Shown here: in pieces, positions 1-64,000 of the stretch
Layout of the letters: each line of letters begins with the position of its first letter
Position numbering within the stretch: position 1 is the first letter of the stretch
Source of the DNA: Rhodothermales bacterium
Lineage (GTDB): Bacteria > Bacteroidota > Rhodothermia > Rhodothermales > UBA10348
Reading direction: 5' to 3'
NCBI GenBank assembly: GCA_028284865.1
Contig: JANQQV010000024.1
Coordinates: forward strand, 62,001-126,000
Length of the DNA stretch: 64,000 nucleotides
The notes under the pieces: model-generated
Seen by the model: only the letters and a program-made list of their open reading frames with translations
What the model was told of the DNA's origin: nothing
The model's database searches: none
Position numbers and translations under genes: made by a program

Positions 1-1
1 C

Positions 2-442
2 CGAATCTTCCCGCCGCTGATTGCGGACATGGATGCCGTCAAAGCTGCTGAGCTAGAAGAGCTTCGAGCAGCTGCGGAGCGCTACAGCGTAGACTCGATC
101 AAGATGGACAGAGAAGCCCGTGGGTATTTCAACGCTATTCGAGGACATATTCGCATCCTAGGAGAAAATATTGTCGAGTTGTGCACAGAGAAGAGCATAG
201 TTTATCGCGTCTACGATCATTTTGTAGAAGTAATACCGCGCTCGGGGTACCTGACGCTCCTATTGAACATTGATTTTGACGACATCGATGATCCCTCAGG
301 GCTTGCATATGACGCTTCCAATCGTGCCTTCGTCATGTATGCTAGCGAGTCAGGCGGTGTGCTTTTTAATCTCTACAGAAAAATGGACGTTCATGCAGCA
401 GTTCACCTAATCCGGCAAGCCTACCAAAGAGTTGCTGAATAG
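2..442 (+). CDS. DUF5655-domain protein, 5' end outside window
   Basis: The reading frame is open from base 2, so the gene probably begins upstream of the window; an ATG at 29 is an alternative start. The last ~100 residues match the DUF5655 pattern as I know it: a helix, then FVEVIPRSGYLTLLLNID, then DDPSGLAYD, ending in a helix of the type VHLIRQAYQ. DUF5655 is a small domain of unknown biochemical role (often labelled predicted transport protein) that recurs beside restriction and other defence genes. The stop codon is only 2 nt before the hsdR start, so the two are probably translationally coupled and part of one restriction operon. Function is not known. Confidence 0.7.
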   Translation, partial: RIFPPLIADMDAVKAAELEELRAAAERYSVDSIKMDREARGYFNAIRGHIRILGENIVELCTEKSIVYRVYDHFVEVIPRSGYLTLLLNIDFDDIDDPSGLAYDASNRAFVMYASESGGVLFNLYRKMDVHAAVHLIRQAYQRVAE

Positions 443-444
443 CC

Positions 445-3400
445 ATGAGCCCTCACGCTTATACCGAAGATCAGCTCGTTGAGCAGCCGGCGATCAATCT
501 GTTTGCTGAGCTTGGCTGGGAGACGGTATCAGCGATGGAAGAGGTCATGGGGGCGGACGGAACGCTCGGGCGCGAAACCCAAGGCGAGGTGGTCCTATCA
601 GCCAGGCTCGAGGCGGCGCTCACCAGACTCAACCCAGAAGTTCCATCTGAGGCAATCAAGCAAGCGGTCGATGTGCTGATCATGGACCGTTCAGCGATGC
701 TTCCCGCTTCGGCTAATCGCGAGGTGTATCAGCTCATGAAAGAAGGCATTGTGGTATCGATGCCAGACAAGGTCAACGGCGGTCAGAAGAGTGAGCGCTT
801 GCGAGTGATTGACTGGGAGCGGCCCGAGGAAAATGACTTTCTCCTGGTCAGTCAGTTCACCGTCGTTGGCAAGCTCTACAAGTGCCGGCCAGACCTGGTA
901 GGATTTGTCAATGGGCTGCCATTGGTTGTCGTTGAGTTCAAGAAGCCTACCGTTCCGGCACGGGCGGCTTTTGATGACAACTTGACCCACTACAAAGACG
1001 CTATTCCAGATCTCTTCTGGTACAACGCGCTCATCATTGCCTCAAATGGTACCGACAGCCGGGTCGGCTCCATCACGGCGGAGTGGGACCGCTATTTCGA
1101 GTGGAAACGCATTGAGAGCGAAAAGGAAGACCGGCGCATTTCTGTGGAAGTCTTGTTGCGCGGCACCTGTCACCCTAAGCGCCTCATCGACATCGTCGAG
1201 AACTTTACCCTCTTCAGCGAGCATAAGGCTGGACTCATCAAGGCAATCGCGCAAAACCACCAATATCTGGGTGTAAATGCTGCCGTCGAGTCGCTCAAAG
1301 AGGCGCGCGCAAGTGGACATGGTCGTGGTGGAGTCTTCTGGCACACACAGGGGAGCGGAAAGAGCTTCTCCATGGTGTTCTTCAGCCAAAAGGTGATGCG
1401 CAAGCTCGCGGGTGATTGGTCGTTCGTAGTCGTTACCGACCGCGTGGAACTCGACGATCAGATCGCCAAGACATTCAAGGCTGTCGGGGCAGTAAGCGAG
1501 GCCGAAGGTGATCGCTGTCACGCCTCAAGCGGCGCACACCTGCGCGAGCTCCTGCGCGGCAACCACCGTTACGTCTTTACGCTGATCCACAAGTTTCAGA
1601 GCGAAGAAGTGCTCTCGGAGCGTCGGGATATCGTCGTGCTTGCCGATGAAGCGCACCGCAGTCAGTACGACACGCTTGCTGTCAATATGCGCTCGGCCAT
1701 TCCGAAGGCCACATTCTATGCTTTCACAGGTACGCCTTTGATCGCCGGCGAAGAACGGACCCGGGACGTATTCGGTGACTACGTATCTATATACGACTTC
1801 CAGCAGTCGGCCGAAGATGGAGCGACAGTGCCTCTCTTCTACGAGAATCGGACACCTGAGCTCGACCTAGCGAATCCTAATCTCAACGATGACATCTACG
1901 AGATCATCGAAGAGGCAGGCCTCGATGGGGAGCAGGAGGCGAAGCTTCAGCAGCGCCTCGGGCGCTCCTATCACCTTATCACCCGGGACGATCGGCTGGA
2001 TGCCGTCGCCAAAGACATTGTGTCCTATTTCCTTGGTCGGGGGTTCATGGGCAAAGCCTTGGTAGTCTCGATTGATAAGGCGACGACCATTCGTATGTAC
2101 GACAAGGTGAGTGCGTACTGGGAAGAGGAAAAGACAAGGGTGGAAGCAGAGTTGGCGAGTCTGGGAGATCAGCCTCCTCCAGTCGCCTCTCCCGAACATC
2201 AAGCGGAGCACATCATCAGGCGCGAAGAGCTGACCGATCGTCTCGCGGTCCTGAAGGAGACAGATATGGCCGTGATCGTCTCTGCTGAGCAGAACGAGAT
2301 CGCAAAAATGCGTGAGCTCGGTTTGGAGATTGCCCCGCACCGTGAGCGCTTAGTTACCTCTCAGCCGGGATTGGACGAGAAGTTCAAGGACCCGAGCGAT
2401 CCGCTCCGAATTGCCTTTGTGTGCGCCATGTGGCTGACCGGATTCGATGCGCCTAGCTGCTCTACGATTTTCCTGGACAAGCCGCTTCGCAATCACACGC
2501 TTATGCAAACGATCGCAAGAGCCAACCGCGTCTTTGCCGAGAAGCACCACGGTACGATCGTTGACTACGCAAATGTCTTTGCATCTCTTGAGAAGGCGTT
2601 GTCCATCTATGGGCAGGGGACAGGCGGGGCGATGCCAGTGCGCGATAAGAAGCAGCTACTTTCTGACATGCGTTTCGCAGTGGGCGAAGCCAAAGCATTC
2701 TGCGAAGGCCACCGGGTCTCCATATCTGAGATCGAGGCGTTGCCAACCGGAAATTTTGATCGTCTGGTGCGGATCGGCGATGCGGTCAACAAGCTCATCT
2801 CGAACGAGTCTGTGCGCAAGGATTTTTTCGCACACCAGAGACTCTGCACGACACTATATCGTGCAAATAAACCTGATCCAGCAGCTGCCGAATTCACGAG
2901 CGTCGTCTCCTGCTTGGGTCATATCGCAGATGAAATCAGGCGCAACCTCCACCCAGATCCAATTGACATTTCCGAGGTGATGGGCGCGATCTCCAAGTTG
3001 CTCGATGACTCCATCCTCGGGCATGAGATAAGAGAAGATGGCCCAGAAGCGCTTGATCTGTCTGCGATCAATTTCGAGGCACTTTCGAAGCGCTTTGAGC
3101 AGTCCAAGCAAAAAAACACTGACATTGAGGGGTTAAAAGCCGCGATTCGTCGACGCCTGGATGCCATGATCGAATTCAATCCGGCGCGCATGGACTATGC
3201 AGAGAAGCTGCAAGAGTTGATCGACGCCTACAACGCCGGTAGTCGCAGTATCGAGCAACTTTTTCGTGATCTGGTGGAGTTCACGAAGAGCCTTGACGAG
3301 GAAGAGGAGCGGCACATTCGCGAGAATGTCTCCCAGGAAGAGCTCGTCATTCTCGATATCCTCATGCGTCCTGCTCCGGAATTGAACGACAAGGAAAAGA

Positions 3401-3639
3401 ATGAGGTGAAGCTTGTCGCCCGCGAGCTTCTGGCTAGACTCAAAGAGCTCTTGGCGTTGGATTGGCGGCGCAAGACGAAGATTCGAGCCCAGATGCAGCT
3501 TTCGATTGAGGACATTCTCGACCAAGGCCTTCCGCGAGCTTACAGCACGGATCTATATGAGGAGAAGTGCGCACTGCTTTTTCAGCACGTCTACGAGAGG
3601 TATCCACAACCTGGCATTGGTATTTATTCTCAAGGCTAG
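445..3639 (+). CDS. hsdR: Type I restriction enzyme, R (motor/nuclease) subunit
   Basis: HsdR translocates DNA with a superfamily 2 motor and cuts it when the type I complex meets unmodified target sites. The 1064-residue product has the normal family length. A PD-(D/E)xK nuclease motif is visible as D150 and E164-x-K166 (PD...VVEFKKP). The motor follows: Walker A GSGKS at 303-307, DEAH at 401-404, motif III TGTP near 428-431, and motif VI QTIARANR further on. The C-terminal third is the helical HsdR domain that docks on the methylase core. The ATG follows the DUF5655 stop by 2 nt. hsdM and hsdS are not in the window and should lie upstream. Nothing in the sequence suggests it is broken. Confidence 0.96.
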   Translation: MSPHAYTEDQLVEQPAINLFAELGWETVSAMEEVMGADGTLGRETQGEVVLSARLEAALTRLNPEVPSEAIKQAVDVLIMDRSAMLPASANREVYQLMKEGIVVSMPDKVNGGQKSERLRVIDWERPEENDFLLVSQFTVVGKLYKCRPDLVGFVNGLPLVVVEFKKPTVPARAAFDDNLTHYKDAIPDLFWYNALIIASNGTDSRVGSITAEWDRYFEWKRIESEKEDRRISVEVLLRGTCHPKRLIDIVENFTLFSEHKAGLIKAIAQNHQYLGVNAAVESLKEARASGHGRGGVFWHTQGSGKSFSMVFFSQKVMRKLAGDWSFVVVTDRVELDDQIAKTFKAVGAVSEAEGDRCHASSGAHLRELLRGNHRYVFTLIHKFQSEEVLSERRDIVVLADEAHRSQYDTLAVNMRSAIPKATFYAFTGTPLIAGEERTRDVFGDYVSIYDFQQSAEDGATVPLFYENRTPELDLANPNLNDDIYEIIEEAGLDGEQEAKLQQRLGRSYHLITRDDRLDAVAKDIVSYFLGRGFMGKALVVSIDKATTIRMYDKVSAYWEEEKTRVEAELASLGDQPPPVASPEHQAEHIIRREELTDRLAVLKETDMAVIVSAEQNEIAKMRELGLEIAPHRERLVTSQPGLDEKFKDPSDPLRIAFVCAMWLTGFDAPSCSTIFLDKPLRNHTLMQTIARANRVFAEKHHGTIVDYANVFASLEKALSIYGQGTGGAMPVRDKKQLLSDMRFAVGEAKAFCEGHRVSISEIEALPTGNFDRLVRIGDAVNKLISNESVRKDFFAHQRLCTTLYRANKPDPAAAEFTSVVSCLGHIADEIRRNLHPDPIDISEVMGAISKLLDDSILGHEIREDGPEALDLSAINFEALSKRFEQSKQKNTDIEGLKAAIRRRLDAMIEFNPARMDYAEKLQELIDAYNAGSRSIEQLFRDLVEFTKSLDEEEERHIRENVSQEELVILDILMRPAPELNDKEKNEVKLVARELLARLKELLALDWRRKTKIRAQMQLSIEDILDQGLPRAYSTDLYEEKCALLFQHVYERYPQPGIGIYSQG

Positions 3640-3748
3640 TTGCCTATCGTGCCTCAGGTAGACATTCCGAATTCCATTCTGAGGCTGGTGAATTGGCAGA
3701 GAGCTTGTCCTTGCAAAACGTGCAAAGTGCAAACGATCAGACTTCGAA

Positions 3749-4657
3749 ATGCGCGACAAGCCGCCTCCATTTCATTTTACCCATTTGATGCATCGGCCAT
3801 TTGGAGAAATGGCTGAACTCGATGGTGCGGCACTGCTGTCATCCGCGAAAAAACGTATTCGTGCTGAAAGCGAGTCGGGCACTCTTCAAGAATTTGTCGA
3901 CTATGTCGAGCAACTTCGAGCTACCATTGCCTTCTGGGGCCGAAAAAGGTGGCGGGTGGAGAATCAGTCAGAACCACCTACGATTACCTGCCAGGAGATT
4001 GAGCTCCTACTGGCAAGGTATGACTCTTCGCTTAGTGACGAGGATCTCGACTATCGGCTATGGGAGGCATTCTGCATCTTCTGGGTAAGTCATGAGCCCA
4101 AGGTTGAACGGGCAATTACTGCCATTAACCAAGCCTATCAACTGCATCAATCAAGCAGTAGCAGTGGGTTTTGTGGCAAGCAGGACTCACCAACCCCAAG
4201 CCTTAAGCTGGGAGGAGATGCGTTCACTACCTATCTGGTTTTACTTTGCTACGCCATCGATGAATACGATCGGGACATGTTTGATGACCATCCTGGAAGA
4301 AAAGCCCTGAGCGGAATCGGTGCGCTGGCGCAGCGCTTGGAAGAGGCCGGATTCAAGATGAAGGAAGGAGGCAAGGAGATTGACGGGGTTGTGCTATGTC
4401 CGATTGAGTGGAACGGCTATTCGCTGAATGCCATGCATTTTGCTCAGCCAAGGTCGATGATGAAGCTACTTCAAGAAAATATCCGCAAATACGCTCCAGA
4501 CCTTCATCGGACCGATAAGAAGATGGACAAGGAAGCTGATAGGGCGGCTCTAGATTCTCACGAGGACACACAACAGTTTATTGAGGCCGCGCGGCGGTTG
4601 GTTTTCTACAACTGGGGAAATTTCTCCCCGGGGTTTGCACGGCCCTTGGTTAGGTAG
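3749..4657 (+). CDS. Hypothetical island protein
   Basis: I do not recognise this 302-residue protein. It is soluble by eye (no signal peptide or membrane helix), rich in charged helices in the first half, with a Ser-rich linker near residues 134-138 and a C-terminal half containing LGGDAFTTYLVLLCYAIDEYDRDMF. The start is uncertain: ATG codons at 3749, 3788 and 3809 are all in frame. The one at 3809 gives a natural-looking N-terminus (MAELDGAALL) but its upstream GGAG lies very close. It lies about 110 nt after hsdR and before the HTH/integrase module, so it is probably island cargo. A defence role is possible only by association. Confidence 0.6.
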   Translation: MRDKPPPFHFTHLMHRPFGEMAELDGAALLSSAKKRIRAESESGTLQEFVDYVEQLRATIAFWGRKRWRVENQSEPPTITCQEIELLLARYDSSLSDEDLDYRLWEAFCIFWVSHEPKVERAITAINQAYQLHQSSSSSGFCGKQDSPTPSLKLGGDAFTTYLVLLCYAIDEYDRDMFDDHPGRKALSGIGALAQRLEEAGFKMKEGGKEIDGVVLCPIEWNGYSLNAMHFAQPRSMMKLLQENIRKYAPDLHRTDKKMDKEADRAALDSHEDTQQFIEAARRLVFYNWGNFSPGFARPLVR

Positions 4658-4665
4658 ATAGGTAG

Positions 4666-4695
4666 AGTCTGACAGTTCCTGACAGCGTCTGACGG
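4666..4695 (+). repeat. Three 10-bp imperfect direct repeats
   Basis: Three head-to-tail units (agtctgacag, ttcctgacag, cgtctgacgg) share the core TGACRG and are spaced exactly 10 bp, one helical turn. They end about 60 nt before the start of the small HTH gene. Helically phased iterons in front of an excisionase-like gene suggest a protein-binding array, either autoregulation or control of island excision/replication. That is an inference; only the repeat is seen. Confidence 0.55.
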
Positions 4696-4757
4696 ACCGA
4701 ATGGGATTTGAGACCGGTTGATGTAGCTCAAATGGCAAATCAACCAATCCTGAATCC

Positions 4758-5009
4758 ATGAGCGACTCTTCAATAATCTCTCAAGCGCCTTCAGAGCTGT
4801 TGCCGGAAAACGGACCAGGCGCGGAACTTCTCCTGACGCGAGGCCAAGTTGCGAAGCTACTTCAGGTGTCGATCAGGACAGTCGACGCTCTTATCGCTGA
4901 TGGGCACCTCACCCCAATTCGTATCCGGAAGCGCATCGTTCGCTTTCAACGGGATCAGGTAGAATTGATGATTCATCACTTCCGCCGCAGAAGTGAGGGA
5001 AAGCGATGA
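4758..5009 (+). CDS. Excisionase/AlpA-like helix-turn-helix protein
   Basis: This 83-residue protein carries one winged-helix/MerR-type HTH of the excisionase family (HTH_17): LTRGQVAKLLQVSIRTVDAL at residues ~26-45, then the wing IADGHLTPIRIRKRIVRFQR. Such proteins bend DNA for integrase-driven excision or activate island genes. The first ~24 residues are a flexible leader. Its stop overlaps the start of the DUF3987 gene by 4 nt (ATGA), so the two are co-translated. The tyrosine integrase lies 1.8 kb downstream, which fits a mobility module. Whether it acts as directionality factor or as transcription activator cannot be told from sequence. Confidence 0.8.
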   Translation: MSDSSIISQAPSELLPENGPGAELLLTRGQVAKLLQVSIRTVDALIADGHLTPIRIRKRIVRFQRDQVELMIHHFRRRSEGKR

Positions 5010-6328
5010 GTGAGCAAGTGAGCAGATTCTCCTCACGTCCTGAAGACCAGGAATACGCATCCTGTGTTGAGCAAATCAATGATCTGTTAGGAGGTCCGAT
5101 TGCTCCCGAGGAAGATGTGCGGGCTGAATTCGCCCGCAGTATCGCTCAATTGATAGGTCTCTCGGCAGTGACACCAAACTACTCTGGCTACTACGCAGGT
5201 CGTCGATATGCACCGAATCAATTTGCCACGCTCATTGGTCCCGCCGGCTCTAACAAGTCGGTAATCTCGTCCGCCCGTCATGTCACGGCAAACGTGCACA
5301 GGCGTCGCTTGGCAGAATCCGAACGTGAGTTGGTCCTTTTCGAAGAAGAGGCATTGTCCAAGAAGCCCGCGGGACTCATTGTGGCAGCGGATGCTTCATC
5401 GGCTGCGCTGGTGGACCGAATTGCTCATCACAAGTGGGATGCCCTGATTGTCTCCCCTGAACTAGATGCTGGGAGAGCAAAGCCCGGTGAAAGCTGGAAG
5501 GATCTGTCGGTAATTCAGCGACAAGCATTTGAGCACGAGAGCATCGAAATCGTCAGAATGGAACGTGCCATCTCGATCGAGAGTCCTCGACTATCTATGG
5601 TTGGAGCCGGTACGCCCGGAGCCTTTTTAAGGGTTATCCCCACGATAGAAGATGGCACATTTAGTCGCCACCTATGGCTGATGACCGAGGTGCAGTCGAA
5701 GTGGCGTTCTCCCAAGCCCAGGGCAAATCAGCGGCAATACGGTCAAAACCTGCTAAGGCTTCAACTGGCTGTTGACCGTATGGCCAAGGCGTTCGAAAAA
5801 CGTAAGCGGGAGCTGGACTTCCAATTATCCGACTCACAATGGCGTGTGTTCGACTCGTATTTCGAGTCCATGAAATCGGACGTAGCGAATTTCCCAAGTG
5901 GGGAGTCGCTGTTTCAGGTCGTCCATCGCCTAGGCGTCATCGCTTTTCGTTTGGCGATGACGGTTTCAGCTGCGCGAGTGTTTTTAAAAGACCCCAAAGC
6001 GGTTGGCAAGGTTGTAAACCATTTTCCATCAGACGACGATCTACAGCTTGCCCTCGACATTGTCCGGATCGGGTTTTACAACGCCGTCGAGCTGTCAGCA
6101 CTTCTGCCTACGGTCGAGATCACGACCAGTGGCGACCGAGAGGAGCGCCTCACTGAATTCCTACACCAGCTTCCTGATCGTTGCAGCCGGATGGATGCCG
6201 TTGAGGCGGGAAATCTCCTGTTTGGTCTCAAGCCTCGCACGGTTGATTTGTACCTCAGAAAGCTGGTGGACCGCAAGCATATGTCGAAGCCCAAACCTGG
6301 TGTCTACATCAAGAACGGCACCCCGTGA
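5006..6328 (+). CDS. DUF3987 family protein (YfjI-like)
   Basis: The 440-residue product resembles the DUF3987 family, common on prophages, satellites and integrated islands. Visible marks are an N-terminal helical region, then FATLIGPAGSNKS at ~73-85 with a loop resembling Walker A (GPAGSNKS), LIVAADASSAALVD, and IVSPELDAG at the place of a Walker B-like strand. The protein also has a segment with RLSMVGAGTP and GTFSRHLW. A small winged-helix-like C-terminus (residues ~375-440) may bind DNA. The family is thought to be related to replication helicase/primase partners, but the role is not established. It overlaps the HTH gene by 4 nt and is followed by a small orphan and the integrase. Confidence 0.8.
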   Translation: MSEQVSRFSSRPEDQEYASCVEQINDLLGGPIAPEEDVRAEFARSIAQLIGLSAVTPNYSGYYAGRRYAPNQFATLIGPAGSNKSVISSARHVTANVHRRRLAESERELVLFEEEALSKKPAGLIVAADASSAALVDRIAHHKWDALIVSPELDAGRAKPGESWKDLSVIQRQAFEHESIEIVRMERAISIESPRLSMVGAGTPGAFLRVIPTIEDGTFSRHLWLMTEVQSKWRSPKPRANQRQYGQNLLRLQLAVDRMAKAFEKRKRELDFQLSDSQWRVFDSYFESMKSDVANFPSGESLFQVVHRLGVIAFRLAMTVSAARVFLKDPKAVGKVVNHFPSDDDLQLALDIVRIGFYNAVELSALLPTVEITTSGDREERLTEFLHQLPDRCSRMDAVEAGNLLFGLKPRTVDLYLRKLVDRKHMSKPKPGVYIKNGTP

Positions 6329-6442
6329 TGGCCCTGTCACTCGAAGTCAATTTCAACAATAACCTTCCTACTCATGAGTCGAACCTATTTCAATATGAAG
6401 GTTGTCTCCGGCAACTCTTCAAGTCAACCAATAGAGGTCTCC

Positions 6443-6802
6443 ATGAACGAATTGAATACGCCACTTGAACTGAGCACCACTGGGAAAGCGATCCTCCGGT
6501 ATGGGGTTGAGATCGCCGCTTCTCGGGAAGCATATGCAATGGTAATAGACGAACGACCAGGCGGTCACGACGGTCTGCTATTTGCCGGAGTCATTGATGG
6601 CAAGCCGGCCCGTATCGTTCCAATGAAGCTCGCGGACTTGCTGGATCAGGCAAGAAATGAGTCGTTCGAGATTCCCGGTGAAGTACTCAGCCGTCTCATG
6701 CTCGATTGGAACGAAGCTCAGGAGCAGATGCGCATTGGATTGGTTCCATATTTCATTATCAATACAGAGGGAGAAATTACAATGCATTATTGCACGAACT
6801 AA
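6443..6802 (+). CDS. Small hypothetical island protein
   Basis: Unrecognised 119-residue protein with mixed alpha/beta composition and no membrane segment. I chose the ATG at 6443 because it has a plausible ribosome binding site (agaggt, 5 nt spacing); a longer in-frame start exists at 6374 without one. It ends 9 nt before the integrase start and sits between DUF3987 and integrase, so it belongs to the mobility operon. No motif allows a functional guess. Confidence 0.6.
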   Translation: MNELNTPLELSTTGKAILRYGVEIAASREAYAMVIDERPGGHDGLLFAGVIDGKPARIVPMKLADLLDQARNESFEIPGEVLSRLMLDWNEAQEQMRIGLVPYFIINTEGEITMHYCTN

Positions 6803-6811
6803 GGAGAAGCG

Positions 6812-7978
6812 ATGGCTCGATTGAAGGAGCGGTCCAAGACGGCAAAGGGCCGTAAAGTGATCACAGGATATTGTGCGGTCTTTTATGACCCGGACCGCTA
6901 CCCGCGAGAGAAGTCTATCACGCTTCGGACCCGCAACGCCCAGACTGCTCGCATTCGGCTTGCAAATATTGAGCGCCTTTTTGCTTTGGAAGTGTTTGAT
7001 CCATGGAAAGACAGAGCTCCGATCGAAGGGGTTAGTCTCAGCTCGGCCATTGACCGATTCCTCATGGAGAGAGAGACTACACGCAGGCCCAAAACGGTTC
7101 GCTCCGATGAGATTGCACTTCGCACGTTTTGCAAGGACGTACCCGCCGGCGCAAACATTCGGCACATCGAAGCACGTCACATTCGTGCTTTCATGGACAA
7201 GCACAAGGCCAAAGGCACTTCCTCTGCGACTCGGCACTCATATTTCACCAGGATCCGGTTTTTCTTTGGGTGGGCCGTCAAGGAGGGCTACGTAAAGCAC
7301 AACCCGACCAATGGGATAGAGAAGCCTAGGCTTCTACGCAAAGCAAAGGCGACACTGACGAGAGAGCAATACGAGAAGCTACGGAGGACCATCACAGACG
7401 AAGCGGCTGCCAACATATCAACCCTCAAGGATGGTGAGCTGGTCTGGCTCGTCGATGTCGTGGATATCGCGGTGCAGACTGGAATGAGGCTGGGCGAAAT
7501 CTGCGCCATGAGATGGTCTTGGATAGATTTGTCCAAGGGCGAGATCACAGTTCGCCGTTCAAGCGACTTTCAACCAAAGTCTGGGCACGAAAGGGTCATC
7601 CCAATCACACCACATGTACGGTCGATTCTATCGTCGCATGCAAAAGGTGGCGGCACTCAGCCAGATGAATTCGTGTTTCAATCTCGAAGAGGTAGAGTAC
7701 GCGACGCCGATCACCTTGCCCCCGAGTATGTGTCTAGGCGGTTTCGACACCTTCGAATTAAAGCCGGCCTCCCATCGAGCATTCGATTTCACTCGCTTCG
7801 GCACACGTTCTGTACGTGGTTGATCCAGAGTGGAACGCCAGTCCCTGTGGTCCAGCGCCTAGCCGGACACGCTGATATCAAGACCACGATGGACTACATT
7901 CATGTGGCCAATCGGGACCTCCACGAAGGAATGCAGCGGACATTTGATAGCAGTTTTGCACCTGTACGAATGTGGTGA
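6812..7978 (+). CDS. Tyrosine-type site-specific integrase
   Basis: This enzyme recombines the island into and out of the chromosome. The 388-residue product has an N-terminal SAM-like core-binding domain (about 72-170) and a C-terminal catalytic domain with the full set: R226 (TGMRLGEIC), K near 256, H327-x-x-R330 (HSLRHTF), H353 (LAGHADIKTT) and the nucleophile Y362 (MDYIHVA). A good Shine-Dalgarno (aaggag) precedes the ATG. It follows the HTH/DUF3987 module. A tRNA-Thr fragment 3.4 kb downstream is the probable att site it uses, although integrases usually lie closer to the site; the other end is outside the window. Confidence 0.95.
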   Translation: MARLKERSKTAKGRKVITGYCAVFYDPDRYPREKSITLRTRNAQTARIRLANIERLFALEVFDPWKDRAPIEGVSLSSAIDRFLMERETTRRPKTVRSDEIALRTFCKDVPAGANIRHIEARHIRAFMDKHKAKGTSSATRHSYFTRIRFFFGWAVKEGYVKHNPTNGIEKPRLLRKAKATLTREQYEKLRRTITDEAAANISTLKDGELVWLVDVVDIAVQTGMRLGEICAMRWSWIDLSKGEITVRRSSDFQPKSGHERVIPITPHVRSILSSHAKGGGTQPDEFVFQSRRGRVRDADHLAPEYVSRRFRHLRIKAGLPSSIRFHSLRHTFCTWLIQSGTPVPVVQRLAGHADIKTTMDYIHVANRDLHEGMQRTFDSSFAPVRMW

Positions 7979-8845
7979 GAGACATGGGAGCGCGATTTCG
8001 GACTACTAAATTAGAACGGTCTGACTTTGAATTGAGCCGGAATCACCTTCGTTCTGCTCCACCTATAAGAAGAATACCCTAGAGCGTTATTCGTGTCGAC
8101 AAAAACCGGTCATCGCGGTCTTTGTGATGGTTGTCGCTGCCTACTGTTTCTGAGGGTGCCTGTCTGAGACATCGACTAAGCCCTATGACTAGTTGGAGCC
8201 TACAGGATTGAAAAGGGAGACTTTGAGTCTGGTAAAAACGCCACAGTGCATTCGGGAAAAGACGATCTCCAGCGGGCCGCTGCTTCCGTCGTGCTGGAGT
8301 CTTTGACGACTGATCAGGGCGACTTTTTGAAGTCGATCGTAGAGCTAGATCGAAATCACTCTCTCGGATATAGGGCACAAGTTTTGGGGCCGGACTTATG
8401 TGCACATGGCGAGTTCTGCTTGCAATTCGAGGAGAGTGAAAACCGGACCTCCTAAGTCACGAGGCAACAGTCCGACTTTGTCGTGAAGCTGCACCGTGTG
8501 TTGTTGGACAAAAACTCCCGCATCTTGGGCCGGAAGAAATGGTACCAGTCCGCTGCGAAGATGAAAAAAGAGCTCGGTGCTTACCTCTAGGCCAATAACA
8601 TCAAATGTGCTCCTACCTGGGCTATGGCGGCAACAAAGGACGCACGCCCATATCTAACTTCAAGGGTGGAATGAAAAAGAAAAAATCGACAGCGAATCGG
8701 CTCCGAAAAACGCGGCCTGACAATCATCTCGATCAGGGACTACCTGTCAGGAGATTCCTGGCACTGTACATTTCTTAAGAGCCGATCCTCAGGTAGTTTG
8801 TACTGTGGTCGGGTCCGAATCTATTCAGAAGTCTCTTCAGGAGTA
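7979..8845. other. Gene-poor stretch with transposase remains
   Basis: No intact gene can be supported. An open frame at 8246-8455 has no recognisable similarity. The only interpretable content is the decayed IS481-type transposase end listed separately (8468-8680). No terminal inverted repeats were seen around it. Confidence 0.5.
8468..8680 (+). pseudogene. Decayed IS481-type transposase, C-terminal remnant
   Basis: Translating from 8468 gives a segment (KLHRVLLDKNSRILGRKKWY, then MKKELGAYL) that lines up with the end of IS481-family DDE transposases, where the pattern is LHQTLL...F...GR.KW....EM...LDAYL. A stop codon then interrupts it, and in a second frame GYGGNKGRTPISNFKGGM matches the family's terminal GRTP...F..G motif. 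So the piece is both interrupted and frameshifted and lacks the DDE core. It marks past insertion-sequence activity between the integrase and the cargo pair. Confidence 0.6.
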
Positions 8846-9340
8846 ATGTTGAATTGGTTGAAATCCCATTGGGTTATACCATTTTCGGTCATGTTGATCG
8901 TTGGGGTATTCGCACATTTGCTTATCCCTTCTCTTGAAGAAGAGAGACGCAGCCTCATGACCGGAAGATGGTATGAACCCGATAGTCATACTCTAATTAC
9001 CTTCTTTGACGGATCGCCGGTGAGTCCTTATGAGCGATGTCGTGTCGGATATGATGTTGTTATCGATCCTGTTTATGAGGCCCCATGGCCCGCTCGGTGC
9101 GGATGTGCAGATTCACGAGATGTAGCCAACTCTGAAACCTTGTTCAGTTTTGATTTTACCTGCAAAGGTTCCACTGAGTACAGGACGATCTACTTTGACA
9201 TTGAAGTCGATTCTGAAGAGTATTTTTTCCGAGTTGAATCTGGAGTTACGGATGACGTCACTGAACGACCTGGCGGTCCGATAGAATCTGGTTCGATATT
9301 TTACAGACTTGATCTTGATGAGATGGGTAATGATCAATGA
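8846..9340 (+). CDS. Hypothetical single-pass membrane/exported protein
   Basis: Unrecognised protein of about 164 residues. After a short basic N-terminus (MLNWLKSHW) comes a hydrophobic helix (VIPFSVMLIVGVFAHLLI), then an extracytoplasmic domain rich in acidic and aromatic residues with several Cys (RCRVGYD-type region, RCGCADS, FTCKG) that could form disulfides. I take the ATG at 8846; a TTG-started extension from 8798 is less likely. Its stop overlaps the next gene by 4 nt (ATGA), so it is co-translated with the SUMF1-like lipoprotein. Codons are more A/T-rich than in the genes after 11.6 kb, in keeping with acquired cargo. Confidence 0.65.
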   Translation: MLNWLKSHWVIPFSVMLIVGVFAHLLIPSLEEERRSLMTGRWYEPDSHTLITFFDGSPVSPYERCRVGYDVVIDPVYEAPWPARCGCADSRDVANSETLFSFDFTCKGSTEYRTIYFDIEVDSEEYFFRVESGVTDDVTERPGGPIESGSIFYRLDLDEMGNDQ

Positions 9341-10632
9341 GCAAAGCCGATATCTACTTGATCGCAGTGTTGGCTATTGGCCTCGCGAGCTGCTCTGAGC
9401 CCATTGATCCGGATCTGTTAGATCGTTCTAATCAAATGGAGCTCCTTTATGATCAGAAGAAACTTGACGAGCGACAGGAATTAGTCGGACTGCATTCCAA
9501 ATGGATTGAAGGTCAAGATGTTTATGAACCGTTGCTGGACCTTTGGTTTAAATGGATACCCCCGGGGGCGTTTAGGTACGCCGCACATTGGGTTGTGATT
9601 ACTAAAGGGTATTGGTTATCAGAGACGGAGGTAGCTCAATACCAATGGCTACAATTTGCCGATTGTGGAGAAAAATATTGGAAGGGCCAATTTCGTGGTT
9701 CTCTTCTGCCGGCCTACAATGTGTCACCAGGTGATGCGAGGTGGATGGCAGGAGCATTGAATGCTGAGTATCACAGTGATCTAATAGATAATCCTGGCAG
9801 GTTTGATTTACCTACGGAAGCTGAATGGCTATGGGCTTCGCTTGGTCTTGCAAATCCCGTTACGCGTGATGCTGATATTCAGGAAATTGGGCAACAGACA
9901 ACTGCTGCTGAACTCTCGAGAATCGCAATTGGAACTGCTGTTGATCCAAAGCTTGTTTCAAACTTTGTTCGCGGAGCAACCCATTCAATGGATTACGCTA
10001 ACCTTGCTATGAAAAGGTTTGACCCGTCCGGTAACTATCACAGAATACGTGTCAATTGGCCTCCTCCTTTGCAGACAGTTAATTCTGGCGTTAGAAATGG
10101 GTACGGCTTGGCTCATATGGCAGACAATGTGTCGGAATGGACTCGCGACGTTTGGACTCGCAGTTTTCCATTCATAGCGGCTCAGGACTCGGAGAGTTGG
10201 ACTGACGACAAACTGAAGGAGCTTCTTGATCCCAGTATGTATCAAATTGCCAACGGGATGCTAATTCTCAACGACGATTTGAAGCGTGTTGCGGATGCAG
10301 TGGACGATGTCAGTGAAGTTCTTGATGGAAGAACAGTTGTTGATCCTGAAGTATTAAGCCGTGACGTAGACGAACCGGGTGGGACAGTCGCAAGGGGAGG
10401 AAGTATTTGGGGATACAATGAATCGTACTTAGGCCAAAGCCTTAGTAAAACCGTTTCGATTTTCTTCCGAGAGTCAAGTGAGAATGTGTCATGGATCCCG
10501 TTTGAGGGTGCCATGACCGGACTTAGATTGGCCAGATACCCAGCCTCGGAAAAAGAGCCGTATTTCTTTAACAAAGATGAGCCGTTGGGAGCGGGTGTGT
10601 GTTCAGGAGACATCAACTATTATGTCTGGTAG
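9337..10632 (+). CDS. SUMF1/FGE-fold lipoprotein
   Basis: The 431-residue product begins with a lipoprotein signal (IYLIAVLAIGLASC, lipobox Cys at 19). It then follows the formylglycine-generating-enzyme fold: WIPPGAF near 68-74, GYWLSETEVAQYQW, LPTEAEWLWAS, NVSEWTRDVW, RGGSIWGY and a closing TGLRLARY. The pair of catalytic Cys that true FGE carries in the RGGS-to-GFR segment is absent, so it is not expected to make formylglycine. Comparable folds serve as binding or scaffold proteins (for example GldK-type lipoproteins). It is translationally coupled to the upstream membrane protein. A/T-rich codons and the island position suggest transfer. Function unknown. Confidence 0.75.
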   Translation: MSKADIYLIAVLAIGLASCSEPIDPDLLDRSNQMELLYDQKKLDERQELVGLHSKWIEGQDVYEPLLDLWFKWIPPGAFRYAAHWVVITKGYWLSETEVAQYQWLQFADCGEKYWKGQFRGSLLPAYNVSPGDARWMAGALNAEYHSDLIDNPGRFDLPTEAEWLWASLGLANPVTRDADIQEIGQQTTAAELSRIAIGTAVDPKLVSNFVRGATHSMDYANLAMKRFDPSGNYHRIRVNWPPPLQTVNSGVRNGYGLAHMADNVSEWTRDVWTRSFPFIAAQDSESWTDDKLKELLDPSMYQIANGMLILNDDLKRVADAVDDVSEVLDGRTVVDPEVLSRDVDEPGGTVARGGSIWGYNESYLGQSLSKTVSIFFRESSENVSWIPFEGAMTGLRLARYPASEKEPYFFNKDEPLGAGVCSGDINYYVW

Positions 10633-11415
10633 GTAGTACTACCCTCACCCACACGCATCATTGTGACCTCTATACCGTGAAAGAAACCTCCCCGAATTGA
10701 CTCACTCAAATTGTCAAACAGGCTACTCAGAACGAACAAGTTCACCCCCTAAGGTAGTTTTGTGAATTCGTTCGAAGGGCCATTGCGAGCGTCTAAAGAC
10801 AGCGAAAAAACGGACGGTGCCAACCAAATGTCATATGTATTACTATTTCGTCGTTAATCACAAGCTCAGCAATAACAATGACTTGCGCAAAGCGGTTCGG
10901 CCGAATAGTAAACAGAATTCCAACAAAATGCTGGTAGGTGGGATTTTTTTTGCCCGACTCGGTAAAGATTGATCAATTCCCGAGTTCCGAGATAGGTGCC
11001 AGAGAGGACACCAGCGATCTCGATTGCGTCGTATATGAGATTGACGATTCCGAGCATCGTAGGAAGAAGAGGTGTGTTTTAGACTCCAGCAGCGTCATTC
11101 TTGTTTCGCCTTTCCCATCATGACACTCCACATCGACGCGTAAGTTGGTGAAGCACCGCTGGCATATTCGGCCTACCTTTGGGTCCTCTTCTGGGAGTTT
11201 ACAATCTCCAATTGGGTATGGTTTTCAATTCGATTCCGCACCACTTACCAAGGATCATAAGAAGCCTACTGAAGCTTACGGTGGTCGGTGGATCGAACGA
11301 CATAGGGACGAAAATGTCGACCCTGTATGCAGTTTGGTGCAGGTGAGTGCAGCCAGATCGTCTAGCGCAGTTCATTTTCGCAGTTATTGAAGGAATCAGG
11401 TCTCCCCTAAACACA

Positions 11416-11460
11416 CTCGTAATGAGCAGGTCAGCGGTTCGAGTCCGCTCATTGGCTCCA
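11416..11460 (+). tRNA. 3' fragment of tRNA-Thr(CGT): attachment-site half
   Basis: Reading from 11416: anticodon loop CTCGTAA with anticodon CGT at 11418-11420, the 3' anticodon-stem strand TGAGC, variable loop AGGTC, a perfect T arm (AGCGG / TTCGAGT / CCGCT), the 3' acceptor strand CATTGGC, discriminator T and encoded CCA (11458-11460). The 5' half is missing: upstream bases give no D arm and no GCCAATG acceptor strand, and the anticodon stem pairs only next to the loop. This is the direct repeat left when a tyrosine integrase inserts at the anticodon loop of a tRNA gene. The intact gene should lie beyond the left edge of the window. Confidence 0.8.
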
Positions 11461-11488
11461 CGCAATGGACGACACCTTATGTCGACAG

Positions 11489-11524
11489 AAAAGCCTCTTC
11501 CGGATTCCGGGAGGGGCTTTTTTT
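11489..11524 (+). terminator. Rho-independent terminator of the old tRNA-Thr unit
   Basis: A 13-bp G/C-rich stem (left arm from 11491 aagcctcttccgg, loop att, right arm to 11519) with two G-U pairs is followed by a run of seven T. It lies 30 nt after the tRNA CCA end and would end transcription of the original tRNA gene. Confidence 0.85.
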
Positions 11525-11685
11525 GATCTGACTGGGACACGACGCTGCATTCGGGAAATGGTATAGGTTTGTCATCGAGAGTGGAAGGGCTCCAACGTCG
11601 GTGGGTCTGGGTATCCCTGGAGTGATCCCTAGGAGATTGTTTTTGTGTTGGTACTGTAAACGACTCCACCTGACCACTGAATGCG

Positions 11686-13164
11686 ATGAAAAACCACAGA
11701 CTCGTTTCCCGGATACTCTCTCTTGCAGCTTTACTTCTTGTATTTCCCTTGAGTCAAGAGGCCAGAGGCCAGTTGTCCCGGACTTCCAAAGCAACCTCAC
11801 CGAGAATTACTGAGGTGTCGGCAACGGAGACCAACGTGTATCAGGGTTTTGTAAGTGGAGAGCTTAGGGTCCAGTTCAACAAAGTGGGAACCGTCAGTTG
11901 CACGATTCGAACCAATCCGGAAGGACTTCTCCTCAGGGGTTCATTTTCGGCGGAAAGGTCGTTTGAAGTTAGAAACGCGCCGTCCTATCAAATAGCACTT
12001 AACGTAGGTTTGGATGGCAGGCAGCCGCCCATCATCTCAGGACCAACGCATGTAGCAATACGAGTGCGGTGTGGTTCAGGGAACACGGCCAGTACGGGAC
12101 AAGCCACTGTGACAGTGCATCCTGTTCCTGAACCGACTCCAACTACGGGTCCGGGAAGCTTCCGACGAGGCTACTTTTCGACCGCTCGTCAGCCATGCCT
12201 TTCGGGTTCCCAAATAGTGACACTGAACCCATCTCCAGGAATTCCAACAACCTATCGTGTTTACGGAGTTCAGTCCACGGGTCAGTGGGGGCAGCCTACC
12301 TCGTGGGACATCGGGACGCTGCTGCAGGAAATTCCGGTACCAGCGGGATCCGCACAACTAAAACTCAACCATGATGCTCAAGGGCGTCCGTTTTCCAATG
12401 GGCCCGTGTGGATCATCCCAGATTTTGCAGATAATCCAGGATATAGCGGAAAGCATCGAGTCTATTTTCTGGACTCGATGGTCCCCAACGAGTTTCAGGG
12501 AATTACAAGTTCTCCGATTTCCGGAAACGTTTTACCGGGAACGCGCCGTACCTTGTCTTTTTCTATGCAGCGATCAATCGCCAATTGCGAAGATGCGCGC
12601 TCGATTGAGTACGACATTCAGTGGGCGGGATCCAATCAGTCGGTTTCCGAAAAGGTAGTTGATGGCCGATCCGTTCGCCCGATTCGCATCAACAAAACCA
12701 GTCCCATTCAGATACAGCCGGGACAAAAAACGGCTACTTTAGAGCTTACCGTTGACAGTCGTTACGCTCCGGCAACCTCCCAGGTGGACTATCAAAACGT
12801 TGAAATTCCTTGGACTTCAGGAGATCAGTCCGGCATAATCGAATTCAGAATTGTTGCGCCGCGTTTACAGTCGCTGAGTTCAGCTTCAATTCGAGCGAGA
12901 CAAGTGGGCGGACGTATTGAGCTGAAACTGACTAGACAGGCGGGGCCCAGAGGGCTTGTAGTTGAGCTGTCCAGCTCGGATTCAAAATCTCTGGGTGTAC
13001 CAGAAACTGTCACAATCGCACCGAATCAGGACTCTGCACGCATTCAGCTATCACCTGGACCAGTCGGTATTCAACGTCAGGTTACGGTGACGGCCACGCT
13101 TCGAAATCCATTTAACGGGGCCGAGTCAGTCGTGACGTCGGTGGTCACTGTCTCGCCAAGATGA
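11686..13164 (+). CDS. Secreted protein of unknown function
   Basis: The 492-residue product has a clear signal peptide (MKNHRLVSRILSLAALLLVF, cleavage expected after ARG or GQL near residue 30). The rest is beta-rich with Ser/Thr/Pro linkers (VPEPTPTTGPGS near 145-157) and looks like several Ig-like or Calx-beta-type sandwich modules; I see TVTVHP and a final VTVTATLRNPF...SVVTVSPR strand pair. I cannot name a family. It is the first gene outside the island, read away from the att site, and has no operon partner. It is probably exported or surface-exposed. Confidence 0.7.
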   Translation: MKNHRLVSRILSLAALLLVFPLSQEARGQLSRTSKATSPRITEVSATETNVYQGFVSGELRVQFNKVGTVSCTIRTNPEGLLLRGSFSAERSFEVRNAPSYQIALNVGLDGRQPPIISGPTHVAIRVRCGSGNTASTGQATVTVHPVPEPTPTTGPGSFRRGYFSTARQPCLSGSQIVTLNPSPGIPTTYRVYGVQSTGQWGQPTSWDIGTLLQEIPVPAGSAQLKLNHDAQGRPFSNGPVWIIPDFADNPGYSGKHRVYFLDSMVPNEFQGITSSPISGNVLPGTRRTLSFSMQRSIANCEDARSIEYDIQWAGSNQSVSEKVVDGRSVRPIRINKTSPIQIQPGQKTATLELTVDSRYAPATSQVDYQNVEIPWTSGDQSGIIEFRIVAPRLQSLSSASIRARQVGGRIELKLTRQAGPRGLVVELSSSDSKSLGVPETVTIAPNQDSARIQLSPGPVGIQRQVTVTATLRNPFNGAESVVTSVVTVSPR

Positions 13165-13519
13165 CAACACGTTTAGTGGGCCACCCTACTTGATCACCAC
13201 GAACGATCCAGAGAGCAACTCAGATGTCTGGCTGGTCGTGGCAGGGGCTCAGTAGAGATAGGAGCCAGAATCGAGCGTCGAAGCATCCGCTTGGGTGGAC
13301 TGTTCGCGCCAGCACCCTTGGACTGTAAAGGACTGCGCGTCATTCATGGCGGTGACAGTGGTCGTTGCCGCAGCCGATGCCGAGTCCGCAGTGCCGTGAT
13401 TGGCTACGCGAGTGAACGATTCCGTTCCAAAAAATTCTGCCTCGGGCGTGTAAGTCCCAGTCAAGCCAGATTGAGTACTGGTGCCACTTCTCAGGCCAGA
13501 TCCGCTAACCCTTGCAGCG
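13165..13519. other. Intergenic stretch, nothing supported
   Basis: Between two converging genes. A minus-strand open frame spans 13249-13785 but most of it is antisense, out of frame, to the SCO gene and it has no family signal. No strong hairpin with a T run was seen. Confidence 0.5.
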
Positions 13520-14155
13520 CTACTGTTCATCATTAACCAGGAACAGCGCGGTCTCATCGGACTTGCCCGCTCCAAGTCCGAGTTGCTGATAGACGAGATT
13601 ACCGCCCGCATCCAGAACGGAAATGATGTTGGAATGCGAGACTTCGCCATCGGGTGTCCGACGATAGCTGACCCCCAGGAGAGCCGCCATTTCGCGCACC
13701 TGATCATCGGGGGCTCGAAGCAGGATCCAACGCTCCGAGAGGTTTTTGTCTTCCAAGAATGCAGACAGGACTTCCGGGGAATCACGCTCAGGATCCAATG
13801 ACAACAGAACGATCCTGGCCGCGAAGTCAGCCTGATTCAGTCGGGTTTCGATCCGCTTCAGGTCCGCCAGAATCACGGGACACGACACCTGGCAGGAGGT
13901 ATAGGTCATGGCGACCAGCACCGGAACGCCGGCCAGGGACGCAAGCGATCGCTCTGATCCAGTGTGGTCTGTCCACGGGGTGTCCAGTTGGTACAAGGAC
14001 ATGGCCCCGAGGGCAGGCTCGACGGGGGGAGGGATGGTGGTATGCCCTGCATGCTCATTTGCGGGCTTGTCGTGCCCTGCATGCGCATTTTCGTCATGCA
14101 TTTCGTCAGCGCAACCGACGCACAGCACGAGCAGGAGTACGAGAAGTCGTGTCAT
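13520..14155 (-). CDS. SCO1/SenC family copper chaperone lipoprotein
   Basis: SCO proteins deliver copper to CuA or related centres, or act as thiol reductases for them. The 211-residue product has a lipobox (VLCVGC, Cys15), a His/Glu-rich linker with repeated HAGH (residues 20-40) that may bind metal, and a thioredoxin fold with the copper pair C88-x3-C92 (TSCQVSCP) and the third ligand H174 (VSHSNIISV). The N-terminal linker is unusual and resembles copper-binding tails. Its ATG overlaps the stop of the SUMF1-like gene by 4 nt, placing it as the third gene of the nirK operon. A role in loading NirK or the CuA subunit across the way is likely. Confidence 0.9.
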   Translation of the reverse strand: MTRLLVLLLVLCVGCADEMHDENAHAGHDKPANEHAGHTTIPPPVEPALGAMSLYQLDTPWTDHTGSERSLASLAGVPVLVAMTYTSCQVSCPVILADLKRIETRLNQADFAARIVLLSLDPERDSPEVLSAFLEDKNLSERWILLRAPDDQVREMAALLGVSYRRTPDGEVSHSNIISVLDAGGNLVYQQLGLGAGKSDETALFLVNDEQ

Positions 14156-14958
14156 GATGGTGGAGGCAGGGAGCGGGCGATACGAAAGCCGAGACGACTG
14201 CCCGCGTAGGATGCAGACAATCCACCCCGGTACGAGAAGCGGAGGAATGCGGCATAGTCCGTGAAGTCCGATGCGCCGATCACGCCGGCGCCACAGAACA
14301 GCTTGCGGTCAAGTCCGGAGTCTCCCCGGCTTTCTCCGGTTACCAGCGCAGAATTGAAGTCTGATGTCCATTCCCATACCAGCCCGTGCATGTCCCTGAT
14401 ACCCCAGTAGTTGGCAGGGCTGTTTCCGGTCAGTCCCAGTGGGCCACCGCCAGGGGCGTTGGTGGCAGACAGTACCCCGGCAAGGAACTCCGGATCAGAC
14501 CGGCCGTCTGCCGATGTGGAGCTGGCTCCGGCCACGTACTCCCATTCCGCCACCGTGGGCAGTCTGGCATCGGCCCATCGCGCGTACGCTTGGGCCGCAA
14601 ACCATGAGACATTGGTCACAGGTTGTTCGGGATGGGCCACGCCTAGTGTTGAATCGGATGCCCAATGGTGCAAGTAGGCCTCGCTGGCAAACAGTGGACT
14701 GACATTGGAGCGTCGCCACTTGGGGTTTTCCATGACGAAGTCCAGAAACTGCTGATTCGTGACCGGGTCAACGGCCATGAGGAAAGCGTCGACAGAAATC
14801 CGGGACGGTTCATCCGGAGCGCGATACAGCGCGCCGTACGTTCCGCCTTCGACTTTCACCATGGAAGGGTGGACATCGGCTTGCTGCGCACACGTTGGCC
14901 GGGGCAGTCCCGGAAGGACTGACCCGGCCAACAGGAATATGACAATGAGTACGCGCAA
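14152..14958 (-). CDS. SUMF1/FGE-fold protein of the nirK operon
   Basis: An exported protein with the formylglycine-generating-enzyme fold: KVEGGTYGALY, a DPVTNQQFLDFV segment, EQPVTNVSWFAAQAYARWA, RLPTVAEWEYVAGA, DMHGLVWEWTSDF and SYRGG...GSRLGFRIAR. The two catalytic Cys of true FGE are missing from the last segment, so modification of sulfatases is unlikely. The longest frame runs back to 15111 through nirK; I prefer a TTG start at 14958, 5 nt after the nirK stop, which opens a signal peptide (LRVLIVIFLLAGSVLPG, then CAQQ). Its position between nirK and SCO suggests a part in NirK assembly or electron transfer. The start codon is the weakest part of the call. Confidence 0.8.
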   Translation of the reverse strand: MRVLIVIFLLAGSVLPGLPRPTCAQQADVHPSMVKVEGGTYGALYRAPDEPSRISVDAFLMAVDPVTNQQFLDFVMENPKWRRSNVSPLFASEAYLHHWASDSTLGVAHPEQPVTNVSWFAAQAYARWADARLPTVAEWEYVAGASSTSADGRSDPEFLAGVLSATNAPGGGPLGLTGNSPANYWGIRDMHGLVWEWTSDFNSALVTGESRGDSGLDRKLFCGAGVIGASDFTDYAAFLRFSYRGGLSASYAGSRLGFRIARSLPPPS

Positions 14959-14962
14959 GCCG

Positions 14963-16384
14963 TCAATGGCTGCTGCGTACGCGGGTGACCGTCGAAGGTG
15001 TGACTTCAGCGCCGTCGTTGCCCCAGGACTTGTTGATGAAGGTGAGCACATTGGCCACCTCCTCATCCGACAGACGAACGGCAGGCATGACGCCGTTGTA
15101 GTCCACGCCATTCACCGTGATAGGTCCGCTCAATCCGTTGATTAGTGCGCGGATGGCACGGTCCGTGTCCTCAAGCAGGTAGTCCGAACCGGCCAGGGGA
15201 GGGAACGCACCGGCAAGGCCCTGCCCTTCCGGCTGGTGGCAAGCTGCACAGTTTGCAGCATAGATCCTTGCGCCGGCATCCATGCGTTCAGCGATGGTCT
15301 GAGCAGTCGGAGGCTCGGGTGCGCCACCAGGGATTTCCTGGATGGCACCACCCTCAGGCAGGTAAACCGTCTCTTCCTGCTTTCCGGAGTACATGTCCAG
15401 ATCTTCCTCGCCGGTGACGGTCAGCATACCGAGAGCACCTTTGTTGAATGCGCGAAAAATGGAATGGTCGACCAGAATGAAGGTACCGGGTACGTCAACC
15501 GTGAATTCGACCATGGCTGATCCACCGGCTGGAACGAGCGTCGTCTGCACATTCTCCTGGTTCGCTACCGTGCCGCCTTCCGTGTACACCAGGTCAAATA
15601 TCTCGCCGATCACGTGGAAGGAAGAGACCAGGTTGGGACCACCGTTGCCGATGTAAAGCCGAACCCGATCGCCGACTTCGGCCGTGATGGCATTGTCGCC
15701 GGTCATGGCGCCGACCGACCCGTTGAACACCACATAGTCGGCATCTTCATCCACCGCCTTCTGCATGTCGAAGGGCTGCAGACCGGGTTCGCCATACTCT
15801 CCGCCAGTGTAGAATTCACTCTGCATCACATAATACTCCTTGTCCACAGGAGGCAGCCCTTCTTTGGGCTCAACAAGGATGAGGCCGTACATGCCATTTG
15901 CAACGTGCATGCCCACAGGAGCCGTGGCGCAGTGGTAAACATACAGGCCTGGATTCGCAGCCGTGAATGAGAACGTGGATCCCGTTCCCGGTGCCGTGAA
16001 TGAGGATGCTGCCCCACCGCCCGGACCGGTAACGGCGTGCAGGTCGATGTTGTGCGGCATCTTGGAATCAGGGTGGTTGTTCAGGTGGAATTCCACAAAG
16101 TCCCCTTCGCGAACACGGATGAACTTGCCAGGGACCTCTCCGCCGAACGTCCAGAATGTGTATTCGACACCATCGGCAAGGCGCTTGACCTCTTCGGTGG
16201 TTTCGAGTTCAATGATCACCTTGGTAGGGTGATTGCGCGTGATGGCAGCCGGGACGGCTGGAGCGTAAGTCAGGACAGCCTGTTCTTCCCCGCTGATCTG
16301 GGGGTCGGACTGGCAACCGGTCAGAAGAAAGGAACCGGAAACCAGTATCAGTAAAACGAACGATGTAAAGGTTGATCGATTCAT
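14963..16384 (-). CDS. nirK: Copper nitrite reductase fused to cytochrome c
   Basis: NirK reduces nitrite to nitric oxide in the periplasm. I start at the ATG at 16384 because it opens a lipoprotein signal (LTGC, Cys24); the longer frame has no signal. The first cupredoxin holds type 1 copper ligands H111, C152, H160 and M165 and type 2 ligands H116 and H151, with catalytic Asp114. The second cupredoxin gives catalytic His257 (SSFHVIG) and the third type 2 ligand H307 (VDHSIF). Residues ~365-455 are a class I cytochrome c with CAACH (C379-C382-H383) and axial Met433, making a three-domain enzyme that can take electrons directly through heme c. It heads an operon with SUMF1-like and SCO genes and is divergent from the NO-reductase-like operon. 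Confidence 0.95.
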
Positions 16385-16689
16385 GGCGGGTCTTTGTTGG
16401 ATTTGATGGTTTTGGCCCAATGGTATTCCGGGTGGCAGCATTGACCTAACAGAACACTCCCTCAGAGCCGGGTAGGGGAAAATCCCACATCGGCCGGGCA
16501 TGCCACCCTGTCACCCCATGAAATGGGCCAACAAGCACGATTACGGCACATTTACATGTTGAAAACCACCTCATTTGGGGAAAAATGCAGGTGTGAAGAT
16601 TATATATAGATTATAGACTCTTTTATCTTTTTTTGATTTCATGGTGTCGAATCGCGTGTCATCAAGTGCTATTGAAGAGGAGCATCCAC
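16385..16689. promoter_or_regulatory. Divergent control region between nirK and the NOR-like operon
   Basis: This 305-nt gap must hold the promoters of both denitrification operons. It is A/T-rich on the right side (16592-16640, with gattatatatagattatag). A short inverted repeat cccat-gaa-atggg sits at 16515-16527. I see no convincing FNR/NNR/DNR-type box (TTGAT-N4-ATCAA). A Shine-Dalgarno (gaggag, 16677-16682) lies before the GTG start at 16690. Only the layout is certain. Confidence 0.5.
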
Positions 16690-16839
16690 GTGGAACAGGA
16701 AGAAAAAAAACATCCGATCCAGAAGCTGATGGACAACCCATGGCTACTTCTGGTTCTGGGACTACTGGTCCCCATTCTTTCATACACGATCTGGGGATGG
16801 ATCGAGCTGGCCAATATGCCCCAGGCAACTCTACCGTAG
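16690..16839 (+). CDS. Heme-copper enzyme small subunit IIa
   Basis: A 49-residue protein: charged start (VEQEEKKHPIQKLMDNP) and one membrane helix (WLLLVLGLLVPILSYTIWGW). Size, single helix and position directly before a CuA subunit II match subunit IIa of ba3-type heme-copper enzymes (as in Thermus), which fills the place of the missing first helix of subunit II. I use the GTG at 16690, which has gaggag 7 nt upstream; an alternative start at 16633 would add residues unlike the family. It ends 9 nt before subunit II. Confidence 0.8.
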   Translation: MEQEEKKHPIQKLMDNPWLLLVLGLLVPILSYTIWGWIELANMPQATLP

Positions 16840-16848
16840 AGGGACGTC

Positions 16849-17373
16849 ATGAGTATACATCCACCACCAAAGGATTGGTTCAAGGGACCGGAAGGCGGAG
16901 AGCGGCTCTGGATCGGCGTCGGATTCGTCTGGTGCATGATCCTGTTCATGGCCATGCCATTCGCTCATTTCCGGGGCAACCAGAATTCAACAGGGGAATC
17001 GTACGAAACCACCCCTGAGGCTTTCATGGATCGCATTGAGCGTTTCGTGCAAGCCAACCAAGTGGGAGAGCTGGAGGGCATCCCCATTGTTGAACCTGCT
17101 CCTGGCAGCGACATCTATTTGATCGGGCAGATGTGGCGCTGGTATCCAGTCCTGAAGCTGGCGAAAGATCAGACGTATCGACTTCATGTATCGTCATATG
17201 ATCTTCAGCATGGGCTGTCGCTACTACCCATGAACATGAATTTCCAGATTCTGCCGGGATATGATCACGTCTTGACGATCACTCCCACTACACGAGGAGA
17301 GTTCAGTCTGGTATGCAATGAATTCTGTGGCATTGGTCATCACCTGATGACGGGCCGCATCATCGTCGAGTAG
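16849..17373 (+). CDS. CuA-containing subunit II of a heme-copper enzyme
   Basis: The electron-entry subunit: one N-terminal membrane helix (LWIGVGFVWCMILFMAMPFA, ~20-39) and a periplasmic cupredoxin with the binuclear CuA site. Ligands visible are H121 (LQHGLS), C156 and C160 with E158 (CNEFCGIGHHLM), H164 and M167. At 174 residues it has the compact size of B-type (ba3) subunit II. It would receive electrons from a cytochrome c or cupredoxin, possibly the heme c of the neighbouring NirK system, and pass them to subunit I. The SCO genes on both sides of the locus fit a need for CuA assembly. Confidence 0.93.
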   Translation: MSIHPPPKDWFKGPEGGERLWIGVGFVWCMILFMAMPFAHFRGNQNSTGESYETTPEAFMDRIERFVQANQVGELEGIPIVEPAPGSDIYLIGQMWRWYPVLKLAKDQTYRLHVSSYDLQHGLSLLPMNMNFQILPGYDHVLTITPTTRGEFSLVCNEFCGIGHHLMTGRIIVE

Positions 17374-17386
17374 GAGGATCATCATA

Positions 17387-19105
17387 ATGGGCAATTTTAT
17401 TTCTGATCGGTTCCGCACGTGCTCAACGACCGGATTACCGGTGTGTCTCAACGCACAGTTCTTCATCAAGGCAAATGCTGTATTTGCCGTCATTTTCTTA
17501 CTCGTTGGTGCCATTGGAGCCATTCTTCTCGCGTTGACGCGTTGGAGTGAGGTTCACCTGTTGAGCGACATCATGTATTACAGGGTCCTGACTCTGCATG
17601 GGATCAACATGCTCATCTTCTGGATCCTGTTTTTCGAGATAGCCGTTCTGTATTTCGCCTGTACCAGTCTGCTCAATGCCCGACTGGGTTCGAAGTGGGC
17701 GGCCTGGCTTTCGATCATCCTGATGGTCGTGGGAGCATTGCTGACCGACTGGGTCATTCTGACAGGGAAAGGGGATGTGTTGATGACCTCCTATCCTCCC
17801 ATGTTGGCTCACCCGATGTTCTATCTGGGAATGATCCTGGTGGCTGTGGGGACGTTGGTCGGGGTGATCGTCTTCTTCGTCACCCTCTATCAGGCCAAGC
17901 GGGACAGGACATACGAAGGGTCCATGCCACTCGTGACATTCGGAGCACTGGCAGCGGCAATCATTGCCGTGTTCACGCTGCTGCACGGTGCCATCGCGTT
18001 GGTACCAACGCTGACGTGGTCACTGGGATGGACACCCGAGCCCGACCCGGGCTGGTACCGACTGATGTGGTGGGCGCTGGGACACCCTGCACAACAGGTG
18101 AATCTGTGCGCCATGGTGGCGATCTGGTACTTCCTGGCCACCCTGACCACAGGTGCGAAGCCGCTCAACGAAACGGTTTCCCGGGCGGCATTCGTCCTGT
18201 ACATCCTGTTCATCAACGTGGCCTCTGCTCACCACCTGCTGGTTGATCCCGGCTTGAGCGCTTCGTGGAAGATCTGGAATACTTCCTACGTGATGTACCT
18301 GGCCGTGCTTGCTTCGCTCATCCACGGATTCACCGTACCAGCGTCGGTCGAGGTGGCTCAGCGACTCAAGGGGTATACGAAAGGACTGTTCGGTTGGCTG
18401 GCGAATGCGCCTTGGAAGGATCCCGGGTTCTCGGCATTCACGCTGTCCGCCTTGATTTTCGGGTTCATCGGTGGCATCACTGGTGTCACGATCGGGACTG
18501 AACAGATCAACATCCTGGCCCACAATACGATGCGTGTGCCCGGGCATTTCCATGCCACCGTCGTTGGAGGCACTACGCTGGCCTTCATGGGACTGACTTA
18601 CTACGTGGTACCTCTCATATTCCAGAGGGAATTCTACATGCGAGGGCTGGCCCGAGTACAGCCATATCTGTTTGCAGCTGGTATCACCATCATGTCGATC
18701 GGAATGTCGTTTGCAGGTTCCTACGGCGTTCCCAGACGGCACTACGACATTGACTTCACCGGTGCGGCTATTCCGGCCGGATTCGATGCAGGGGCCCACT
18801 TCATGATGGGCGTCATGGCCATCGGCGCAATCATCGCGTTCCTGGCCATGCTGCTGTTCATCCTGCTGGTTGTGGCAGCCGTGTTCTTCGGCAAATCGAA
18901 CAAGGAAACGGGCATGAATCCGTGGCAATCGCCAGAGGCCATGGCCCGTAACCGAGCCATCTACCTTCAGCGGGATGCGGCATACGAGAAAGTGACTCAT
19001 GGAACCAAGGGAACGATGGCGTTGGTCTTCATCCTCCTGATTTCCTTTGTCGTCTACTACTTCGCAAATTGGAATGCCCTCACCGATGTCTGGTTCGTCC
19101 GCTGA
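17387..19105 (+). CDS. Heme-copper subunit I, NO-reductase-like (eNOR-type), lacks active-site Tyr
   Basis: A polytopic membrane protein of 572 residues most like B-type (ba3) oxidases. It keeps the low-spin heme ligands H71 (LHGINML) and H389, the high-spin ligand H387 (VPGHFH), and the CuB ligands H233 (LGHP) and H282/H283 (AHHLLVDPG). In B-type oxygen reductases helix VI reads HPxVY, whose Tyr is cross-linked to the CuB His; here it is HPAQQ, with Q237 in that place. Loss of this Tyr is the mark of NO-reducing branches of the superfamily. With nirK next door I infer NO reduction to N2O. A strong aggagg precedes the ATG. Automated pipelines would probably call this a cytochrome c oxidase. 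Confidence 0.85.
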   Translation: MGNFISDRFRTCSTTGLPVCLNAQFFIKANAVFAVIFLLVGAIGAILLALTRWSEVHLLSDIMYYRVLTLHGINMLIFWILFFEIAVLYFACTSLLNARLGSKWAAWLSIILMVVGALLTDWVILTGKGDVLMTSYPPMLAHPMFYLGMILVAVGTLVGVIVFFVTLYQAKRDRTYEGSMPLVTFGALAAAIIAVFTLLHGAIALVPTLTWSLGWTPEPDPGWYRLMWWALGHPAQQVNLCAMVAIWYFLATLTTGAKPLNETVSRAAFVLYILFINVASAHHLLVDPGLSASWKIWNTSYVMYLAVLASLIHGFTVPASVEVAQRLKGYTKGLFGWLANAPWKDPGFSAFTLSALIFGFIGGITGVTIGTEQINILAHNTMRVPGHFHATVVGGTTLAFMGLTYYVVPLIFQREFYMRGLARVQPYLFAAGITIMSIGMSFAGSYGVPRRHYDIDFTGAAIPAGFDAGAHFMMGVMAIGAIIAFLAMLLFILLVVAAVFFGKSNKETGMNPWQSPEAMARNRAIYLQRDAAYEKVTHGTKGTMALVFILLISFVVYYFANWNALTDVWFVR

Positions 19106-19106
19106 C

Positions 19107-20039
19107 ATGGATACGCTGGATCGCATCCGGGAATTCATTTCCGGATGGCGTTTTCCAATCATCTTGATCTCGATGATCGGAAGCACGGTATTGCTGATGG
19201 GTGCGGTGCTTCTGATTCCATCGTCGGCCGGTCCTGCCTATGCGTTTGCTGAGGACTTCAAAGTCTTGTGTTTCGGATACGACCCAGCATCCGGTTCAAT
19301 GGAATGGGCCTACGTATGGATGTTTCTCGTCCAACCGCTGATCCTGGCCGGTTTGATGGCACTGGTGTGGCGGGATCCATTGACCCGAGCCGTTTCTGAG
19401 TCCCGAGCTGCGCTGCTGAAGACGGTGGCCGGTACGGGGTGCTTCGTAGTTGTTCTCGCGGCGATGGTCCCATTCATCCTGCAGCCGGACCCGGGTTTCG
19501 CATCGGAGTCATTTCCAGGCGAGCGCATCCGGACGTCTGTTCCGTCGGCGGCGTTCCAGTTGACCAACCAGCATGACCAGTCATTCGAGATGGCGTCCAC
19601 TCGCGGGCAGATCGTGGTGCTGACCGCGGTTTACGCCACGTGTGGGGATACGTGTCCCCAGATTCTCCAGCAGGTCAAACGGGCCGTAGGTGCGCTGTCA
19701 TCCGAGGAGCAGGAGCAGGTTACCGTTGTGACCCTTTCACTGGACCCGGAAACTGACACACCCGCAATGCTGACCATGATCGCCGAGCAGCACGGGCTTT
19801 CTTCCGACGTCTTCCAATTGCTGACTGGTGCTCCGGAGAAGGTGGATCGCATTCTGGATGACTACGGATTTCGAAGGTGGCGCAACGAACGCGGCATCAT
19901 CGAACATGCCAACCTGATCCATGTAATCGATCGTGAAGGGTTGATAGCCTATCGCCTCGCACTTGGAGACGTGCAGGCCGTCTGGCTGGAGGAAGCCATG
20001 AAGCAGTTGATTGCAGAGCCGGCACCGGTTACAGAATGA
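19107..20039 (+). CDS. Membrane-anchored SCO family protein with extra N-terminal domain
   Basis: Residues 1-125 form three hydrophobic segments (FPIILISMIGSTVLLMGAVLL; WAYVWMFLVQPLILAGLMAL; TGCFVVVLAAMVPFIL) with one Cys in FKVLCFGYDP between them, not a normal SCO anchor. The rest is an SCO thioredoxin fold with the copper pair C179-x3-C183 (ATCGDTCP) and H267 (HANLIHV). It would insert copper into the CuA or CuB site of the preceding enzyme. The start at 19107 follows the subunit I stop by 1 nt; an overlapping start at 19086 is possible. Its end overlaps the next gene by 4 nt. Confidence 0.88.
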   Translation: MDTLDRIREFISGWRFPIILISMIGSTVLLMGAVLLIPSSAGPAYAFAEDFKVLCFGYDPASGSMEWAYVWMFLVQPLILAGLMALVWRDPLTRAVSESRAALLKTVAGTGCFVVVLAAMVPFILQPDPGFASESFPGERIRTSVPSAAFQLTNQHDQSFEMASTRGQIVVLTAVYATCGDTCPQILQQVKRAVGALSSEEQEQVTVVTLSLDPETDTPAMLTMIAEQHGLSSDVFQLLTGAPEKVDRILDDYGFRRWRNERGIIEHANLIHVIDREGLIAYRLALGDVQAVWLEEAMKQLIAEPAPVTE

Positions 20040-22153
20040 GACAAGACCCACGTCCCATTCTTGATGATGAACGGAGGCCTGCGATCCAGATCGATCGTGT
20101 TGGAGCGGCACGTAATGACTCCCCTTTGCGAGGAAACGCTTTCTTCGAACGTCTGGAATCCCTGTTCTCGTGGGTGACCCAGCGGGTTGGGGCACGGATT
20201 CCAGAGTCGGCGAACCCGTTCGCCAGGGCAGGTGCTGTAGCAAATACCGCATTTGTCATTGCACTGGTCTCCGGCATACTGCTTCTTTTTTGGTATAGAC
20301 CAAGCGTCAATCTCGCATGGGCTTCGCTGGATGACATGGGGGGACTGGGGCAATTCATCCGTTCCATTCATCGCTACAGCTCGGATTTGGCCATGCTGTT
20401 TGCGTTGTTCCATGGCATCAAGACCGTGGCGGAACGCAAAGTGGGCGGGTCGAGGTGGCTTCCATTCCTTTCTGGGCTGGTACTGGTAGGCGCTCTTTGG
20501 CTGGATGGTTGGACGGGGTACTGGCTGGTCTGGGATGTTGGTGCCCAGAAAATCGCCATGAATACAGCGGCGCTTGTGGATCTGCTGCCCATCTTCCCTG
20601 ATCCACTGTCCCGGTCGTTCCTGACGAACGATGCTGTCAATTCGCTGCTGTTCTTCATCGTGTTCTTCATTCACATGTTGATCCCGGTGGCGTTTGCCAT
20701 ATTCCTGTGGGCCCACATCCTGCGGGTCAATCGCGCGCGGTTTTTCACAGGGCGTATACTCTCTTTCTGGTTGATTGGCAGCTTGAGTGTGCTGTCCCTT
20801 CTATTTCCTGCATTTTCCGGAGAGCCCGCCGACATGGCGCTCATTCTTGAGGGACTGGAGGGAGACTGGTGGTTCCTGGGGCCCATGACCGTTATCGAGC
20901 GGTTGGGAGGGAAGGCAATCTGGATGGTTTTTGGCGTGACGACGGTTGTACTGTTCACCGTTCCATGGTGGGCGCCCCGCCGGCGGGTAAAACCAACTGT
21001 CATTGACGCTTCTCGGTGCAACGGATGTCAGCAGTGTGTCCGTGATTGTCCGTTCAACGCCATCGACCTGATTCCGGATGAAGGCGTGCGCAGGGAGAGT
21101 CCATTCCATGCCCAAGTCAATCCTGCGCGGTGTGTTGGTTGTGGTACATGTGTTGGCTCCTGTGATTCGTCTGCTATCGACGCGCCCCGCCTGCCGGTGC
21201 TCGATGCCCGTCGCTTCCTGAACGCCGTATCGAAACACGAAAGCGATTCGCCGACCATGGTGGCCTTCCTGTGTGGTGCATCAGGTGCAGCGTCATTCGC
21301 AATTGGAGCAGACGGCACGTGCCCGGACCTCCCGGGGTATCGGGTCATTCCGGTGATGTGTACGGGTTGGGTACACATGCTGACGGTGGAACGAGCGCTC
21401 CGGCACGGTGCGGCCGGCGTGCTGATCGTGAGTTGTGGCCACGATGCTCCGTGCAGGTTTTCGGTTCAATGGACGGCTGAGCGGCTATCCGGGGATCGCG
21501 GCCCCGAGTTGCGTTCAGATCATGTTGATGCATCGCGCATCCGGCACTTTTCTTCCGGGCCAGGAGGAAAACGGGAGATCATGGAGCAGGCTGCCCTTTT
21601 CCGCAGCCGATGTGTGGGGAATGATCCTCAGTCCACCACGGTGGAGACGCCGTTGCCCCACACGCCATTGTCGCGGGTCAGGAGCATGGCAGCGGGATTG
21701 ATGGTGAGTTGTGTGTTGGGTGCCATGGTGGTGGTGTTGTCGAATCGGGATCTCCTTTTACCCCGTGTGGAAGGCGCCCGGCTGGTAGTGTCGTTCAAGC
21801 TGTCTGGCCAGGTCCTTGAGACTGGCGAAGTGGTCGATGATGACAACGCGCTATCCCACATGCGACGGGTTCGACCCGTTTCCAGGGAGCGCAGTCCCGT
21901 CAACATGGTGGTGATGGTTGACGGAGAGGTAGTGTCCGAGGCCCCCTACGCGCCGGGTGGAATTTTCAATGATGGCGAATCCGTAGCCATTGAGGAATTC
22001 GTACTGGATCCCGGAACGCATCATGTGCAGATTCGGATAGCGGACGAACCCGACGATGAGAGTCCCTTCGTGTACGATGCCGACATCTCTTTTGACGCAT
22101 CCCGGAGGCGTGTCATCCGATTCGACACGATATCCGGATTCAAACTGCATTGA
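20036..22153 (+). CDS. Cytochrome b / 2x[4Fe-4S] ferredoxin / MvhD-like fusion protein
   Basis: A 705-residue multidomain redox protein. Residues ~65-240 are a cytochrome b N-terminal module with two bis-His heme pairs on helices B and D (H112/H126 and H213/H227, 14 apart). Two further helices follow, then two [4Fe-4S] motifs (C328/331/334/338 and C366/369/372/376). Residues ~405-500 resemble the MvhD/FlpD delta subunit with five Cys (C413, C429, C442, C467, C473) that could hold a [2Fe-2S] cluster. A final helix near 560 precedes a beta-rich, probably extracytoplasmic C-terminus. It ends the NOR-like operon, so it may link the quinone pool or a cytoplasmic donor to NO reduction. Electron bifurcation is possible but unproven. 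Confidence 0.85.
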   Translation: MRQDPRPILDDERRPAIQIDRVGAARNDSPLRGNAFFERLESLFSWVTQRVGARIPESANPFARAGAVANTAFVIALVSGILLLFWYRPSVNLAWASLDDMGGLGQFIRSIHRYSSDLAMLFALFHGIKTVAERKVGGSRWLPFLSGLVLVGALWLDGWTGYWLVWDVGAQKIAMNTAALVDLLPIFPDPLSRSFLTNDAVNSLLFFIVFFIHMLIPVAFAIFLWAHILRVNRARFFTGRILSFWLIGSLSVLSLLFPAFSGEPADMALILEGLEGDWWFLGPMTVIERLGGKAIWMVFGVTTVVLFTVPWWAPRRRVKPTVIDASRCNGCQQCVRDCPFNAIDLIPDEGVRRESPFHAQVNPARCVGCGTCVGSCDSSAIDAPRLPVLDARRFLNAVSKHESDSPTMVAFLCGASGAASFAIGADGTCPDLPGYRVIPVMCTGWVHMLTVERALRHGAAGVLIVSCGHDAPCRFSVQWTAERLSGDRGPELRSDHVDASRIRHFSSGPGGKREIMEQAALFRSRCVGNDPQSTTVETPLPHTPLSRVRSMAAGLMVSCVLGAMVVVLSNRDLLLPRVEGARLVVSFKLSGQVLETGEVVDDDNALSHMRRVRPVSRERSPVNMVVMVDGEVVSEAPYAPGGIFNDGESVAIEEFVLDPGTHHVQIRIADEPDDESPFVYDADISFDASRRRVIRFDTISGFKLH

Positions 22154-22217
22154 CCCCGTTCACCCAGGCACCGCACCAGCCAGAAAAAACGGTTGACCAG
22201 CTGCCAGCTGGGAGGTG

Positions 22218-23318
22218 TCAAAGACTATCCATGGTGAACAGACGGGCGAACCGTGCTTGAAATGGTTGGCTCAAGATGAGTCGGGCGAACAAGCGCCGAA
22301 TCGGATACAGACGACCGGGTCGACCCACAAACATGTTGAGCTCGGATCGCCTCGCTGCCTTCCGGAATGATTTCTTTCGCACGCGCTCATAGTGTGAGAG
22401 GGCTGCAGGTGATGCACCATTCGCAAACCACTCTGCCAGCCAATCGGCGTCCATCCAGCCGAGATTCATTCCCTGACCTCCGATCGGGCTGATCACGTGG
22501 GGCGGGTCGCCCGCCAGGGCGGCGCGGCCCACGACGAAACGCTCGGCCTCGAATCGCTCGGCGGTGAAAGCCGATACCATGGAGCACGCGTCCAGGGGAA
22601 GCTCTTCTCCGGTTCGCCTCGCTACGGCCTTGCTCAACATCGACTGTAGCTGCGAATCCTCTTTGGCATCAGACGGATTGGCCACCCGGGCTACCCATCG
22701 GCGCGTTCGTCCGGGAAGTGGGAAGCACTCAACGACTCCTTCCCGATGCAAGTAGATCGCTGCGTCTTCTCCAAAGACGGTCGTATCCGGAAAATCGCCC
22801 ATGACGTAGTGCTCGTCGTAAGAGGCTCCGTCAAACGGTATTCCGAGCAGGTCCCTAACCGTACTGCGACGGCCATCGCACGCTATGACCCAGTCAGCTT
22901 GCTCACCGTCAATGTTGACATAGCTGTCAGATTGCTCGAGCGCGGTCACATCGATGCCGCGTCGAACAGGTTCGCCCAGCGACTCGAATAACGCTTCAAG
23001 TACGGATTCCGTCACATGCTGGGGGACTGCCAGCACGAAAGGGAAGGGGGGTGGCAGGGCTTCGAAAGAAAGCACTCCGAGCGGTCTTCCCTCCGCAAAT
23101 CCTTGGCCGCGTGCGACGCGAATGCCACGATCAATCAACGCATCGGCAACGCCCAGGGCATGAAGTCGCCTGAGTGCGGGCGGGTGAATGCCGATGGATC
23201 GCGAATGTGTCGAGCGCGCGACGCGACGCTCCAGAATCGTACAGTCGACTCCGTGCTTGCGCAGCAGGCACCCCAGGTACAGCCCGACGGGCCCGGCGCC
23301 GACGATGATCACTCTCAC
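22218..23318 (-). CDS. FAD-dependent monooxygenase (UbiH/PHBH fold)
   Basis: An aromatic-ring hydroxylase-type flavoprotein of 366 residues: Rossmann motif VIIVGAGPVGLYLG at the start, ERRVARSTHSRSIGIH, the DG motif (VIACDGRRSTVRDLLG) and the second FAD motif (GRAALAGDPPHVISPIGGQG) with NLG after it. The longest frame starts at 23375, but the GTG at 23318 overlaps the methyltransferase stop by 4 nt (GTGA) and places the FAD motif at the N-terminus as usual. In the srs system of Streptomyces the third enzyme, a flavoprotein hydroxylase, oxidises the methylated resorcinol ring to a quinone. The same role is inferred here. Confidence 0.88.
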   Translation of the reverse strand: MRVIIVGAGPVGLYLGCLLRKHGVDCTILERRVARSTHSRSIGIHPPALRRLHALGVADALIDRGIRVARGQGFAEGRPLGVLSFEALPPPFPFVLAVPQHVTESVLEALFESLGEPVRRGIDVTALEQSDSYVNIDGEQADWVIACDGRRSTVRDLLGIPFDGASYDEHYVMGDFPDTTVFGEDAAIYLHREGVVECFPLPGRTRRWVARVANPSDAKEDSQLQSMLSKAVARRTGEELPLDACSMVSAFTAERFEAERFVVGRAALAGDPPHVISPIGGQGMNLGWMDADWLAEWFANGASPAALSHYERVRKKSFRKAARRSELNMFVGRPGRLYPIRRLFARLILSQPFQARFARLFTMDSL

Positions 23319-24013
23319 GACGATCCCCGGTGTGTGAGTAGCAGCCGAAAAGGCATCTTCTTCTCCGCACGCCACCCCGCAGGCAATCGGCCGTCAAGAT
23401 CATCAGGATGCCAGGAGCGCCGAATGGAACGCAGCCCGTCGGTCATAATGAACGATCCTCGAGCGGCGAGTCCGACGGGGATGAAGCTGAGCCATGCCAG
23501 GTCATCCCGGCAGATATCGTTGTGTAGGGCCAGACTGCGCGACAGCGTAGCAGAATCCTCAAGCAGGACGTTTAAGGCAGGATCGTCGAGGTGATGAAGC
23601 ACATGGTTGGACACCACGATGTCGAACGACAAGCCCTGGTCGACCAGCTCAGAGGAGTGGATCGCGTGATAGCTGATTCGGTCGGATTCGGTGCGCGCCA
23701 ACGCATAGTCGATGGCCCGCTTGTCCGGGTCAATGCCAGTCAGTGAGACCGATTTATTCTCAGCGCGCGACATGTCGTCGATCAGTCGCAGCAAATCGCC
23801 TCCACCACACCCGATATCGAGAATCGTGGTGGTCCGATCCGGGGCCATCAGAGGGGAAAGATGACTGTTGTACAGCGATCGCCAGCGTGCCAGCCAGGGA
23901 TTCAGTCTGGAAAACCAGTCGTAGGTTCGGTGTAGACCTCGCTCATCACAGTCCGGATCGTCCATGATTTCGATCAGATCCGTGTTGCGTGATGTGAGGA
24001 AAAGTCTCGGCAT
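23315..24013 (-). CDS. SAM-dependent methyltransferase
   Basis: Class I methyltransferase of 232 residues. Motif I is ILDIGCGGGDLLRL at ~64-77, followed by the acidic end of strand 2 (TGIDPD) and motif post (VVSNHVLHHLDD). Genes of this kind beside a type III polyketide synthase methylate the phenolic ring. Its ATG overlaps the polyketide synthase stop by 1 nt (TGATG) and its stop overlaps the monooxygenase start, so the three are one transcript. Confidence 0.9.
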   Translation of the reverse strand: MPRLFLTSRNTDLIEIMDDPDCDERGLHRTYDWFSRLNPWLARWRSLYNSHLSPLMAPDRTTTILDIGCGGGDLLRLIDDMSRAENKSVSLTGIDPDKRAIDYALARTESDRISYHAIHSSELVDQGLSFDIVVSNHVLHHLDDPALNVLLEDSATLSRSLALHNDICRDDLAWLSFIPVGLAARGSFIMTDGLRSIRRSWHPDDLDGRLPAGWRAEKKMPFRLLLTHRGSS

Positions 24014-25101
24014 CAGATGCGTTCAAACAGACCTGTTTCAACTGTCAGCCCCGGGCCGAACGCCATCGCCATCGCTTTCTCTCCCGATGAGGCATTAGCC
24101 AGCGATTCCTTGAGGACGAACAGGATCGTGGCGCTGCTCATGTTACCGTACTCAGCGAGAACCGAGCGGGACGCCGTCAGCGGTGCATCGTCAATGTCCA
24201 GTCCGTTACGGACCTTGTCCAGGATGGCTCGGCCACCCGGATGAACCGCCCAGTGGGTGATGTCGTCACGGGTCCATCCGGATTGTTCAAGGACTGGGTC
24301 GACGACTCCACCGATGTTGGCTTCCAGGATTTTGGGTACGTACGTCGACAAGACCATCTTGAATCCCTTGTCTCCTATCGTCCAGGCCATGTCTGATTCG
24401 CTGTCAGGAGCGATGGTGGAGTCCATGGACTCGAATCGGAAAGCCGCTCCAGATGCCGGAGGCTGGCCCGTGACTAGAGCCGCACTTGCTCCGTCAGCAA
24501 ATACCGAGAAGGCGAGGATGTCGTCTACTTCTTCCGATGGTTCGAGGTGCAGCGAGCACAGCTCGAGGCAAACCACGAGGACCACGGCATTTGGATCCTC
24601 GGCGCAAAAGGCCCGAGCCATGTTCAGGGCCGGGAAGGCTGCATAGCACCCCATGAATCCAACGTGGACGCGTCGCACGGAGGGCGCTAGGCCGAGGTCC
24701 TTGACGAGATGGAAGTCGGGTCCGGGGGCGTAAAAACCCGTGCACGAGGCGGTGATGACATGGGTGACATCGTCAGCACTGAATCCGTCTGCGGCGTCGA
24801 GCACGCTACGTCCAGCCGCTTTGAACAACGGTCGGGCATGCGCCATGTAGTGATCATTCCGCGTTCCCGTCGTAGGCGACCGGAAGCTTCCCTGATCATC
24901 GATGAAGTCGCCTCCTCCGTCCCGCAGATCAGTGATCACGCTGTGGCGTTTGTCGATGCCAGAGTGGGCGTAGATCCGATGGACCAATTTGGAAGCCCGG
25001 CTCCCTGGCGTCAACGATGCGAGCATGACCTGAGCCGCTTCATCCTGTGAATAGGACGTCTTAGGCACGGCGGTCTGGATGGCGTGGAGATAGGCTGGCA
25101 C
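24013..25101 (-). CDS. Type III polyketide synthase
   Basis: Chalcone-synthase-fold enzyme of 362 residues that extends an acyl-CoA with malonyl-CoA units and cyclises it to a resorcinol or pyrone. The catalytic triad is visible: C152 (VGFMGCYAAFPAL), H287 (WAVHPGG) and N320 (EYGNMSSAT). The neighbouring GFG-type loop reads AFGPGLTVETGLF at the C-terminus. With methyltransferase and FAD hydroxylase downstream in overlapping frames it forms an srsABC-like set for methylated alkylresorcinols or alkylquinones. The acyl starter cannot be read from sequence. Being first in the operon, it sets the promoter upstream of 25101. Confidence 0.93.
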   Translation of the reverse strand: MPAYLHAIQTAVPKTSYSQDEAAQVMLASLTPGSRASKLVHRIYAHSGIDKRHSVITDLRDGGGDFIDDQGSFRSPTTGTRNDHYMAHARPLFKAAGRSVLDAADGFSADDVTHVITASCTGFYAPGPDFHLVKDLGLAPSVRRVHVGFMGCYAAFPALNMARAFCAEDPNAVVLVVCLELCSLHLEPSEEVDDILAFSVFADGASAALVTGQPPASGAAFRFESMDSTIAPDSESDMAWTIGDKGFKMVLSTYVPKILEANIGGVVDPVLEQSGWTRDDITHWAVHPGGRAILDKVRNGLDIDDAPLTASRSVLAEYGNMSSATILFVLKESLANASSGEKAMAMAFGPGLTVETGLFERI

Positions 25102-25189
25102 TACGTTGTCGGTACGGGTGAAAAAGCGGCGCGTACGACTACGTTGGGTGGATACGGTACGGGTTACCGCTCAGCGGCAAAATTCCCCG

Positions 25190-25741
25190 TCAGTCTTCCG
25201 GAAAGGAGACCGTGTATTCCCACGCGTCCTCGACGCAGTACAGAGAATAGGTCTTCTCGCTCGGAAAGTGCTGCACCTGCACGATGTTCTTCTGGTCATC
25301 GAAGACTTCGGACAGGATTTTCTGGGAGACATACAGGTTTTCGATCGGTTGCGAAGCCTCGAACTCCAGCAGGTACCACCACATTGGCTCGTTGCCGATG
25401 GTCTCCTCGCCGCTGCCGACGATCCTGCCATCCAAGACCTCCTCATCCGCCCGGAGTACAAACTTCTCATTGAAGTAGGCCTGAAAAAGAGAATCAGAGC
25501 GCGGTGATGGATCGATGACGATAGGCTGATTCTCGCGTTGGGAAAGGGCCTGATCCAGATCGTCCTTGAACACGCGGATGCGTACGACCGCCATGGTGTT
25601 CTCGACAGCCAGGCGGCTGTAGCTGACGTGGAAATCGTGTTGCTCTGCCCCATTGGGAACCACAGGACGCGTTGCATCCCCAACCGGAGCCACGGTTGAG
25701 GCAAACAGCGAAAGAAGCAGAGCCAGGAGAAGCGAGATCAT
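25190..25741 (-). CDS. DUF6702 family exported protein
   Basis: 183 residues with a signal peptide (MISLLLALLLSLFASTVAP). The body follows the pattern I know for DUF6702: HDFHVSYSRLAVEN, then VVRIRVFKDDLDQALSQ, then YFNEKFVLRADEE, and a C-terminal region with WWYLLEFEA and VQHFPSEKTYSL. The family is typical of Bacteroidota, where it usually sits beside a peptidase and a HupE/UreJ-like gene, as here. Its biochemical role is not known. A perfect hairpin separates it from the peptidase gene upstream. Confidence 0.7.
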   Translation of the reverse strand: MISLLLALLLSLFASTVAPVGDATRPVVPNGAEQHDFHVSYSRLAVENTMAVVRIRVFKDDLDQALSQRENQPIVIDPSPRSDSLFQAYFNEKFVLRADEEVLDGRIVGSGEETIGNEPMWWYLLEFEASQPIENLYVSQKILSEVFDDQKNIVQVQHFPSEKTYSLYCVEDAWEYTVSFPED

Positions 25742-25758
25742 ATTGCTCTGAAAGCACG

Positions 25759-25787
25759 ATGGGCGGGCGCGTTCCGCGCCCGCCCAT
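25759..25787 (-). terminator. Perfect 13-bp G/C hairpin without T run
   Basis: Left arm 25759-25771 (atgggcgggcgcg), loop ttc, right arm 25775-25787, fully complementary. It fills the 66-nt gap between the M1 peptidase stop and the DUF6702 start, both minus strand. No T run follows, so it may be a partial terminator, attenuator or mRNA-stabilising stem. Confidence 0.7.
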
Positions 25788-25807
25788 AAACACTGAAATG
25801 AGGGCGA

Positions 25808-27946
25808 CTAACCACCGCTACCGGTTTCTTTCTGCTCCTGTTCAACTTCAGGCGCACTCCACTCGTTGTCTGTGGGGTCGATATCAGCAAAGGCCTCGAG
25901 CGGATCCAGCTCAACCTTGATCACCTTTTTGTCCGAGAAGAACCCTTTGGTAAACGTGATCTCGTTGCTGCGCCACACGTCCGCCGGCAACTGGATCATT
26001 TCATCCGTGCCGTCCTGATAAGTCACCCGCAGGTGAATGGGCATGATCTGCTGACCCTCGTTGTCCACCTTGATGCGGTAGTAAAAGGCCCCATTCTCGT
26101 CGGTGCCGAGGAGCTCTTCGGAGACCTGCTCGGTGACGTCGGTCAGCGCCTGGTCATTGGCGTAGGTCGTATAAAACCAGCTACGCCAGAACCAATTCAG
26201 ATTCTCACCAGCCGCCTCTTCCATGGTTCGGAAGAAATCGGCAGGCTGCGGATGTTTGAATGCCCAACGCTCGGAGTACTCCCGGAATGCTTCGTCGAAA
26301 ATTTCGGGACCGAGGATATGCTCGCGCAGCATGTACAGGCCAGCAGCGGGCTTGGCGTAGCCGTTGTTGCCGAAGTTGTTCTGAATCAGGTCGGATTCCG
26401 TCATGATCGGGACCTGGGCCGGATCCTTCATGTAAGGCACGATCAGCGGGGCCGGGCCACGACGGGATGGGTACGTACCGTCGTCCGTTTGCGTCCAGAC
26501 GTCCGTGCCGTTGAATTTCTGGGCGTATCGCTGCTCGGCGTAGTACTGCAAGAAGGTGTTCAGTCCTTCATCCATCCAGGTCCATTTGCGCTCATCCGAA
26601 GCAATGATCATCGGAATCCAGTTGTGCCCCACCTCATGGATGGTCACACCAATCAGGGCCCGCTCAACGCCGGCTGTGTACGTGCCATCAGGTCGTGGAC
26701 GTGCGCCACAGAAAATGATCATCGGGTATTCCATGCCCCCGACAGGACCGTTGAAGTTGGTCGATTTGGGGTAGGGATAGCGAAGAGACATTTCGCCATA
26801 CGTTTCCAGAGTCACGATGCTGGCGCGCGTAGACACCTTGTCCCACAGTGGCGAGCCTTCCTTGGGATAAAATGAGTGGACTTTGACAATCTGTCCACCA
26901 TCGCCATAGTCATATCCGGCAGCGTCCCAAACGAACGTCTTGGAAGAAGCCCAGGCAAAGTCGCGAACGTCTTCCGCGATGAAGTGCCAGGTCAGCATTC
27001 CGTCGTTTGTTGGTCGGGTCGCCGGGTCCTTCACCTCGTCAGCGGAGATGATGTAGACCGGCTCTTCGCTGGTATAGGCGGCGTCGAGGCGACGAATCTG
27101 CTCACTCGTTAGCACATCCTCGCGATTCTGAAGGGTCCCAGTCGCGTCCAGCACGTGATCCCACGGAACGGTCAGTTTGACGTCATAATCCCCGAAGTTG
27201 AGATAGAACTCGCCCCGTCCCAAGAATTGCTCGGTCTGCCAGCCATTCACGTCGTCATAGACGGACATACGCGGAAACCACTGTGCCATTTCGTAGAGCC
27301 AGCCGTCATCCATCAACTCCTTGCCGCCACGCCCAGTGTCCGGAATGCGGTAGGACCAATCAATCTCGAACGACATCACTTCGCCGGACTGCAAGGGCTC
27401 AGGAAGATTGACCCGCATGATGGTGTTGTTGATGCGCCACGCCGTGTCGACAAGCTCGCCGCTATCGCCAACAAGTTGAACACGCGAGATGTCGTAGCCC
27501 CCGTCGAATTGCCCGACACCAACGAATCGGCGAAACGCAGGGCTGATCGTTTCAGGTAGAGCGCCTTGCATCTGATACGAGCGGCTGTGCTCGATCGAGC
27601 GGACGTTCTGGTCCAGCTGCACCCACAGGAAGCCCAGAGCGTCGGGCGAGTTGTTGTGGTAGGTGATGCGTTCGCTGCCGATAATGCGATGGTCGACCGT
27701 GTCGAGCGTCGCTTCGATCACATAGTCCGCGCGTTGTTGCCAGTAGCGATGGCCCGGCGCGCCTGAGCCGGTGCGGTAGTCGTTGGGAGCCGGCCAGTCG
27801 TCCAGAGGCCTGAACATGGAATGGTTGCCGGACTTGATATCGCCGTCGATGTTGCGCCAGTTTTGGGCGGTAACAGGCAGAGCGATCAGGGTGGCCAGAG
27901 CGAGGGTGGCCGTGGTCTTCAGAATCGTCGAGAGAAGAGCTTTCAT
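25808..27946 (-). CDS. M1 family zinc metallopeptidase
   Basis: An exported aminopeptidase-type zinc enzyme of 712 residues. A signal peptide (MKALLSTILKTTATLALATL...VTAQ) opens the frame at the ATG at 27946; a GTG 9 nt upstream is possible. The exopeptidase signature GGMEYP is at ~403-408, and the zinc site HEVGH with the third ligand Glu in WMDEGLNTF follows at ~437-441 and ~460. The length and the missing C-terminal ERAP-like arch match the bacterial M1 group common in Bacteroidota. It probably trims peptides in the periplasm. It is followed by DUF6702 and preceded by the HupE-like gene on the same strand. Confidence 0.92.
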   Translation of the reverse strand: MKALLSTILKTTATLALATLIALPVTAQNWRNIDGDIKSGNHSMFRPLDDWPAPNDYRTGSGAPGHRYWQQRADYVIEATLDTVDHRIIGSERITYHNNSPDALGFLWVQLDQNVRSIEHSRSYQMQGALPETISPAFRRFVGVGQFDGGYDISRVQLVGDSGELVDTAWRINNTIMRVNLPEPLQSGEVMSFEIDWSYRIPDTGRGGKELMDDGWLYEMAQWFPRMSVYDDVNGWQTEQFLGRGEFYLNFGDYDVKLTVPWDHVLDATGTLQNREDVLTSEQIRRLDAAYTSEEPVYIISADEVKDPATRPTNDGMLTWHFIAEDVRDFAWASSKTFVWDAAGYDYGDGGQIVKVHSFYPKEGSPLWDKVSTRASIVTLETYGEMSLRYPYPKSTNFNGPVGGMEYPMIIFCGARPRPDGTYTAGVERALIGVTIHEVGHNWIPMIIASDERKWTWMDEGLNTFLQYYAEQRYAQKFNGTDVWTQTDDGTYPSRRGPAPLIVPYMKDPAQVPIMTESDLIQNNFGNNGYAKPAAGLYMLREHILGPEIFDEAFREYSERWAFKHPQPADFFRTMEEAAGENLNWFWRSWFYTTYANDQALTDVTEQVSEELLGTDENGAFYYRIKVDNEGQQIMPIHLRVTYQDGTDEMIQLPADVWRSNEITFTKGFFSDKKVIKVELDPLEAFADIDPTDNEWSAPEVEQEQKETGSGG

Positions 27947-28022
27947 GGCTGGCACATGCTGGTTTACGGGGCAGTGCAGCCTCTCAGATTCGATTGGTTG
28001 ATCGAGGTGTTCGCAGTAAGCG

Positions 28023-28640
28023 TCAGCCCCAGATCATGGTCAGGGACAGCACCGCAATCACGATGGAAAGCAATGCCGCCCAATTGCGTTGGGTGTTCGC
28101 AACGGGGCGTCCTGAACGGATCAGCAAGCGATTGACCAAGCCGATCACAACGCCCGAGACTAAGAATGTAATGACAAGTATGACAAGTTGACCTAGTTCC
28201 AGGCCAACGTTGAATGAAAATAGGGGTAAGACCAGGCTTTCCTCGGTCCCGAGAATGGCTCGCAGGTAATTGGAGAAACCCAGCCCGTGGATCAGACCGA
28301 AACCGACGGCCAGCACATACTTAGCTCTCCAGTCCCGCTTGAGCGCCTGTTCGGGATCCTTGGCGAAACGCTCGGCGATGTTCAACAGCGCGGTAACGAA
28401 GATCGTCACCGGTATCAGCGTTTCGATCAAGTCGGCGTCGACATCAACTACGCCCAGCGTGGACATGGCCAGCGTGATTGAATGGCCGATGGTGAAGGCC
28501 GTCACCAGGACGATCAGGTGTTTCCACTCCTTGAGTGGATAGACGGCGGCCAGGGCGATCACAAAGAGGATGTGATCGTAGCCGTTGAGGTCCGAGATAT
28601 GCTCGAAACCAAGGCGGAGATAGAGCTCGAATTCAGACAT
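28023..28640 (-). CDS. HupE/UreJ_2-like membrane protein
   Basis: 205 residues with about six membrane helices. The family start is plain: LGFEHISDLNGYDHILFVIA, then FTIGHSITLAMSTL and FGLIHGLGFSNYL, giving the conserved His/Asp residues that could bind a metal ion. HupE/UreJ proteins are nickel permeases; the HupE/UreJ_2 branch in Bacteroidota is often beside copper genes and its substrate is not settled. It follows CopC with a hairpin in the gap, so metal transport, possibly copper, is an inference from context. Confidence 0.88.
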   Translation of the reverse strand: MSEFELYLRLGFEHISDLNGYDHILFVIALAAVYPLKEWKHLIVLVTAFTIGHSITLAMSTLGVVDVDADLIETLIPVTIFVTALLNIAERFAKDPEQALKRDWRAKYVLAVGFGLIHGLGFSNYLRAILGTEESLVLPLFSFNVGLELGQLVILVITFLVSGVVIGLVNRLLIRSGRPVANTQRNWAALLSIVIAVLSLTMIWG

Positions 28641-28671
28641 CGAACAAAAAGACAGCGGGAGACGACTGCGT

Positions 28672-28698
28672 TGGCGGGTGGCCTGGGGCCACCCGCCA
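28672..28698 (-). terminator. Perfect 12-bp G/C hairpin between CopC and HupE-like genes
   Basis: Arms tggcgggtggcc (28672-28683) and its exact complement (28687-28698) with loop tgg. It lies between two same-strand genes, is built like the hairpin at 25759, and has no T run. Confidence 0.7.
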
Positions 28699-28708
28699 CA
28701 AACGCGTT

Positions 28709-29113
28709 CTACTTGGATTCTACGGTGAAGGAGAATGACTTTTCAATGACATGTTCGTCATTTCCCGCCGTTGTCCAGGTCACCTGCCACGTTCCTGCGC
28801 CGACTCCCAATGAGTCCGGGAGCGGTACGAAGAACGACTTGGGGTCTTCGCTGGCCTGCGCCGCAGGTACCTCAACGGGCATCTCGTGCGTGGCTCCGTC
28901 CATTTCATGCAGCTGATGCAGCTCAATCTTGCTGACATTCATATGCACATTCTGGTTGAACCATAGCCTGATCTCGGTTGGCGCTTCAGTCAGGGTAGTG
29001 TCTTTCTCGGGTTCTGATTTGGTCAGACTAAGGTGTTGGTCGGGGCTGATGGCCGTGACAATGAAGAGGAGGGCCAGCGCGGGGAGGGCAGGAAACAGTT
29101 TATTGATGCTCAT
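28709..29113 (-). CDS. copC: CopC-domain copper-binding protein
   Basis: 134 residues: signal peptide (LFPALPALALLFIVTAI), then a CopC beta-barrel starting HLSLTKSEPEKDTTLTEAPT, with IRLWFNQNV as the second strand and GTWQVTWTT...HVIEKSFSF as the last. CopC carries copper in the periplasm; the N-terminal His of the mature protein and the later His (HEMDG, DEHV) are possible ligands. No CopD is adjacent; the HupE-like membrane protein takes that position, which suggests the two work as a pair. Confidence 0.88.
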   Translation of the reverse strand: MSINKLFPALPALALLFIVTAISPDQHLSLTKSEPEKDTTLTEAPTEIRLWFNQNVHMNVSKIELHQLHEMDGATHEMPVEVPAAQASEDPKSFFVPLPDSLGVGAGTWQVTWTTAGNDEHVIEKSFSFTVESK

Positions 29114-29174
29114 GGAATTCGGAATTGAAAGTGGAAGCAGGCTTGTGGTACAGGAGTGCTACAAGGGCACCCGA

Positions 29175-30500
29175 CTATTCGATTGTGAGTCGCTTGAGAA
29201 GCAGGTTGGGAGATGTCGATGTGAGGTCGGCTTCGACCCATACGGACGTGCCAGTCTCAACAAGGCGTGAAGGAGCGTCGGCCGTTCCTCGTTGATTCCA
29301 GAAGACGCTCAGCTCACCATCCGGGGTGAACGATGCGTGTGGGTAGGCGGCGGCAGAGTTTTCAGGGCCTACATGGGTCGGCGTACTCCACGAGTGCCCG
29401 CCATTGGTCGTAGCGACCACGGCAACGCGCGGTGTCTCGAGCGAGCCATCATCCCAGACAATGGCCATCGTTCCGTTCTCGCCGCTGGTCAATTGAACAT
29501 GGCTCGCGCGGGAAGCCTGAGCCACCGAGTGAACCGTTGGTCTGGCAAAGGAAGCGCCTTTGTTGTCCGAGTACGTCGACTTGACCCCTGCAGCGCCTTC
29601 CTTGCCCGTCCACCAGGCAACGTGCATGCGACCATTGGAATCGAATGCCATCGTCGGTCCGGCATCCGGGCAGTAGCCCTGAACCCAACCATCGTTGAAA
29701 ACAACCACGGGGTCCGACCAGCTGGCACCTTCATCGTCGGAGCGGGCAACCACGATGTCCCGGATGCCCCCTTCAAGGATCTTGCGCCAGCCCACGTACA
29801 CATTGCCATCTCCGTCGGCTGTGATCGAAACCCGACAGCATTCACATGATGCAGCCGGATCGACTTGGCTAGGAGTCGACCACGTTTGACCACGATCCTT
29901 GGAATGAGCCACATAGACGTGAATGGCACCATCGTCGTCGACATCACCGCGCGAATCCAGCCAAGCGACCCACACCGTGCCGTCCTCGGCTACGTGCAGT
30001 TCATGGTTGTTCTGGTATCCACCAAAAGCACCACCAGGACGGGTAGCCGTCATCCAGCTGTCCCCGCCGTCGTCTGATCGCGCCACCAGGATACCCGTGG
30101 ACCGCCACACGCTCTCTGGGGTATCGGATGCTGACCAGGCCAGATACAAGGCGCCATCTGGCCCTTCAGCGAGTTGAGGAGGGCTTTCAGGGTCAACAAG
30201 GGGAACAGCAAGCGAATCTTCCACGACGGTGTGATACCCACTGGCTCCGGATACGTGGAGCTTGCCGAAGGAGCGGAACGGTGATGTAGCATCGCCCGTG
30301 GGGGCATGAGAGGCCCATGCATGGACGTCTGCTCCACTGGAATGCGTCAGCGTATTGGAGACACTACGCCGATGAATCTCGACGTTCATGCTCATCAGCT
30401 CGCCCGACGTCGAAATGGTCGGTGATTCGGAAGGGGCACAGCCAGCGATTGTTGACACGCCTAGCGCTATCACCAAGATGGCACAGAATCGGTTATTCAT
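29175..30500 (-). CDS. Asp-box (BNR repeat) sialidase-fold lipoprotein
   Basis: 441 residues with a lipobox (STIAGC, Cys21). At least five Asp-box motifs (S/T-x-D-x-G-x-T/S-W/F) are visible: RSDDGGDSW, HSKDRGQTW, RSDDEGASW, YSDNKGASF and TTNGGHSW, which give the six-bladed propeller of sialidases. The sialidase arginine triad and catalytic Tyr cannot be assigned by eye, so glycosidase activity is not supported. A CECCRV Cys cluster sits in the middle and might bind metal. Lying between copC and a TlpA thioredoxin gene, it may serve copper uptake or cell-surface binding. Confidence 0.8.
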   Translation of the reverse strand: MNNRFCAILVIALGVSTIAGCAPSESPTISTSGELMSMNVEIHRRSVSNTLTHSSGADVHAWASHAPTGDATSPFRSFGKLHVSGASGYHTVVEDSLAVPLVDPESPPQLAEGPDGALYLAWSASDTPESVWRSTGILVARSDDGGDSWMTATRPGGAFGGYQNNHELHVAEDGTVWVAWLDSRGDVDDDGAIHVYVAHSKDRGQTWSTPSQVDPAASCECCRVSITADGDGNVYVGWRKILEGGIRDIVVARSDDEGASWSDPVVVFNDGWVQGYCPDAGPTMAFDSNGRMHVAWWTGKEGAAGVKSTYSDNKGASFARPTVHSVAQASRASHVQLTSGENGTMAIVWDDGSLETPRVAVVATTNGGHSWSTPTHVGPENSAAAYPHASFTPDGELSVFWNQRGTADAPSRLVETGTSVWVEADLTSTSPNLLLKRLTIE

Positions 30501-30568
30501 GGTTCTGGGGGTTATCGGACTACTCTGAGCGCCCTCGAAGGGCTACGGGGACCGGATCACGATCCTGA

Positions 30569-31120
30569 TCAGTCTACAGTCGGCATATGAGACGCAACGA
30601 CATCAAACGCGTCGTGGGGAAGACGACCTGTCCAGGCGGAGCGAATGACGCCCTCCGAATCGATCAGATACGAGCTGGGGACGGCCATAGCCTTGAACTC
30701 ATCTTGAAGGACGGCTGGGGGGTCGATCACAAGGCGAAAGGTCACTCCGAGATCGGCAGCAAATGCCTTCAATGCATCCGTATCCACTTCTTCCACATTG
30801 ACGGCCAGGACACGAAGTCCGTCGGGTCCCAGCTCCGTATGCATGCGCTCGATATCAGGAAACTCCTCGATGCACGGGGCGCACCAAGTAGCCCATAGAT
30901 TGACAAATGTCAGAGGCTGTCCCGGGCCAACGTGGACGGAGTCGCCATCCACATCCAGTCGGGTGAACTGGGGTGCAGCTTCGCCTGGCTCAAGGGTAGC
31001 AAACCCGGGCGAAGGAGCAGGATGCTGGTGAGGAGACTCTGTACATCCCGTCAGCAGGAGCGAGAAGGCGATGAGGGCCGGCGCACGAAGTGCAGAGGCG
31101 CGAGCGAAAAGCGAAACCAT
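30569..31120 (-). CDS. TlpA-type thioredoxin-like lipoprotein
   Basis: I start at the ATG at 31120, which opens a lipoprotein signal (LIAFSLLLTGC); the 31222 frame lacks one. The thioredoxin fold holds the redox pair in WATWCAPCIEEFPD and a cis-Pro in AVPSSYLID. Such proteins reduce or repair disulfides in the periplasm, for instance keeping copper-site or heme-site Cys reduced. The setting beside CopC and a Cys-containing small protein fits this. Confidence 0.9.
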   Translation of the reverse strand: MVSLFARASALRAPALIAFSLLLTGCTESPHQHPAPSPGFATLEPGEAAPQFTRLDVDGDSVHVGPGQPLTFVNLWATWCAPCIEEFPDIERMHTELGPDGLRVLAVNVEEVDTDALKAFAADLGVTFRLVIDPPAVLQDEFKAMAVPSSYLIDSEGVIRSAWTGRLPHDAFDVVASHMPTVD

Positions 31121-31234
31121 GATGCGACGATTCAAGTCGGTGTCACGGTGAACAGAGGGTTCACCCGTGCATCGACGTGGGTAGCGACGTAAATGACCAG
31201 TGCCGTCCCCAAGCGGACGCACAGTCGGACAGGA

Positions 31235-31630
31235 TCAGATCAGGGCAGGAGGGCCGCGTACAGACTCGATCAGGCGGTCTGTGATTCGGATCTGATCATC
31301 GGGAGAGGCAAAGGCGACCTCTCCGATTCGCTTCGCATCATTCGTCTCTTTGGAAGGCGTCGTGCCGCTGGCCTGAGAAGCCAAAAGGGACAAGAACAGG
31401 CACTCGTCTTCGCATTCTTCACCCGGGACCAGTCCAACGGAGTCTGTGGATCCTGAATGGGTGATCGCATGACCACCGTGTGTGTCATGGACTCCGAGAA
31501 GCTCGCTTTGATCATCCTCCGCATGTGCACCAGGCTCCATCCCCATCCACACCAAATGAGCGGTGGGGCCAACCAATCCACCCAGCACAAGGCTGAGGAG
31601 CAGGATCAAGCTGGACAGAGATCGTCGCAT
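31235..31630 (-). CDS. Small exported His/Cys protein of the metal cluster
   Basis: 131 residues from the ATG at 31630 (the longer frame to 31861 overlaps a plus-strand gene). A hydrophobic N-terminus (SLSSLILLLSLVLGGLVGP) serves as signal or anchor. Then come His-rich GVHDTHGGHAITH and EECEDECLFLSLLA with two Cys. It ends RGPPALI, an ending I associate with small membrane or exported proteins near copper genes. No enzyme motif. It is the first gene of the run down to DUF6702 on this strand. Confidence 0.65.
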   Translation of the reverse strand: MRRSLSSLILLLSLVLGGLVGPTAHLVWMGMEPGAHAEDDQSELLGVHDTHGGHAITHSGSTDSVGLVPGEECEDECLFLSLLASQASGTTPSKETNDAKRIGEVAFASPDDQIRITDRLIESVRGPPALI

Positions 31631-31732
31631 TACGAGGTTCAGGATGCGATATTCCGGGTGAAGGAGACGAAATAAACGACAATCGGGGTCTTTCGGCAAC
31701 TGGATGACCCGTATCCCAACGATCCGCTTTCC

Positions 31733-32701
31733 ATGGCCAACGCGTTTTTTTACCCGCCCATCGAACCCAACACATCCGGCATGTTGCAAGTGGATGACCT
31801 GCATCAGATTTATTGGGAAGAGTGTGGCAATCCCGATGGCGAACCCATCGTGTTCATCCACGGTGGACCGGGTGCCGGAGCTACGGAAACTGATCGGCGC
31901 TTTTTCGACCCGTCGTTCTTTCGCATCATTCTCTTCGACCAGCGCGGCGGCCCGCGCTCAACACCGCCAGGCGAAATCCGCAACAACACGATCCAGCTTC
32001 TGGCCGAAGACATTGAACAGCTTCGCGAGCATGTCGGCGTGGACACCTGGCATGTGTTCGGCGGCAGCTGGGGCAGCACGCTGTCGTTGTACTACTCGCA
32101 GACGTTTCCCGAGTCATGTCGCACGCTGACCATCCGGGGAATCTGGCTCATGCGGGACGAAGAAATAGACTGGTGGCTCTACGGGATGCGACTCGTCCAG
32201 CCGGAACGATGGGCGGTGTTCAATGAACACGTCCCTGAAGGTGAGCGAGGCGATCTGCTGGAAGCCTACTGGAAGCTGTTCCACTCGACTGATCGGGACG
32301 AAGCGCGTCAGGCCGCTCGCGTCTGGTCGGTGTACGAGGGGGCTTCGTGCACGCTACTGCCCAACCCGGAATTCGAAGCGCATTTCCATGATCTGGACAA
32401 GGCTTGGTGCACGGCTGTCCTTGAAGCGCACTATTTCCGGAATGAGCGTTTCGAGCCCAGGGATCTACTGCTGAATGGCGTAGATCGTATTCGGCACATC
32501 CCCGGTTTCATCGTTCATGGCCGCTACGACATCGTGTGTCCAGTCAAGAGCGCTCTGGATCTGCACGAGCGTTGGCCAGAGGCCTCGCTCGTCATCGTTC
32601 CCGATGCCGGGCACTCGTCACACGAGCCCGGCATCACCAAAGAGCTGGTTGCAGCGACGGACAGGATCAGGGACTTCGGATCTCCTCAAATCCGGGACTG
32701 A
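31733..32701 (+). CDS. pip: Alpha/beta hydrolase, prolyl aminopeptidase family (S33)
   Basis: 322 residues of the proline iminopeptidase type. Oxyanion HGGPGAG at 43-49, DQRG at 69-72, nucleophile S112 in GGSWGS, acid D266 (HGRYDIVCP) and base H294 (GHSSHEPG). After DQRG the family normally has CGRS; here it is GPRS, so the substrate pocket may differ. It cleaves N-terminal proline from peptides in the cytoplasm (no signal peptide). A single gene between two minus-strand groups. Confidence 0.9.
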   Translation: MANAFFYPPIEPNTSGMLQVDDLHQIYWEECGNPDGEPIVFIHGGPGAGATETDRRFFDPSFFRIILFDQRGGPRSTPPGEIRNNTIQLLAEDIEQLREHVGVDTWHVFGGSWGSTLSLYYSQTFPESCRTLTIRGIWLMRDEEIDWWLYGMRLVQPERWAVFNEHVPEGERGDLLEAYWKLFHSTDRDEARQAARVWSVYEGASCTLLPNPEFEAHFHDLDKAWCTAVLEAHYFRNERFEPRDLLLNGVDRIRHIPGFIVHGRYDIVCPVKSALDLHERWPEASLVIVPDAGHSSHEPGITKELVAATDRIRDFGSPQIRD

Positions 32702-32720
32702 TGAGGACCAAGCCCGCGCA

Positions 32721-33464
32721 TCAGCGGGGGCGAATGGTACCCAAACCGCCGTCGACCCCGATGACCTGGCCGGTGACCCAGCTACTGCGATTCGGATCGA
32801 CGAGCCAATCAATGGCTTCGGCAACATCCTCAGGCTGCCCCAGTCGGCCCAGCGCATGCATGCTTTCGGACGCTTTCTTCGCGGCCTCGTTGGCTGTGAG
32901 TCGGGCGCTCATGGGCGTTTCGACCAGCCCAGGAGCCACGCAATTGACACGTACTCCGCGAGGCGCATAAGTAGCGGCTGCCGACTGCATGAGACCTACG
33001 ATGCCCGCTTTTGCAGCTGCAATCGCTTCATGATTGAAAAGGCCCGTTCTTGCGACGGCGGATGTAGACAGTACGATCGAACCTCCTGTGCGCATCATGG
33101 TCCGCGCAGCACTCTTCACGGTGAAAAAGGCTGAGTCCAGGTTGAGGGCCAATGTCTGTCGGTACTCTTCTTCGCTCGTCAGGTGAGCGGGCTTCAGCAG
33201 AATGGAGCCGACACAATTGACCACGCCGGTCAAACCGCCATTGACTTCGACGGCTTGTTGCACGGCATGATGGACGTCGTCCGCGCGCGTGGCGTCGATC
33301 GACAGGAATGAGCCGCCGGTTTCCGTGGCCAAGGCGCGCAGTTTCTCCTGGTCACGGGCGACCAGCAAGAGTTTTGCTCCGCGAGCAGCAGCTTTGCGAG
33401 CAACTTCGGATCCGATACCGCCCGTGGCACCGAGAATGAGAATGGATTCGTTAGAGTTCGTCAT
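32721..33464 (-). CDS. SDR-fold protein lacking the catalytic Tyr
   Basis: A 247-residue short-chain dehydrogenase fold: cofactor motif LGATGGIGSE at 11-20, VVNCVG (NNAG equivalent) at 81-86, LALNLDSAF, the Ser strand VLSTSA and the C-terminal GQVIGVDGG. The active site should read Y-x3-K before KAG; here it is I148-A-A-A-K152 (codon ATT), so Tyr is replaced by Ile while Lys stays. It may bind a nucleotide without normal reduction chemistry, or use another acid. It ends the photolyase group on the same strand, about 70 nt downstream of the flavoprotein gene. Confidence 0.85.
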   Translation of the reverse strand: MTNSNESILILGATGGIGSEVARKAAARGAKLLLVARDQEKLRALATETGGSFLSIDATRADDVHHAVQQAVEVNGGLTGVVNCVGSILLKPAHLTSEEEYRQTLALNLDSAFFTVKSAARTMMRTGGSIVLSTSAVARTGLFNHEAIAAAKAGIVGLMQSAAATYAPRGVRVNCVAPGLVETPMSARLTANEAAKKASESMHALGRLGQPEDVAEAIDWLVDPNRSSWVTGQVIGVDGGLGTIRPR

Positions 33465-33531
33465 CAGGACAAAATTGAGATTGAAGGGTGATTCGGGCGG
33501 GTGAATCAGATGATGTGAATGAAGTACAGTG

Positions 33532-34800
33532 TCATGCGACGGCCTCCTTGGCCATCACGATTTCGGCAGCTACCCGGCCAGACGCCAGCGCGCCGTTAAT
33601 GGAGGATGTCGTCAGGTGGTCGCCACAAACAATGTGGCCGTGCTCGGTAAGTCGGGCACAGACGGCATCGAGTACACGCGTTCCGGCTTCCTGCGATGGC
33701 AGTGCCTGCGGAATGTGGTAGGTACGCAGATAGCGCCAGTCGTCAACCTCAGCACCGAACCACTCGCGAAGCTCGGCCAGCAAACCATCAAAGGCGTCGC
33801 CATCCTCTGAACGCAGGGTGTCGAACAGGCTGACGGCGACGAGGTGACGGCCTTCCGGAGCATAGCCGGGGGCAACCACCGAAGGCACAACGACATTGTT
33901 GATTCGGCCGGTTCCAGACCCGTTCAGCATGAGGACGGGCATGTCCAGCGGTGCAGATGGCGCATCGAAATACACGCAGGTCGTGCCGTTCCACGCGCGA
34001 CGGTCGATTTCAGGATCCAACCCGTTCGCGCTGGTCATATCGGTGGCAATCACGATTGGTTCGCCTTCCATCCGGGTACCATCCTCGAGAATCAGCGTCC
34101 TGGCGTCTGGCATGGACGCAACCGCCGCCTCCAGATGGATCCATTCGGGATTGAGGCTGGCCGCCAGCTGTTCCGGAATCGCTTGCATGCCTCCGGCCGG
34201 GAACGCGGCGTCACCTTCGCTGAACATGTCCATCACGAACTCGAAGAAGGCGCGATCGGATTTGAGTTCAGGATCCAGGGTGATGCCTCCGATGAACGGG
34301 CGGAAGAACGCCTCAACCATTTCAGAGCTGAATCCCCAGTCTTTTTTCAGGGCACCTGCAGTTGATTGCCCGGTCAATCGGTGACTTCTGACCTGGGAAG
34401 CCGTGCGGCGCAAATCGCGACGAAGGCCGAGAATGCGAGTTTTGTCTGCAAACGATCCGACATCGGCAAACAGTGTGCTCAACGCCTCTGACGGGTGCCG
34501 GAACGGATCCGACAGGCGATGAAACCGGCCATCCTTGCGGATCATTGCTCCGGCTCGGAAAGCGTGAAGGTTCAGGGCGTCGTAATCAAGGACGTTCTTG
34601 GCTTCGGGGTAAGCAGTCAGGAGCACCTGGAAACCCCGATCCAATCGGAATCCGTCCACGGAGTCAGTTCGCATGCGGCCACCCACCGCATCGGATTTTT
34701 CCAGAATGCGATATGGGATATCGGCCCGGTCCAATCGGACCGCGCATGAGAGCCCGGCAAGTCCGGCACCCACAATCAGGACAGGCTGTTTCGTGGTCAT
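33532..34800 (-). CDS. Amine-oxidase-fold FAD oxidoreductase
   Basis: 422 residues with the N-terminal FAD motif VLIVGAGLAGLSCAVRL and EKSDAVGGRMRTD, and the C-terminal FAD-closing segment VCGDHLTTSSINGALASGRVAA. The architecture is that of protoporphyrinogen-oxidase/phytoene-desaturase-like enzymes (GRM motif, FFRPFIGGITLDPEL). The substrate is not evident; carotenoid-like or other hydrophobic substrates are possible. It overlaps the Fe-S photolyase gene by 4 nt, so it belongs to the light-repair operon. Confidence 0.88.
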   Translation of the reverse strand: MTTKQPVLIVGAGLAGLSCAVRLDRADIPYRILEKSDAVGGRMRTDSVDGFRLDRGFQVLLTAYPEAKNVLDYDALNLHAFRAGAMIRKDGRFHRLSDPFRHPSEALSTLFADVGSFADKTRILGLRRDLRRTASQVRSHRLTGQSTAGALKKDWGFSSEMVEAFFRPFIGGITLDPELKSDRAFFEFVMDMFSEGDAAFPAGGMQAIPEQLAASLNPEWIHLEAAVASMPDARTLILEDGTRMEGEPIVIATDMTSANGLDPEIDRRAWNGTTCVYFDAPSAPLDMPVLMLNGSGTGRINNVVVPSVVAPGYAPEGRHLVAVSLFDTLRSEDGDAFDGLLAELREWFGAEVDDWRYLRTYHIPQALPSQEAGTRVLDAVCARLTEHGHIVCGDHLTTSSINGALASGRVAAEIVMAKEAVA

Positions 34801-36407
34801 GGCAAAGCGGGGGATGGTGGAATGACCTGATTGACCGGATTAACCTGGCGAAGCCATTCATCACGTCGATTCAAAATGGCCTGTCGTTCTTCAGGTGACT
34901 TCCGGCGCAGGTTAGCCACCTGGAATCGCATTCTGCGATTTGCCGCGAGCTCGTCCTCGTGTTCCATCAGGAATGACCAGTAGAGCGTCGAAATGGGGCA
35001 GGCGTCTTCGCCAGTAGCCTTCTTTGGATTGAAGCGACAGCTCTGGCAATAGTTACTCATCCGATCGACATATTGGCCGGAGGCGATGTAGGGCTTGGTC
35101 GCGACGACACCGCCGTCTGCAAACTGACTCATGCCGACCGTGTTGGGCAGGGTGACCCAGTCGTACGAGTCTACGAACAAACCCATATACCAGCTGTGGA
35201 TGTCCCAAGGGTGCGTACCCGAGACCAAGGCATACAGCCCGGTCACCATGAGGCGCTGGATGTGATGCGCATATCCGTGGTCAAGCACCTGTTGGACTAC
35301 CTGGCGAACGCATGTCATTTCGGTTTTCGCGTCCCAGTAGAATCCGGGTAGCGGAAGCTCAGCGCCGAGGGCATTTCTGTGACCATACTCCGGCCCCTCC
35401 AGCCAGTAGACGCCGCGGATGAACTCGCGCCAGCCGAGAATTTGACGGATGAAGCCTTCGACCGCATTGATGGGCGCGTGTCCCTCTATCCATGCTTGCT
35501 CAGCGGCCGCAATGGCCGTTCGAGGGTCGAGCAACTGCAGGTTCATCGCAGGGGAAATCAGTGAGTGCCGCAGCCACGGCTCATCCGTCCACATGGCATC
35601 CTGCCAGCGTCCGAATTCCGGAAGCTGATGCGAGATGAAATGATCCAGTACCTGCTGGGCTTGTTCAGGCGTGACGGGCCAGCCGAAGGACGCGATCGAA
35701 CCCGGCAGATCGGGCAGCTCCCGTTGCAGGTCCTCGATCACGTCTCGGGTGATTGCGTCCGGCTCGAACCGGATGGGGTCGGCCTTCAGTCTCGGACCTT
35801 CCTTTCCGAACGACTCCCGATTGTCCTTGTCAAAATTCCAATCGCCGCCAGCAGGCTTGTCGCCCTCCATCAACCAGCCGGTCTCTTTCCGCATCTTGCG
35901 GTAGAAGTGCTCCATGACGAGTGTCTTCCGACCACTGGCCCAAGCACCGAACGCTTCCGGTGTCGTCAGGAAATGATCGTCATCGAGCAGGATCAGCGCG
36001 ATCCCGTGTTTTTTTGCAACCGCCTCGAACCCTTCGATGAGATCAAACCGGTTCGGTCGCGTCATGCGGACGGACTCTGGCGAACAGGCCAGGATAGCTT
36101 GCTCGAGGATATCCGGGAGCGATTCAGGGCCCGCTTCACCGATGCGATGGTAGTCGACACGAAACTTGAGCTCGGCAAGTCGTTCCGCCAGGTGGCGCAT
36201 GGCTGAGAAAATGAGCGTCAGGCGCTGGATATGGAACGGAAAGCGCGTCGCTTCCGCACGCGATTCACCCATCACGATCACATCCTGCGAAGGGTCGGCT
36301 TCTCGCAATGCCGGGCCGTTCGGAGCCAGCTGGTCCGGGCACACGAATACCAGGTGGCGAGTGGTCGACCCACTCCCTGATGGGGCGTTATGTGCCACCC
36401 TGCTCAT
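34797..36407 (-). CDS. Fe-S cryptochrome/photolyase (FeS-BCP, PhrB-like)
   Basis: 536 residues from the ATG at 36407, 1 nt after the DUF429 stop. It matches the prokaryotic (6-4) photolyase group: an N-terminal alpha/beta domain (LVFVCPDQLAPNGPAL), a long insert, and the C-terminal catalytic domain with the four [4Fe-4S] Cys C366 (EMTCVRQV), C454/C457 (SNYCQSC) and C470 (DACPISTLYW). HHIQRLMVTG is the conserved His region of the active site. These enzymes repair (6-4) photoproducts with FAD and blue light. It works next to a class II CPD photolyase in the same operon, so both main UV lesions are covered. Confidence 0.93.
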   Translation of the reverse strand: MSRVAHNAPSGSGSTTRHLVFVCPDQLAPNGPALREADPSQDVIVMGESRAEATRFPFHIQRLTLIFSAMRHLAERLAELKFRVDYHRIGEAGPESLPDILEQAILACSPESVRMTRPNRFDLIEGFEAVAKKHGIALILLDDDHFLTTPEAFGAWASGRKTLVMEHFYRKMRKETGWLMEGDKPAGGDWNFDKDNRESFGKEGPRLKADPIRFEPDAITRDVIEDLQRELPDLPGSIASFGWPVTPEQAQQVLDHFISHQLPEFGRWQDAMWTDEPWLRHSLISPAMNLQLLDPRTAIAAAEQAWIEGHAPINAVEGFIRQILGWREFIRGVYWLEGPEYGHRNALGAELPLPGFYWDAKTEMTCVRQVVQQVLDHGYAHHIQRLMVTGLYALVSGTHPWDIHSWYMGLFVDSYDWVTLPNTVGMSQFADGGVVATKPYIASGQYVDRMSNYCQSCRFNPKKATGEDACPISTLYWSFLMEHEDELAANRRMRFQVANLRRKSPEERQAILNRRDEWLRQVNPVNQVIPPSPALP

Positions 36408-36408
36408 G

Positions 36409-37059
36409 TCAACACGCAAACGGATGAGGATGGAACGGGGCTTCGGCTTCAGCCATCCAGCTAGAAGCGCCGACCTGCCATTTCCATGCCGCAAATGCGC
36501 TGCCGAAAGCAGCAAGCTCGTGGTCGGAATACGCGTGATCAGGCAGTCCTTCCAGACCATTTTCCGAGAGCCAGCCGGCAATGCGCTCCCGAGCGCCTTC
36601 GTCCTGCTTGACGGTGCGAAGGTCCTCCACGGGAGCACCGGCAAGAGCGAGCGCACCGAATGGATGCACTTCCACGATGGCCGCGTCCGGGTGGGCCGTT
36701 GTGATCAGCCGCGATACAGCTACGCCGCGCAGCGTCAGATACGCCATGCGGGTCATCGTAGGGGTCATGACCGTGCCCGAGGGCATGCCGGCACGCTGTA
36801 ATTGACGACGCAGCTCACGATCACGCTGACGATCACCGCCACCGTCCTGGTAAGAAAGAGGTGCATCGATTCCGACCGTCAGTGACGCTCCACGTGCCGA
36901 ACCATCGACGACATGAAGGAGGTCAGAGTCGGCCAGGTAGGTCATGTGGCGGCGATAGATCAACCGACCATCGGCAGACTCGAACTCGGCACAGGCCGTA
37001 TCGGCATGATTGGAGGGACCCGATAGGTCTACCCCCATGATGATGGGGCGGGCGGTCAT
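36409..37059 (-). CDS. DUF429 family protein
   Basis: 216 residues from the ATG at 37059, which overlaps the fusion photolyase stop by 4 nt. It starts PIIMGVDLSGPSNHAD, like the RNase H-type first strand of DUF429, with IGIDAPLS (VGIDAPLSY) as the second acidic strand, GTVMTPTMTRMA and EVHPFGALAL. The DUF429 fold is related to RNase H/resolvase nucleases; activity is unproven. Its place between two photolyases suggests a link with DNA repair. Confidence 0.85.
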   Translation of the reverse strand: MTARPIIMGVDLSGPSNHADTACAEFESADGRLIYRRHMTYLADSDLLHVVDGSARGASLTVGIDAPLSYQDGGGDRQRDRELRRQLQRAGMPSGTVMTPTMTRMAYLTLRGVAVSRLITTAHPDAAIVEVHPFGALALAGAPVEDLRTVKQDEGARERIAGWLSENGLEGLPDHAYSDHELAAFGSAFAAWKWQVGASSWMAEAEAPFHPHPFAC

Positions 37060-39551
37060 ACGGGCTCCTCCAAATTGAAAAGGGAAGGTTGGATCTCGAC
37101 CGGACGGAGATCGGAAGAATCGACAACAGACGCACCAAGAATGCGCCCGGCTGCGGCAATGCCGCTCAACAAGGCAGTTTCCACGCCACACATGCGGGCT
37201 TCTTCGTCGCGTCCACATGTAGCCCAATCACCGCATGCGGAAAGTCCGATGTCGGCGTCGTGCAGGCACTCGGTGGCAGCACCACGCACGGTTCGGCCGA
37301 AGCGCCAGCGGTGGGTCCTTTTGTAGGTCGGAGCTGGAATGGAGCGACCAATGGCATCCTGGAAGACAGCAATCATTTCCTGACCAACTGCTTCCGCATC
37401 GCGCTCCAGATAAGCGATGGACCAGTCCTGCGAGGCGTGCAGCAGCCAGGTATCCGTTCCCGTTCGCTCGGGCTTGACGGTGTCCCGAATCACGAGGTCT
37501 AGCGGTTCGGCAATCCTGGAAGCCGCATCCCAGGTGATTTCCAATGGCGAATCGAACGCCAGTATGGTCGTCCAGACCGGAGCCATGTCAACACTGGTCA
37601 GATCCCTGAGCAGCATGGGTGACACACCCGAGAGCATGGCAGCCGCCTGTCGTGCCGGGACCGCCAAGACGACTTGATCGAAGGGACCGTGCGCGTTTCC
37701 ATCCACGTCCGTCAAGTGCCACACATCCTGGTCTCGCTGGATGCGCTCGATGCGTGTGCTGGTCGTGACATTTAGATCGCTGGCCAGGTGCTTCGCCAGC
37801 GCATGCATCCCAGGCACTGCGGTCCATTGGTTGTCGAAATCCTGCGCATCTGATTCGGGATGGAAGCGCCCCTCAAAGCGGCGAATCAATCCCTGCCGCG
37901 CCCAAGCCTGCGCAAAAGGCTTCAATCGTTCGTCCGTGAACCGGAAGAAAGGGGCACCATGGTCTGCGCTACCTCCGTCAAAGAGTCGGGTAGATGTTCG
38001 GCCGCCCGGACCCCGCCCCTTGTCGAAAACCTCAACCTGCATGCCTTGATCGGCGAGTGTCCGGGCGGCCATAAGGCCGGCCGGCCCGGCGCCGACGACG
38101 CCGATCCGCAACGACGTGCCTCGGGCCGGCCGGCTGACCATTCTCGTATAGAGCGGCATGTCCACTCGTTTGGCATGGCGCGCCGATGAACGCGGCCGAA
38201 CCGTACCGAGAATCGGCTTTTCCGGAAAGAATGGGCGATCCAGCAAGCCAAGGCACCACAAGATGCCTCCATACGAATTCGGGTCAGAGCCGTCGAGTGC
38301 GTAGCGATGGTTCAGATCGATCAGCATCGCCAGGGCTTCCTGGGGAGACCGCGTCCACGAAAGGACGGCCTTGCCCCACGTCATGCGGACGTTGTTGTGA
38401 AGCTCTCCATGGATGAGCAGGGATTGTTGCGCAGCATTCCACAGCGGGTCGTCAGTCTCGGAGCGGGCGAGTGACTCCCAATCGTACACCGAAGGGCGCT
38501 CGTCAGGCTGGTGTTCAAGCAACGTCGTCCGGGCCCAGTCGGGCAGGATCGATACCGACTCGACATCATCGTTGTGGAGACACAGGTTGAATGCCAGCTC
38601 GCGCCAGATGAGCAATTCGTCCAGGAATTTCTCGGAGCCTGAAGAAGCCTGATGGGCTGCATCCCGCGCAACCGTGAACGGCGAAATGTGGCCGTGGTGC
38701 AGATAGGGACTCATCCGGCTCACGCCATTTTCGGCGGTCGGGTTGTTGCGGCGCTTGTCATAGGTGCGAAGCCCGTCGCTAACGAAGTCGTCCCATCGCT
38801 CTTCTGCTGCCGTTGCTCCGCCGCGGGTATGGGGAACCGGCGGTACGCTGTGATCAATTCTGCAGGCAGCTACCAGCTGCTCGATGGGTGTCGACCAATC
38901 CACTTCGCCTCGAACATACCCGTTCCAGGCTGCTGGCAGTGATTCGCAAGCCGGCCAATCACGGCGGGCGCGTTCATGCGCTTCTTCGCCGATTCGGTTA
39001 CGAAAGTGGTAAGCACGAGCATAGCCCTTTCCGATGCTTCGAATGGGCACAATACAGGATGAATCGACCAGCACCCATGGGCGGCTCGTTCTCAGGATCA
39101 CTGAGGTCACCCATGCAGGAAACGGTGGCGCCGGGAAGTCTTCCGTGATTACGAGATCGGCTTTCTGGATCAACTCGACCAGTGGACCTTGAACCGCTGG
39201 ATCTTCGCCGAGATGAAAGGCGTGCCGGATGCCGCGGTCGTTGAGACGCTGATGGACATCACGAGCCCCTTCCATGATGAAGGTGTGATGGCGGTCGTTG
39301 TTGAACGGGTGCCTGCCCGACAATCCCTGGTAAACGAGCAGCGGCCTGTTGGTCATGACCGCCAGGGAGCGCGCGACGTCCAGCGCCGGGTTCTCATCTG
39401 CCCGGACTGCATGGTGCATCCAGTAGAGGACGAAGCTTCCTTCCTGGTTGGCCGATTCGTCCCTTGGTTCTGGGAGCTGCCGGTCTTCCGTCGGAACGAA
39501 GCAGCGCTCAGCGAGATGAGGTGGAAGGTGGTGTAGCAGGTCGGCCAGCAT
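37056..39551 (-). CDS. Class II CPD photolyase fused to a renalase-like flavoprotein
   Basis: An 831-residue two-part protein. Residues ~38-475 are a class II photolyase: FVLYWMHHAVRADENPAL, SRMSPYLHHGHISP, the FAD/substrate region HNNVRMTWGKAVLSWT and YALDGSDPNSYGGILWCLGL near 418-437. After a short linker, ~480-820 is a separate FAD/NAD(P)-binding domain opening IGVVGAGPAGLMAARTLADQ with KGRGPGGRTSTR, and ending LSACGDWATCGRDEEARMCG...ALLSGIAAAG, typical of renalase-like amine oxidases. The frame is continuous with no internal start required. The oxidoreductase could supply reduced FAD or handle a related metabolite. First gene of the light-repair operon. Confidence 0.9.
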   Translation of the reverse strand: MLADLLHHLPPHLAERCFVPTEDRQLPEPRDESANQEGSFVLYWMHHAVRADENPALDVARSLAVMTNRPLLVYQGLSGRHPFNNDRHHTFIMEGARDVHQRLNDRGIRHAFHLGEDPAVQGPLVELIQKADLVITEDFPAPPFPAWVTSVILRTSRPWVLVDSSCIVPIRSIGKGYARAYHFRNRIGEEAHERARRDWPACESLPAAWNGYVRGEVDWSTPIEQLVAACRIDHSVPPVPHTRGGATAAEERWDDFVSDGLRTYDKRRNNPTAENGVSRMSPYLHHGHISPFTVARDAAHQASSGSEKFLDELLIWRELAFNLCLHNDDVESVSILPDWARTTLLEHQPDERPSVYDWESLARSETDDPLWNAAQQSLLIHGELHNNVRMTWGKAVLSWTRSPQEALAMLIDLNHRYALDGSDPNSYGGILWCLGLLDRPFFPEKPILGTVRPRSSARHAKRVDMPLYTRMVSRPARGTSLRIGVVGAGPAGLMAARTLADQGMQVEVFDKGRGPGGRTSTRLFDGGSADHGAPFFRFTDERLKPFAQAWARQGLIRRFEGRFHPESDAQDFDNQWTAVPGMHALAKHLASDLNVTTSTRIERIQRDQDVWHLTDVDGNAHGPFDQVVLAVPARQAAAMLSGVSPMLLRDLTSVDMAPVWTTILAFDSPLEITWDAASRIAEPLDLVIRDTVKPERTGTDTWLLHASQDWSIAYLERDAEAVGQEMIAVFQDAIGRSIPAPTYKRTHRWRFGRTVRGAATECLHDADIGLSACGDWATCGRDEEARMCGVETALLSGIAAAGRILGASVVDSSDLRPVEIQPSLFNLEEPV

Positions 39552-39865
39552 GTTGCGGGGCTGGTGGGATTGCGGGGGCGCGTCCTAATCCGAAACCGAA
39601 TCTGGACTCGAGAAGGGCGTTCAAAACGTTCAAATAGTTGTAATGAGCGATTATCCGGCGCTGACTTGGGTGCGCAAGCCGTTCGCATTGTTACCCGCCT
39701 CGCAGACATGATTCCTATGGAGTGGCGCAATACCGAATCATGAGTGCCGATTCAACCACGTGTAACCTGACCTGCCTGATTCGCACTGAGGGGTCCCGAT
39801 CTCCCGCCCACCATCACACACCCGGACTGGTTGAGTCAGCCAGGTCCAAGACAACACACGCCATC

Positions 39866-40576
39866 ATGAATGAGCAGAGCCAGGTAGACTTTCGTGCCGT
39901 CGGTGGCGACGGGCACTCCACCCCTCCATCCTTGTCGACCAATCATCCCACGCATCCTCACCTGGATGACGATGACGACTTCCCGATGCCAGTGAATTAT
40001 CGCCGCATCGACCACTACTCAGTGGACGCAACCGAAGCCATCGCCGGCAATGTGCGCAGCATTCTCGCGCACATCGGTGAGGATCCGGAGCGGGAAGGCC
40101 TTTTGAAAACCCCGGAGCGGGTTGCCAAGGCCCATCAGTATCTGACGCACGGGTACAGCCTCGACCCCAAGGAAATCCTGACCAAGGCTCTCTTCAATGA
40201 GGACTATGACGAGATGATTTTGGTCAAGGACATCGAGCTGTATTCCCTGTGCGAGCATCACATGGTTCCCTTCTTCGGGAAAGCGCATGTGGCTTACATC
40301 CCGGACGGAAAGATCGTAGGACTCTCCAAGATTCCGCGTGTTGTCGATGTCTACTCACGCCGCCTGCAGGTTCAGGAGCGTTTGACCATGCAGATCCGTG
40401 ACGCCATCAACGATGTGCTTCAGCCGCAAGGTGTTGCCGTGGTGATCGAGGCTACGCACATGTGCATGGTCATGCGCGGTGTGCAGAAGCAGCACTCCTC
40501 CACGACGACATCGGCCGTCAGCGGAGCATTTCTGGACAAGCGCACACGCGCTGAGTTCATGCGCCTGATCGGCTAA
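39866..40576 (+). CDS. folE: GTP cyclohydrolase I
   Basis: Converts GTP to dihydroneopterin triphosphate, the first step to tetrahydrofolate (and the pterin antenna of some photolyases). The 236-residue product from the ATG at 39866 has a disordered, Asp/His-rich leader of ~45 residues and then the full domain: [17 protein letters not shown], zinc ligands C129 and H132 ([11 protein letters not shown]) and C200 ([11 protein letters not shown]), plus the catalytic His in AHVAYIP. The frame continues upstream to 39722 but without family similarity. A photolyase operon starts on the other strand 315 nt away. Confidence 0.95.
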
Positions 40577-40583
40577 TCTCGCG

Positions 40584-42809
40584 TCAGTCCAGCCGCTCCA
40601 GGGTGGCTGCGATGGTCGCGAAACCGTTGATCTCGAAATGCTCGATGCGAAGCTCGTGCTGTCCTCCCAGGCTGAGCTCTAGTTGCTCAAGTCTGGGAGG
40701 GTGGTAGGTCCAGTCGTCATGGATCACCTGCCCATCCAGCCACACGCGCACACCGTCATCACTGGTCAGATCGAGCCGGTATTGGCCTTCAGGCACGTTG
40801 ATTGATCCCGTGGAGACCGTCGCAAAGTGATCGCGTCCCAGGCCTGGACCGGGTTCGCGGTACCACTGGTAGCCCAGGTCTGTCGCGGTTTCGGTCAGCA
40901 CGGGTTCGCCCTCGATGAGCTCCCGGAAGGCTTCGTATTGCTCGCGGGGATCCGTTTCCTCGGTGTAATTGAACATGGAGACGGTCCACTCGATGGGCAC
41001 GAAGAAGTACGCGTAGCCGAATTCGAAGGCCTCACCGGAGGGTGTCACATTTCCGAATCTGTCGGTGACCTCGTCTCCTACAAACTCCAGCCGGATGCGG
41101 ATATCGACGACATCGTCCTGTGTCCTCCGGATGGTTACGCGACCAGGTACTTCACCCGACTCGGCGGACATCCATTCCACACCACTCGTTTCGAGGACCC
41201 GCCACTGACCGGCTGGTCCGACCAATTCGAATTCCTGCTCTACCTGTTTGCGAGGGGACCGGGGCCACAGGACGGGCGACCGAAAATCCACAGGTCCCCA
41301 TTCGTCCACAAGGATGTATTCACGGGTTTGAGGTGCCTCATCTGGCAGACGAACAGTCTGGGCATCCGGCATGGGTCGCGGAGGAATGGCGGGTGCCATG
41401 GTGACGCTCCGTTCCAGTACGGCATCGAAGAAGCCGTCTTCCCAGTTTCCCAGCGAGCCTCCAATAGGGAGGTCGGCCGCTTCGAGGATTCGCGGATACG
41501 CGTTACGCCCCACATCGATGCCCGCACCATCAATGAGTTCCATGTCTTCAAACGTCCAGAACGTGTTCTGGCGAACGGACACGCTGTCTGTGGCCCGGAT
41601 CTGTAAGGGTTTAGGGACAGACGCAAAGCGGTTTCCGCGAATGCGGTAATTGCGGCTCTGCACGTCCCGATTCTGCGAATAGCCCCAATCCGCTGGCTGC
41701 TCAGCACGCTCCCATGCATAGATCCCCAGATTACCACCAGAGAACATGTTGCCCTCGATCGTGATGTCTTGTCCGTGCTCGATGGCGATGTGCTCGTCGT
41801 TGTCCTCGAACCAGTTGTCCAGGATAGCCGTGTCGTAGGAGTACCCTCCCCAGATGCCGTGCCAGCAGCCTTTCATCACATTTTTTTCGATGTGATTGCG
41901 GCTGAACGTGACCTCAATTCCGTTCGTCGGCGCATAGGAGAAGTCATTGGCGTAGATCAGGTTATCGTTGCACCCTCCCTCACCCGAATCCATGGTGGTC
42001 TGGCCGGCCCAGAGAAAGAGGCCATCGCCCGAATGCGTAGCCGAATTGTAGGCAAACACGTTGTTGGAGGATTGCTCATAGAGCAGGATGGCCGCTGAAT
42101 CCTGCCCACGATTGTAGACCCCGTGGCTGTATCCGCGCACATTGAAATCGAGCCGATTGTGCATGACCATGTTGCTTGACGAACGGTACATCCCGATCCC
42201 CAAGGAAGAGTTGAAGGTGATTTCGTTGTTGTAGAACAAACCATTGTTCACCTCCGTCATCAGGATCCCGTTCTGTCCACCGGTCACGCGAACATGGTCC
42301 ACTTGCGCACCGTCAGCCCTCCGCAGATAGATGGCCGCTCCGTATCGCATCCACTCGTCCTGCTCATTCTGGTGATAGGACATCCAGTCATCCAGATGCT
42401 CACGCTCGATGATGGACCTCAGGCGCTGGCGCCAGTTGTAGGAGAAGTCAGACTGGGTGATCTGGATGCCGGGTGTATCGGTTGCCCACAATCCCAGTTT
42501 GTACCCTTTCACGGTGGCATTTCGAATGACGATGCCCTCGCCAGACTCGACCCGGATTCCCGTTCCGGCGAAAGTGTCCGACGATTGACCGGGCTCAGCA
42601 CCATCGAGAACGGCGCCGTTGAAGTCGACGATTATCCGGTCTCCACGGATGATGATGGCTCCGGTCGAGTCAGCTGGAAAGGCGTAGTGCCCCGGTGTAA
42701 TGGTTACCGACTCGGTGATGACCATTCCAGGAGAGAGAGCAACTGTATCCTGGGCGTGGAGGGGGGCGGCGATGAGCAGCAGGGCGACAAGACTGAGGAG
42801 ATGGCGCAT
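40584..42809 (-). CDS. Secreted right-handed beta-helix protein with PA14-like C-terminus
   Basis: 741 residues from the ATG at 42809 (signal peptide LLSLVALLLIAAPLHAQ). Residues ~60-450 hold many short repeats rich in N, G and hydrophobic residues (IRNATVKGY, GIQITQSDFSYN, NNGLFYNNEITFN, NVFAYNSATHSGDG), as in NosD/pectate-lyase helices. The last ~70 residues match a PA14-type beta domain (GQYRLDLTSDDGVRVWLDGQ). It probably binds or cleaves polysaccharide outside the cell; no catalytic residues were assigned. Convergent with folE. Confidence 0.85.
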   Translation of the reverse strand: MRHLLSLVALLLIAAPLHAQDTVALSPGMVITESVTITPGHYAFPADSTGAIIIRGDRIIVDFNGAVLDGAEPGQSSDTFAGTGIRVESGEGIVIRNATVKGYKLGLWATDTPGIQITQSDFSYNWRQRLRSIIEREHLDDWMSYHQNEQDEWMRYGAAIYLRRADGAQVDHVRVTGGQNGILMTEVNNGLFYNNEITFNSSLGIGMYRSSSNMVMHNRLDFNVRGYSHGVYNRGQDSAAILLYEQSSNNVFAYNSATHSGDGLFLWAGQTTMDSGEGGCNDNLIYANDFSYAPTNGIEVTFSRNHIEKNVMKGCWHGIWGGYSYDTAILDNWFEDNDEHIAIEHGQDITIEGNMFSGGNLGIYAWERAEQPADWGYSQNRDVQSRNYRIRGNRFASVPKPLQIRATDSVSVRQNTFWTFEDMELIDGAGIDVGRNAYPRILEAADLPIGGSLGNWEDGFFDAVLERSVTMAPAIPPRPMPDAQTVRLPDEAPQTREYILVDEWGPVDFRSPVLWPRSPRKQVEQEFELVGPAGQWRVLETSGVEWMSAESGEVPGRVTIRRTQDDVVDIRIRLEFVGDEVTDRFGNVTPSGEAFEFGYAYFFVPIEWTVSMFNYTEETDPREQYEAFRELIEGEPVLTETATDLGYQWYREPGPGLGRDHFATVSTGSINVPEGQYRLDLTSDDGVRVWLDGQVIHDDWTYHPPRLEQLELSLGGQHELRIEHFEINGFATIAATLERLD

Positions 42810-42940
42810 GACGGAAAGGCACGGATGACGGGAATTCCTGCAATGTAGGGTCCGGATCAGGTCAAATCGGAAGGGAAGCCATAGATTGACCGCTCTTCGT
42901 TCAGATCCCACCTGTTCAATCCGGATTAGCCGAACTCGCC

Positions 42941-45900
42941 ATGCGTTTCCTGCTCCCCATTCTTGCCCTGTTGATTGCGCTCCCTGCCCAAGCACATGCC
43001 CAGTCAACCACCGATGCCAGCAACCAGGACGGCGAAGCCCTCTGGCTGCGTGACAGTGCCATCTCACCGGACGGCAGCACGATTGCTTTCACCTATCAAG
43101 GTGACATTTATACAGTGGGCGTTGCCGGTGGCGAAGCCCGGCAAATCACTACTTGGACCGGTCGCGACATGAGTCCGATCTGGTCGCCGGACGGGTCGAC
43201 CCTGGCATTCGCGTCTGACCGCTACGGCAACATGGATGTGTTTACGGTAGGAGCGGCTGGCGGCGCGCCGACCCGCTTGACCCACGACTCGCGCGGTGAT
43301 ATTCCAGCCACGTTCACCCGCGACGGAAGCGCGGTGATTTTCGCGTCGGCGCGCCTTGACGCGGCCGCCTCGGCGAACTTCCCAACCGGTCGCCAGCCTG
43401 AGCTCTACAGCGTGCCCGCCGAGGGCGGCCGCGTGACCCAGCTCCTCACGGTCCCCGCCATCAATGCCCGATTCGACGCGAGTGGTCGGTGGCTCATCTT
43501 CGAAGACCTGACCAGCTACGAGAATGAGTGGCGCAAGCGCCAAGTGTCTTCAGCCGCCCGAGACATCTGGACCTGGGACTCAGAGACAGGGGAATTCAAC
43601 ATGGTTACCGACAATCCGGGTGAGGACCGGACGCCGGTGTTCTCTCCCGACGGATCCGGGTTCTACTACACGGCCGAAATGGGTGGCCCCTTGAACGTCT
43701 ACAAGAAGGGCATTGGCAGCGCCGCAGCCGCTGAGCCGATGACTGCCTTCACCGACCATCCGGTCCGTTCGCTCAGTATTTCTGACGACGGATTGATGGC
43801 GTTTTCGTGGGACGGACAGCTATGGACGCTGGAAGACGGTCAGGCCCCGCAGCGCGTCCCGGTTTTCATCACCCGTAACCAGGCCGAACGCCCCCACGAA
43901 ACGATTCGAGTAACAGGTCGCGTCTCGGAAATGGTGCCTTCGCCAAACGGCAAGGAAGTCGCGTTCATCTTCCGTGGCGATGTGTTCGTCACGAGTGTCG
44001 AAACAGGGGTAACGAAGCAGGTTACCCACACAGTGGAGCTCGAACGTTGGGTCGACTTCCACCCGAAGGGACGCACACTGGTCTATGCCTCCGAGCGTGA
44101 TGGCAGCTGGAATCTGTACGAGTCCTCCATCGCTCGAGAGGGGGAGAAGTACTTCTTCACGGCTACCACCATCACTGAATCCACCTTGTTGGCCACGGAT
44201 GCCGACGAATACCAGCCCGTGATATCACCGGACGGCAACCATGTGGCCTACCTGAAGGATCGTATGAATCTGGCCGTTGTCGATCGCACCTCGAAAGAAG
44301 CGCAGGTGCTCATGGATTCGAACAACTTCTTCTCCTACGGAGATGGAGACCAGTACTATGCGTGGTCACCCGATTCGAAGTGGCTGTTCATGGAGTACAG
44401 CCAGCCTGACTTCTGGCCGACGGAGGTGGGCTTGATCAAGGCGGACGGCAGTGGCGAAGTCATCAACATGACCGATTCCGGGTTCGCCGATTATCGTCCA
44501 AAATGGATGATGGGCGGCAAGATGATGCTCTGGTTCTCATCTCGCGACGGGATGCGTGATCTGGCGAGCACGGGTGCTCGTCAGGGCGATGCGTACGGGC
44601 TGTTCCTGACCCAGGAAGCGTGGGATGACTACAACCTGACCAAGGAGGAGGCTGCGCTGAAGGCGGAAGCAGCAAAGGAGGAAAAGAAAGGCGACGAGGA
44701 CGAGAAGGAGGACGATGAGGACAAGAAAGACGAGCCCGAGGTCAAGCCGATCGAAATCGACTGGAAAGGGATCGAAGATCGGAGCGCTCGCCTGACCATC
44801 CATTCCTCGGCGCTGTCGGATGCCGTTGTCACTCCCGACGGTGAAACCCTGGTCTACTTGGCCCGCTTCGAACGTGGATACGATCTCTGGAAAACCAATC
44901 TGCGCACCAAGGAGACCTCGATTCTGGCCAAGATGGGCGGTTCTGGCGGCTCGCTGATGCTCACGAAAGACGGAAAGAGCGTATTCATGCTGGCCGGTGG
45001 CAGCATGTCCAAAGTGGAGATCGCTTCCGGTAAGCGCTCTTCGATATCCATCTCCGGCACGTACACCGTAGATACGCAAGCCGAATTGGCCTACAGCCTT
45101 GGACATGCCTGGCGATGGATCAACAAGAAGTTCTATCAGACCGACTTCCACGGCATCGACTGGCCGGCGTACCTCGAAGCGTACGAGCGCTTCATGCCGC
45201 ACATCACCAACGGCTATGACTTCGAGATTCTGCTCGATGAGATGCTGGGTGAGCTCAATGTCTCCCACACGGGCGCGTCCTACTTCAAGCCTGCGGACAA
45301 CCCTGACGCAACCGCCGCGTTCGGCCTGCTGTTTGATCAACAGCATACGGGCGAAGGACTGCCTGTCCAGGAAGTTCTGGCAAAAGGTCCGTTTGACAAG
45401 GACGACACCAAGGTGACGGCCGGCGTCACGTTGCTGGCGATCGACGGTACCGCCCTGACGGCTGACGTGAATACGGCATCCTTGCTCAATCACAAAACGG
45501 GGACGAATGTGCTGCTTTCGTTCCGCTCCGTGGATGGCAAGGAGACATTCGAGGAAGTGGTCAAGGCCGTTTCAACGGGATCGGAAAGCAGTGTGCTTTA
45601 CGAGCGCTGGGTGGAATCCCGACGCGACCTGGTCAACTCCCTGTCGAATGGCCGTCTGGGCTACATCCATGTCCGAAGCATGAGTGACGCCTCATACCGC
45701 GTGACGTTCGAGGACGCTTTGGGCAAGCAGGCGACGACGGAAGGCATGGTCGTCGACACACGTTGGAATGGCGGCGGCGACTTGGTGGACGATCTGTCCA
45801 CCTTCCTGAATGGATTCCGTTATGCCACGTTCACTACCAGGGAAGGACGCGTCATCGGCGGAGAGCCTCAGCGCAAATGGGTCAAGCCGAGCATCTTGCT

Positions 45901-46213
45901 GGTCAACGAAGGCAACTATTCAGACGGTCACTGCTTCCCGTACGCCTACCGCACGAAGGAAATCGGGCGCATCGTGGGGATGCCGATTGCCGGGACGTGT
46001 TCGTGGGTGACTGGAACGGGTATGCCGAGTGGCGCCAGCATTCGAAGCGTCCATCTTTCGTTTGATGACCTCGAGGGCAATCCGCTCGAGAATCAGCAGC
46101 TGGAGCCCGACGTGAAGGTTCGAAACGAGCCGGCAGTCACAGCCACGGGACGCGACCAGCAGGTCGAGGCTGCTGTCCGCGAACTGCTCAGCGAGCTGGA
46201 CAACCAAGACTGA
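42941..46213 (+). CDS. Tricorn-type S41 protease with WD40-like propeller
   Basis: 1090 residues with signal peptide (LLPILALLIALPAQAHAQ). The first ~560 residues form beta-propeller repeats of the TolB/PD40 type (SPDGSTIAFTYQGDIY, SPDGSTLAFASDRYGN, SPDGNHVAYL). A very charged Lys/Glu/Asp linker occupies ~565-610. A PDZ-like part and the S41 core follow: LGYIHVRSM, VVDTRWNGGGDLVDDL, and the nucleophile Ser in NEGNYSDGHCFPY. Tricorn proteases degrade peptides released by other proteases; here it would act outside the cytoplasm. No neighbour shares its strand. Confidence 0.93.
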   Translation: MRFLLPILALLIALPAQAHAQSTTDASNQDGEALWLRDSAISPDGSTIAFTYQGDIYTVGVAGGEARQITTWTGRDMSPIWSPDGSTLAFASDRYGNMDVFTVGAAGGAPTRLTHDSRGDIPATFTRDGSAVIFASARLDAAASANFPTGRQPELYSVPAEGGRVTQLLTVPAINARFDASGRWLIFEDLTSYENEWRKRQVSSAARDIWTWDSETGEFNMVTDNPGEDRTPVFSPDGSGFYYTAEMGGPLNVYKKGIGSAAAAEPMTAFTDHPVRSLSISDDGLMAFSWDGQLWTLEDGQAPQRVPVFITRNQAERPHETIRVTGRVSEMVPSPNGKEVAFIFRGDVFVTSVETGVTKQVTHTVELERWVDFHPKGRTLVYASERDGSWNLYESSIAREGEKYFFTATTITESTLLATDADEYQPVISPDGNHVAYLKDRMNLAVVDRTSKEAQVLMDSNNFFSYGDGDQYYAWSPDSKWLFMEYSQPDFWPTEVGLIKADGSGEVINMTDSGFADYRPKWMMGGKMMLWFSSRDGMRDLASTGARQGDAYGLFLTQEAWDDYNLTKEEAALKAEAAKEEKKGDEDEKEDDEDKKDEPEVKPIEIDWKGIEDRSARLTIHSSALSDAVVTPDGETLVYLARFERGYDLWKTNLRTKETSILAKMGGSGGSLMLTKDGKSVFMLAGGSMSKVEIASGKRSSISISGTYTVDTQAELAYSLGHAWRWINKKFYQTDFHGIDWPAYLEAYERFMPHITNGYDFEILLDEMLGELNVSHTGASYFKPADNPDATAAFGLLFDQQHTGEGLPVQEVLAKGPFDKDDTKVTAGVTLLAIDGTALTADVNTASLLNHKTGTNVLLSFRSVDGKETFEEVVKAVSTGSESSVLYERWVESRRDLVNSLSNGRLGYIHVRSMSDASYRVTFEDALGKQATTEGMVVDTRWNGGGDLVDDLSTFLNGFRYATFTTREGRVIGGEPQRKWVKPSILLVNEGNYSDGHCFPYAYRTKEIGRIVGMPIAGTCSWVTGTGMPSGASIRSVHLSFDDLEGNPLENQQLEPDVKVRNEPAVTATGRDQQVEAAVRELLSELDNQD

Positions 46214-46234
46214 CACTGTTTGAAATGCCGGGAA

Positions 46235-47656
46235 TCAGTCCCCGGTCCAATCCGGGTTGGACCGGGGCATCTTGGCTTCCACGCTGGTGCGCCAATCACC
46301 CAGCAGGGTTCGGAGCGAGTCGGCGAGAGCAGGCTGGTCTGCGGCCAGGTTGGTCCATTCCCCCGGATCGTTTTCCAGGTCGTAGAGCTCGACATCGCCC
46401 GTTTCAAACCACTCAATCAGCTTGAATTGGCCATCGATGACGGCACCACCGGGGCGATTGCCTGATCCGTGGTAGTGAGGGAAGTGGAAGAACAACGGCC
46501 GCTCTTCGAGTCCCGGGCGTGCGAGACTCCGACCGTCCACGTCCGGAACATCCAGGCCAGCCAGGTCGAGCAGCGTAGGCGTGACATCGACCGTAGATGC
46601 CGGATCGGTTCGCAGTCCGGGGCGTCCACCACGCGGGTCATGCACGATGAACGGTATCCGGATGCCCCCTTCGTAGAGGTAGCCTTTCCCCGCGCGCAAG
46701 GGTCGGTTTGACGTGGGCCCACTGGTTCGCCCTTGTCTGAGCGTGGACAGTCCTCCGTTGTCGGAAACGAACACGACGATGGTGCGGTCACCGATTCCGT
46801 AGTCTTCCAACGCTTGCATCAGTCGGGCAATGCTCTGGTCCGTGCTGGTCATCATGGCGGCATAATCCGCTCGATCCTGACACGTTCTTGTTGTCGACCA
46901 CTCGGGATCGTCATCAAACGGATCGGGTCGGCAGGGAGGGTCCGCGTCCAGTCGTGCCTGCTCGGTTTCGATCATGTCCGCTGGAGCCTGAATGGGCGTG
47001 TGCACGGCATAGTGCGAGAGCACGAGAAAGAATGGGTTCTCTTTTTGGGCTTCAACGAATGCGAGCGCCTCATCTGTCAGGCGGTCTGTCAGGTACTCAC
47101 CCTCAGATCCATCTTCGAGATCGGGTACATCCCACGGGGAGCCCCCTTCCCGCTCATAGGGCCAGAAAAAGGAAGCGGGATGGCCGGCTGCGTGTCCCGC
47201 AACGTTGACGTCGAACCCCTGATCTTCGGGGTGAAAACCCTCGGCTCCGAGGTGCCATTTGCCAATGAACCCGGTCGCGTAGCCGGCCGCCTTGAAGTGC
47301 TCAGCCACAGTTGTTTCCTCGAGCGGCAATTGCCATTCGTAATCCGCCTGAAGCAGTTGTCCTTTCTGTTGGCCCCCAATCCAGTTCGTGATGTCCAGCC
47401 GAGCAGGGTGTTTGCCCGTCATCAACGCCGCGCGCGTCGGAGAGCATACAGGACTGTCCGAATAGAATCGGGTGAAGCGAATGCCATCTTGTGCCAAACG
47501 ATCAATGGCAGGCGTCTGGTAGGCCTCACTACCCGAGACGCTCAGGTCCTTCCAACCCAGGTCATCGATGATGACCAGTACGACGTTGGATTGCGGTGCA
47601 GGCGTACAGGAAGGCAGGGCGACCAACAGGCCGATCAATACAAGAAAACGCGTCAT
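46235..47656 (-). CDS. Sulfatase (formylglycine-dependent), lipoprotein
   Basis: 473 residues with lipobox LPSC (Cys17). Metal ligands D31/D32 open the core (VVLVIIDDLGWKDLS) and the modification site is C71-S-P-T-R (SPVCSPTRAALMTGKHP), a Cys-type sulfatase needing conversion to formylglycine. FIGKWHLG, LSHYAVHTP and VVFVSDNGGL are further active-site segments. It removes sulfate from an unknown ester, likely a polysaccharide. It follows the Rrf2 gene by 27 nt on the same strand. The SUMF1-fold proteins of this window lack the catalytic Cys pair, so the true activator must be elsewhere in the genome. Confidence 0.93.
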   Translation of the reverse strand: MTRFLVLIGLLVALPSCTPAPQSNVVLVIIDDLGWKDLSVSGSEAYQTPAIDRLAQDGIRFTRFYSDSPVCSPTRAALMTGKHPARLDITNWIGGQQKGQLLQADYEWQLPLEETTVAEHFKAAGYATGFIGKWHLGAEGFHPEDQGFDVNVAGHAAGHPASFFWPYEREGGSPWDVPDLEDGSEGEYLTDRLTDEALAFVEAQKENPFFLVLSHYAVHTPIQAPADMIETEQARLDADPPCRPDPFDDDPEWSTTRTCQDRADYAAMMTSTDQSIARLMQALEDYGIGDRTIVVFVSDNGGLSTLRQGRTSGPTSNRPLRAGKGYLYEGGIRIPFIVHDPRGGRPGLRTDPASTVDVTPTLLDLAGLDVPDVDGRSLARPGLEERPLFFHFPHYHGSGNRPGGAVIDGQFKLIEWFETGDVELYDLENDPGEWTNLAADQPALADSLRTLLGDWRTSVEAKMPRSNPDWTGD

Positions 47657-47683
47657 GACGGGGTGGAGTCGTTCAGGATTCTT

Positions 47684-48199
47684 TCAGGAGTCGCGGCGAA
47701 CCAGGCGGCCATTCTCGATGCGATAACCGGAGCGGATTTCGTCGTCAGAAAGCCCATCGGCAACCAGCCGGGCCAAGTCGGCGCGTAGAGTGGAAGCCTG
47801 CATGAGGTCTTCCAGCGTGATGCGATCCAGCTCGACAATCGACGCGGCGTGCAACTCTCTTCGTTGTGCCTCGATCGCAGATAGAGCGGCATCCGACAAG
47901 AAATCTTTGTCCGACTTTTCGGTGACATGGTGAACGTCAAACGTCATGTCTGCCTCGATGACATCTACGACTTGGCCGAGCGTGATGGTCTCGGGAGCCA
48001 TGGCCAGAGAAACACCGCCTCCGGCGCCGCGCCGGGTCTCGACAAATCCTGCTTTGGCCAGATCTGCGATCAATCGGCGGATAACGACCGGATTGGTATC
48101 CATGCGAGCAGCGAGCGAAACGGACGTATGCGTGTCGTCCGACTCGGCGGCGAGCAGCACCAGGATGTGCAGCGTGGAAGCGTATTGGGTGGAAGGCAT
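47684..48199 (-). CDS. Rrf2 family transcription regulator without Fe-S cysteines
   Basis: 171 residues: winged helix with SVSLAARMDTNPVVIRRLIA as recognition part and the Rrf2 wing GFVETRRGAGGGVSLAMAPETITLGQVVDVIE. The three Cys that bind [2Fe-2S] in IscR/NsrR are absent (no Cys in the ~90-110 segment), as in YwnA-type members, so another signal is likely. A perfect 10-bp inverted repeat begins 3 nt before its ATG, suggesting autorepression. The sulfatase gene follows by 27 nt and may be under the same control. Confidence 0.9.
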   Translation of the reverse strand: MPSTQYASTLHILVLLAAESDDTHTSVSLAARMDTNPVVIRRLIADLAKAGFVETRRGAGGGVSLAMAPETITLGQVVDVIEADMTFDVHHVTEKSDKDFLSDAALSAIEAQRRELHAASIVELDRITLEDLMQASTLRADLARLVADGLSDDEIRSGYRIENGRLVRRDS

Positions 48200-48202
48200 A
48201 CC

Positions 48203-48229
48203 CGAATGTAACAGAATCAGTTACATTCG
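48203..48229. promoter_or_regulatory. Perfect palindrome, probable Rrf2 operator
   Basis: Arms cgaatgtaac and gttacattcg (10 bp each, exact) flank a 7-nt spacer, right before the Rrf2 start. The TGTAAC-N7-GTTACA core fits a dimeric winged-helix regulator. Binding is inferred from position and symmetry. Confidence 0.75.
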
Positions 48230-48275
48230 CAAGCGTACTAAACGCCCCTCGGGTCCCGTTAAGGGGAAAAACGAC

Positions 48276-48548
48276 TCAATTCGAGAACAATCGGGGGCCG
48301 TCTTCTTCGATCACTTCGATGTCTTGAACGGCAAACCAGGACTCGCCTTCCATGCCGGCGCTGTTCTTGTAAGGTGATTCGGGGTCACCTGTATCGATAT
48401 CCACGACGAACACCAAGTCCTTCTTCATGCCTTCGGCCACCTCAACACCCTCAGCCACATCGGCAACCCGGCCCGTAATACTGCCGACGGTAATCCCTTC
48501 ACGGCTGTACAAGTGCACGCGGACCTGTTTTCCGATGAGATGATACAT
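48276..48548 (-). CDS. Small conserved-looking hypothetical protein
   Basis: 90 residues, soluble, beta-rich: MYHLIGKQVRVHLYSREGI, GSITGRVADVAEGVEV, KKDLVFVVDIDT, ESWFAVQDIEVIEE. The pattern suggests one small beta barrel (SH3- or KOW-like), but I cannot assign a family. It is divergent from the DUF5686 gene and lies upstream of the Rrf2 gene on the same strand, separated by the palindrome. Confidence 0.65.
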   Translation of the reverse strand: MYHLIGKQVRVHLYSREGITVGSITGRVADVAEGVEVAEGMKKDLVFVVDIDTGDPESPYKNSAGMEGESWFAVQDIEVIEEDGPRLFSN

Positions 48549-48629
48549 GATGTGGACCGGGATGGGTGGTATTTTGGTGGATTCAAGCGCCGGAGCAATC
48601 GGCCTGTGGAAGGAACGAGGAACGTCGGG

Positions 48630-51005
48630 ATGAGCGGCCTGAATCGGACATCATTCGCATCAACAACGCCCAAGGGATTCGCGTTCCTGCTGGTTCTGTG
48701 CGTCCTGTCGCTGGTAGGACCTCAAGCAGCGAACGCACAATACGCCTTGAGGGGAACGATCGTTGATGCCACCAATGATCAGCCGTTGCCCCAGGCCACC
48801 ATCCAGCTGGCAGGTTCGGTGCGAGGGACCGTGTCCAATGCGGAAGGCCAATTCCTGATTACGATTCCGACGCTTCCAGCCACGCTCGAGGTTCGATACA
48901 TCGGCTACGTGAGCCAGTTGGTGGAGATCACCCAGCAGGACCTGTCCGGAGTTTCCATCCGGATGGAGCGCGCCTCCGTGGCATTGGACGAGCTGGTGGT
49001 TACTGGCGAGAATCCCGCCGAGGGCATCGTGCGCAATGCGATCCAAGCCCGCGATCGCATGAGGCAATATGTAGACGGGACCTACTCGGACGTCTACACC
49101 CGATTCCTGCTGTACGCTGACTTTGATCTGGTCCAGATGAACGAAAGTGTCCGGGCATCCTGGTGGACGCCCGAAGGCGGGACGCGGGAAGTCATTCGCG
49201 CCGAGCGCTCGCAGCCCAGTCGAAGTGGGCTCTTCAGGTTCGCGTCGCCTCATCCGGTACCGAATTTCCTGGACCACGATGTGGAGGTCATGGGCGCTGC
49301 CTATGCGGGTCCCTTGCACCCTGACGCGATTGATCTGTACCAGTTCACGCAGGGGGGCACGCGTGAGTTCGATGGCCGACGGGTCATCGAGATTTATTTC
49401 CGGCCGCGTAGCGCTACATTCCCGGCCTTTTCAGGGTCGATGGCCATCATGGATTCCGTCTGGACCGTGCTCAATGTCACGGCGCGACCGTGGCCCGGGA
49501 CAGATATCCTGCCGCCCGTGCAATCGCACGATCTGGTGATGGAACAGCACTTTTCCACGATCGGCGACTCACTATCCATTCCGCAAAGCCTCGTGGTGCA
49601 AGGCTCGGTCACGTTTGGACGTGCGGGCGTCGCTTACCCTACGGCGCGCTACCATCAAGTGACTGGACTGTCGCTGCACGTGGTCAATCCACCTGTTCCA
49701 GACTCCTTGCGAAGCTCAGGTCCCGCAGTACAACGGGATCCTCTGGCGGCATTCAACAACGACCTGTTCCTGCGGAATCCTTCGTACATCCCGGCCACGC
49801 CGCGCGAAGCTGAACAGATTGCCACGCTGGATCCGACGATGACGCTACATCGCGCATTCCGTCCGGAGGGCTTGCTGGCCAATTACACGGCATTCGACGT
49901 CACCGACGATCCTCCCGCCGAGGAAAGCTCCCGGCTGGACCTGGCCGAACGGATCACGGGAGGCGACTGGTTCTGGTACAACCGCGTGGATGGATGGCAT
50001 CCTGGGTTTGGCTATGGCGGATCGTGGGGCGATGGGGGCATCTGGCGCACTTCTGCTGGTTATTCCATCGAGCGGAAACGACCCTCGTACAAGGTGGAGG
50101 GCAGCGTTCCGTGGGAGTTGGGTCCTCTGAAGGGCTTCCTGGGCGGATATGCATCGGATGCGACCTCTGTGGTGGCCCGACAAGAGGGTTTGGGGCGATT
50201 CGTGCCGGGCATGTCCACCTACCTTGGTTGGGATGACATCTACGACTATTTCGACCTGCGCAAGCAGCGGATCAGCCTCGATCTGGCCCTCGGTCCGCTT
50301 CCTGCGCTGATTTCGATTCGGGCGAACAACGAACGTCACCGGTCGCTTACCAAGATGAGCGACTTCAACGGTTGGCTGTTCAGGAATGTCCAACGCGAGA
50401 ATCCGGCCATCGAGCGCGGACTCCTTCGCTCCACAGAGGTTGGTGTGCTGGTTGGAAATCGCGAACGGGTTTCGATGGAGGTGACCTGGGAGCGCTCTCC
50501 TGGGTGGCATCTGGCATCTGATTTCGATTTCACCCGGATCGAAGCACGAGCCACAGCGCGTGCCCAGACGTTCTACCGTCGGCGGGCCCGGCCAAACTGG
50601 ATGCGCGTTACAGCGCTCGGGGGTACCAGCAATGGCATGCTTCCCGTTCAGCGGCAATTCGGGTTGTCGGGCTCAGCCGGCCCCTTTGCAGAATTCACCG
50701 GATTCCGAACGCTTCCCAATGGCCGATTCCTGGCCGACGAGCTTCTTGGTGTGTTCTGGGCTCACGACTTCACTACGGCTCTTTTTGAAAAGGCGGGTCT
50801 GTGGTGGCTTGCGGAGCAGGGTTGGGGAATTCATGTCTTTGGGGGCCACGCCTTCTCCTCATCGCCCGATCTGGGGACCTTCGAAGGACTTCATCATGAG
50901 GTCGGAGTCGGAATGTCCTATCCGTTCGGACTGCCTTTCCGGGTGGACCTGGCCAAAGGCACAGGCGGCGGCTGGTACTTCAAGTTCGGGCGCCCACTGA
51001 AGTAG
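48630..51005 (+). CDS. DUF5686 outer-membrane protein with carboxypeptidase-like plug
   Basis: 791 residues from the ATG at 48630. A signal peptide ends near NAQ; then a carboxypeptidase-regulatory-like domain (LRGTIVDATNDQPLPQATIQ, GTVSNAEGQFLITIP, LEVRYIGYVSQ) typical of TonB-dependent or DUF5686 proteins of Bacteroidota, then the long beta-strand-rich DUF5686 body ending in a Phe/Gly-rich C-terminus (GGGWYFKFGRPL). No TonB plug or box was found. Probably an outer-membrane barrel of unknown role. Confidence 0.85.
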   Translation: MSGLNRTSFASTTPKGFAFLLVLCVLSLVGPQAANAQYALRGTIVDATNDQPLPQATIQLAGSVRGTVSNAEGQFLITIPTLPATLEVRYIGYVSQLVEITQQDLSGVSIRMERASVALDELVVTGENPAEGIVRNAIQARDRMRQYVDGTYSDVYTRFLLYADFDLVQMNESVRASWWTPEGGTREVIRAERSQPSRSGLFRFASPHPVPNFLDHDVEVMGAAYAGPLHPDAIDLYQFTQGGTREFDGRRVIEIYFRPRSATFPAFSGSMAIMDSVWTVLNVTARPWPGTDILPPVQSHDLVMEQHFSTIGDSLSIPQSLVVQGSVTFGRAGVAYPTARYHQVTGLSLHVVNPPVPDSLRSSGPAVQRDPLAAFNNDLFLRNPSYIPATPREAEQIATLDPTMTLHRAFRPEGLLANYTAFDVTDDPPAEESSRLDLAERITGGDWFWYNRVDGWHPGFGYGGSWGDGGIWRTSAGYSIERKRPSYKVEGSVPWELGPLKGFLGGYASDATSVVARQEGLGRFVPGMSTYLGWDDIYDYFDLRKQRISLDLALGPLPALISIRANNERHRSLTKMSDFNGWLFRNVQRENPAIERGLLRSTEVGVLVGNRERVSMEVTWERSPGWHLASDFDFTRIEARATARAQTFYRRRARPNWMRVTALGGTSNGMLPVQRQFGLSGSAGPFAEFTGFRTLPNGRFLADELLGVFWAHDFTTALFEKAGLWWLAEQGWGIHVFGGHAFSSSPDLGTFEGLHHEVGVGMSYPFGLPFRVDLAKGTGGGWYFKFGRPLK

Positions 51006-51023
51006 GTGAGATTGTTTTTTGTG

Positions 51024-51047
51024 GGTATGACAAAATGATGTCATACC
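51024..51047. promoter_or_regulatory. Inverted repeat upstream of hypothetical gene
   Basis: Exact 9-bp arms ggtatgaca and tgtcatacc with 6-nt spacer (aaatga), about 20 nt after the DUF5686 stop and 44 nt before the next start. No T run follows, so an operator is more likely than a terminator. Confidence 0.6.
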
Positions 51048-51057
51048 TCTCGTGATA

Positions 51058-51094
51058 TCATGGGATCGAATCAAAAACACAACCGATCCCATGA
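51058..51094. promoter_or_regulatory. Second inverted repeat, overlapping the start codon
   Basis: Exact 11-bp arms tcatgggatcg (51058-51068) and cgatcccatga (51084-51094) with a 15-nt A-rich spacer. The right arm contains the ATG at 51091, so folding of the mRNA or binding of a protein here would block translation or transcription. Confidence 0.6.
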
Positions 51095-51696
51095 CTTACG
51101 TCACCGCCTGGCCTACGCTTTCGTCGCTCCGCACTACACCCGTTGACCGCGCTCCGGTAGGGCGTCAGCGCTCCTCAATGCTGATGCCTCAGCGTTCGAT
51201 CCAGGCTCGCGTCCTGGAACGCCTCGATGTAACGTTAGCCACTACCGTTTCAATCAAGACGATGCAGTGGGTGGCCACCCCTCGCGGCGAACTCCCCGTT
51301 TCTTGCACGCTTGAAGGTCACGGCAAGCGCATTGCCATTCAGTTTTCTGCCCGGACGGATACCGACTGGGCGGCTGAGGACGCACTGGTGCTGGTGTATG
51401 GCGGTTTTGACTCGCTATACCGCGTACACATCGAACCAGGCACGGGCAAGGTTGACGACTTCCTGCTGGCCCTCATGAATGATCATGCCGGACTGTTTTC
51501 CCACGTGGGTCGGTTGTCCATCGGTCGTCGTGCTTCTCAGGCCATGGTTTGGCGGATGACAGCTTCGTCATCATCGCCGCGCCGGATGCTGCAGGCGGAT
51601 GGACTCTGGATGCGTCGCATGCGACTGCACGTTGCCTCCGATTGGGTCTCTGCCTTCGAACGCGAGTTGGGTGCCGGTCAGGGAATGGTGGCCTGA
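51091..51696 (+). CDS. Hypothetical protein behind two inverted repeats
   Basis: 201 residues from the ATG at 51091 (GTG 51052 and ATG 51178 are alternatives). I recognise no family. The N-terminal ~40 residues look disordered; the rest is mixed with strands (ALVLVYGGFDSLYRVHIEP) and a basic tail (RRMLQADGLWMRRMRLHV). No signal peptide. The two inverted repeats directly upstream suggest tight regulation. Stop codon is 30 nt from the convergent OmpA gene. Confidence 0.6.
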   Translation: MTYVTAWPTLSSLRTTPVDRAPVGRQRSSMLMPQRSIQARVLERLDVTLATTVSIKTMQWVATPRGELPVSCTLEGHGKRIAIQFSARTDTDWAAEDALVLVYGGFDSLYRVHIEPGTGKVDDFLLALMNDHAGLFSHVGRLSIGRRASQAMVWRMTASSSSPRRMLQADGLWMRRMRLHVASDWVSAFERELGAGQGMVA

Positions 51697-51726
51697 TCGA
51701 ATCTGACGCGACACCGGGTCTGAAAA

Positions 51727-53229
51727 CTATTGGAGGCGCAGTCGGGACTCGCTGCGACGGCCTGTCCACTGCTGACCGGGATGCGTGGACGCATCAATGA
51801 CACTGTAGCCGGCGACCTCCACTTTCGCGGATCGCATTCCCAGATTGACATAGTATTGAAGCACTGATCGGGCGCGGGCGCGAGCCAGAGCTTCTGCGTC
51901 CCGCTCCGTATTGAACGCGAATCCGCGAATTTCGAGCATGCGTTCGATGCACTGGGCTGAGTCACTGAAGTTGTCCCTGAGCGACTCCCGCATGTCCAGT
52001 GACAACTCGGACGAATTGCGGGCAAAATAGACCGGCCGTAATGCCTCGATGGCTCGGCAAGCATCCTCAGAAACCGTGATCGGCTTGATGGCGATATCGA
52101 CGTCATCCGGGTTGGAGACGACCAATCGGACATCATAGGAGCCCGGCTCGTCAAATCGGTGCGTGGTCTCGCATTCACGGACATCACTTGATCCGTCTCC
52201 AAACGTCCAAAGGCATCGGACCTGATCCCCGGAGATTTGAGGGGAAAACGTGACCAGCTGACCCTCGACCGGTTGTGCTGGCGAGGACATGATGCGCGCG
52301 ATGCGGGCTGGGGACGATCGATCGTCAACCAGGATCGAGGATTCCAGCGTTGTCACTTGACCGTTTTCCTGAACGTGAACGTGAACGCGGACGAGGACGT
52401 CGCCAGGCTGGGTAAAGCGATACCGCACGATCGGGCCTTCGAGCTGAACGTCAGGGCCTATCTCCCATTGGACGGACTCAGGCATCGGAGCGTCCGGAAT
52501 CAGGGCCGAAAGGGAGATCTCTTCTCCAACACGTGCACTGGAAGGAACTGAAACGACGATTCTGACTGGCTCTTGAGAAATCCGATCGGGTTTAGGGCGT
52601 TCCTGGCCTTTTCTGGAGCCACCCATCGAGAACGCCATGCGTACGTAGGCTGAGACGAGCGCGTCAGAGCCCTCCGTTTCGCCAGCCCAATCCAAGGCCC
52701 GATTTGGAAAAACAATGGTGTGCTCGGCTCCGCCGATCAACGTCACTGGGCCGGCTTTGATGGAGGCTCCCAGACCCCAGACCGGTCCGCTACCGCGGCT
52801 GGTTACACCGCGCAGTTCACCCGCAATCGACGCAAATCCCACTGAACCGAATGTCTCGAATCTCCAGAGTCGAAACAGGTCCCTGCGGGTCTCGAATCGC
52901 CATTCTGACCGTTCTTCCTCGGAATCAGCATCATTGAGAATTGTGTGACCACTCGAATTCGTGATAAGGCCCGGGTAAACGGCGCCGCGATACCTGGCTA
53001 TCACATCCCAGCGCTGGGTCAATGCATACGCCAATCCCAGATCCCAGCCAGCGGCAAATCGATCAGGTATCTGTGCCAGGCCTGATTCGCTGGTCGGCGA
53101 GCGCTCGCCGATGTAAGCACCTTCCACCAAGCCGACTTCGAGTGACAAGCGCTCCAGGGACGACTGCGCGAACAGGCTGATGGGGAAAAGGCAGAATGCC
53201 AGCAGTACGGTCAATCGCCGGAAAGTCAC
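51727..53229 (-). CDS. OmpA-family protein with PKD domain
   Basis: 500 residues: signal peptide (TVLLAFCLFPISLFAQ), an N-terminal beta-barrel-like region to ~200, an Ig-like module, a PKD domain (VRCLWTFGDGSSDVRECETTHRFDEPGSYDVRL region near 345-375) and a C-terminal OmpA domain (RPVYFARNSSELS, LEIRGFAFNTERDAEALARARARSVLQYY, GRRSESRLRL). The OmpA part binds peptidoglycan, tying the outer membrane to the wall. Monocistronic. Confidence 0.9.
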   Translation of the reverse strand: MTFRRLTVLLAFCLFPISLFAQSSLERLSLEVGLVEGAYIGERSPTSESGLAQIPDRFAAGWDLGLAYALTQRWDVIARYRGAVYPGLITNSSGHTILNDADSEEERSEWRFETRRDLFRLWRFETFGSVGFASIAGELRGVTSRGSGPVWGLGASIKAGPVTLIGGAEHTIVFPNRALDWAGETEGSDALVSAYVRMAFSMGGSRKGQERPKPDRISQEPVRIVVSVPSSARVGEEISLSALIPDAPMPESVQWEIGPDVQLEGPIVRYRFTQPGDVLVRVHVHVQENGQVTTLESSILVDDRSSPARIARIMSSPAQPVEGQLVTFSPQISGDQVRCLWTFGDGSSDVRECETTHRFDEPGSYDVRLVVSNPDDVDIAIKPITVSEDACRAIEALRPVYFARNSSELSLDMRESLRDNFSDSAQCIERMLEIRGFAFNTERDAEALARARARSVLQYYVNLGMRSAKVEVAGYSVIDASTHPGQQWTGRRSESRLRLQ

Positions 53230-53380
53230 GGAAAAGCAGGATCGGTCGTCTGGGAGGGATTACCAGGGCCACTGGCACAATGAGCAGTGGGTCAATGTGC
53301 TGACGAGCCACCGGGTGGGTCCAAGTATCGGAATTGTCGGCGCGCGAGGAAAGTAAAATCTGCGATCGTCTGAAAACGAA

Positions 53381-53412
53381 ATGTGGCCACGGCCTGCCGG
53401 CCGTGGCCACAT
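53381..53412 (-). terminator. Perfect 14-bp hairpin after the flotillin gene
   Basis: Arms atgtggccacggcc and its exact complement with a 4-nt loop (tgcc). On the minus strand it is followed by ttcgttttc, a weak T-rich run, and it lies about 100 nt after the flotillin stop and before the OmpA gene. Confidence 0.75.
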
Positions 53413-53510
53413 GGGACCCTCGCATCGGGACAATTGCATTGGGATCTTCGTATCGGGAGAATTGCATTGCGCGATTTTGGACGAATCCAGCCGCTACGTC
53501 TCAACCCGCT

Positions 53511-54797
53511 TTAGTCGGCAGGTGTCGACGGTGCCGGTGCCTCTCCGGGCGGAGTCGATTGTGCGGATTGAGAGGACTGGGCAGCACGTGAGAGCATGCT
53601 TGCGATGTCCACTCCCGTGGAGGCCTTGAGGCTCTCGAGCAAGGCGGGCGTCGCGCCCGCAATCTGGCTCATCACGGCAGGAACGCCGTTGCCCGAACCA
53701 CCCTGGCCGCTATCCACCACGGTGAGCTTGTCGATCTTCAGGTTGTCCACCGTCTTGATGACTTCGCGCATGATATCCGGCAGCATCTGGATCAGGAAGA
53801 GGCGCTCGGCATCGGATCCGGCATTCTTCCACAGTTCCAGCTTCTGGGTCAAGACGTCGACTTCGGCCTGACCATCTTCAAGGATCCGTGCCGCATCACC
53901 TTTGGCCAGCTCTTCCTTGGCTAGTCGCTCGGCTTCAGCAGCTACGATGACCTCAGCGCGCTGGCGCTTCTCGGCCAGTGTGATTTCCTGCTCGGCCAGC
54001 TCCTGCTCTGCTTTCGCTTCCGCAACGCGAGCAGCCACATTGACCTTGGCTTCCTCGGCCTCGGCGTCCGCAGCCAGTTGCGCTCGCAGGATCCGGACTT
54101 CATTCTCAGCCCGGGTGATTTCGATATCCGCTTTGGCTTCGGCAAGCTTCGCCTGCTCGCGCTTTTCGGCTTCGACCACCTCGGCCGCAGCAATGATATT
54201 GGCCGTGCTTTGACGGCCGATGGCGTCCAGATAGCCCCGGTCGTCTTCGACGCTCTGGATCTTCAGCGTATCAAGCTGGAGGCCGAGCGCAGACAAATCC
54301 TGGTCGGCTTCGTCGAGCAATTCGCGGGCAAACTTGAGTCGGTCTTCGTTCACTTCTTCCGGTGTCAGGGAAGCGACGACACCGCGAAGGTTGCCTTCCA
54401 GCGTTTCCTTGGCAATCATCTGGATCTCCTCCAGGGATTTACCCAGCAAGCGCTCTACGGCGTTGTTCAGTTCGGCCTCATTGGAGGAAACCTTGACGTT
54501 GGCGATGGCGCGAACGACCAGCGGAATACCTCCTTTCGAGTATGCGTTCGCGACCGTCAGGTCGAGTGGAATCGTATTCAGCTGTATACGATCAACACGT
54601 TCAACAATCGGGATCCGGAAGCCGCGACCTCCCTGGATCACACGGTATCCGACAGACGAGCCGTCGGACAGTTTGCGTTTGCGGCCTGAGAAAATCAGGA
54701 CCTCGTTCGGTTGACAGATCTTGAGGTTGGCGCGCACGATTCCAAGCACGGCCAGCGTGCCAAGGATCAGGATGGCGGGGATAATAAACAGTTCCAT
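53511..54797 (-). CDS. Flotillin-like SPFH protein
   Basis: 428 residues: one N-terminal membrane helix (FIIPAILILGTLAVLGIV), SPFH/band-7 domain (EVLIFSGRKRKLSDGSSVGY...IPIVERVDRIQLNTIPLDL), a long Ala/Glu/Lys coiled coil (~200-330) and a Ser/Pro/Gly tail. Bacterial flotillins scaffold membrane microdomains. The gene 118 nt upstream, an NfeD-like protein, is the usual partner, so they probably form a pair. Confidence 0.93.
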   Translation of the reverse strand: MELFIIPAILILGTLAVLGIVRANLKICQPNEVLIFSGRKRKLSDGSSVGYRVIQGGRGFRIPIVERVDRIQLNTIPLDLTVANAYSKGGIPLVVRAIANVKVSSNEAELNNAVERLLGKSLEEIQMIAKETLEGNLRGVVASLTPEEVNEDRLKFARELLDEADQDLSALGLQLDTLKIQSVEDDRGYLDAIGRQSTANIIAAAEVVEAEKREQAKLAEAKADIEITRAENEVRILRAQLAADAEAEEAKVNVAARVAEAKAEQELAEQEITLAEKRQRAEVIVAAEAERLAKEELAKGDAARILEDGQAEVDVLTQKLELWKNAGSDAERLFLIQMLPDIMREVIKTVDNLKIDKLTVVDSGQGGSGNGVPAVMSQIAGATPALLESLKASTGVDIASMLSRAAQSSQSAQSTPPGEAPAPSTPAD

Positions 54798-54915
54798 AAG
54801 CTCCTCCGAGAGTTTGATGGCCAGCTGGAATCAGGCGATGCAGCTGGGTCTCTGCGAGTAATCTGATATTGATGTCAGCGTGGAAGTGGGATGGTGGATA
54901 TGTGAAAGCTGGTGA

Positions 54916-55518
54916 TCAATTCGGTTTGACAACCTCGGCAACGCGACCGTCCACCCGGAGCACAACGACTTCGTCGCCGCGGTCCACCGGGTCGGCTTCG
55001 TCCGGTTCGAACAAGCGCGCGGTCAATTGGACTTTCTTGCCGCCTGCCTCAAGCAGGATCCGGCCGTTCTGCTGGCCTTCCATGGGCAGGAGGACTTCCG
55101 CCGTCTTGCCCTTCAGGCTGGCAGTAGTCACTTGACTGCTGACCTGCTGATAAGCAAAACGCTTGATGAACCAGTTGCCGCCGAGTCCGATTACGGCTCC
55201 TGTTGATGCGGACAGGATGCCAAGCATGGGCTCTGCTGTGCCGAAAGCTCCGAGGACCACACCTGTCAGCCCGAAGAAGGCTGCGAACAGGAAAAGTGCT
55301 CGGATGCTGAACAGATCCACGAATCCCGGTCCTGCTTCCATGCCCAGGTCATGATCGGCATCGAAGTCCAGGTCATGATCGGTATCGAAATCGAGGTCCG
55401 AATCGGCATCGAAGTCGAGATCGGCGTCAGCGTCTGCTTCGTGATCTCCTCCACCGAAAATGGAGAGCATTACGAAGAACCCGCCGACAATGAGGCTGAT
55501 GAGGTATACGGATTCCAT
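54916..55518 (-). CDS. NfeD-like membrane protein with Asp-repeat loop
   Basis: 200 residues. Helix 1 (VYLISLIVGGFFVMLSIF) is followed at ~28-58 by an acidic tandem repeat with unit D-x-D-L-D-F-D-x, then helices 2 and 3 (IRALFLFAAFFGLTGVVLG; ILSASTGAVIGLGG) and a C-terminal OB fold (KGKTAEVLLPMEGQQNGRI...DEVVVLRVDGRVAEVV) of the NfeD type. NfeD proteins accompany SPFH proteins. The Asp repeat is unusual and may bind calcium or other cations. Its 24-bp units vary in number easily by slippage. Confidence 0.85.
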   Translation of the reverse strand: MESVYLISLIVGGFFVMLSIFGGGDHEADADADLDFDADSDLDFDTDHDLDFDADHDLGMEAGPGFVDLFSIRALFLFAAFFGLTGVVLGAFGTAEPMLGILSASTGAVIGLGGNWFIKRFAYQQVSSQVTTASLKGKTAEVLLPMEGQQNGRILLEAGGKKVQLTARLFEPDEADPVDRGDEVVVLRVDGRVAEVVKPN

Positions 55519-55767
55519 GGCGTCTTTCCGGTTGTTGGCAGGTTTACGGGGCGGGGTTGGTTCTGTTACGTATCAGACGAGTGAAGATTAATTCATTTAA
55601 CCATGATGAAGTTCAGGCCTAATAATATTAGGATTTTTGAGCGATGAATGAACATGTCGTGGCATTGGTCGCTCTGGGGGTACTCCCGGCCCGCTCGCGG
55701 GGCCATCATTTTACCTGTCCTGAAGGCCATACGGCATCGTACCATCGTCGAAACCATCTGGATTAAT

Positions 55768-56619
55768 ATGCGAAATCCCTCCCGTCAAATCGCGGCCCTC
55801 ATCATCTTCTCACTCTTCGTCTCCGCTTGCGATGCGCAGGATGATTCTTCTGGCGAAGATGTTCAGACGATCATCCTGCATGACGGCGGGAATCGGGTCT
55901 ACGACCTGCACGTGCCCGAGTCCGTGGGCACTGATCCCGTCCCGCTCCTGATCGCTTTGCATGGCGCCGGCGATTCCGGACCCGGAATGAAAAGTGCAGC
56001 GGGCCTGGACAAGGAATCGGATCGTCGCGGATTCATGGTCGCCTACCCTTCTGCCACCGGCGTGAACTGGGCAGAAGGCTGCGATTGTGTCCGTCCCGAT
56101 ATCGAGGGCGTGGATGATGTGGGATTCGTCGACGCCATGATTGAGGACATCGCGTCCAAGCGACCCCTTGACCGCGAGCGCATTTACGTACTCGGGTATT
56201 CTCAAGGCGGTTTGTTTTCCCAGCATCTGGCCTGTGAGCGATCGGATCGCCTGGCAGGGGTAGCTACGATTGCAGGACTGATGTCCATTCCCGTGGCTGA
56301 GAGCTGCTCGCCTGGTGGCAGTCCGGATATCTTTTTCATCCACGGCGAGGAGGATGCGGTTCTTCCGTTCGAGGGTGTTCCTTCCGGGCTGTATGCCACA
56401 CTGGGTGTCCATGAGGCGTTTCTCTGGTGGCGCGAGGCCTATGGCTGTCCGTTCGGGACCGAGCGTTTCGAGGAAGAAAAAGACGGCGTGACCCTTGATG
56501 TCCGTCTCACACCTGCCTGTCGCGAGGGTGCTCGGGTGCGCATGGATGCGATGAAGGGAATTGGACACGCATGGCCACCCTTCGGCCCGGCGGAAATCGC
56601 AGACTTTTTCGGCCTTTAG
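55768..56619 (+). CDS. PHB-depolymerase/feruloyl-esterase-like lipoprotein (LpqC family)
   Basis: 283 residues from the ATG at 55768, with lipobox FVSAC. The alpha/beta-hydrolase core shows PLLIALHGAGDSG, a CDCVRPD segment, nucleophile Ser in VLGYSQGGLF, Asp in IHGEEDAVLPF and His in GIGHAWPP. Family members hydrolyse polyesters or feruloyl sugar esters; the substrate here is unknown. Extra Cys (CDC, CERS, CSPG, CPFG, ACRE) may form disulfides. Convergent with the DUF819 gene. Confidence 0.88.
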   Translation: MRNPSRQIAALIIFSLFVSACDAQDDSSGEDVQTIILHDGGNRVYDLHVPESVGTDPVPLLIALHGAGDSGPGMKSAAGLDKESDRRGFMVAYPSATGVNWAEGCDCVRPDIEGVDDVGFVDAMIEDIASKRPLDRERIYVLGYSQGGLFSQHLACERSDRLAGVATIAGLMSIPVAESCSPGGSPDIFFIHGEEDAVLPFEGVPSGLYATLGVHEAFLWWREAYGCPFGTERFEEEKDGVTLDVRLTPACREGARVRMDAMKGIGHAWPPFGPAEIADFFGL

Positions 56620-56669
56620 CCAAACAGTTCCAGAACTGGGCGTCCGCCTCGTTCTGACGCCATCCCGAA

Positions 56670-57836
56670 CTATCCCAGCAGCGGGAGCCAGCTCTCTGCG
56701 ACCCAGAATCCGAGGAAGGACCCGACGGCATATCCCAAGGACCCGATGAGGATTGAAGGGAGAACCAGGTCTTCACGTCCAAGGCTGCGAGCGAGCGCCA
56801 GCGCCGAGGTGCCTCCGCCCACGTTGGCCTGAGAGGCAATGGAGGCAATCACCGGATTGATTTTGAACGTCCAGGCCAGGCCGTACACCAGAATGCCGTG
56901 CACGCCCACCGTGATCAGAGTGAACAGCAACAGGGTGATTCCCAGACTTCCCAGTCCGCTCATCGCGCCGACGTCGCAGTAGGCTCCGATCACACACAGG
57001 AAAAGGTAGACCGCGAACATGCCCATCACTTTCAATCCCGGGAGCCGGGAGATGCCCGGGACCTGAGCCAGTACGAGAGCGATACCCGTGAGGAACAGGG
57101 CGGATGGAATGGAGGGAAACACGACAGCGATGCGCTCGGAAAGCCAGACGGCACCCAGTCCCAAAGCCAGCACGACCCCCAGATCCAGCGGATGGATGGT
57201 CTCGGTGTCCTCCTCGACTCCGGTCGACACTTCACCGATCAGCTCGGTGAACTCCTGACCGGGTCGCTTGGGCCACCAATGATGGACCGCGCGCGGGATG
57301 GCGATCGATACGACCATCCACAGGGTCGTGGTGATGTTATCGACAACGATGGATCCGCCGTAGAGCACCCCTTCTTCCATGACTCCATAATGGAGGCCGA
57401 GGGTATTGAAGTTCACGCTTCCTCCGGTGTAGGTCCCTACAAACATGCCTCCGATCGCATTGTATAGCGGACCGATCGTTTCGGGCCCGTTGACGGCCCA
57501 CATGGCGACAAACACGCCCGCCGCAGTCGCCAGGCTACCAAACAAGAACATGAGAATGATCGATCGGCCCGCCTTCAGGATGTCCTTCAGGTTGATCGGG
57601 AGGAGTAGCCAGAAGATGGCCAGCGGCGCGACGGTGTCGAAAATGAATGTGTAGGCAGGGATCGGGCCCGCGTCGGAAGAGCCGGTCGGGATGATTCCCA
57701 GATTGGCGATAAGCGCCGTCACCAGGATGACCAGCAAAGCGGTGCCAAAATGCTTCAGGAACGAGCGACGAACCAGCAGTTCGGTCAGGAAAATGACGGC
57801 GCTCAGTATGCCGATGATATAGGCGGCCTCGGTCAT
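56670..57836 (-). CDS. DUF819 family membrane protein
   Basis: 388 residues with about ten membrane helices, a typical DUF819 length. Recognisable parts: PLAIFWLLLPINLKDILKAG, MFVGTYTGGSVNFNTLG (a conserved Gly/Asn-rich loop), and the late SQANVGGGTSALALARSLGREDLVLPSILIGSLGYAVG. The family is an uncharacterised membrane transporter-like group; substrate unknown. No operon partner. Confidence 0.85.
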   Translation of the reverse strand: MTEAAYIIGILSAVIFLTELLVRRSFLKHFGTALLVILVTALIANLGIIPTGSSDAGPIPAYTFIFDTVAPLAIFWLLLPINLKDILKAGRSIILMFLFGSLATAAGVFVAMWAVNGPETIGPLYNAIGGMFVGTYTGGSVNFNTLGLHYGVMEEGVLYGGSIVVDNITTTLWMVVSIAIPRAVHHWWPKRPGQEFTELIGEVSTGVEEDTETIHPLDLGVVLALGLGAVWLSERIAVVFPSIPSALFLTGIALVLAQVPGISRLPGLKVMGMFAVYLFLCVIGAYCDVGAMSGLGSLGITLLLFTLITVGVHGILVYGLAWTFKINPVIASIASQANVGGGTSALALARSLGREDLVLPSILIGSLGYAVGSFLGFWVAESWLPLLG

Positions 57837-57953
57837 CTGGGTCAGTGTTCGTTCCGGGAGGGATGCGGGACCAATATGTGCTCCGGTCGTTGAACCGGGC
57901 GTTTCTCACGGTCACGCAAGGCCTTCCTGCTCAACAGGACTGGAGGACTACGC

Positions 57954-59186
57954 GTGAGCTGCAAGAGTATCGACAATCCCAATCGCCTGTCCAAACCGGT
58001 CATGCTGCTGCCAGAAGAGCGATCCCGCTATGCCCGCCATCTCCTGCTTCCGCAGGTGGGCGAGGAGGGACAGCTTCGATTGAAGGAAGCCTCCGTGCTG
58101 GTCATTGGTGCGGGAGGTTTGGGCGCTCCGTTGTTGCAGTACCTGGTCGCAGCCGGAGTCGGACGCATCGGCATCATCGATGATGATGTCGTCAGCCTGA
58201 GCAATCTGCATCGACAGATCCTCTACGGCACCGACGATGTGGGTCGACCAAAAGTGGAAGTGGCCGCAGAGAAGCTCGGCCGACTGAATCCGCATGTCGA
58301 ACTCGAACCCCTGAACGAGCGCATTACCCCGGATAACGCGCTTGAGCTGATCTCCCGCTATGATCTTGTTGCCGACGGCACGGACAATTTCGCCACTCGT
58401 TACCTCGTCAACGACGCCTGTGTGTTGACCGGCCGAGTGAACGTGTACGCTTCGATCTACCGATTCGACGGTCAGGTGTCAGTCTTTGGAGCGCCAAACG
58501 GACCGTGCTACCGGTGCCTTTTCCCCGAACCGCCCCGGCCGGGATCGGTGCCGTCATGCGCCGAAGGCGGAGTGCTCGGGGTGCTGCCAGGCATGCTGGG
58601 CACGCTTCAGGCCACCGAAGTGATCAAGTGGATCACGGGAGTCGGGGAACCCCTCGTTGGCAAATTGCTACTGGTCGATGCCCTGACGATGGAAATGCGC
58701 ACTTTGCACGTGGAGCGTGATCCAGGGTGCCCTGTGTGCGGGGACTCACCGACCATATCCGAGCTGCAGGACTATGAGTCCTTCTGCGGAATATCTGCCC
58801 CTGTCGATGCGTCTATCCAATCCAACCCTACCGAATCATCCACGCCCATGTTTTTCGGACCCCGTGTTCCAGAAATCTCGGCCACCCAGCTTCGTGACCT
58901 AAGAGCGTCCGATCAGGATTTCCTGCTCCTGGACGTAAGGCAGCCCGAAGAATTGACGATCGCAGATCTGGGAGGGACATTGGTCCCGATGGAAGAGCTC
59001 TCCCTGCGGCTGGAAGAAGTCGCTCCGGATCAGGAGGGCCATGTTGTGGTGATGTGTCGCTCCGGGTCCCGTTCCGCCCATGTGGTCGCCTGGATGCAGC
59101 AGCTGGGATACACGAACGTGTACAACCTGGCAGGTGGGATTATTGGTTGGTCCCGCGATGTGGACCCCACCATGCCCGTGTATTAA
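57954..59186 (+). CDS. moeB: MoeB/ThiF-type adenylyltransferase with rhodanese domain
   Basis: 410 residues. The E1-like domain has the ATP site VIGAGGLGAPLLQYL, IDDDVVSLSNLHRQ, two zinc pairs (CYRCLFP and CPVCGDS) and ADGTDNFATRYLVND. The C-terminal rhodanese (~300-410) has its nucleophile Cys in VVMCRSGSRSAH. It activates a sulfur-carrier protein (MoaD or ThiS) and can pass sulfur from the rhodanese part. The GTG start at 57954 follows tggagga by 6 nt. Which carrier it serves is not shown by the neighbours. Confidence 0.93.
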   Translation: MSCKSIDNPNRLSKPVMLLPEERSRYARHLLLPQVGEEGQLRLKEASVLVIGAGGLGAPLLQYLVAAGVGRIGIIDDDVVSLSNLHRQILYGTDDVGRPKVEVAAEKLGRLNPHVELEPLNERITPDNALELISRYDLVADGTDNFATRYLVNDACVLTGRVNVYASIYRFDGQVSVFGAPNGPCYRCLFPEPPRPGSVPSCAEGGVLGVLPGMLGTLQATEVIKWITGVGEPLVGKLLLVDALTMEMRTLHVERDPGCPVCGDSPTISELQDYESFCGISAPVDASIQSNPTESSTPMFFGPRVPEISATQLRDLRASDQDFLLLDVRQPEELTIADLGGTLVPMEELSLRLEEVAPDQEGHVVVMCRSGSRSAHVVAWMQQLGYTNVYNLAGGIIGWSRDVDPTMPVY

Positions 59187-59262
59187 GCCTTGTTCCGTCG
59201 GTCGCGCGCTCCGAGGAACGTGCGGCACGCGATGCTTCACCTTCCAAACGCTCACCCGCTTC

Positions 59263-61527
59263 ATGTCGACGACGATTCATCGATTCCACCGGTTCGCCTG
59301 TACGCAACTTTTTGCCGCCGCAGCCATGCTTCTGCTGGCCGGTCCCATAAAGATTGCCAGCGCACAAGAGGCCGCATCCCTGACGCGAATCGCAGGAGAA
59401 GTCGTCCTGGACGGTTATGCCGACGAAGCGGTCTGGCAATCGGTCACGCCACTCGATCTGACCATGTACGAACCCGTGTCCGGAGGCGAGATGACCGAGC
59501 GAACGGAAATTCGTGTCGCGTACGACGACGACTATATCTATGTGGCCGGGCACATGTTCGATTCGTCACCGTCGGAAATTCGGGGCAATACGCTTTACCG
59601 CGACCGGTATTCAGGGGACGACACCTTTGCGATCGTTCTGGACACGTTCAACGACAATGAAAACGCCCTTTGGTTTTTCACGACACCAACCGGGGTCCGC
59701 TTTGACCACGCCGTTTCCTCTGATGCCCAGGGTAGCGGAGGCGGTGGTTTCGGGGGTGGAGCCGTCAACAGCTCCTGGAACACATTCTGGGACGTCGCGA
59801 CGCAAGTCGATGAGAGGGGCTGGTTTGCCGAGATGCGGATTCCATTCTCCAGCCTGGCATTTCAAGAGACGGGAGGAGACGTTGAAATGGGCATGATCGC
59901 CTATCGCTACATCTCCCGAAAAGGGGAGCGGCACATCCATCCGGCCATCCCCCCGAACTGGGGGCTGGGCTTTGCCAAGCCGTCGCAAGCGGTGAAGGTC
60001 AGGATGGAAGGAGTGCAGTCGCAGAAGCCGTTTTACATCACGCCCTTCGTGACTGGGGGGTCAACGGGATTGCATGCATTGAATGATGCGGGGTCGGCAT
60101 ACGAATTCGACAGTGACTTTACCCGCGAAATCGGTGTTGATGTCAAGTACGCACTGACCAGCAATCTGACATTCGACGCCACCATCAATACCGATTTTGC
60201 CCAGGTTGAAGCGGACGACCAGCAGGTCAATCTATCCCGCTTCTCCCTGTTCTTCCCGGAAAAGCGGCAGTTCTTTCAGGAGCGTTCGGCACTATTCGAC
60301 TTCTCAACGGGTCGACGGGATCGCCTCTTTCACAGTCGCCAGATCGGGATCAACGACGGACAGACGGTCCGCATTCTGGGTGGCGGCCGCTTGGTGGGCC
60401 GCGTCGGCGAATGGGATGTCGGAGCCATCAGCATGCAGACCGCGTCTGCCGGCACGTTGCCTGCCGAGAATTTCGGCGTGCTCCGATTGCGACGACGCGT
60501 TGTCAACGATCAATCCTATGCCGGAGTCATGGGAACGACCCGATTGGGAGATGACGGATCCTGGAATATGGCGTACGGCGCTGATGCCATCATCCGGCTC
60601 AGTGATTTTGATATTCTGGAGATGAAATGGGCCCAAACCTTTGACGACGATCTGATCGACCTGAACGGTACGTCGCTGACGGGCTCGGCATTCGGGTCCT
60701 TTCAGCTTCAGCGCCAGACCGATATCGGATGGTCCTATCGGGCAGGAGCAGCCTACTCCGGTGAGGACTTCGCTCCGGGAGTCGGTTTTGTCCAGCGTAC
60801 CAATTACGCCCGCTATTCATGGGATGTACAGCACGGCTGGCTTTCCCCAGATGAGGCCAAGCTCCGGACCCACGATGGGTCTACCTACGGGTCGGTCTAC
60901 ATTCGCAATGAGGATGGCACGCTCGAGTCATTGCGCGCAGGGGGGAGTTGGGACTTTGATTTCAAGAACAGCGCCAGTGCCCGAGTGAGCACCAATTATC
61001 TGGTTGAGGATCTGCGGAGAGACCTTTCGTTTCCAGGTAACACGACCGTACCCCAGGGGCGGTACGATTTTGTCGAAGTTGAAGCCAGCTACGACATGCC
61101 CGGTGGAAGCCTGTTCAGAGGAGGAGTCGAGGGACAGGTCGGTACGTTTTATGATGGAACGCGATACTCGATTGGATTCAATCCGACCTGGAATGTGAAT
61201 CGGTTCATTGAGTTGGCTGGTGACTATGAGTTCACCCATCTCGAATTCCCGGATCGAGATCAGCAGGCTTCCATACATCTCCTGGGTGTTCGCTCGCAGA
61301 TTGGATTGAACACCAAGCTCTCGTTGAATGCTTTCGTTCAGTACAACACGGCGGCCAACATAGTGGCGTCAAACATTCGCTTCCGCTACAACGTGGCCGA
61401 GGGGAATGACCTGTGGATCGTGTATACCGAGAACCTGAATACGGACCGTTTCCGGGAAACGCCTGTGCTGCCGGTTTCGAGCAATCGCACGGTCCTGCTC
61501 AAGTACACCTACACGTTCATCCAGTAG
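59263..61527 (+). CDS. DUF5916 outer-membrane protein with CBM9-like domain
   Basis: 754 residues from the ATG at 59263 (signal peptide with FAAAAMLLLAG...ASAQ). The N-terminal ~200 residues are a CBM9-type beta sandwich (ITRIAGEVVLDGYADEAVW-like start, YDDDYIYVAGHMFDSSP, WFAEMRIPFSSL). The rest is the DUF5916 beta barrel (LSRFSLFFPEKRQFFQE, VFVQRTNYARYSWD), ending in an aromatic strand KYTYTFIQ as outer-membrane proteins do. Function unknown; sugar binding is an inference from the first domain. Confidence 0.88.
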   Translation: MSTTIHRFHRFACTQLFAAAAMLLLAGPIKIASAQEAASLTRIAGEVVLDGYADEAVWQSVTPLDLTMYEPVSGGEMTERTEIRVAYDDDYIYVAGHMFDSSPSEIRGNTLYRDRYSGDDTFAIVLDTFNDNENALWFFTTPTGVRFDHAVSSDAQGSGGGGFGGGAVNSSWNTFWDVATQVDERGWFAEMRIPFSSLAFQETGGDVEMGMIAYRYISRKGERHIHPAIPPNWGLGFAKPSQAVKVRMEGVQSQKPFYITPFVTGGSTGLHALNDAGSAYEFDSDFTREIGVDVKYALTSNLTFDATINTDFAQVEADDQQVNLSRFSLFFPEKRQFFQERSALFDFSTGRRDRLFHSRQIGINDGQTVRILGGGRLVGRVGEWDVGAISMQTASAGTLPAENFGVLRLRRRVVNDQSYAGVMGTTRLGDDGSWNMAYGADAIIRLSDFDILEMKWAQTFDDDLIDLNGTSLTGSAFGSFQLQRQTDIGWSYRAGAAYSGEDFAPGVGFVQRTNYARYSWDVQHGWLSPDEAKLRTHDGSTYGSVYIRNEDGTLESLRAGGSWDFDFKNSASARVSTNYLVEDLRRDLSFPGNTTVPQGRYDFVEVEASYDMPGGSLFRGGVEGQVGTFYDGTRYSIGFNPTWNVNRFIELAGDYEFTHLEFPDRDQQASIHLLGVRSQIGLNTKLSLNAFVQYNTAANIVASNIRFRYNVAEGNDLWIVYTENLNTDRFRETPVLPVSSNRTVLLKYTYTFIQ

Positions 61528-61561
61528 ACGCCGGTGCGTCGAACGCTCCCTTTCAGCGTGG

Positions 61562-62155
61562 TCATCCGCTCTTTTTCCGGGTGACTTCGGGCATGTCTAT
61601 GGGCAGAATGGCTCCCTCGGTGATGACGTCCTGAAGCGAGGCCTGTCCCAAGTCCGCGCCGCTCAAGTCGGCTCCAGTCAGCACCGTCTCCCTAAGTCTC
61701 GCAGCGACAAGCGATGCATTCCGCAAGCGGGTGTTGAAGAGAATGGCTTCCGACAGACGGCATCCATCAAGATTGGCCTCGGAGAAGTCGGCAGATGTGA
61801 GGGTTGCGAAGCTGAGATCGACGCCTTCGAGGTGTGCCCCTATTCCGCTCGCTTGACTCAGATCGGCACCTGTCAGGTTTCCGCCGCTCAGGTCCGCCCC
61901 ATCCAGATTGGCTTGCTCAAGCTCAGCGACCGTCAGAAACGCGCCCTTCAGATTGGCTTGCGAGAGATTGTAGCCTTGCAACCAACGTCCGGTCAGGTCC
62001 GCACGGGAAAGATCTGGCGCGATGCCCGGGTGGGCATCGCGCCAAGCGTTCCAGCGCTCGGCGCCTTCTTCCAGTTTGAGGAGATGTTCGGGATTGGCCA
62101 CGGCAGGAGGGGAGTGTGACGTGATCACAATACCGCGACGCCGTGACTTTTGCAT
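61562..62155 (-). CDS. Pentapeptide-repeat protein
   Basis: 197 residues from the ATG at 62155. After a helical start (LLKLEEGAERWNAWRDAHPG) come about 20 repeats of the A(D/N)LXX type (ADLTG, ANLKG, ANLDGADLSG, ADLSQ, ADFSEANLDG, ADLSGADLGQ), which fold as a square beta helix. Some family members mimic DNA to shield gyrase, others have no known role. Convergent with the DUF5916 gene. Confidence 0.88.
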   Translation of the reverse strand: MQKSRRRGIVITSHSPPAVANPEHLLKLEEGAERWNAWRDAHPGIAPDLSRADLTGRWLQGYNLSQANLKGAFLTVAELEQANLDGADLSGGNLTGADLSQASGIGAHLEGVDLSFATLTSADFSEANLDGCRLSEAILFNTRLRNASLVAARLRETVLTGADLSGADLGQASLQDVITEGAILPIDMPEVTRKKSG

Positions 62156-62559
62156 GACCAGACTCGATTTGCTTCCAGGCCGAATCTCGACGGTGACACG
62201 AGAATGCCCTCGCGTCGATGCAACAGGATGATCGCGATGATGTAAACTTGAGGAGTTCGCCCTCTTCTGGAATCGCACCAGTCTCCCGCCGTGGTAACGC
62301 TGACCATCATATTTATGACCCTTCTCGCCTGGCGACTTGGTGCATTCGACGAATGGGCCACCCATCGACAGCTGAAGGGATTTGATCAGGACGTCTGGGT
62401 CGAGGCTGACGAAGCCGACTGGGATGATCGCCAGCGCGTATTTCGTTCACGCCATCCCGGATTGGGGCACAATCGGCCACACATGTCGTTGGGTCGCAGG
62501 AAGTAACACCACCAGCCGATTCTGGGATCGGTGGTCACTTTCATGCGCGCAAACCCTCG
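62156..62559. other. Intergenic stretch with a possible small membrane protein
   Basis: A frame at 62291-62506 (+, GTG start) codes for 71 residues with a membrane helix near its start (TLTIIFMTLLAWRLGAF) and a charged, Trp-containing tail (EADEADWDDR). No good ribosome site was seen, so I leave it as possible only. The rest shows nothing supported. Confidence 0.35.
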
Positions 62560-64000
62560 ATGAACGCAGCTTCGTTTCTGGCTCTGTTGCCCATTCTGAC
62601 CCTTCTGGTCGTCAGTCTCTGGAAAGGGGTCCGTCCAGCCGTTTTTTCCGGCTTTGGTCTTACAGCCGTGCTCTTCTTCGGGATGGATGGGGAAGGTGCA
62701 GCGTTCGGGGCGTCCATCGTTTCGGCTGGCGTTCAGACGGTCAGTATCCTGATGATCATCTTCGGGGCCTTGTTCCTCTATCAGGTCATGGAGGACCATG
62801 GATTCATTGATCGGATCAAGGAAACGTTTCTCCAGATTCACCCCGATCGACACGTCAGACTGTTCTTTCTGGCCATATTCCTGACCGCCTTTTTCGAAAG
62901 TGTAGCTGGCTTCGGGACGCCCGGTGCCATTGTGCCGCTGCTGCTCATCGGCCTGGGATTCAGCCCTGTGTTGTCCATTGCTGTCGTGCTCTTGTTGAAC
63001 GGCTTCTTCGCCGTGTCCGGAGCCGTGGGAGTTCCCGTTCGGGATGGGCTCCAGGCCCCACTGGGGTTGAGCCTGGAGCAGGTCAGTTCGATTTACGGAG
63101 TCGCCGCCATCGGTGTATTGCTGGCCGGTGTCGTGGTCATTGCATTCCTGTATCGCTATCTCCAGGCTGAGAGCGATCAGCCTGTCAGTAAGTGGGGGTG
63201 GGTGTTGTCTGGATTGACGCTCGTCACCTACGCGCTCATGGCCCCGTTCACGCAGGAGCTGACGGGTATCATCGCGGCCTCAGTCATGGGATTGTTCGCC
63301 TATTTCTTCGTCTTTGAGGACCGACGACTCGACATCCGCCCTTGGCTGCCCTACATCGCGCTCGTCATTCTTCTCATGCTGCCCAAGCTGCTTGCTCCGC
63401 TGAGCGATGCCTTGCGATGGGAGCTAGGATTGAGCAACCTGTTCGGAACCTCGATTTCGACATCATTGCGACCATTGCAGTCGCCCCTGATCCCCTTCCT
63501 GCTGGCCGGGGGAGGCGCTTTGTTGATGGCAAAAAGCAAAACGGTGCGTGTTGGGCCTGTCCTGAGCAAGACCTTCGCGGTTTTTCTCATCCTGTTTCCG
63601 TCTTTGGCCATCACACAGTTGATGATCCATAGTGGCGGAGGGGACGGATCGATGATCGATTCGATTGCCGGCATATTTGCCACGACCGGAAACGCCTTTC
63701 CAGTGCTGAGTCCGTTCCTTGGTGCCATCGGGGCGTTCATCACCGGAAGCACCACCGTTTCCAACATGATTTTCGGGCCCGTTCAGATGGCCTCTGCCCA
63801 GCAGTTGGGTCTCGCGGACACCGTCATCCTGGGCCAGCAGCTGGCCGGCGCTTCCCTGGGCAACGCCGTCTGCCTGTTCAACATCGTTGCTGCAGGTGCG
63901 ATTGCTGGAGTCCTGGACTTCAGGGCCGTGCTTAGAAAAACACTGATCCCTACCATGGTGGCAGCTGGAATCGTGGGGATCATGGGCATTCTGTGGTTGG
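62560..64000 (+). CDS. L-lactate permease-type carrier, 3' end outside window
   Basis: From the ATG at 62560 the frame stays open to the window edge (480 codons). Many hydrophobic segments alternate with short loops. The LctP/GlcA signature is present: FLTAFFESVAGFGTPGAIVP and VVLLLNGFFAVSGAVGVPV, and later LSPFLGAIGAFITGSTTVSN. Family members import lactate or glycolate with protons. The substrate cannot be fixed from sequence. The frame continues beyond the window. Confidence 0.9.
   Translation, partial: MNAASFLALLPILTLLVVSLWKGVRPAVFSGFGLTAVLFFGMDGEGAAFGASIVSAGVQTVSILMIIFGALFLYQVMEDHGFIDRIKETFLQIHPDRHVRLFFLAIFLTAFFESVAGFGTPGAIVPLLLIGLGFSPVLSIAVVLLLNGFFAVSGAVGVPVRDGLQAPLGLSLEQVSSIYGVAAIGVLLAGVVVIAFLYRYLQAESDQPVSKWGWVLSGLTLVTYALMAPFTQELTGIIAASVMGLFAYFFVFEDRRLDIRPWLPYIALVILLMLPKLLAPLSDALRWELGLSNLFGTSISTSLRPLQSPLIPFLLAGGGALLMAKSKTVRVGPVLSKTFAVFLILFPSLAITQLMIHSGGGDGSMIDSIAGIFATTGNAFPVLSPFLGAIGAFITGSTTVSNMIFGPVQMASAQQLGLADTVILGQQLAGASLGNAVCLFNIVAAGAIAGVLDFRAVLRKTLIPTMVAAGIVGIMGILWL

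Follow-up and report, generated by a model that had tools for sequence, protein, structure and literature searches.

A probable eNOR-type nitric oxide reductase encoded beside nirK in a Rhodothermales genome, with a conserved cytochrome b/Fe-S/MvhD neighbor

The window, a stretch of 64,000 nucleotides from a Rhodothermales bacterium, encodes at positions 17387-19105 (+) a 572-aa heme-copper subunit I that, judging from sequence comparison, is very probably an eNOR, i.e., a NO reductase derived from the B-type heme-copper oxidases. Gln replaces the cross-linked Tyr of oxygen reductases in this protein, and since the literature recognizes eNOR by Gln at that site, we consider it a new member of an already known family. 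The likely operon also contains a conserved gene for a 705-aa protein, which most likely serves the eNOR clade represented in the window as a dedicated redox partner or as a reductase for cofactor loading.

Ligands and active site of subunit I

The 572-codon reading frame is preceded by a good Shine-Dalgarno sequence (GTAGGAGGATCATCATAATG), and its product was classified by profile match, ligand mapping, phylogeny, and an AlphaFold2 model. It matched Pfam COX1 with 233 bits, and none of the NCBIfam oxidase models reached its cutoff, the top one being CtaD (80 bits versus 671 required). The nearest solved structures were the ba3 oxidase of Thermus thermophilus and the B-type oxidase 7deg; the PDB yielded no structure of an eNOR. 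The AlphaFold2 model (pLDDT 87.6) adopted an oxidase fold throughout and matched ba3 with a Z-score of ~36 and an rmsd of 2.2-2.8; the two systems share this fold, the ligand positions, and subunits I, II, and IIa.

The His ligands H72, H233, H282, H283, H384, and H386 of ba3 correspond to H71, H233, H282, H283, H387, and H389 of the window protein. Checking of the reading frame, this mapping, and an alignment of 55 homologues, in which eight positions (the six His, Q236, and Q237) were invariant, bore out the coordinates and the six B-type ligands given in an earlier note on this DNA. That note had also read HPAQQ in place of HPxVY, and the reading proved exact: in the helix-VI motif H233-P-A-Q236-Q237 (18083-18097, +; invariant in 55/55 homologues), Q237 aligned without gaps to Y237, the cross-linked Tyr of ba3, and Q236 aligned to V236. 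From its helix position and numbering, both shared with the H233/Y237 pair, Q237 is predicted to sit at the Tyr site of ba3.

Beyond the exchange of Tyr237 and Val236 for Gln, the window protein differs from ba3 by Asn for Trp239, Val for Tyr244, His for Thr312, and Asn for Asp372. Along the K path, Y248, S310, and T316 are kept, while T312, Y244, and S155 are replaced by His, Val, and Gly, respectively. Residues that are invariant in the clade and unlike those of ba3 include E84, Y224, N239, Y272, H313 (T312 of the ba3 K path), and N375 (D372 in ba3). A Tyr supplied by helix VII, in the manner of C-type enzymes, was considered and rejected: the sole invariant Tyr of that helix is Y272, and its position ten residues before H282 probably leaves it too far off to form a bond with a CuB His. 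The ba3 oxidases as nearest structures, the CuA partner, and the lack of any norB family match place the protein outside cNOR and qNOR, and Gln237 in place of the helix-VI cross-linked Tyr sets it apart from the B-type oxygen reductases.

Homologues, phylogeny, and family assignment

The proteins of 296 genomes of the same phylum were searched without reference to the motif, which recovered homologues at 41-80% identity in 11 other genomes, all with GHxxQQ(V/I)N, as well as B-type homologues at 30-37% identity, for which VY was found in 18/18 examined. As every homologue above 40% identity carries QQ and the more distant B-type proteins examined carry VY, the QQ pair is not a chance occurrence. 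A broader scan using one genome per species yielded at least 473 relatives, and more than ten phyla are represented among the best 80; the clade includes members of the Myxococcota, Verrucomicrobiota, Planctomycetota, Gemmatimonadota, Spirochaetota, and others. Gln was present in all of these best 80 of at least 473 relatives. One search pattern contained QQ[VI]N, which makes this conservation partly circular; the motif-blind protein search is independent of it. As the earlier note anticipated, automated annotation is likely misleading here, with relatives annotated as "cbb3-type cytochrome c oxidase subunit I."

In a maximum-likelihood tree of 41 rows, built without bNOR, sNOR, gNOR, or nNOR references and with 37 rows masked at the helix-VI motif, all Gln proteins grouped in one clade (support 100/99), every member of which carries GHxxQQ(V/I)N. 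The phylogeny, suggested as a check in the earlier note, thus placed the window protein in the Gln clade and apart from the Tyr-bearing B-type oxygen reductases, which grouped separately (97/99). Homologues from Thermus plasmids and a probable R. marinus eNOR also belong to the Gln clade. The Thermus thermophilus plasmid eNORs (L005:11983-13668, +; L007:4983-6665, +) have GHFK where GHFH is found elsewhere, the second low-spin heme ligand (H389 in the window protein) being Lys, and they adjoin a multicopper oxidase/NirK-like gene as well as DUF542 and Rrf2 genes.

In 2008, Hemp and Gennis reportedly proposed the eNOR family for archaea, and the purified eNOR came from Rhodothermus marinus. The window protein shares with eNOR the Gln in place of the active-site Tyr, all six His ligands, a subunit II with CuA encoded just upstream, B-family ancestry, and an association with nirK, which eNOR shows in some genomes. 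In contrast, its identity to the probable R. marinus eNOR is just ~42%, and the R. marinus-like locus lacks the SCO and cytochrome b/Fe-S/MvhD proteins found in the window operon. According to PMC11388526, eNOR has been biochemically characterized; the earlier note was right to invoke this family but out of date in calling it proposed.

Published residues at the Tyr site are Gln in eNOR, Tyr in oxygen reductases, Asn in sNOR/CuANor, Asp in gNOR, and Glu in cNOR/qNOR (PMC8756737, Table A4). Membership in another B-related NOR family is extremely unlikely: although bNOR, sNOR, gNOR, and nNOR are all B-family relatives (PMC11388526) and several such families have cupredoxin second subunits (PMC8756737), Gln stands where bNOR, sNOR, or gNOR would carry Asn or Asp. 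It is also very unlikely that the protein is an oxygen reductase working without the cross-linked Tyr, such as a low-activity or unusual B-type oxidase. Its fold and every metal ligand are indeed of the B type, and the K path is partly retained (Y248, S310, and T316), but Tyr237 is the canonical B-family position, Gln is invariant throughout the clade and is the hallmark of a characterized NO reductase family, the genome already encodes A-type and cbb3 oxidases, and nirK adjoins the operon. The Gln residue, the tree, and this genome context all support the earlier proposal of an eNOR-like NO reductase beside nirK, which we thus retain as the probable identity. Since Tyr-bearing B-type oxidases also reduce some NO (PMC8780969), activity alone would be insufficient proof of its role.

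Operon, nirK, and the predicted pathway

Directly upstream of subunit I lies the gene for the cupredoxin subunit II (16849-17373, +), assigned by its motif and homologues. It carries the CuA motif CNEFCGIGHHLM (C156, C160, H164, and M167; pattern C-x3-C-x3-H-x2-M) with an upstream His, H121, within DLQHG, and a homologue adjoins subunit I in 78/80 loci (the best 80 of at least 473 relatives). Preceding it is a 49-aa subunit IIa with one membrane helix (16690-16839, +; GTG start after GAGGAG), an ORF shorter than the size limit of the first ORF list and assigned by conservation: a homologue was found in 79 of these best 80 loci and preceded subunit II wherever the rows were inspected. Subunit I is followed by a SCO copper chaperone that has additional membrane helices at its N terminus (19107-20039, +, or 19047-20039 from the listed TTG start; SCO1-SenC, 75 bits), whose homologue occurs in 69 of the same 80 loci. 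The gaps between the plus-strand genes for IIa, II, I, SCO, and the 705-aa protein are short or the genes overlap, suggesting that they form one operon. An FNR-like box was sought, with no match above chance.

On the opposite strand, a fusion of the copper nitrite reductase NirK to cytochrome c is encoded at 14963-16501 (-), with TIGR02376 (360 bits versus a cutoff of 296), Cytochrom_C, and a CAACH motif; its start is probably at 16384, with a lipoprotein-like signal. A second SCO protein is encoded downstream of nirK (13520-14155, -; PF02630, 68 bits), and between the two lies a gene for a FGE/SUMF1-like domain protein (14152-15111, -; PF03781, 111 bits), the ORF of which overlaps its neighbors on the nirK and SCO side. 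Another FGE/SUMF1-like protein is encoded at 9337-10632 (+), and one may guess that these proteins take part in copper enzyme maturation. Beside the operon, positions 22218-25101 (-) contain a small cluster encoding a type III polyketide synthase, a methyltransferase, and a FAD monooxygenase.

The genome (97.7% complete) was searched with profiles and contains three COX1-family proteins, namely, an A-type oxidase (HPAVY), CcoN (664 bits, over the cutoff), and the window subunit I. As the other heme-copper enzymes are of the A and cbb3 types, subunit I is this genome's only candidate for an NO reductase of the heme-copper type, the type that the search covered. The genome also encodes a clade II NosZ (G000:C9:182866-184665, L140; 935 bits versus a cutoff of 625), so that N2O consumption by the organism is possible. 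Neither NarG nor NapA was detected in the genome, and the two molybdopterin oxidoreductases found were FdhF/YdeP-like and PhsA/DMSO-reductase-like, respectively. From this gene content, the likely pathway leads from nitrite to NO through NirK, to N2O through subunit I, and to N2 through NosZ. The earlier note's description of a nitrite-to-N2O locus thus holds for the locus but not for the genome, for which the clade II NosZ makes N2 the likely end product.

We infer NO turnover, an electron route, and energy conservation for this enzyme as follows. Electrons would enter via CuA of subunit II and travel by way of the low-spin heme (H71/H389) to the site formed by the high-spin heme (H387) and CuB (H233/H282/H283). 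There, two NO would be converted to N2O, with Q236 and Q237 occupying the positions of the oxidase Val and cross-linked Tyr. NirK-cytochrome c, transcribed divergently, would supply NO from nitrite, SCO proteins would load CuA, and NosZ, encoded elsewhere in the genome, would complete the reduction to N2. Comparable arrangements have been described. For example, Ardenticatena maritima carries eNOR and nirK in one operon and NosZ in its genome (PMC4653789), although this organism belongs to the Chloroflexota and has NapA, unlike the window genome. Furthermore, respiration of nitrite to N2O is known from a verrucomicrobial isolate, for which NirK and eNOR are the predicted enzymes of the pathway (PMC13274419).

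The same NO reductase could serve NO detoxification instead of coupled denitrification, a difference in role and not in identity that we regard as possible but on the unlikely side. The lack of a detected NarG or NapA in the genome agrees with such a role, as do the description of R. marinus as strictly aerobic (PMC3035238), although it probably has a homologue, and the failure to find nirK within ~8-10 kb of that probable homologue. However, nirK with its cytochrome c is adjacent to the operon in the window and nosZ is present in the genome, so that the nitrite-to-N2 pathway is complete, which argues for the coupled denitrification preferred above.

A conserved fifth gene and a CuB-less companion

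The earlier note correctly listed the CuA subunit, subunit IIa, two SCO genes, and nirK but overlooked a conserved fifth gene at 20036-22153 (+), the start of which overlaps the SCO stop codon (ATGA). Its 705-aa product comprises a cytochrome b module, two [4Fe-4S] sites, a FlpD/MvhD domain, a last membrane helix, and a periplasmic beta domain. The membrane part matched the b6 profile (E-value of 2e-37) and the cytochrome b of bc1 (Z-score of 23), with four invariant His in two pairs (112/126 and 213/227), the two members of each pair having the bc1 spacing of 14. The two [4Fe-4S] are accounted for by eight invariant Cys and resemble the C-terminal ferredoxin of HdrA, and the C-terminal domain of the 705-aa protein had no match in Pfam, FixG_C included. 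Apparent SCO-cytochrome b gene fusions at high-GC loci were rejected, the reading frames being different.

A homologue of the 705-aa protein was present in 67/80 loci (the best 80 of at least 473 relatives), and in 55 of those 67 it lay at most 2.2 kb downstream in the same orientation; most of the 13 loci without it stop near subunit I. In the 296 genomes of the same phylum, the protein occurred in 7, exactly the 7 that carry the window eNOR clade, and in 0/289 of the others, being absent from all 5 genomes with a Rhodothermus-like eNOR. We found no earlier description of such a dedicated partner in the eNOR literature searched, and it seems to be new.

CcoG/RdxA is a copper reductase with two [4Fe-4S] on the cytoplasmic side, a last membrane helix, and a periplasmic beta domain. 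The 705-aa protein is similar to it in these three features of architecture only; it differs by its cytochrome b membrane part, four heme ligands, added MvhD domain, and lack of a FixG_C match. Given the adjoining SCO gene, a CcoG-like role in copper loading is conceivable; we lean slightly toward electron input.

Relatives of the window locus revealed a further component. A separate COX1-like gene of ~480 aa, outside subunit I, was found in 46/80 loci (the best 80 of at least 473), usually directly upstream of subunit II and with the motif GGHxLQ; such genes also occur at L038:7357-8811 (+) and L041:10191-11603 (-). The 37 readable copies retain the heme His and the helix-VI His, whereas the helix-VII pair (H282/H283) is lost in 37/37, replaced nearly always by x-Pro; the Tyr/Gln site is variable. 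No such companion occurs at the window locus or among the three COX1-family matches of the genome. The eNOR literature searched contained no description of this CuB-less protein, which likewise seems to be new.

It is conceivable, though doubtful, that the window eNOR clade is a distinct variant with an operon-encoded membrane redox partner feeding electrons or loading metal, and that the CuB-less paralogue joins the complex in many relatives. As tentatively pictured, this partner would have its cytochrome b6 module fused to an HdrA-type ferredoxin and a MvhD domain that face the cytoplasm and would expose its beta domain outside.

Because most pipelines call these enzymes cytochrome oxidase, denitrification in Rhodothermales and in the many other phyla with the window clade is undercounted as regards NO loss and N2O production. 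The helix-VI QQ and the fifth gene offer a simple marker of this clade, and the cytochrome b/Fe-S/MvhD partner is a testable lead on the supply of electrons or metal to these enzymes. Should the operon-encoded membrane partner prove real, some eNORs would be wired to a route beyond cytochrome c alone.

Follow-up and report, generated by a model that had tools for sequence, protein, structure and literature searches.

CytbFd, a cytochrome b–ferredoxin–MvhD fusion protein encoded at the end of the operon of one eNOR branch

The last gene of an eNOR-type (putative nitric oxide reductase) operon in a Rhodothermales bacterium encodes a single protein, here called CytbFd, which combines a b6-type membrane cytochrome b, two [4Fe-4S] cluster motifs, and an MvhD/FlpD domain. 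It lies within the window, by which we mean the whole stretch of 64,000 nucleotides that was analyzed. eNORs form a group of nitric oxide reductases that has received little study; they may conserve energy as they produce N2O, a greenhouse gas. A biochemical study of the Rhodothermus marinus eNOR is said to have appeared in PNAS in 2024. CytbFd is a concrete candidate partner of one eNOR branch and has so far never been found apart from that branch. In it, a bc-type cytochrome is joined to the Fe-S/MvhD wire known from electron-bifurcating complexes of the methanogen type, a fusion which would widen the known ways of linking cytoplasmic carriers to the membrane. We consider it likely that CytbFd serves this one branch of eNOR as a dedicated transmembrane electron conduit.

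CytbFd is the final gene of a tight operon and shares 4 bases at its start with the end of the preceding SCO gene. The operon and the nitrite reductase gene that adjoins it are laid out as follows, with functions assigned from family membership.

14963 to 16501, minus strand: divergent copper nitrite reductase NirK, which makes NO, with a C-terminal cytochrome c (NCBIfam TIGR02376, 1e-107; Pfam Cytochrom_C)
16849 to 17373, plus strand: cupredoxin subunit II with a complete CuA motif, CNEFCGIGHHLM (NCBIfam CoxB, 5.2e-11; sequence)
17387 to 19105, plus strand: eNOR-type heme-copper subunit I (Pfam COX1, 6.2e-69; alignment)
19047 to 20039, plus strand, likely start 19107: SCO1/SenC protein with N-terminal transmembrane helices and the CxxxC motif kept (Pfam SCO1-SenC, 7e-21)
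20036 to 22153, plus strand: CytbFd, the whole fusion protein of 705 amino acids plus stop (ORF call)

A Gln at the active-site Tyr position of subunit I is a mark of eNOR (PMC8756737). The subunit I of the window carries this Gln (GHPAQQ) and keeps the CuB His-His pair, and HxxQQ is found in all eNOR rows of our alignment. Because the NirK with its fused cytochrome c divergently adjoins the operon, its product NO is a plausible eNOR substrate, as judged from the gene arrangement. No FNR-type boxes were found in the gap between nirK and the eNOR genes. The NirK–cytochrome c gene is part of a divergent group (13520–16501, minus strand) which also encodes an FGE-sulfatase-domain protein, in a NirV-like position, and a second SCO1. 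On its other side, the operon adjoins a minus-strand group (22218–25101) in which Pfam identifies an FAD-binding oxygenase and in which we picked out by eye methyltransferase-like and type III polyketide synthase-like ORFs; this is possibly a small polyketide cluster.

The sequence-only reading of this DNA had recognized a cytochrome b, two [4Fe-4S] clusters, and an MvhD-like domain in one protein, and profile searches bore this out, with Cytochrome_B, two Fer4, and FlpD all matched. It had missed the tail of the protein, which consists of a further transmembrane helix and a β-sandwich domain. The parts of CytbFd, all on the plus strand, are as follows.

20201 to 20731, plus strand, residues 56–232: b6-type cytochrome b domain (Pfam PF00033 Cytochrome_B, 1.2e-13), containing the bis-His heme ligands H112, H126, H213, and H227 and glycines G66, G80, G147, and G161
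20738 to 20983, plus strand, residues 235–316: two extra transmembrane helices with an invariant D277 (hydropathy, alignment)
20999 to 21187, plus strand, residues 322–384: two [4Fe-4S] motifs, C328/331/334/338 and C366/369/372/376 (Pfam Fer4 twice, 2.6e-11)
21248 to 21628, plus strand, residues 405–531: MvhD/FlpD domain (Pfam FlpD/MvhD, PF02662, residues 409–477, 2.8e-9, above the cut-off)
21677 to 21745, plus strand, about residues 550–568: transmembrane helix (hydropathy; also a helix in the models)
21761 to 22150, plus strand, about residues 576–705: C-terminal β-sandwich domain (model pLDDT 83)

In an alignment of 17 CytbFd sequences, the four heme-ligand His and all eight cluster cysteines occupy invariant columns, and the heme-packing glycines are also conserved (one gap, in an incomplete row). 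Together with E-values from 1e-9 to 1e-13, this conservation excludes chance as the source of the domain assignments. The His columns line up with the His of cytochrome b6 (6rqf_I), and CytbFd shares with the cytochrome b of b6 and bc1 complexes (PF00033) the four bis-His ligands, the Gly pairs, and, with the former, a b6-like sequence. In contrast to these cytochromes, CytbFd has Fe-S and MvhD domains at its C-terminal side, no Rieske gene in its operon, and no recognizable subunit IV. We suspect a kinship of the two extra helices (residues 235–316) with cytochrome b subunit IV, and by eye we picked out a PEWY-like stretch (GDWWFLGP...ERLGG) at about residues 277–290. Pfam gave no match to a subunit IV or cytochrome b C-terminal domain over residues 235–316, and the PDB profile match of CytbFd ends at profile position 107 of 189, leaving the subunit IV region unmatched.

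The FlpD assignment is robust, because three comparisons agree on it: CytbFd relatives cover nearly the entire FlpD profile (positions 2–118 of 123, 9.8e-11); a profile built from the CytbFd FlpD domain, searched against the PDB, matches MvhD-type chains at 3.7e-10 along almost the whole of the profile; and the best structural matches of the predicted FlpD part are MvhD chains (8rvu_F, Z 12.2 over 118 residues with an rmsd of 2.7; 5odh_D, Z 11.6), the best non-MvhD chain over the same part reaching Z 6.9. Among the cysteines of this domain, C413, C442, and C467 are invariant and C429 is present in 16 of the 17 sequences; the CCxxC motif of MvhD is reduced to one Cys in CytbFd, with C413, C442, and C467 plus C429 or another Cys present, so that the domain may or may not bind a [2Fe-2S] cluster through the cysteines usual for the family. 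As in the C-terminal part of HdrA2 and in the MvhD/FlpD of Hdr-Mvh and Hdr-Fdh complexes, two [4Fe-4S] clusters are followed by MvhD in the same order, and the Fer4–FlpD stretch of CytbFd matches the HdrA2 model as a unit (positions 572–718 of 777, 1.3e-21; up to 772 in relatives). HdrA2 has an FAD-binding HdrA body which CytbFd lacks, and CytbFd scores 76 bits against an HdrA2 cut-off of 1100. In Hdr-Mvh complexes, a hydrogenase or dehydrogenase is the source of the electrons that MvhD receives. CytbFd differs from both MvhD and HdrA2 in being fused to a membrane cytochrome b, and no Hdr or hydrogenase partner was found for it.

The last helix and the β-sandwich domain are conserved in the family. 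In the Defluviimonas plasmid described below and in one further genome (G211), this tail is a separate gene beside a shortened fusion gene, so helix and domain form a module. The full-length AlphaFold model was poor (8 sequences, mean pLDDT 54) and was used for the FlpD and C-terminal parts only; the C-terminal domain modeled alone (pLDDT 83) gave generic β-sandwich matches only, the best being HGSNAT (Z 9.2, rmsd 2.5, 89 residues). The C-terminal domain of CytbFd contains no CxxCH or other redox motif. H608-M609 is invariant among the Rhodothermia relatives that have the domain, and we considered it as a copper site; Defluviimonas has N-M there, and the pair remains a hint. Hydropathy and the comparison with cytochrome b6 suggest a layout of helices A–D, two more helices, the Fe-S part, the last helix, and the C-terminal domain. 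Since six helices precede the Fe-S part, it should lie on the N-terminal side, which by analogy with cytochrome b6 would be the cytoplasm; helix 550–568 would then return the chain to the periplasmic side, placing the last domain in the periplasm.

We surveyed 244 genomes of the class and a sample of 296 genomes across the phylum; outside the phylum, we searched a plasmid collection. (The class name Rhodothermia and the label Rhodothermus-like, for family f2, are names that we inferred.) CytbFd is present in 17 of the 244 class genomes, all 17 of which have the clade-A eNOR subunit I, itself present in 19. The two clade-A genomes without CytbFd (G332 and G376) are no evidence of its absence, because both contigs stop inside the SCO gene. 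In the phylum sample, the seven genomes with CytbFd are exactly the seven with an eNOR of at least 65% identity. Every class locus that we read has the order II, I, SCO, CytbFd on one strand, and in the carriers not read in detail the matches to eNOR subunit I and CytbFd are on one strand, separated by ∼1 kb. Among plasmids there was one full relative, in an alphaproteobacterial (Defluviimonas) operon with the order II, I, heme O synthase, SCO, CytbFd; a bacteriohemerythrin gene follows this operon (L039, 20041–20445, plus strand). A scan of viral contigs for CytbFd relatives found nothing, and a scan of genome contigs yielded a single find that is very probably genome G449 again, with the same identities (L002). 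The link of the fusion to an NO-reductase-type operon, already made in the sequence-only reading, holds well beyond the window: CytbFd comes after eNOR II, I, and SCO, no carrier that we found lacks eNOR, and within the phylum and the plasmids the protein did not turn up frequently alongside unrelated operons.

Other branches of eNOR do without CytbFd. It is present in none of the 11 class genomes with a second eNOR branch (clade B, 42–44% identity), nor was it found at the eNOR loci of plasmids from Thermus and Thermomicrobium, and hence it is not a catalytic subunit common to all eNORs. The CuA motif is also present in the Rhodothermus-like and Thermomicrobium loci, and since these CuA-bearing eNORs lack CytbFd, an accessory fits better than a catalytic subunit. 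SCO and CytbFd occur together in every CytbFd operon that we read and are both missing from 18 other eNOR loci, in 11 of which the absence of SCO was seen with ∼1.5 kb of flank, some of these being excerpts from loci that were read at 19 kb as well. The carriers are mostly of one lineage, and a single class supplies most of them, as draft or metagenome assemblies. In the subunit I tree, the Rhodothermia carriers group firmly (99/98), and either one or two origins of the operon are compatible with it, so the co-occurrence reflects few independent events.

CytbFd is the sole PF00033 cytochrome b in seven carriers, which therefore lack any further cytochrome b of the bc1 or b6f type. All seven carriers tested encode NrfD-type proteins, a kind of protein that is also part of alternative complex III. 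There is no other FlpD domain in the genome of the window and no full HdrA2 in the seven carriers (G449 has a partial match to the middle part of HdrA2). None of the operons read contains a gene for a cytoplasmic dehydrogenase, a hydrogenase, a formate dehydrogenase, an Hdr subunit, or a Rieske protein.

In its layout, CytbFd resembles CcoG (RdxA/FixG), a cupric reductase of cbb3 oxidase assembly whose gene directly follows the oxidase genes and whose membrane part, two [4Fe-4S] clusters, further helix, and periplasmic Ig-like domain find counterparts in the order of parts and the terminal β-sandwich of CytbFd (PMC7558416). However, CytbFd has hemes b and MvhD, and the membrane and C-terminal parts of the two are not homologous. 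We rejected homology of the whole protein, since the TIGR02745 matches in the genome of the window are on C17 and in a short piece of C26 only and not at the CytbFd locus, and we rejected homology of the terminal domains, since hhalign gave a probability of 4.7 with an alignment over the transmembrane helix only. As far as sequence comparison can tell, the two are alike in layout alone. Similar in architecture is RME88945.1, which an appendix table lists without discussion as a PRK03735 cytochrome b6, a DMSOR-beta-like ferredoxin, FlpD, and a cytochrome c domain (PMC8756737). Like CytbFd, it unites cytochrome b6, ferredoxin-like, and FlpD parts in one ORF; it differs in the extra cytochrome c (C1) domain. 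Our literature search found no published description of the CytbFd layout, and the statement of the sequence-only reading that it knew of no described protein with this layout was nearly right, the exception being this related fusion in the table.

As a membrane conduit, CytbFd would work with a cytoplasmic partner docked on FlpD, and electrons would pass among this partner, the two [4Fe-4S] clusters, and the hemes b; the chain of centers would run from the FlpD cluster, if present, through the two [4Fe-4S] clusters to one heme b and then the other across the membrane. We tentatively favor, as a possibility rather than a probability, that its task is maturation of the eNOR metal sites together with SCO, a CcoG-like role performed by different domains, in which CytbFd would supply reducing equivalents for building these sites (by reducing copper or the thiols of copper sites). 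The genes beside CytbFd serve assembly (SCO in every case, joined by heme O synthase in Defluviimonas), and these neighbors, the lack of a dehydrogenase, the fact that other eNOR branches manage without CytbFd, and the precedent of CcoG make maturation slightly more likely than electron supply for turnover. Against maturation, the combination of cytochrome b and MvhD exceeds the needs of a copper reductase and looks respiratory, the C-terminal domain has no profile similarity to the Ig-like domain of CcoG, and most of the carriers tested have a canonical CcoG gene at another locus. The respiratory look is taken at face value if a cytoplasmic donor (ferredoxin, or an NADH- or formate-linked enzyme) docks on FlpD and its electrons travel by way of both [4Fe-4S] clusters to hemes b and on to quinone, reaching eNOR via a quinol:cytochrome c step. 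A route of this kind, between ferredoxin/NADH-type donors and the quinone pool, was the example that the sequence-only reading had offered. We regard this as possible though doubtful, and as nearly as good an explanation as maturation because the same wire, the Fer4–FlpD electron entry of HdrA2, feeds HdrA in methanogens; it also accords with a b6-type cytochrome b that has no PF00033 companion in seven carriers and with the proposal that the MvhD of Sporomusa ovata links membrane redox carriers with HdrCBA (PMC9430772). Its difficulties are that the operon offers no dehydrogenase and the genomes neither a second FlpD (window) nor a full HdrA2 (seven carriers), that CCxxC is cut to one Cys, and that the tie to SCO and to one eNOR branch is left without explanation.

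If instead quinol were oxidized at the cytochrome b and electrons passed to the CuA subunit, CytbFd would be the direct donor within a quinol-fed NOR supercomplex, its cytoplasmic clusters tuning or sensing redox state. Occurrence in the same operon in all cases, the PEWY-like stretch, and the cytochrome c domain on RME88945.1 (PMC8756737) speak for such a role, which we nonetheless find improbable: it is weakened because CytbFd has no redox motif on the periplasmic side, its C-terminal domain being without CxxCH, there is neither a subunit IV signature nor a Rieske gene in the operons read, and the NrfD-type proteins of all seven carriers mean that the quinol:cytochrome c step may already be covered. 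A redox or NO sensor or regulator, or an enzyme reducing a cytoplasmic acceptor driven by quinol and the membrane potential, would agree with a cytochrome that spans the membrane and with the hemerythrin gene that comes next in Defluviimonas, and yet CytbFd lacks both an output domain and a constant partner in the cytoplasm, and four or five redox centers are needless for sensing; we think this very unlikely. A more novel possibility, in our estimate rather unlikely, is that CytbFd represents a new membrane electron-transfer unit, with the Fe-S/MvhD wire of HdrA2 mounted on a quinone-reactive cytochrome b. It would couple cytoplasmic reductant directly to NO reduction in one eNOR branch, feeding the enzyme or its quinol pool with no need for a conventional dehydrogenase complex.

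Several neighbors of eNOR were seen during the survey. On two Thermus thermophilus plasmids (L055 and L056), the eNOR-like loci adjoin genes for DUF542, Rrf2, and multicopper oxidase proteins, with a cytochrome P460 also in L056; the CuA motif C-x-E/W-x-C-x3-H-x2-M was not found in either locus. In clade-B (Rhodothermus-like) operons, the place of SCO and CytbFd is taken by a conserved protein of ∼260 amino acids (L050, 7560–8339, minus strand; L051, 10746–11540, plus; L052, 8081–8851, minus; L053, 10619–11437, plus), and the one tested had no Pfam or NCBIfam match. In genomes of families f14 and f55, an extra heme-copper-like membrane protein is encoded directly upstream of eNOR II (L034, 14486–15949, minus; L035, 3857–5311, plus; L036, 4218–5639, plus; L037, 14191–15603, minus; L038, 14710–16128, minus). 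This protein has no NCBIfam match, is 470 to 487 amino acids long, and is 23–27% identical to eNOR I; the CuB His-His pair is lost (LLAAPLL or similar) and the GGH and HYH positions are kept.
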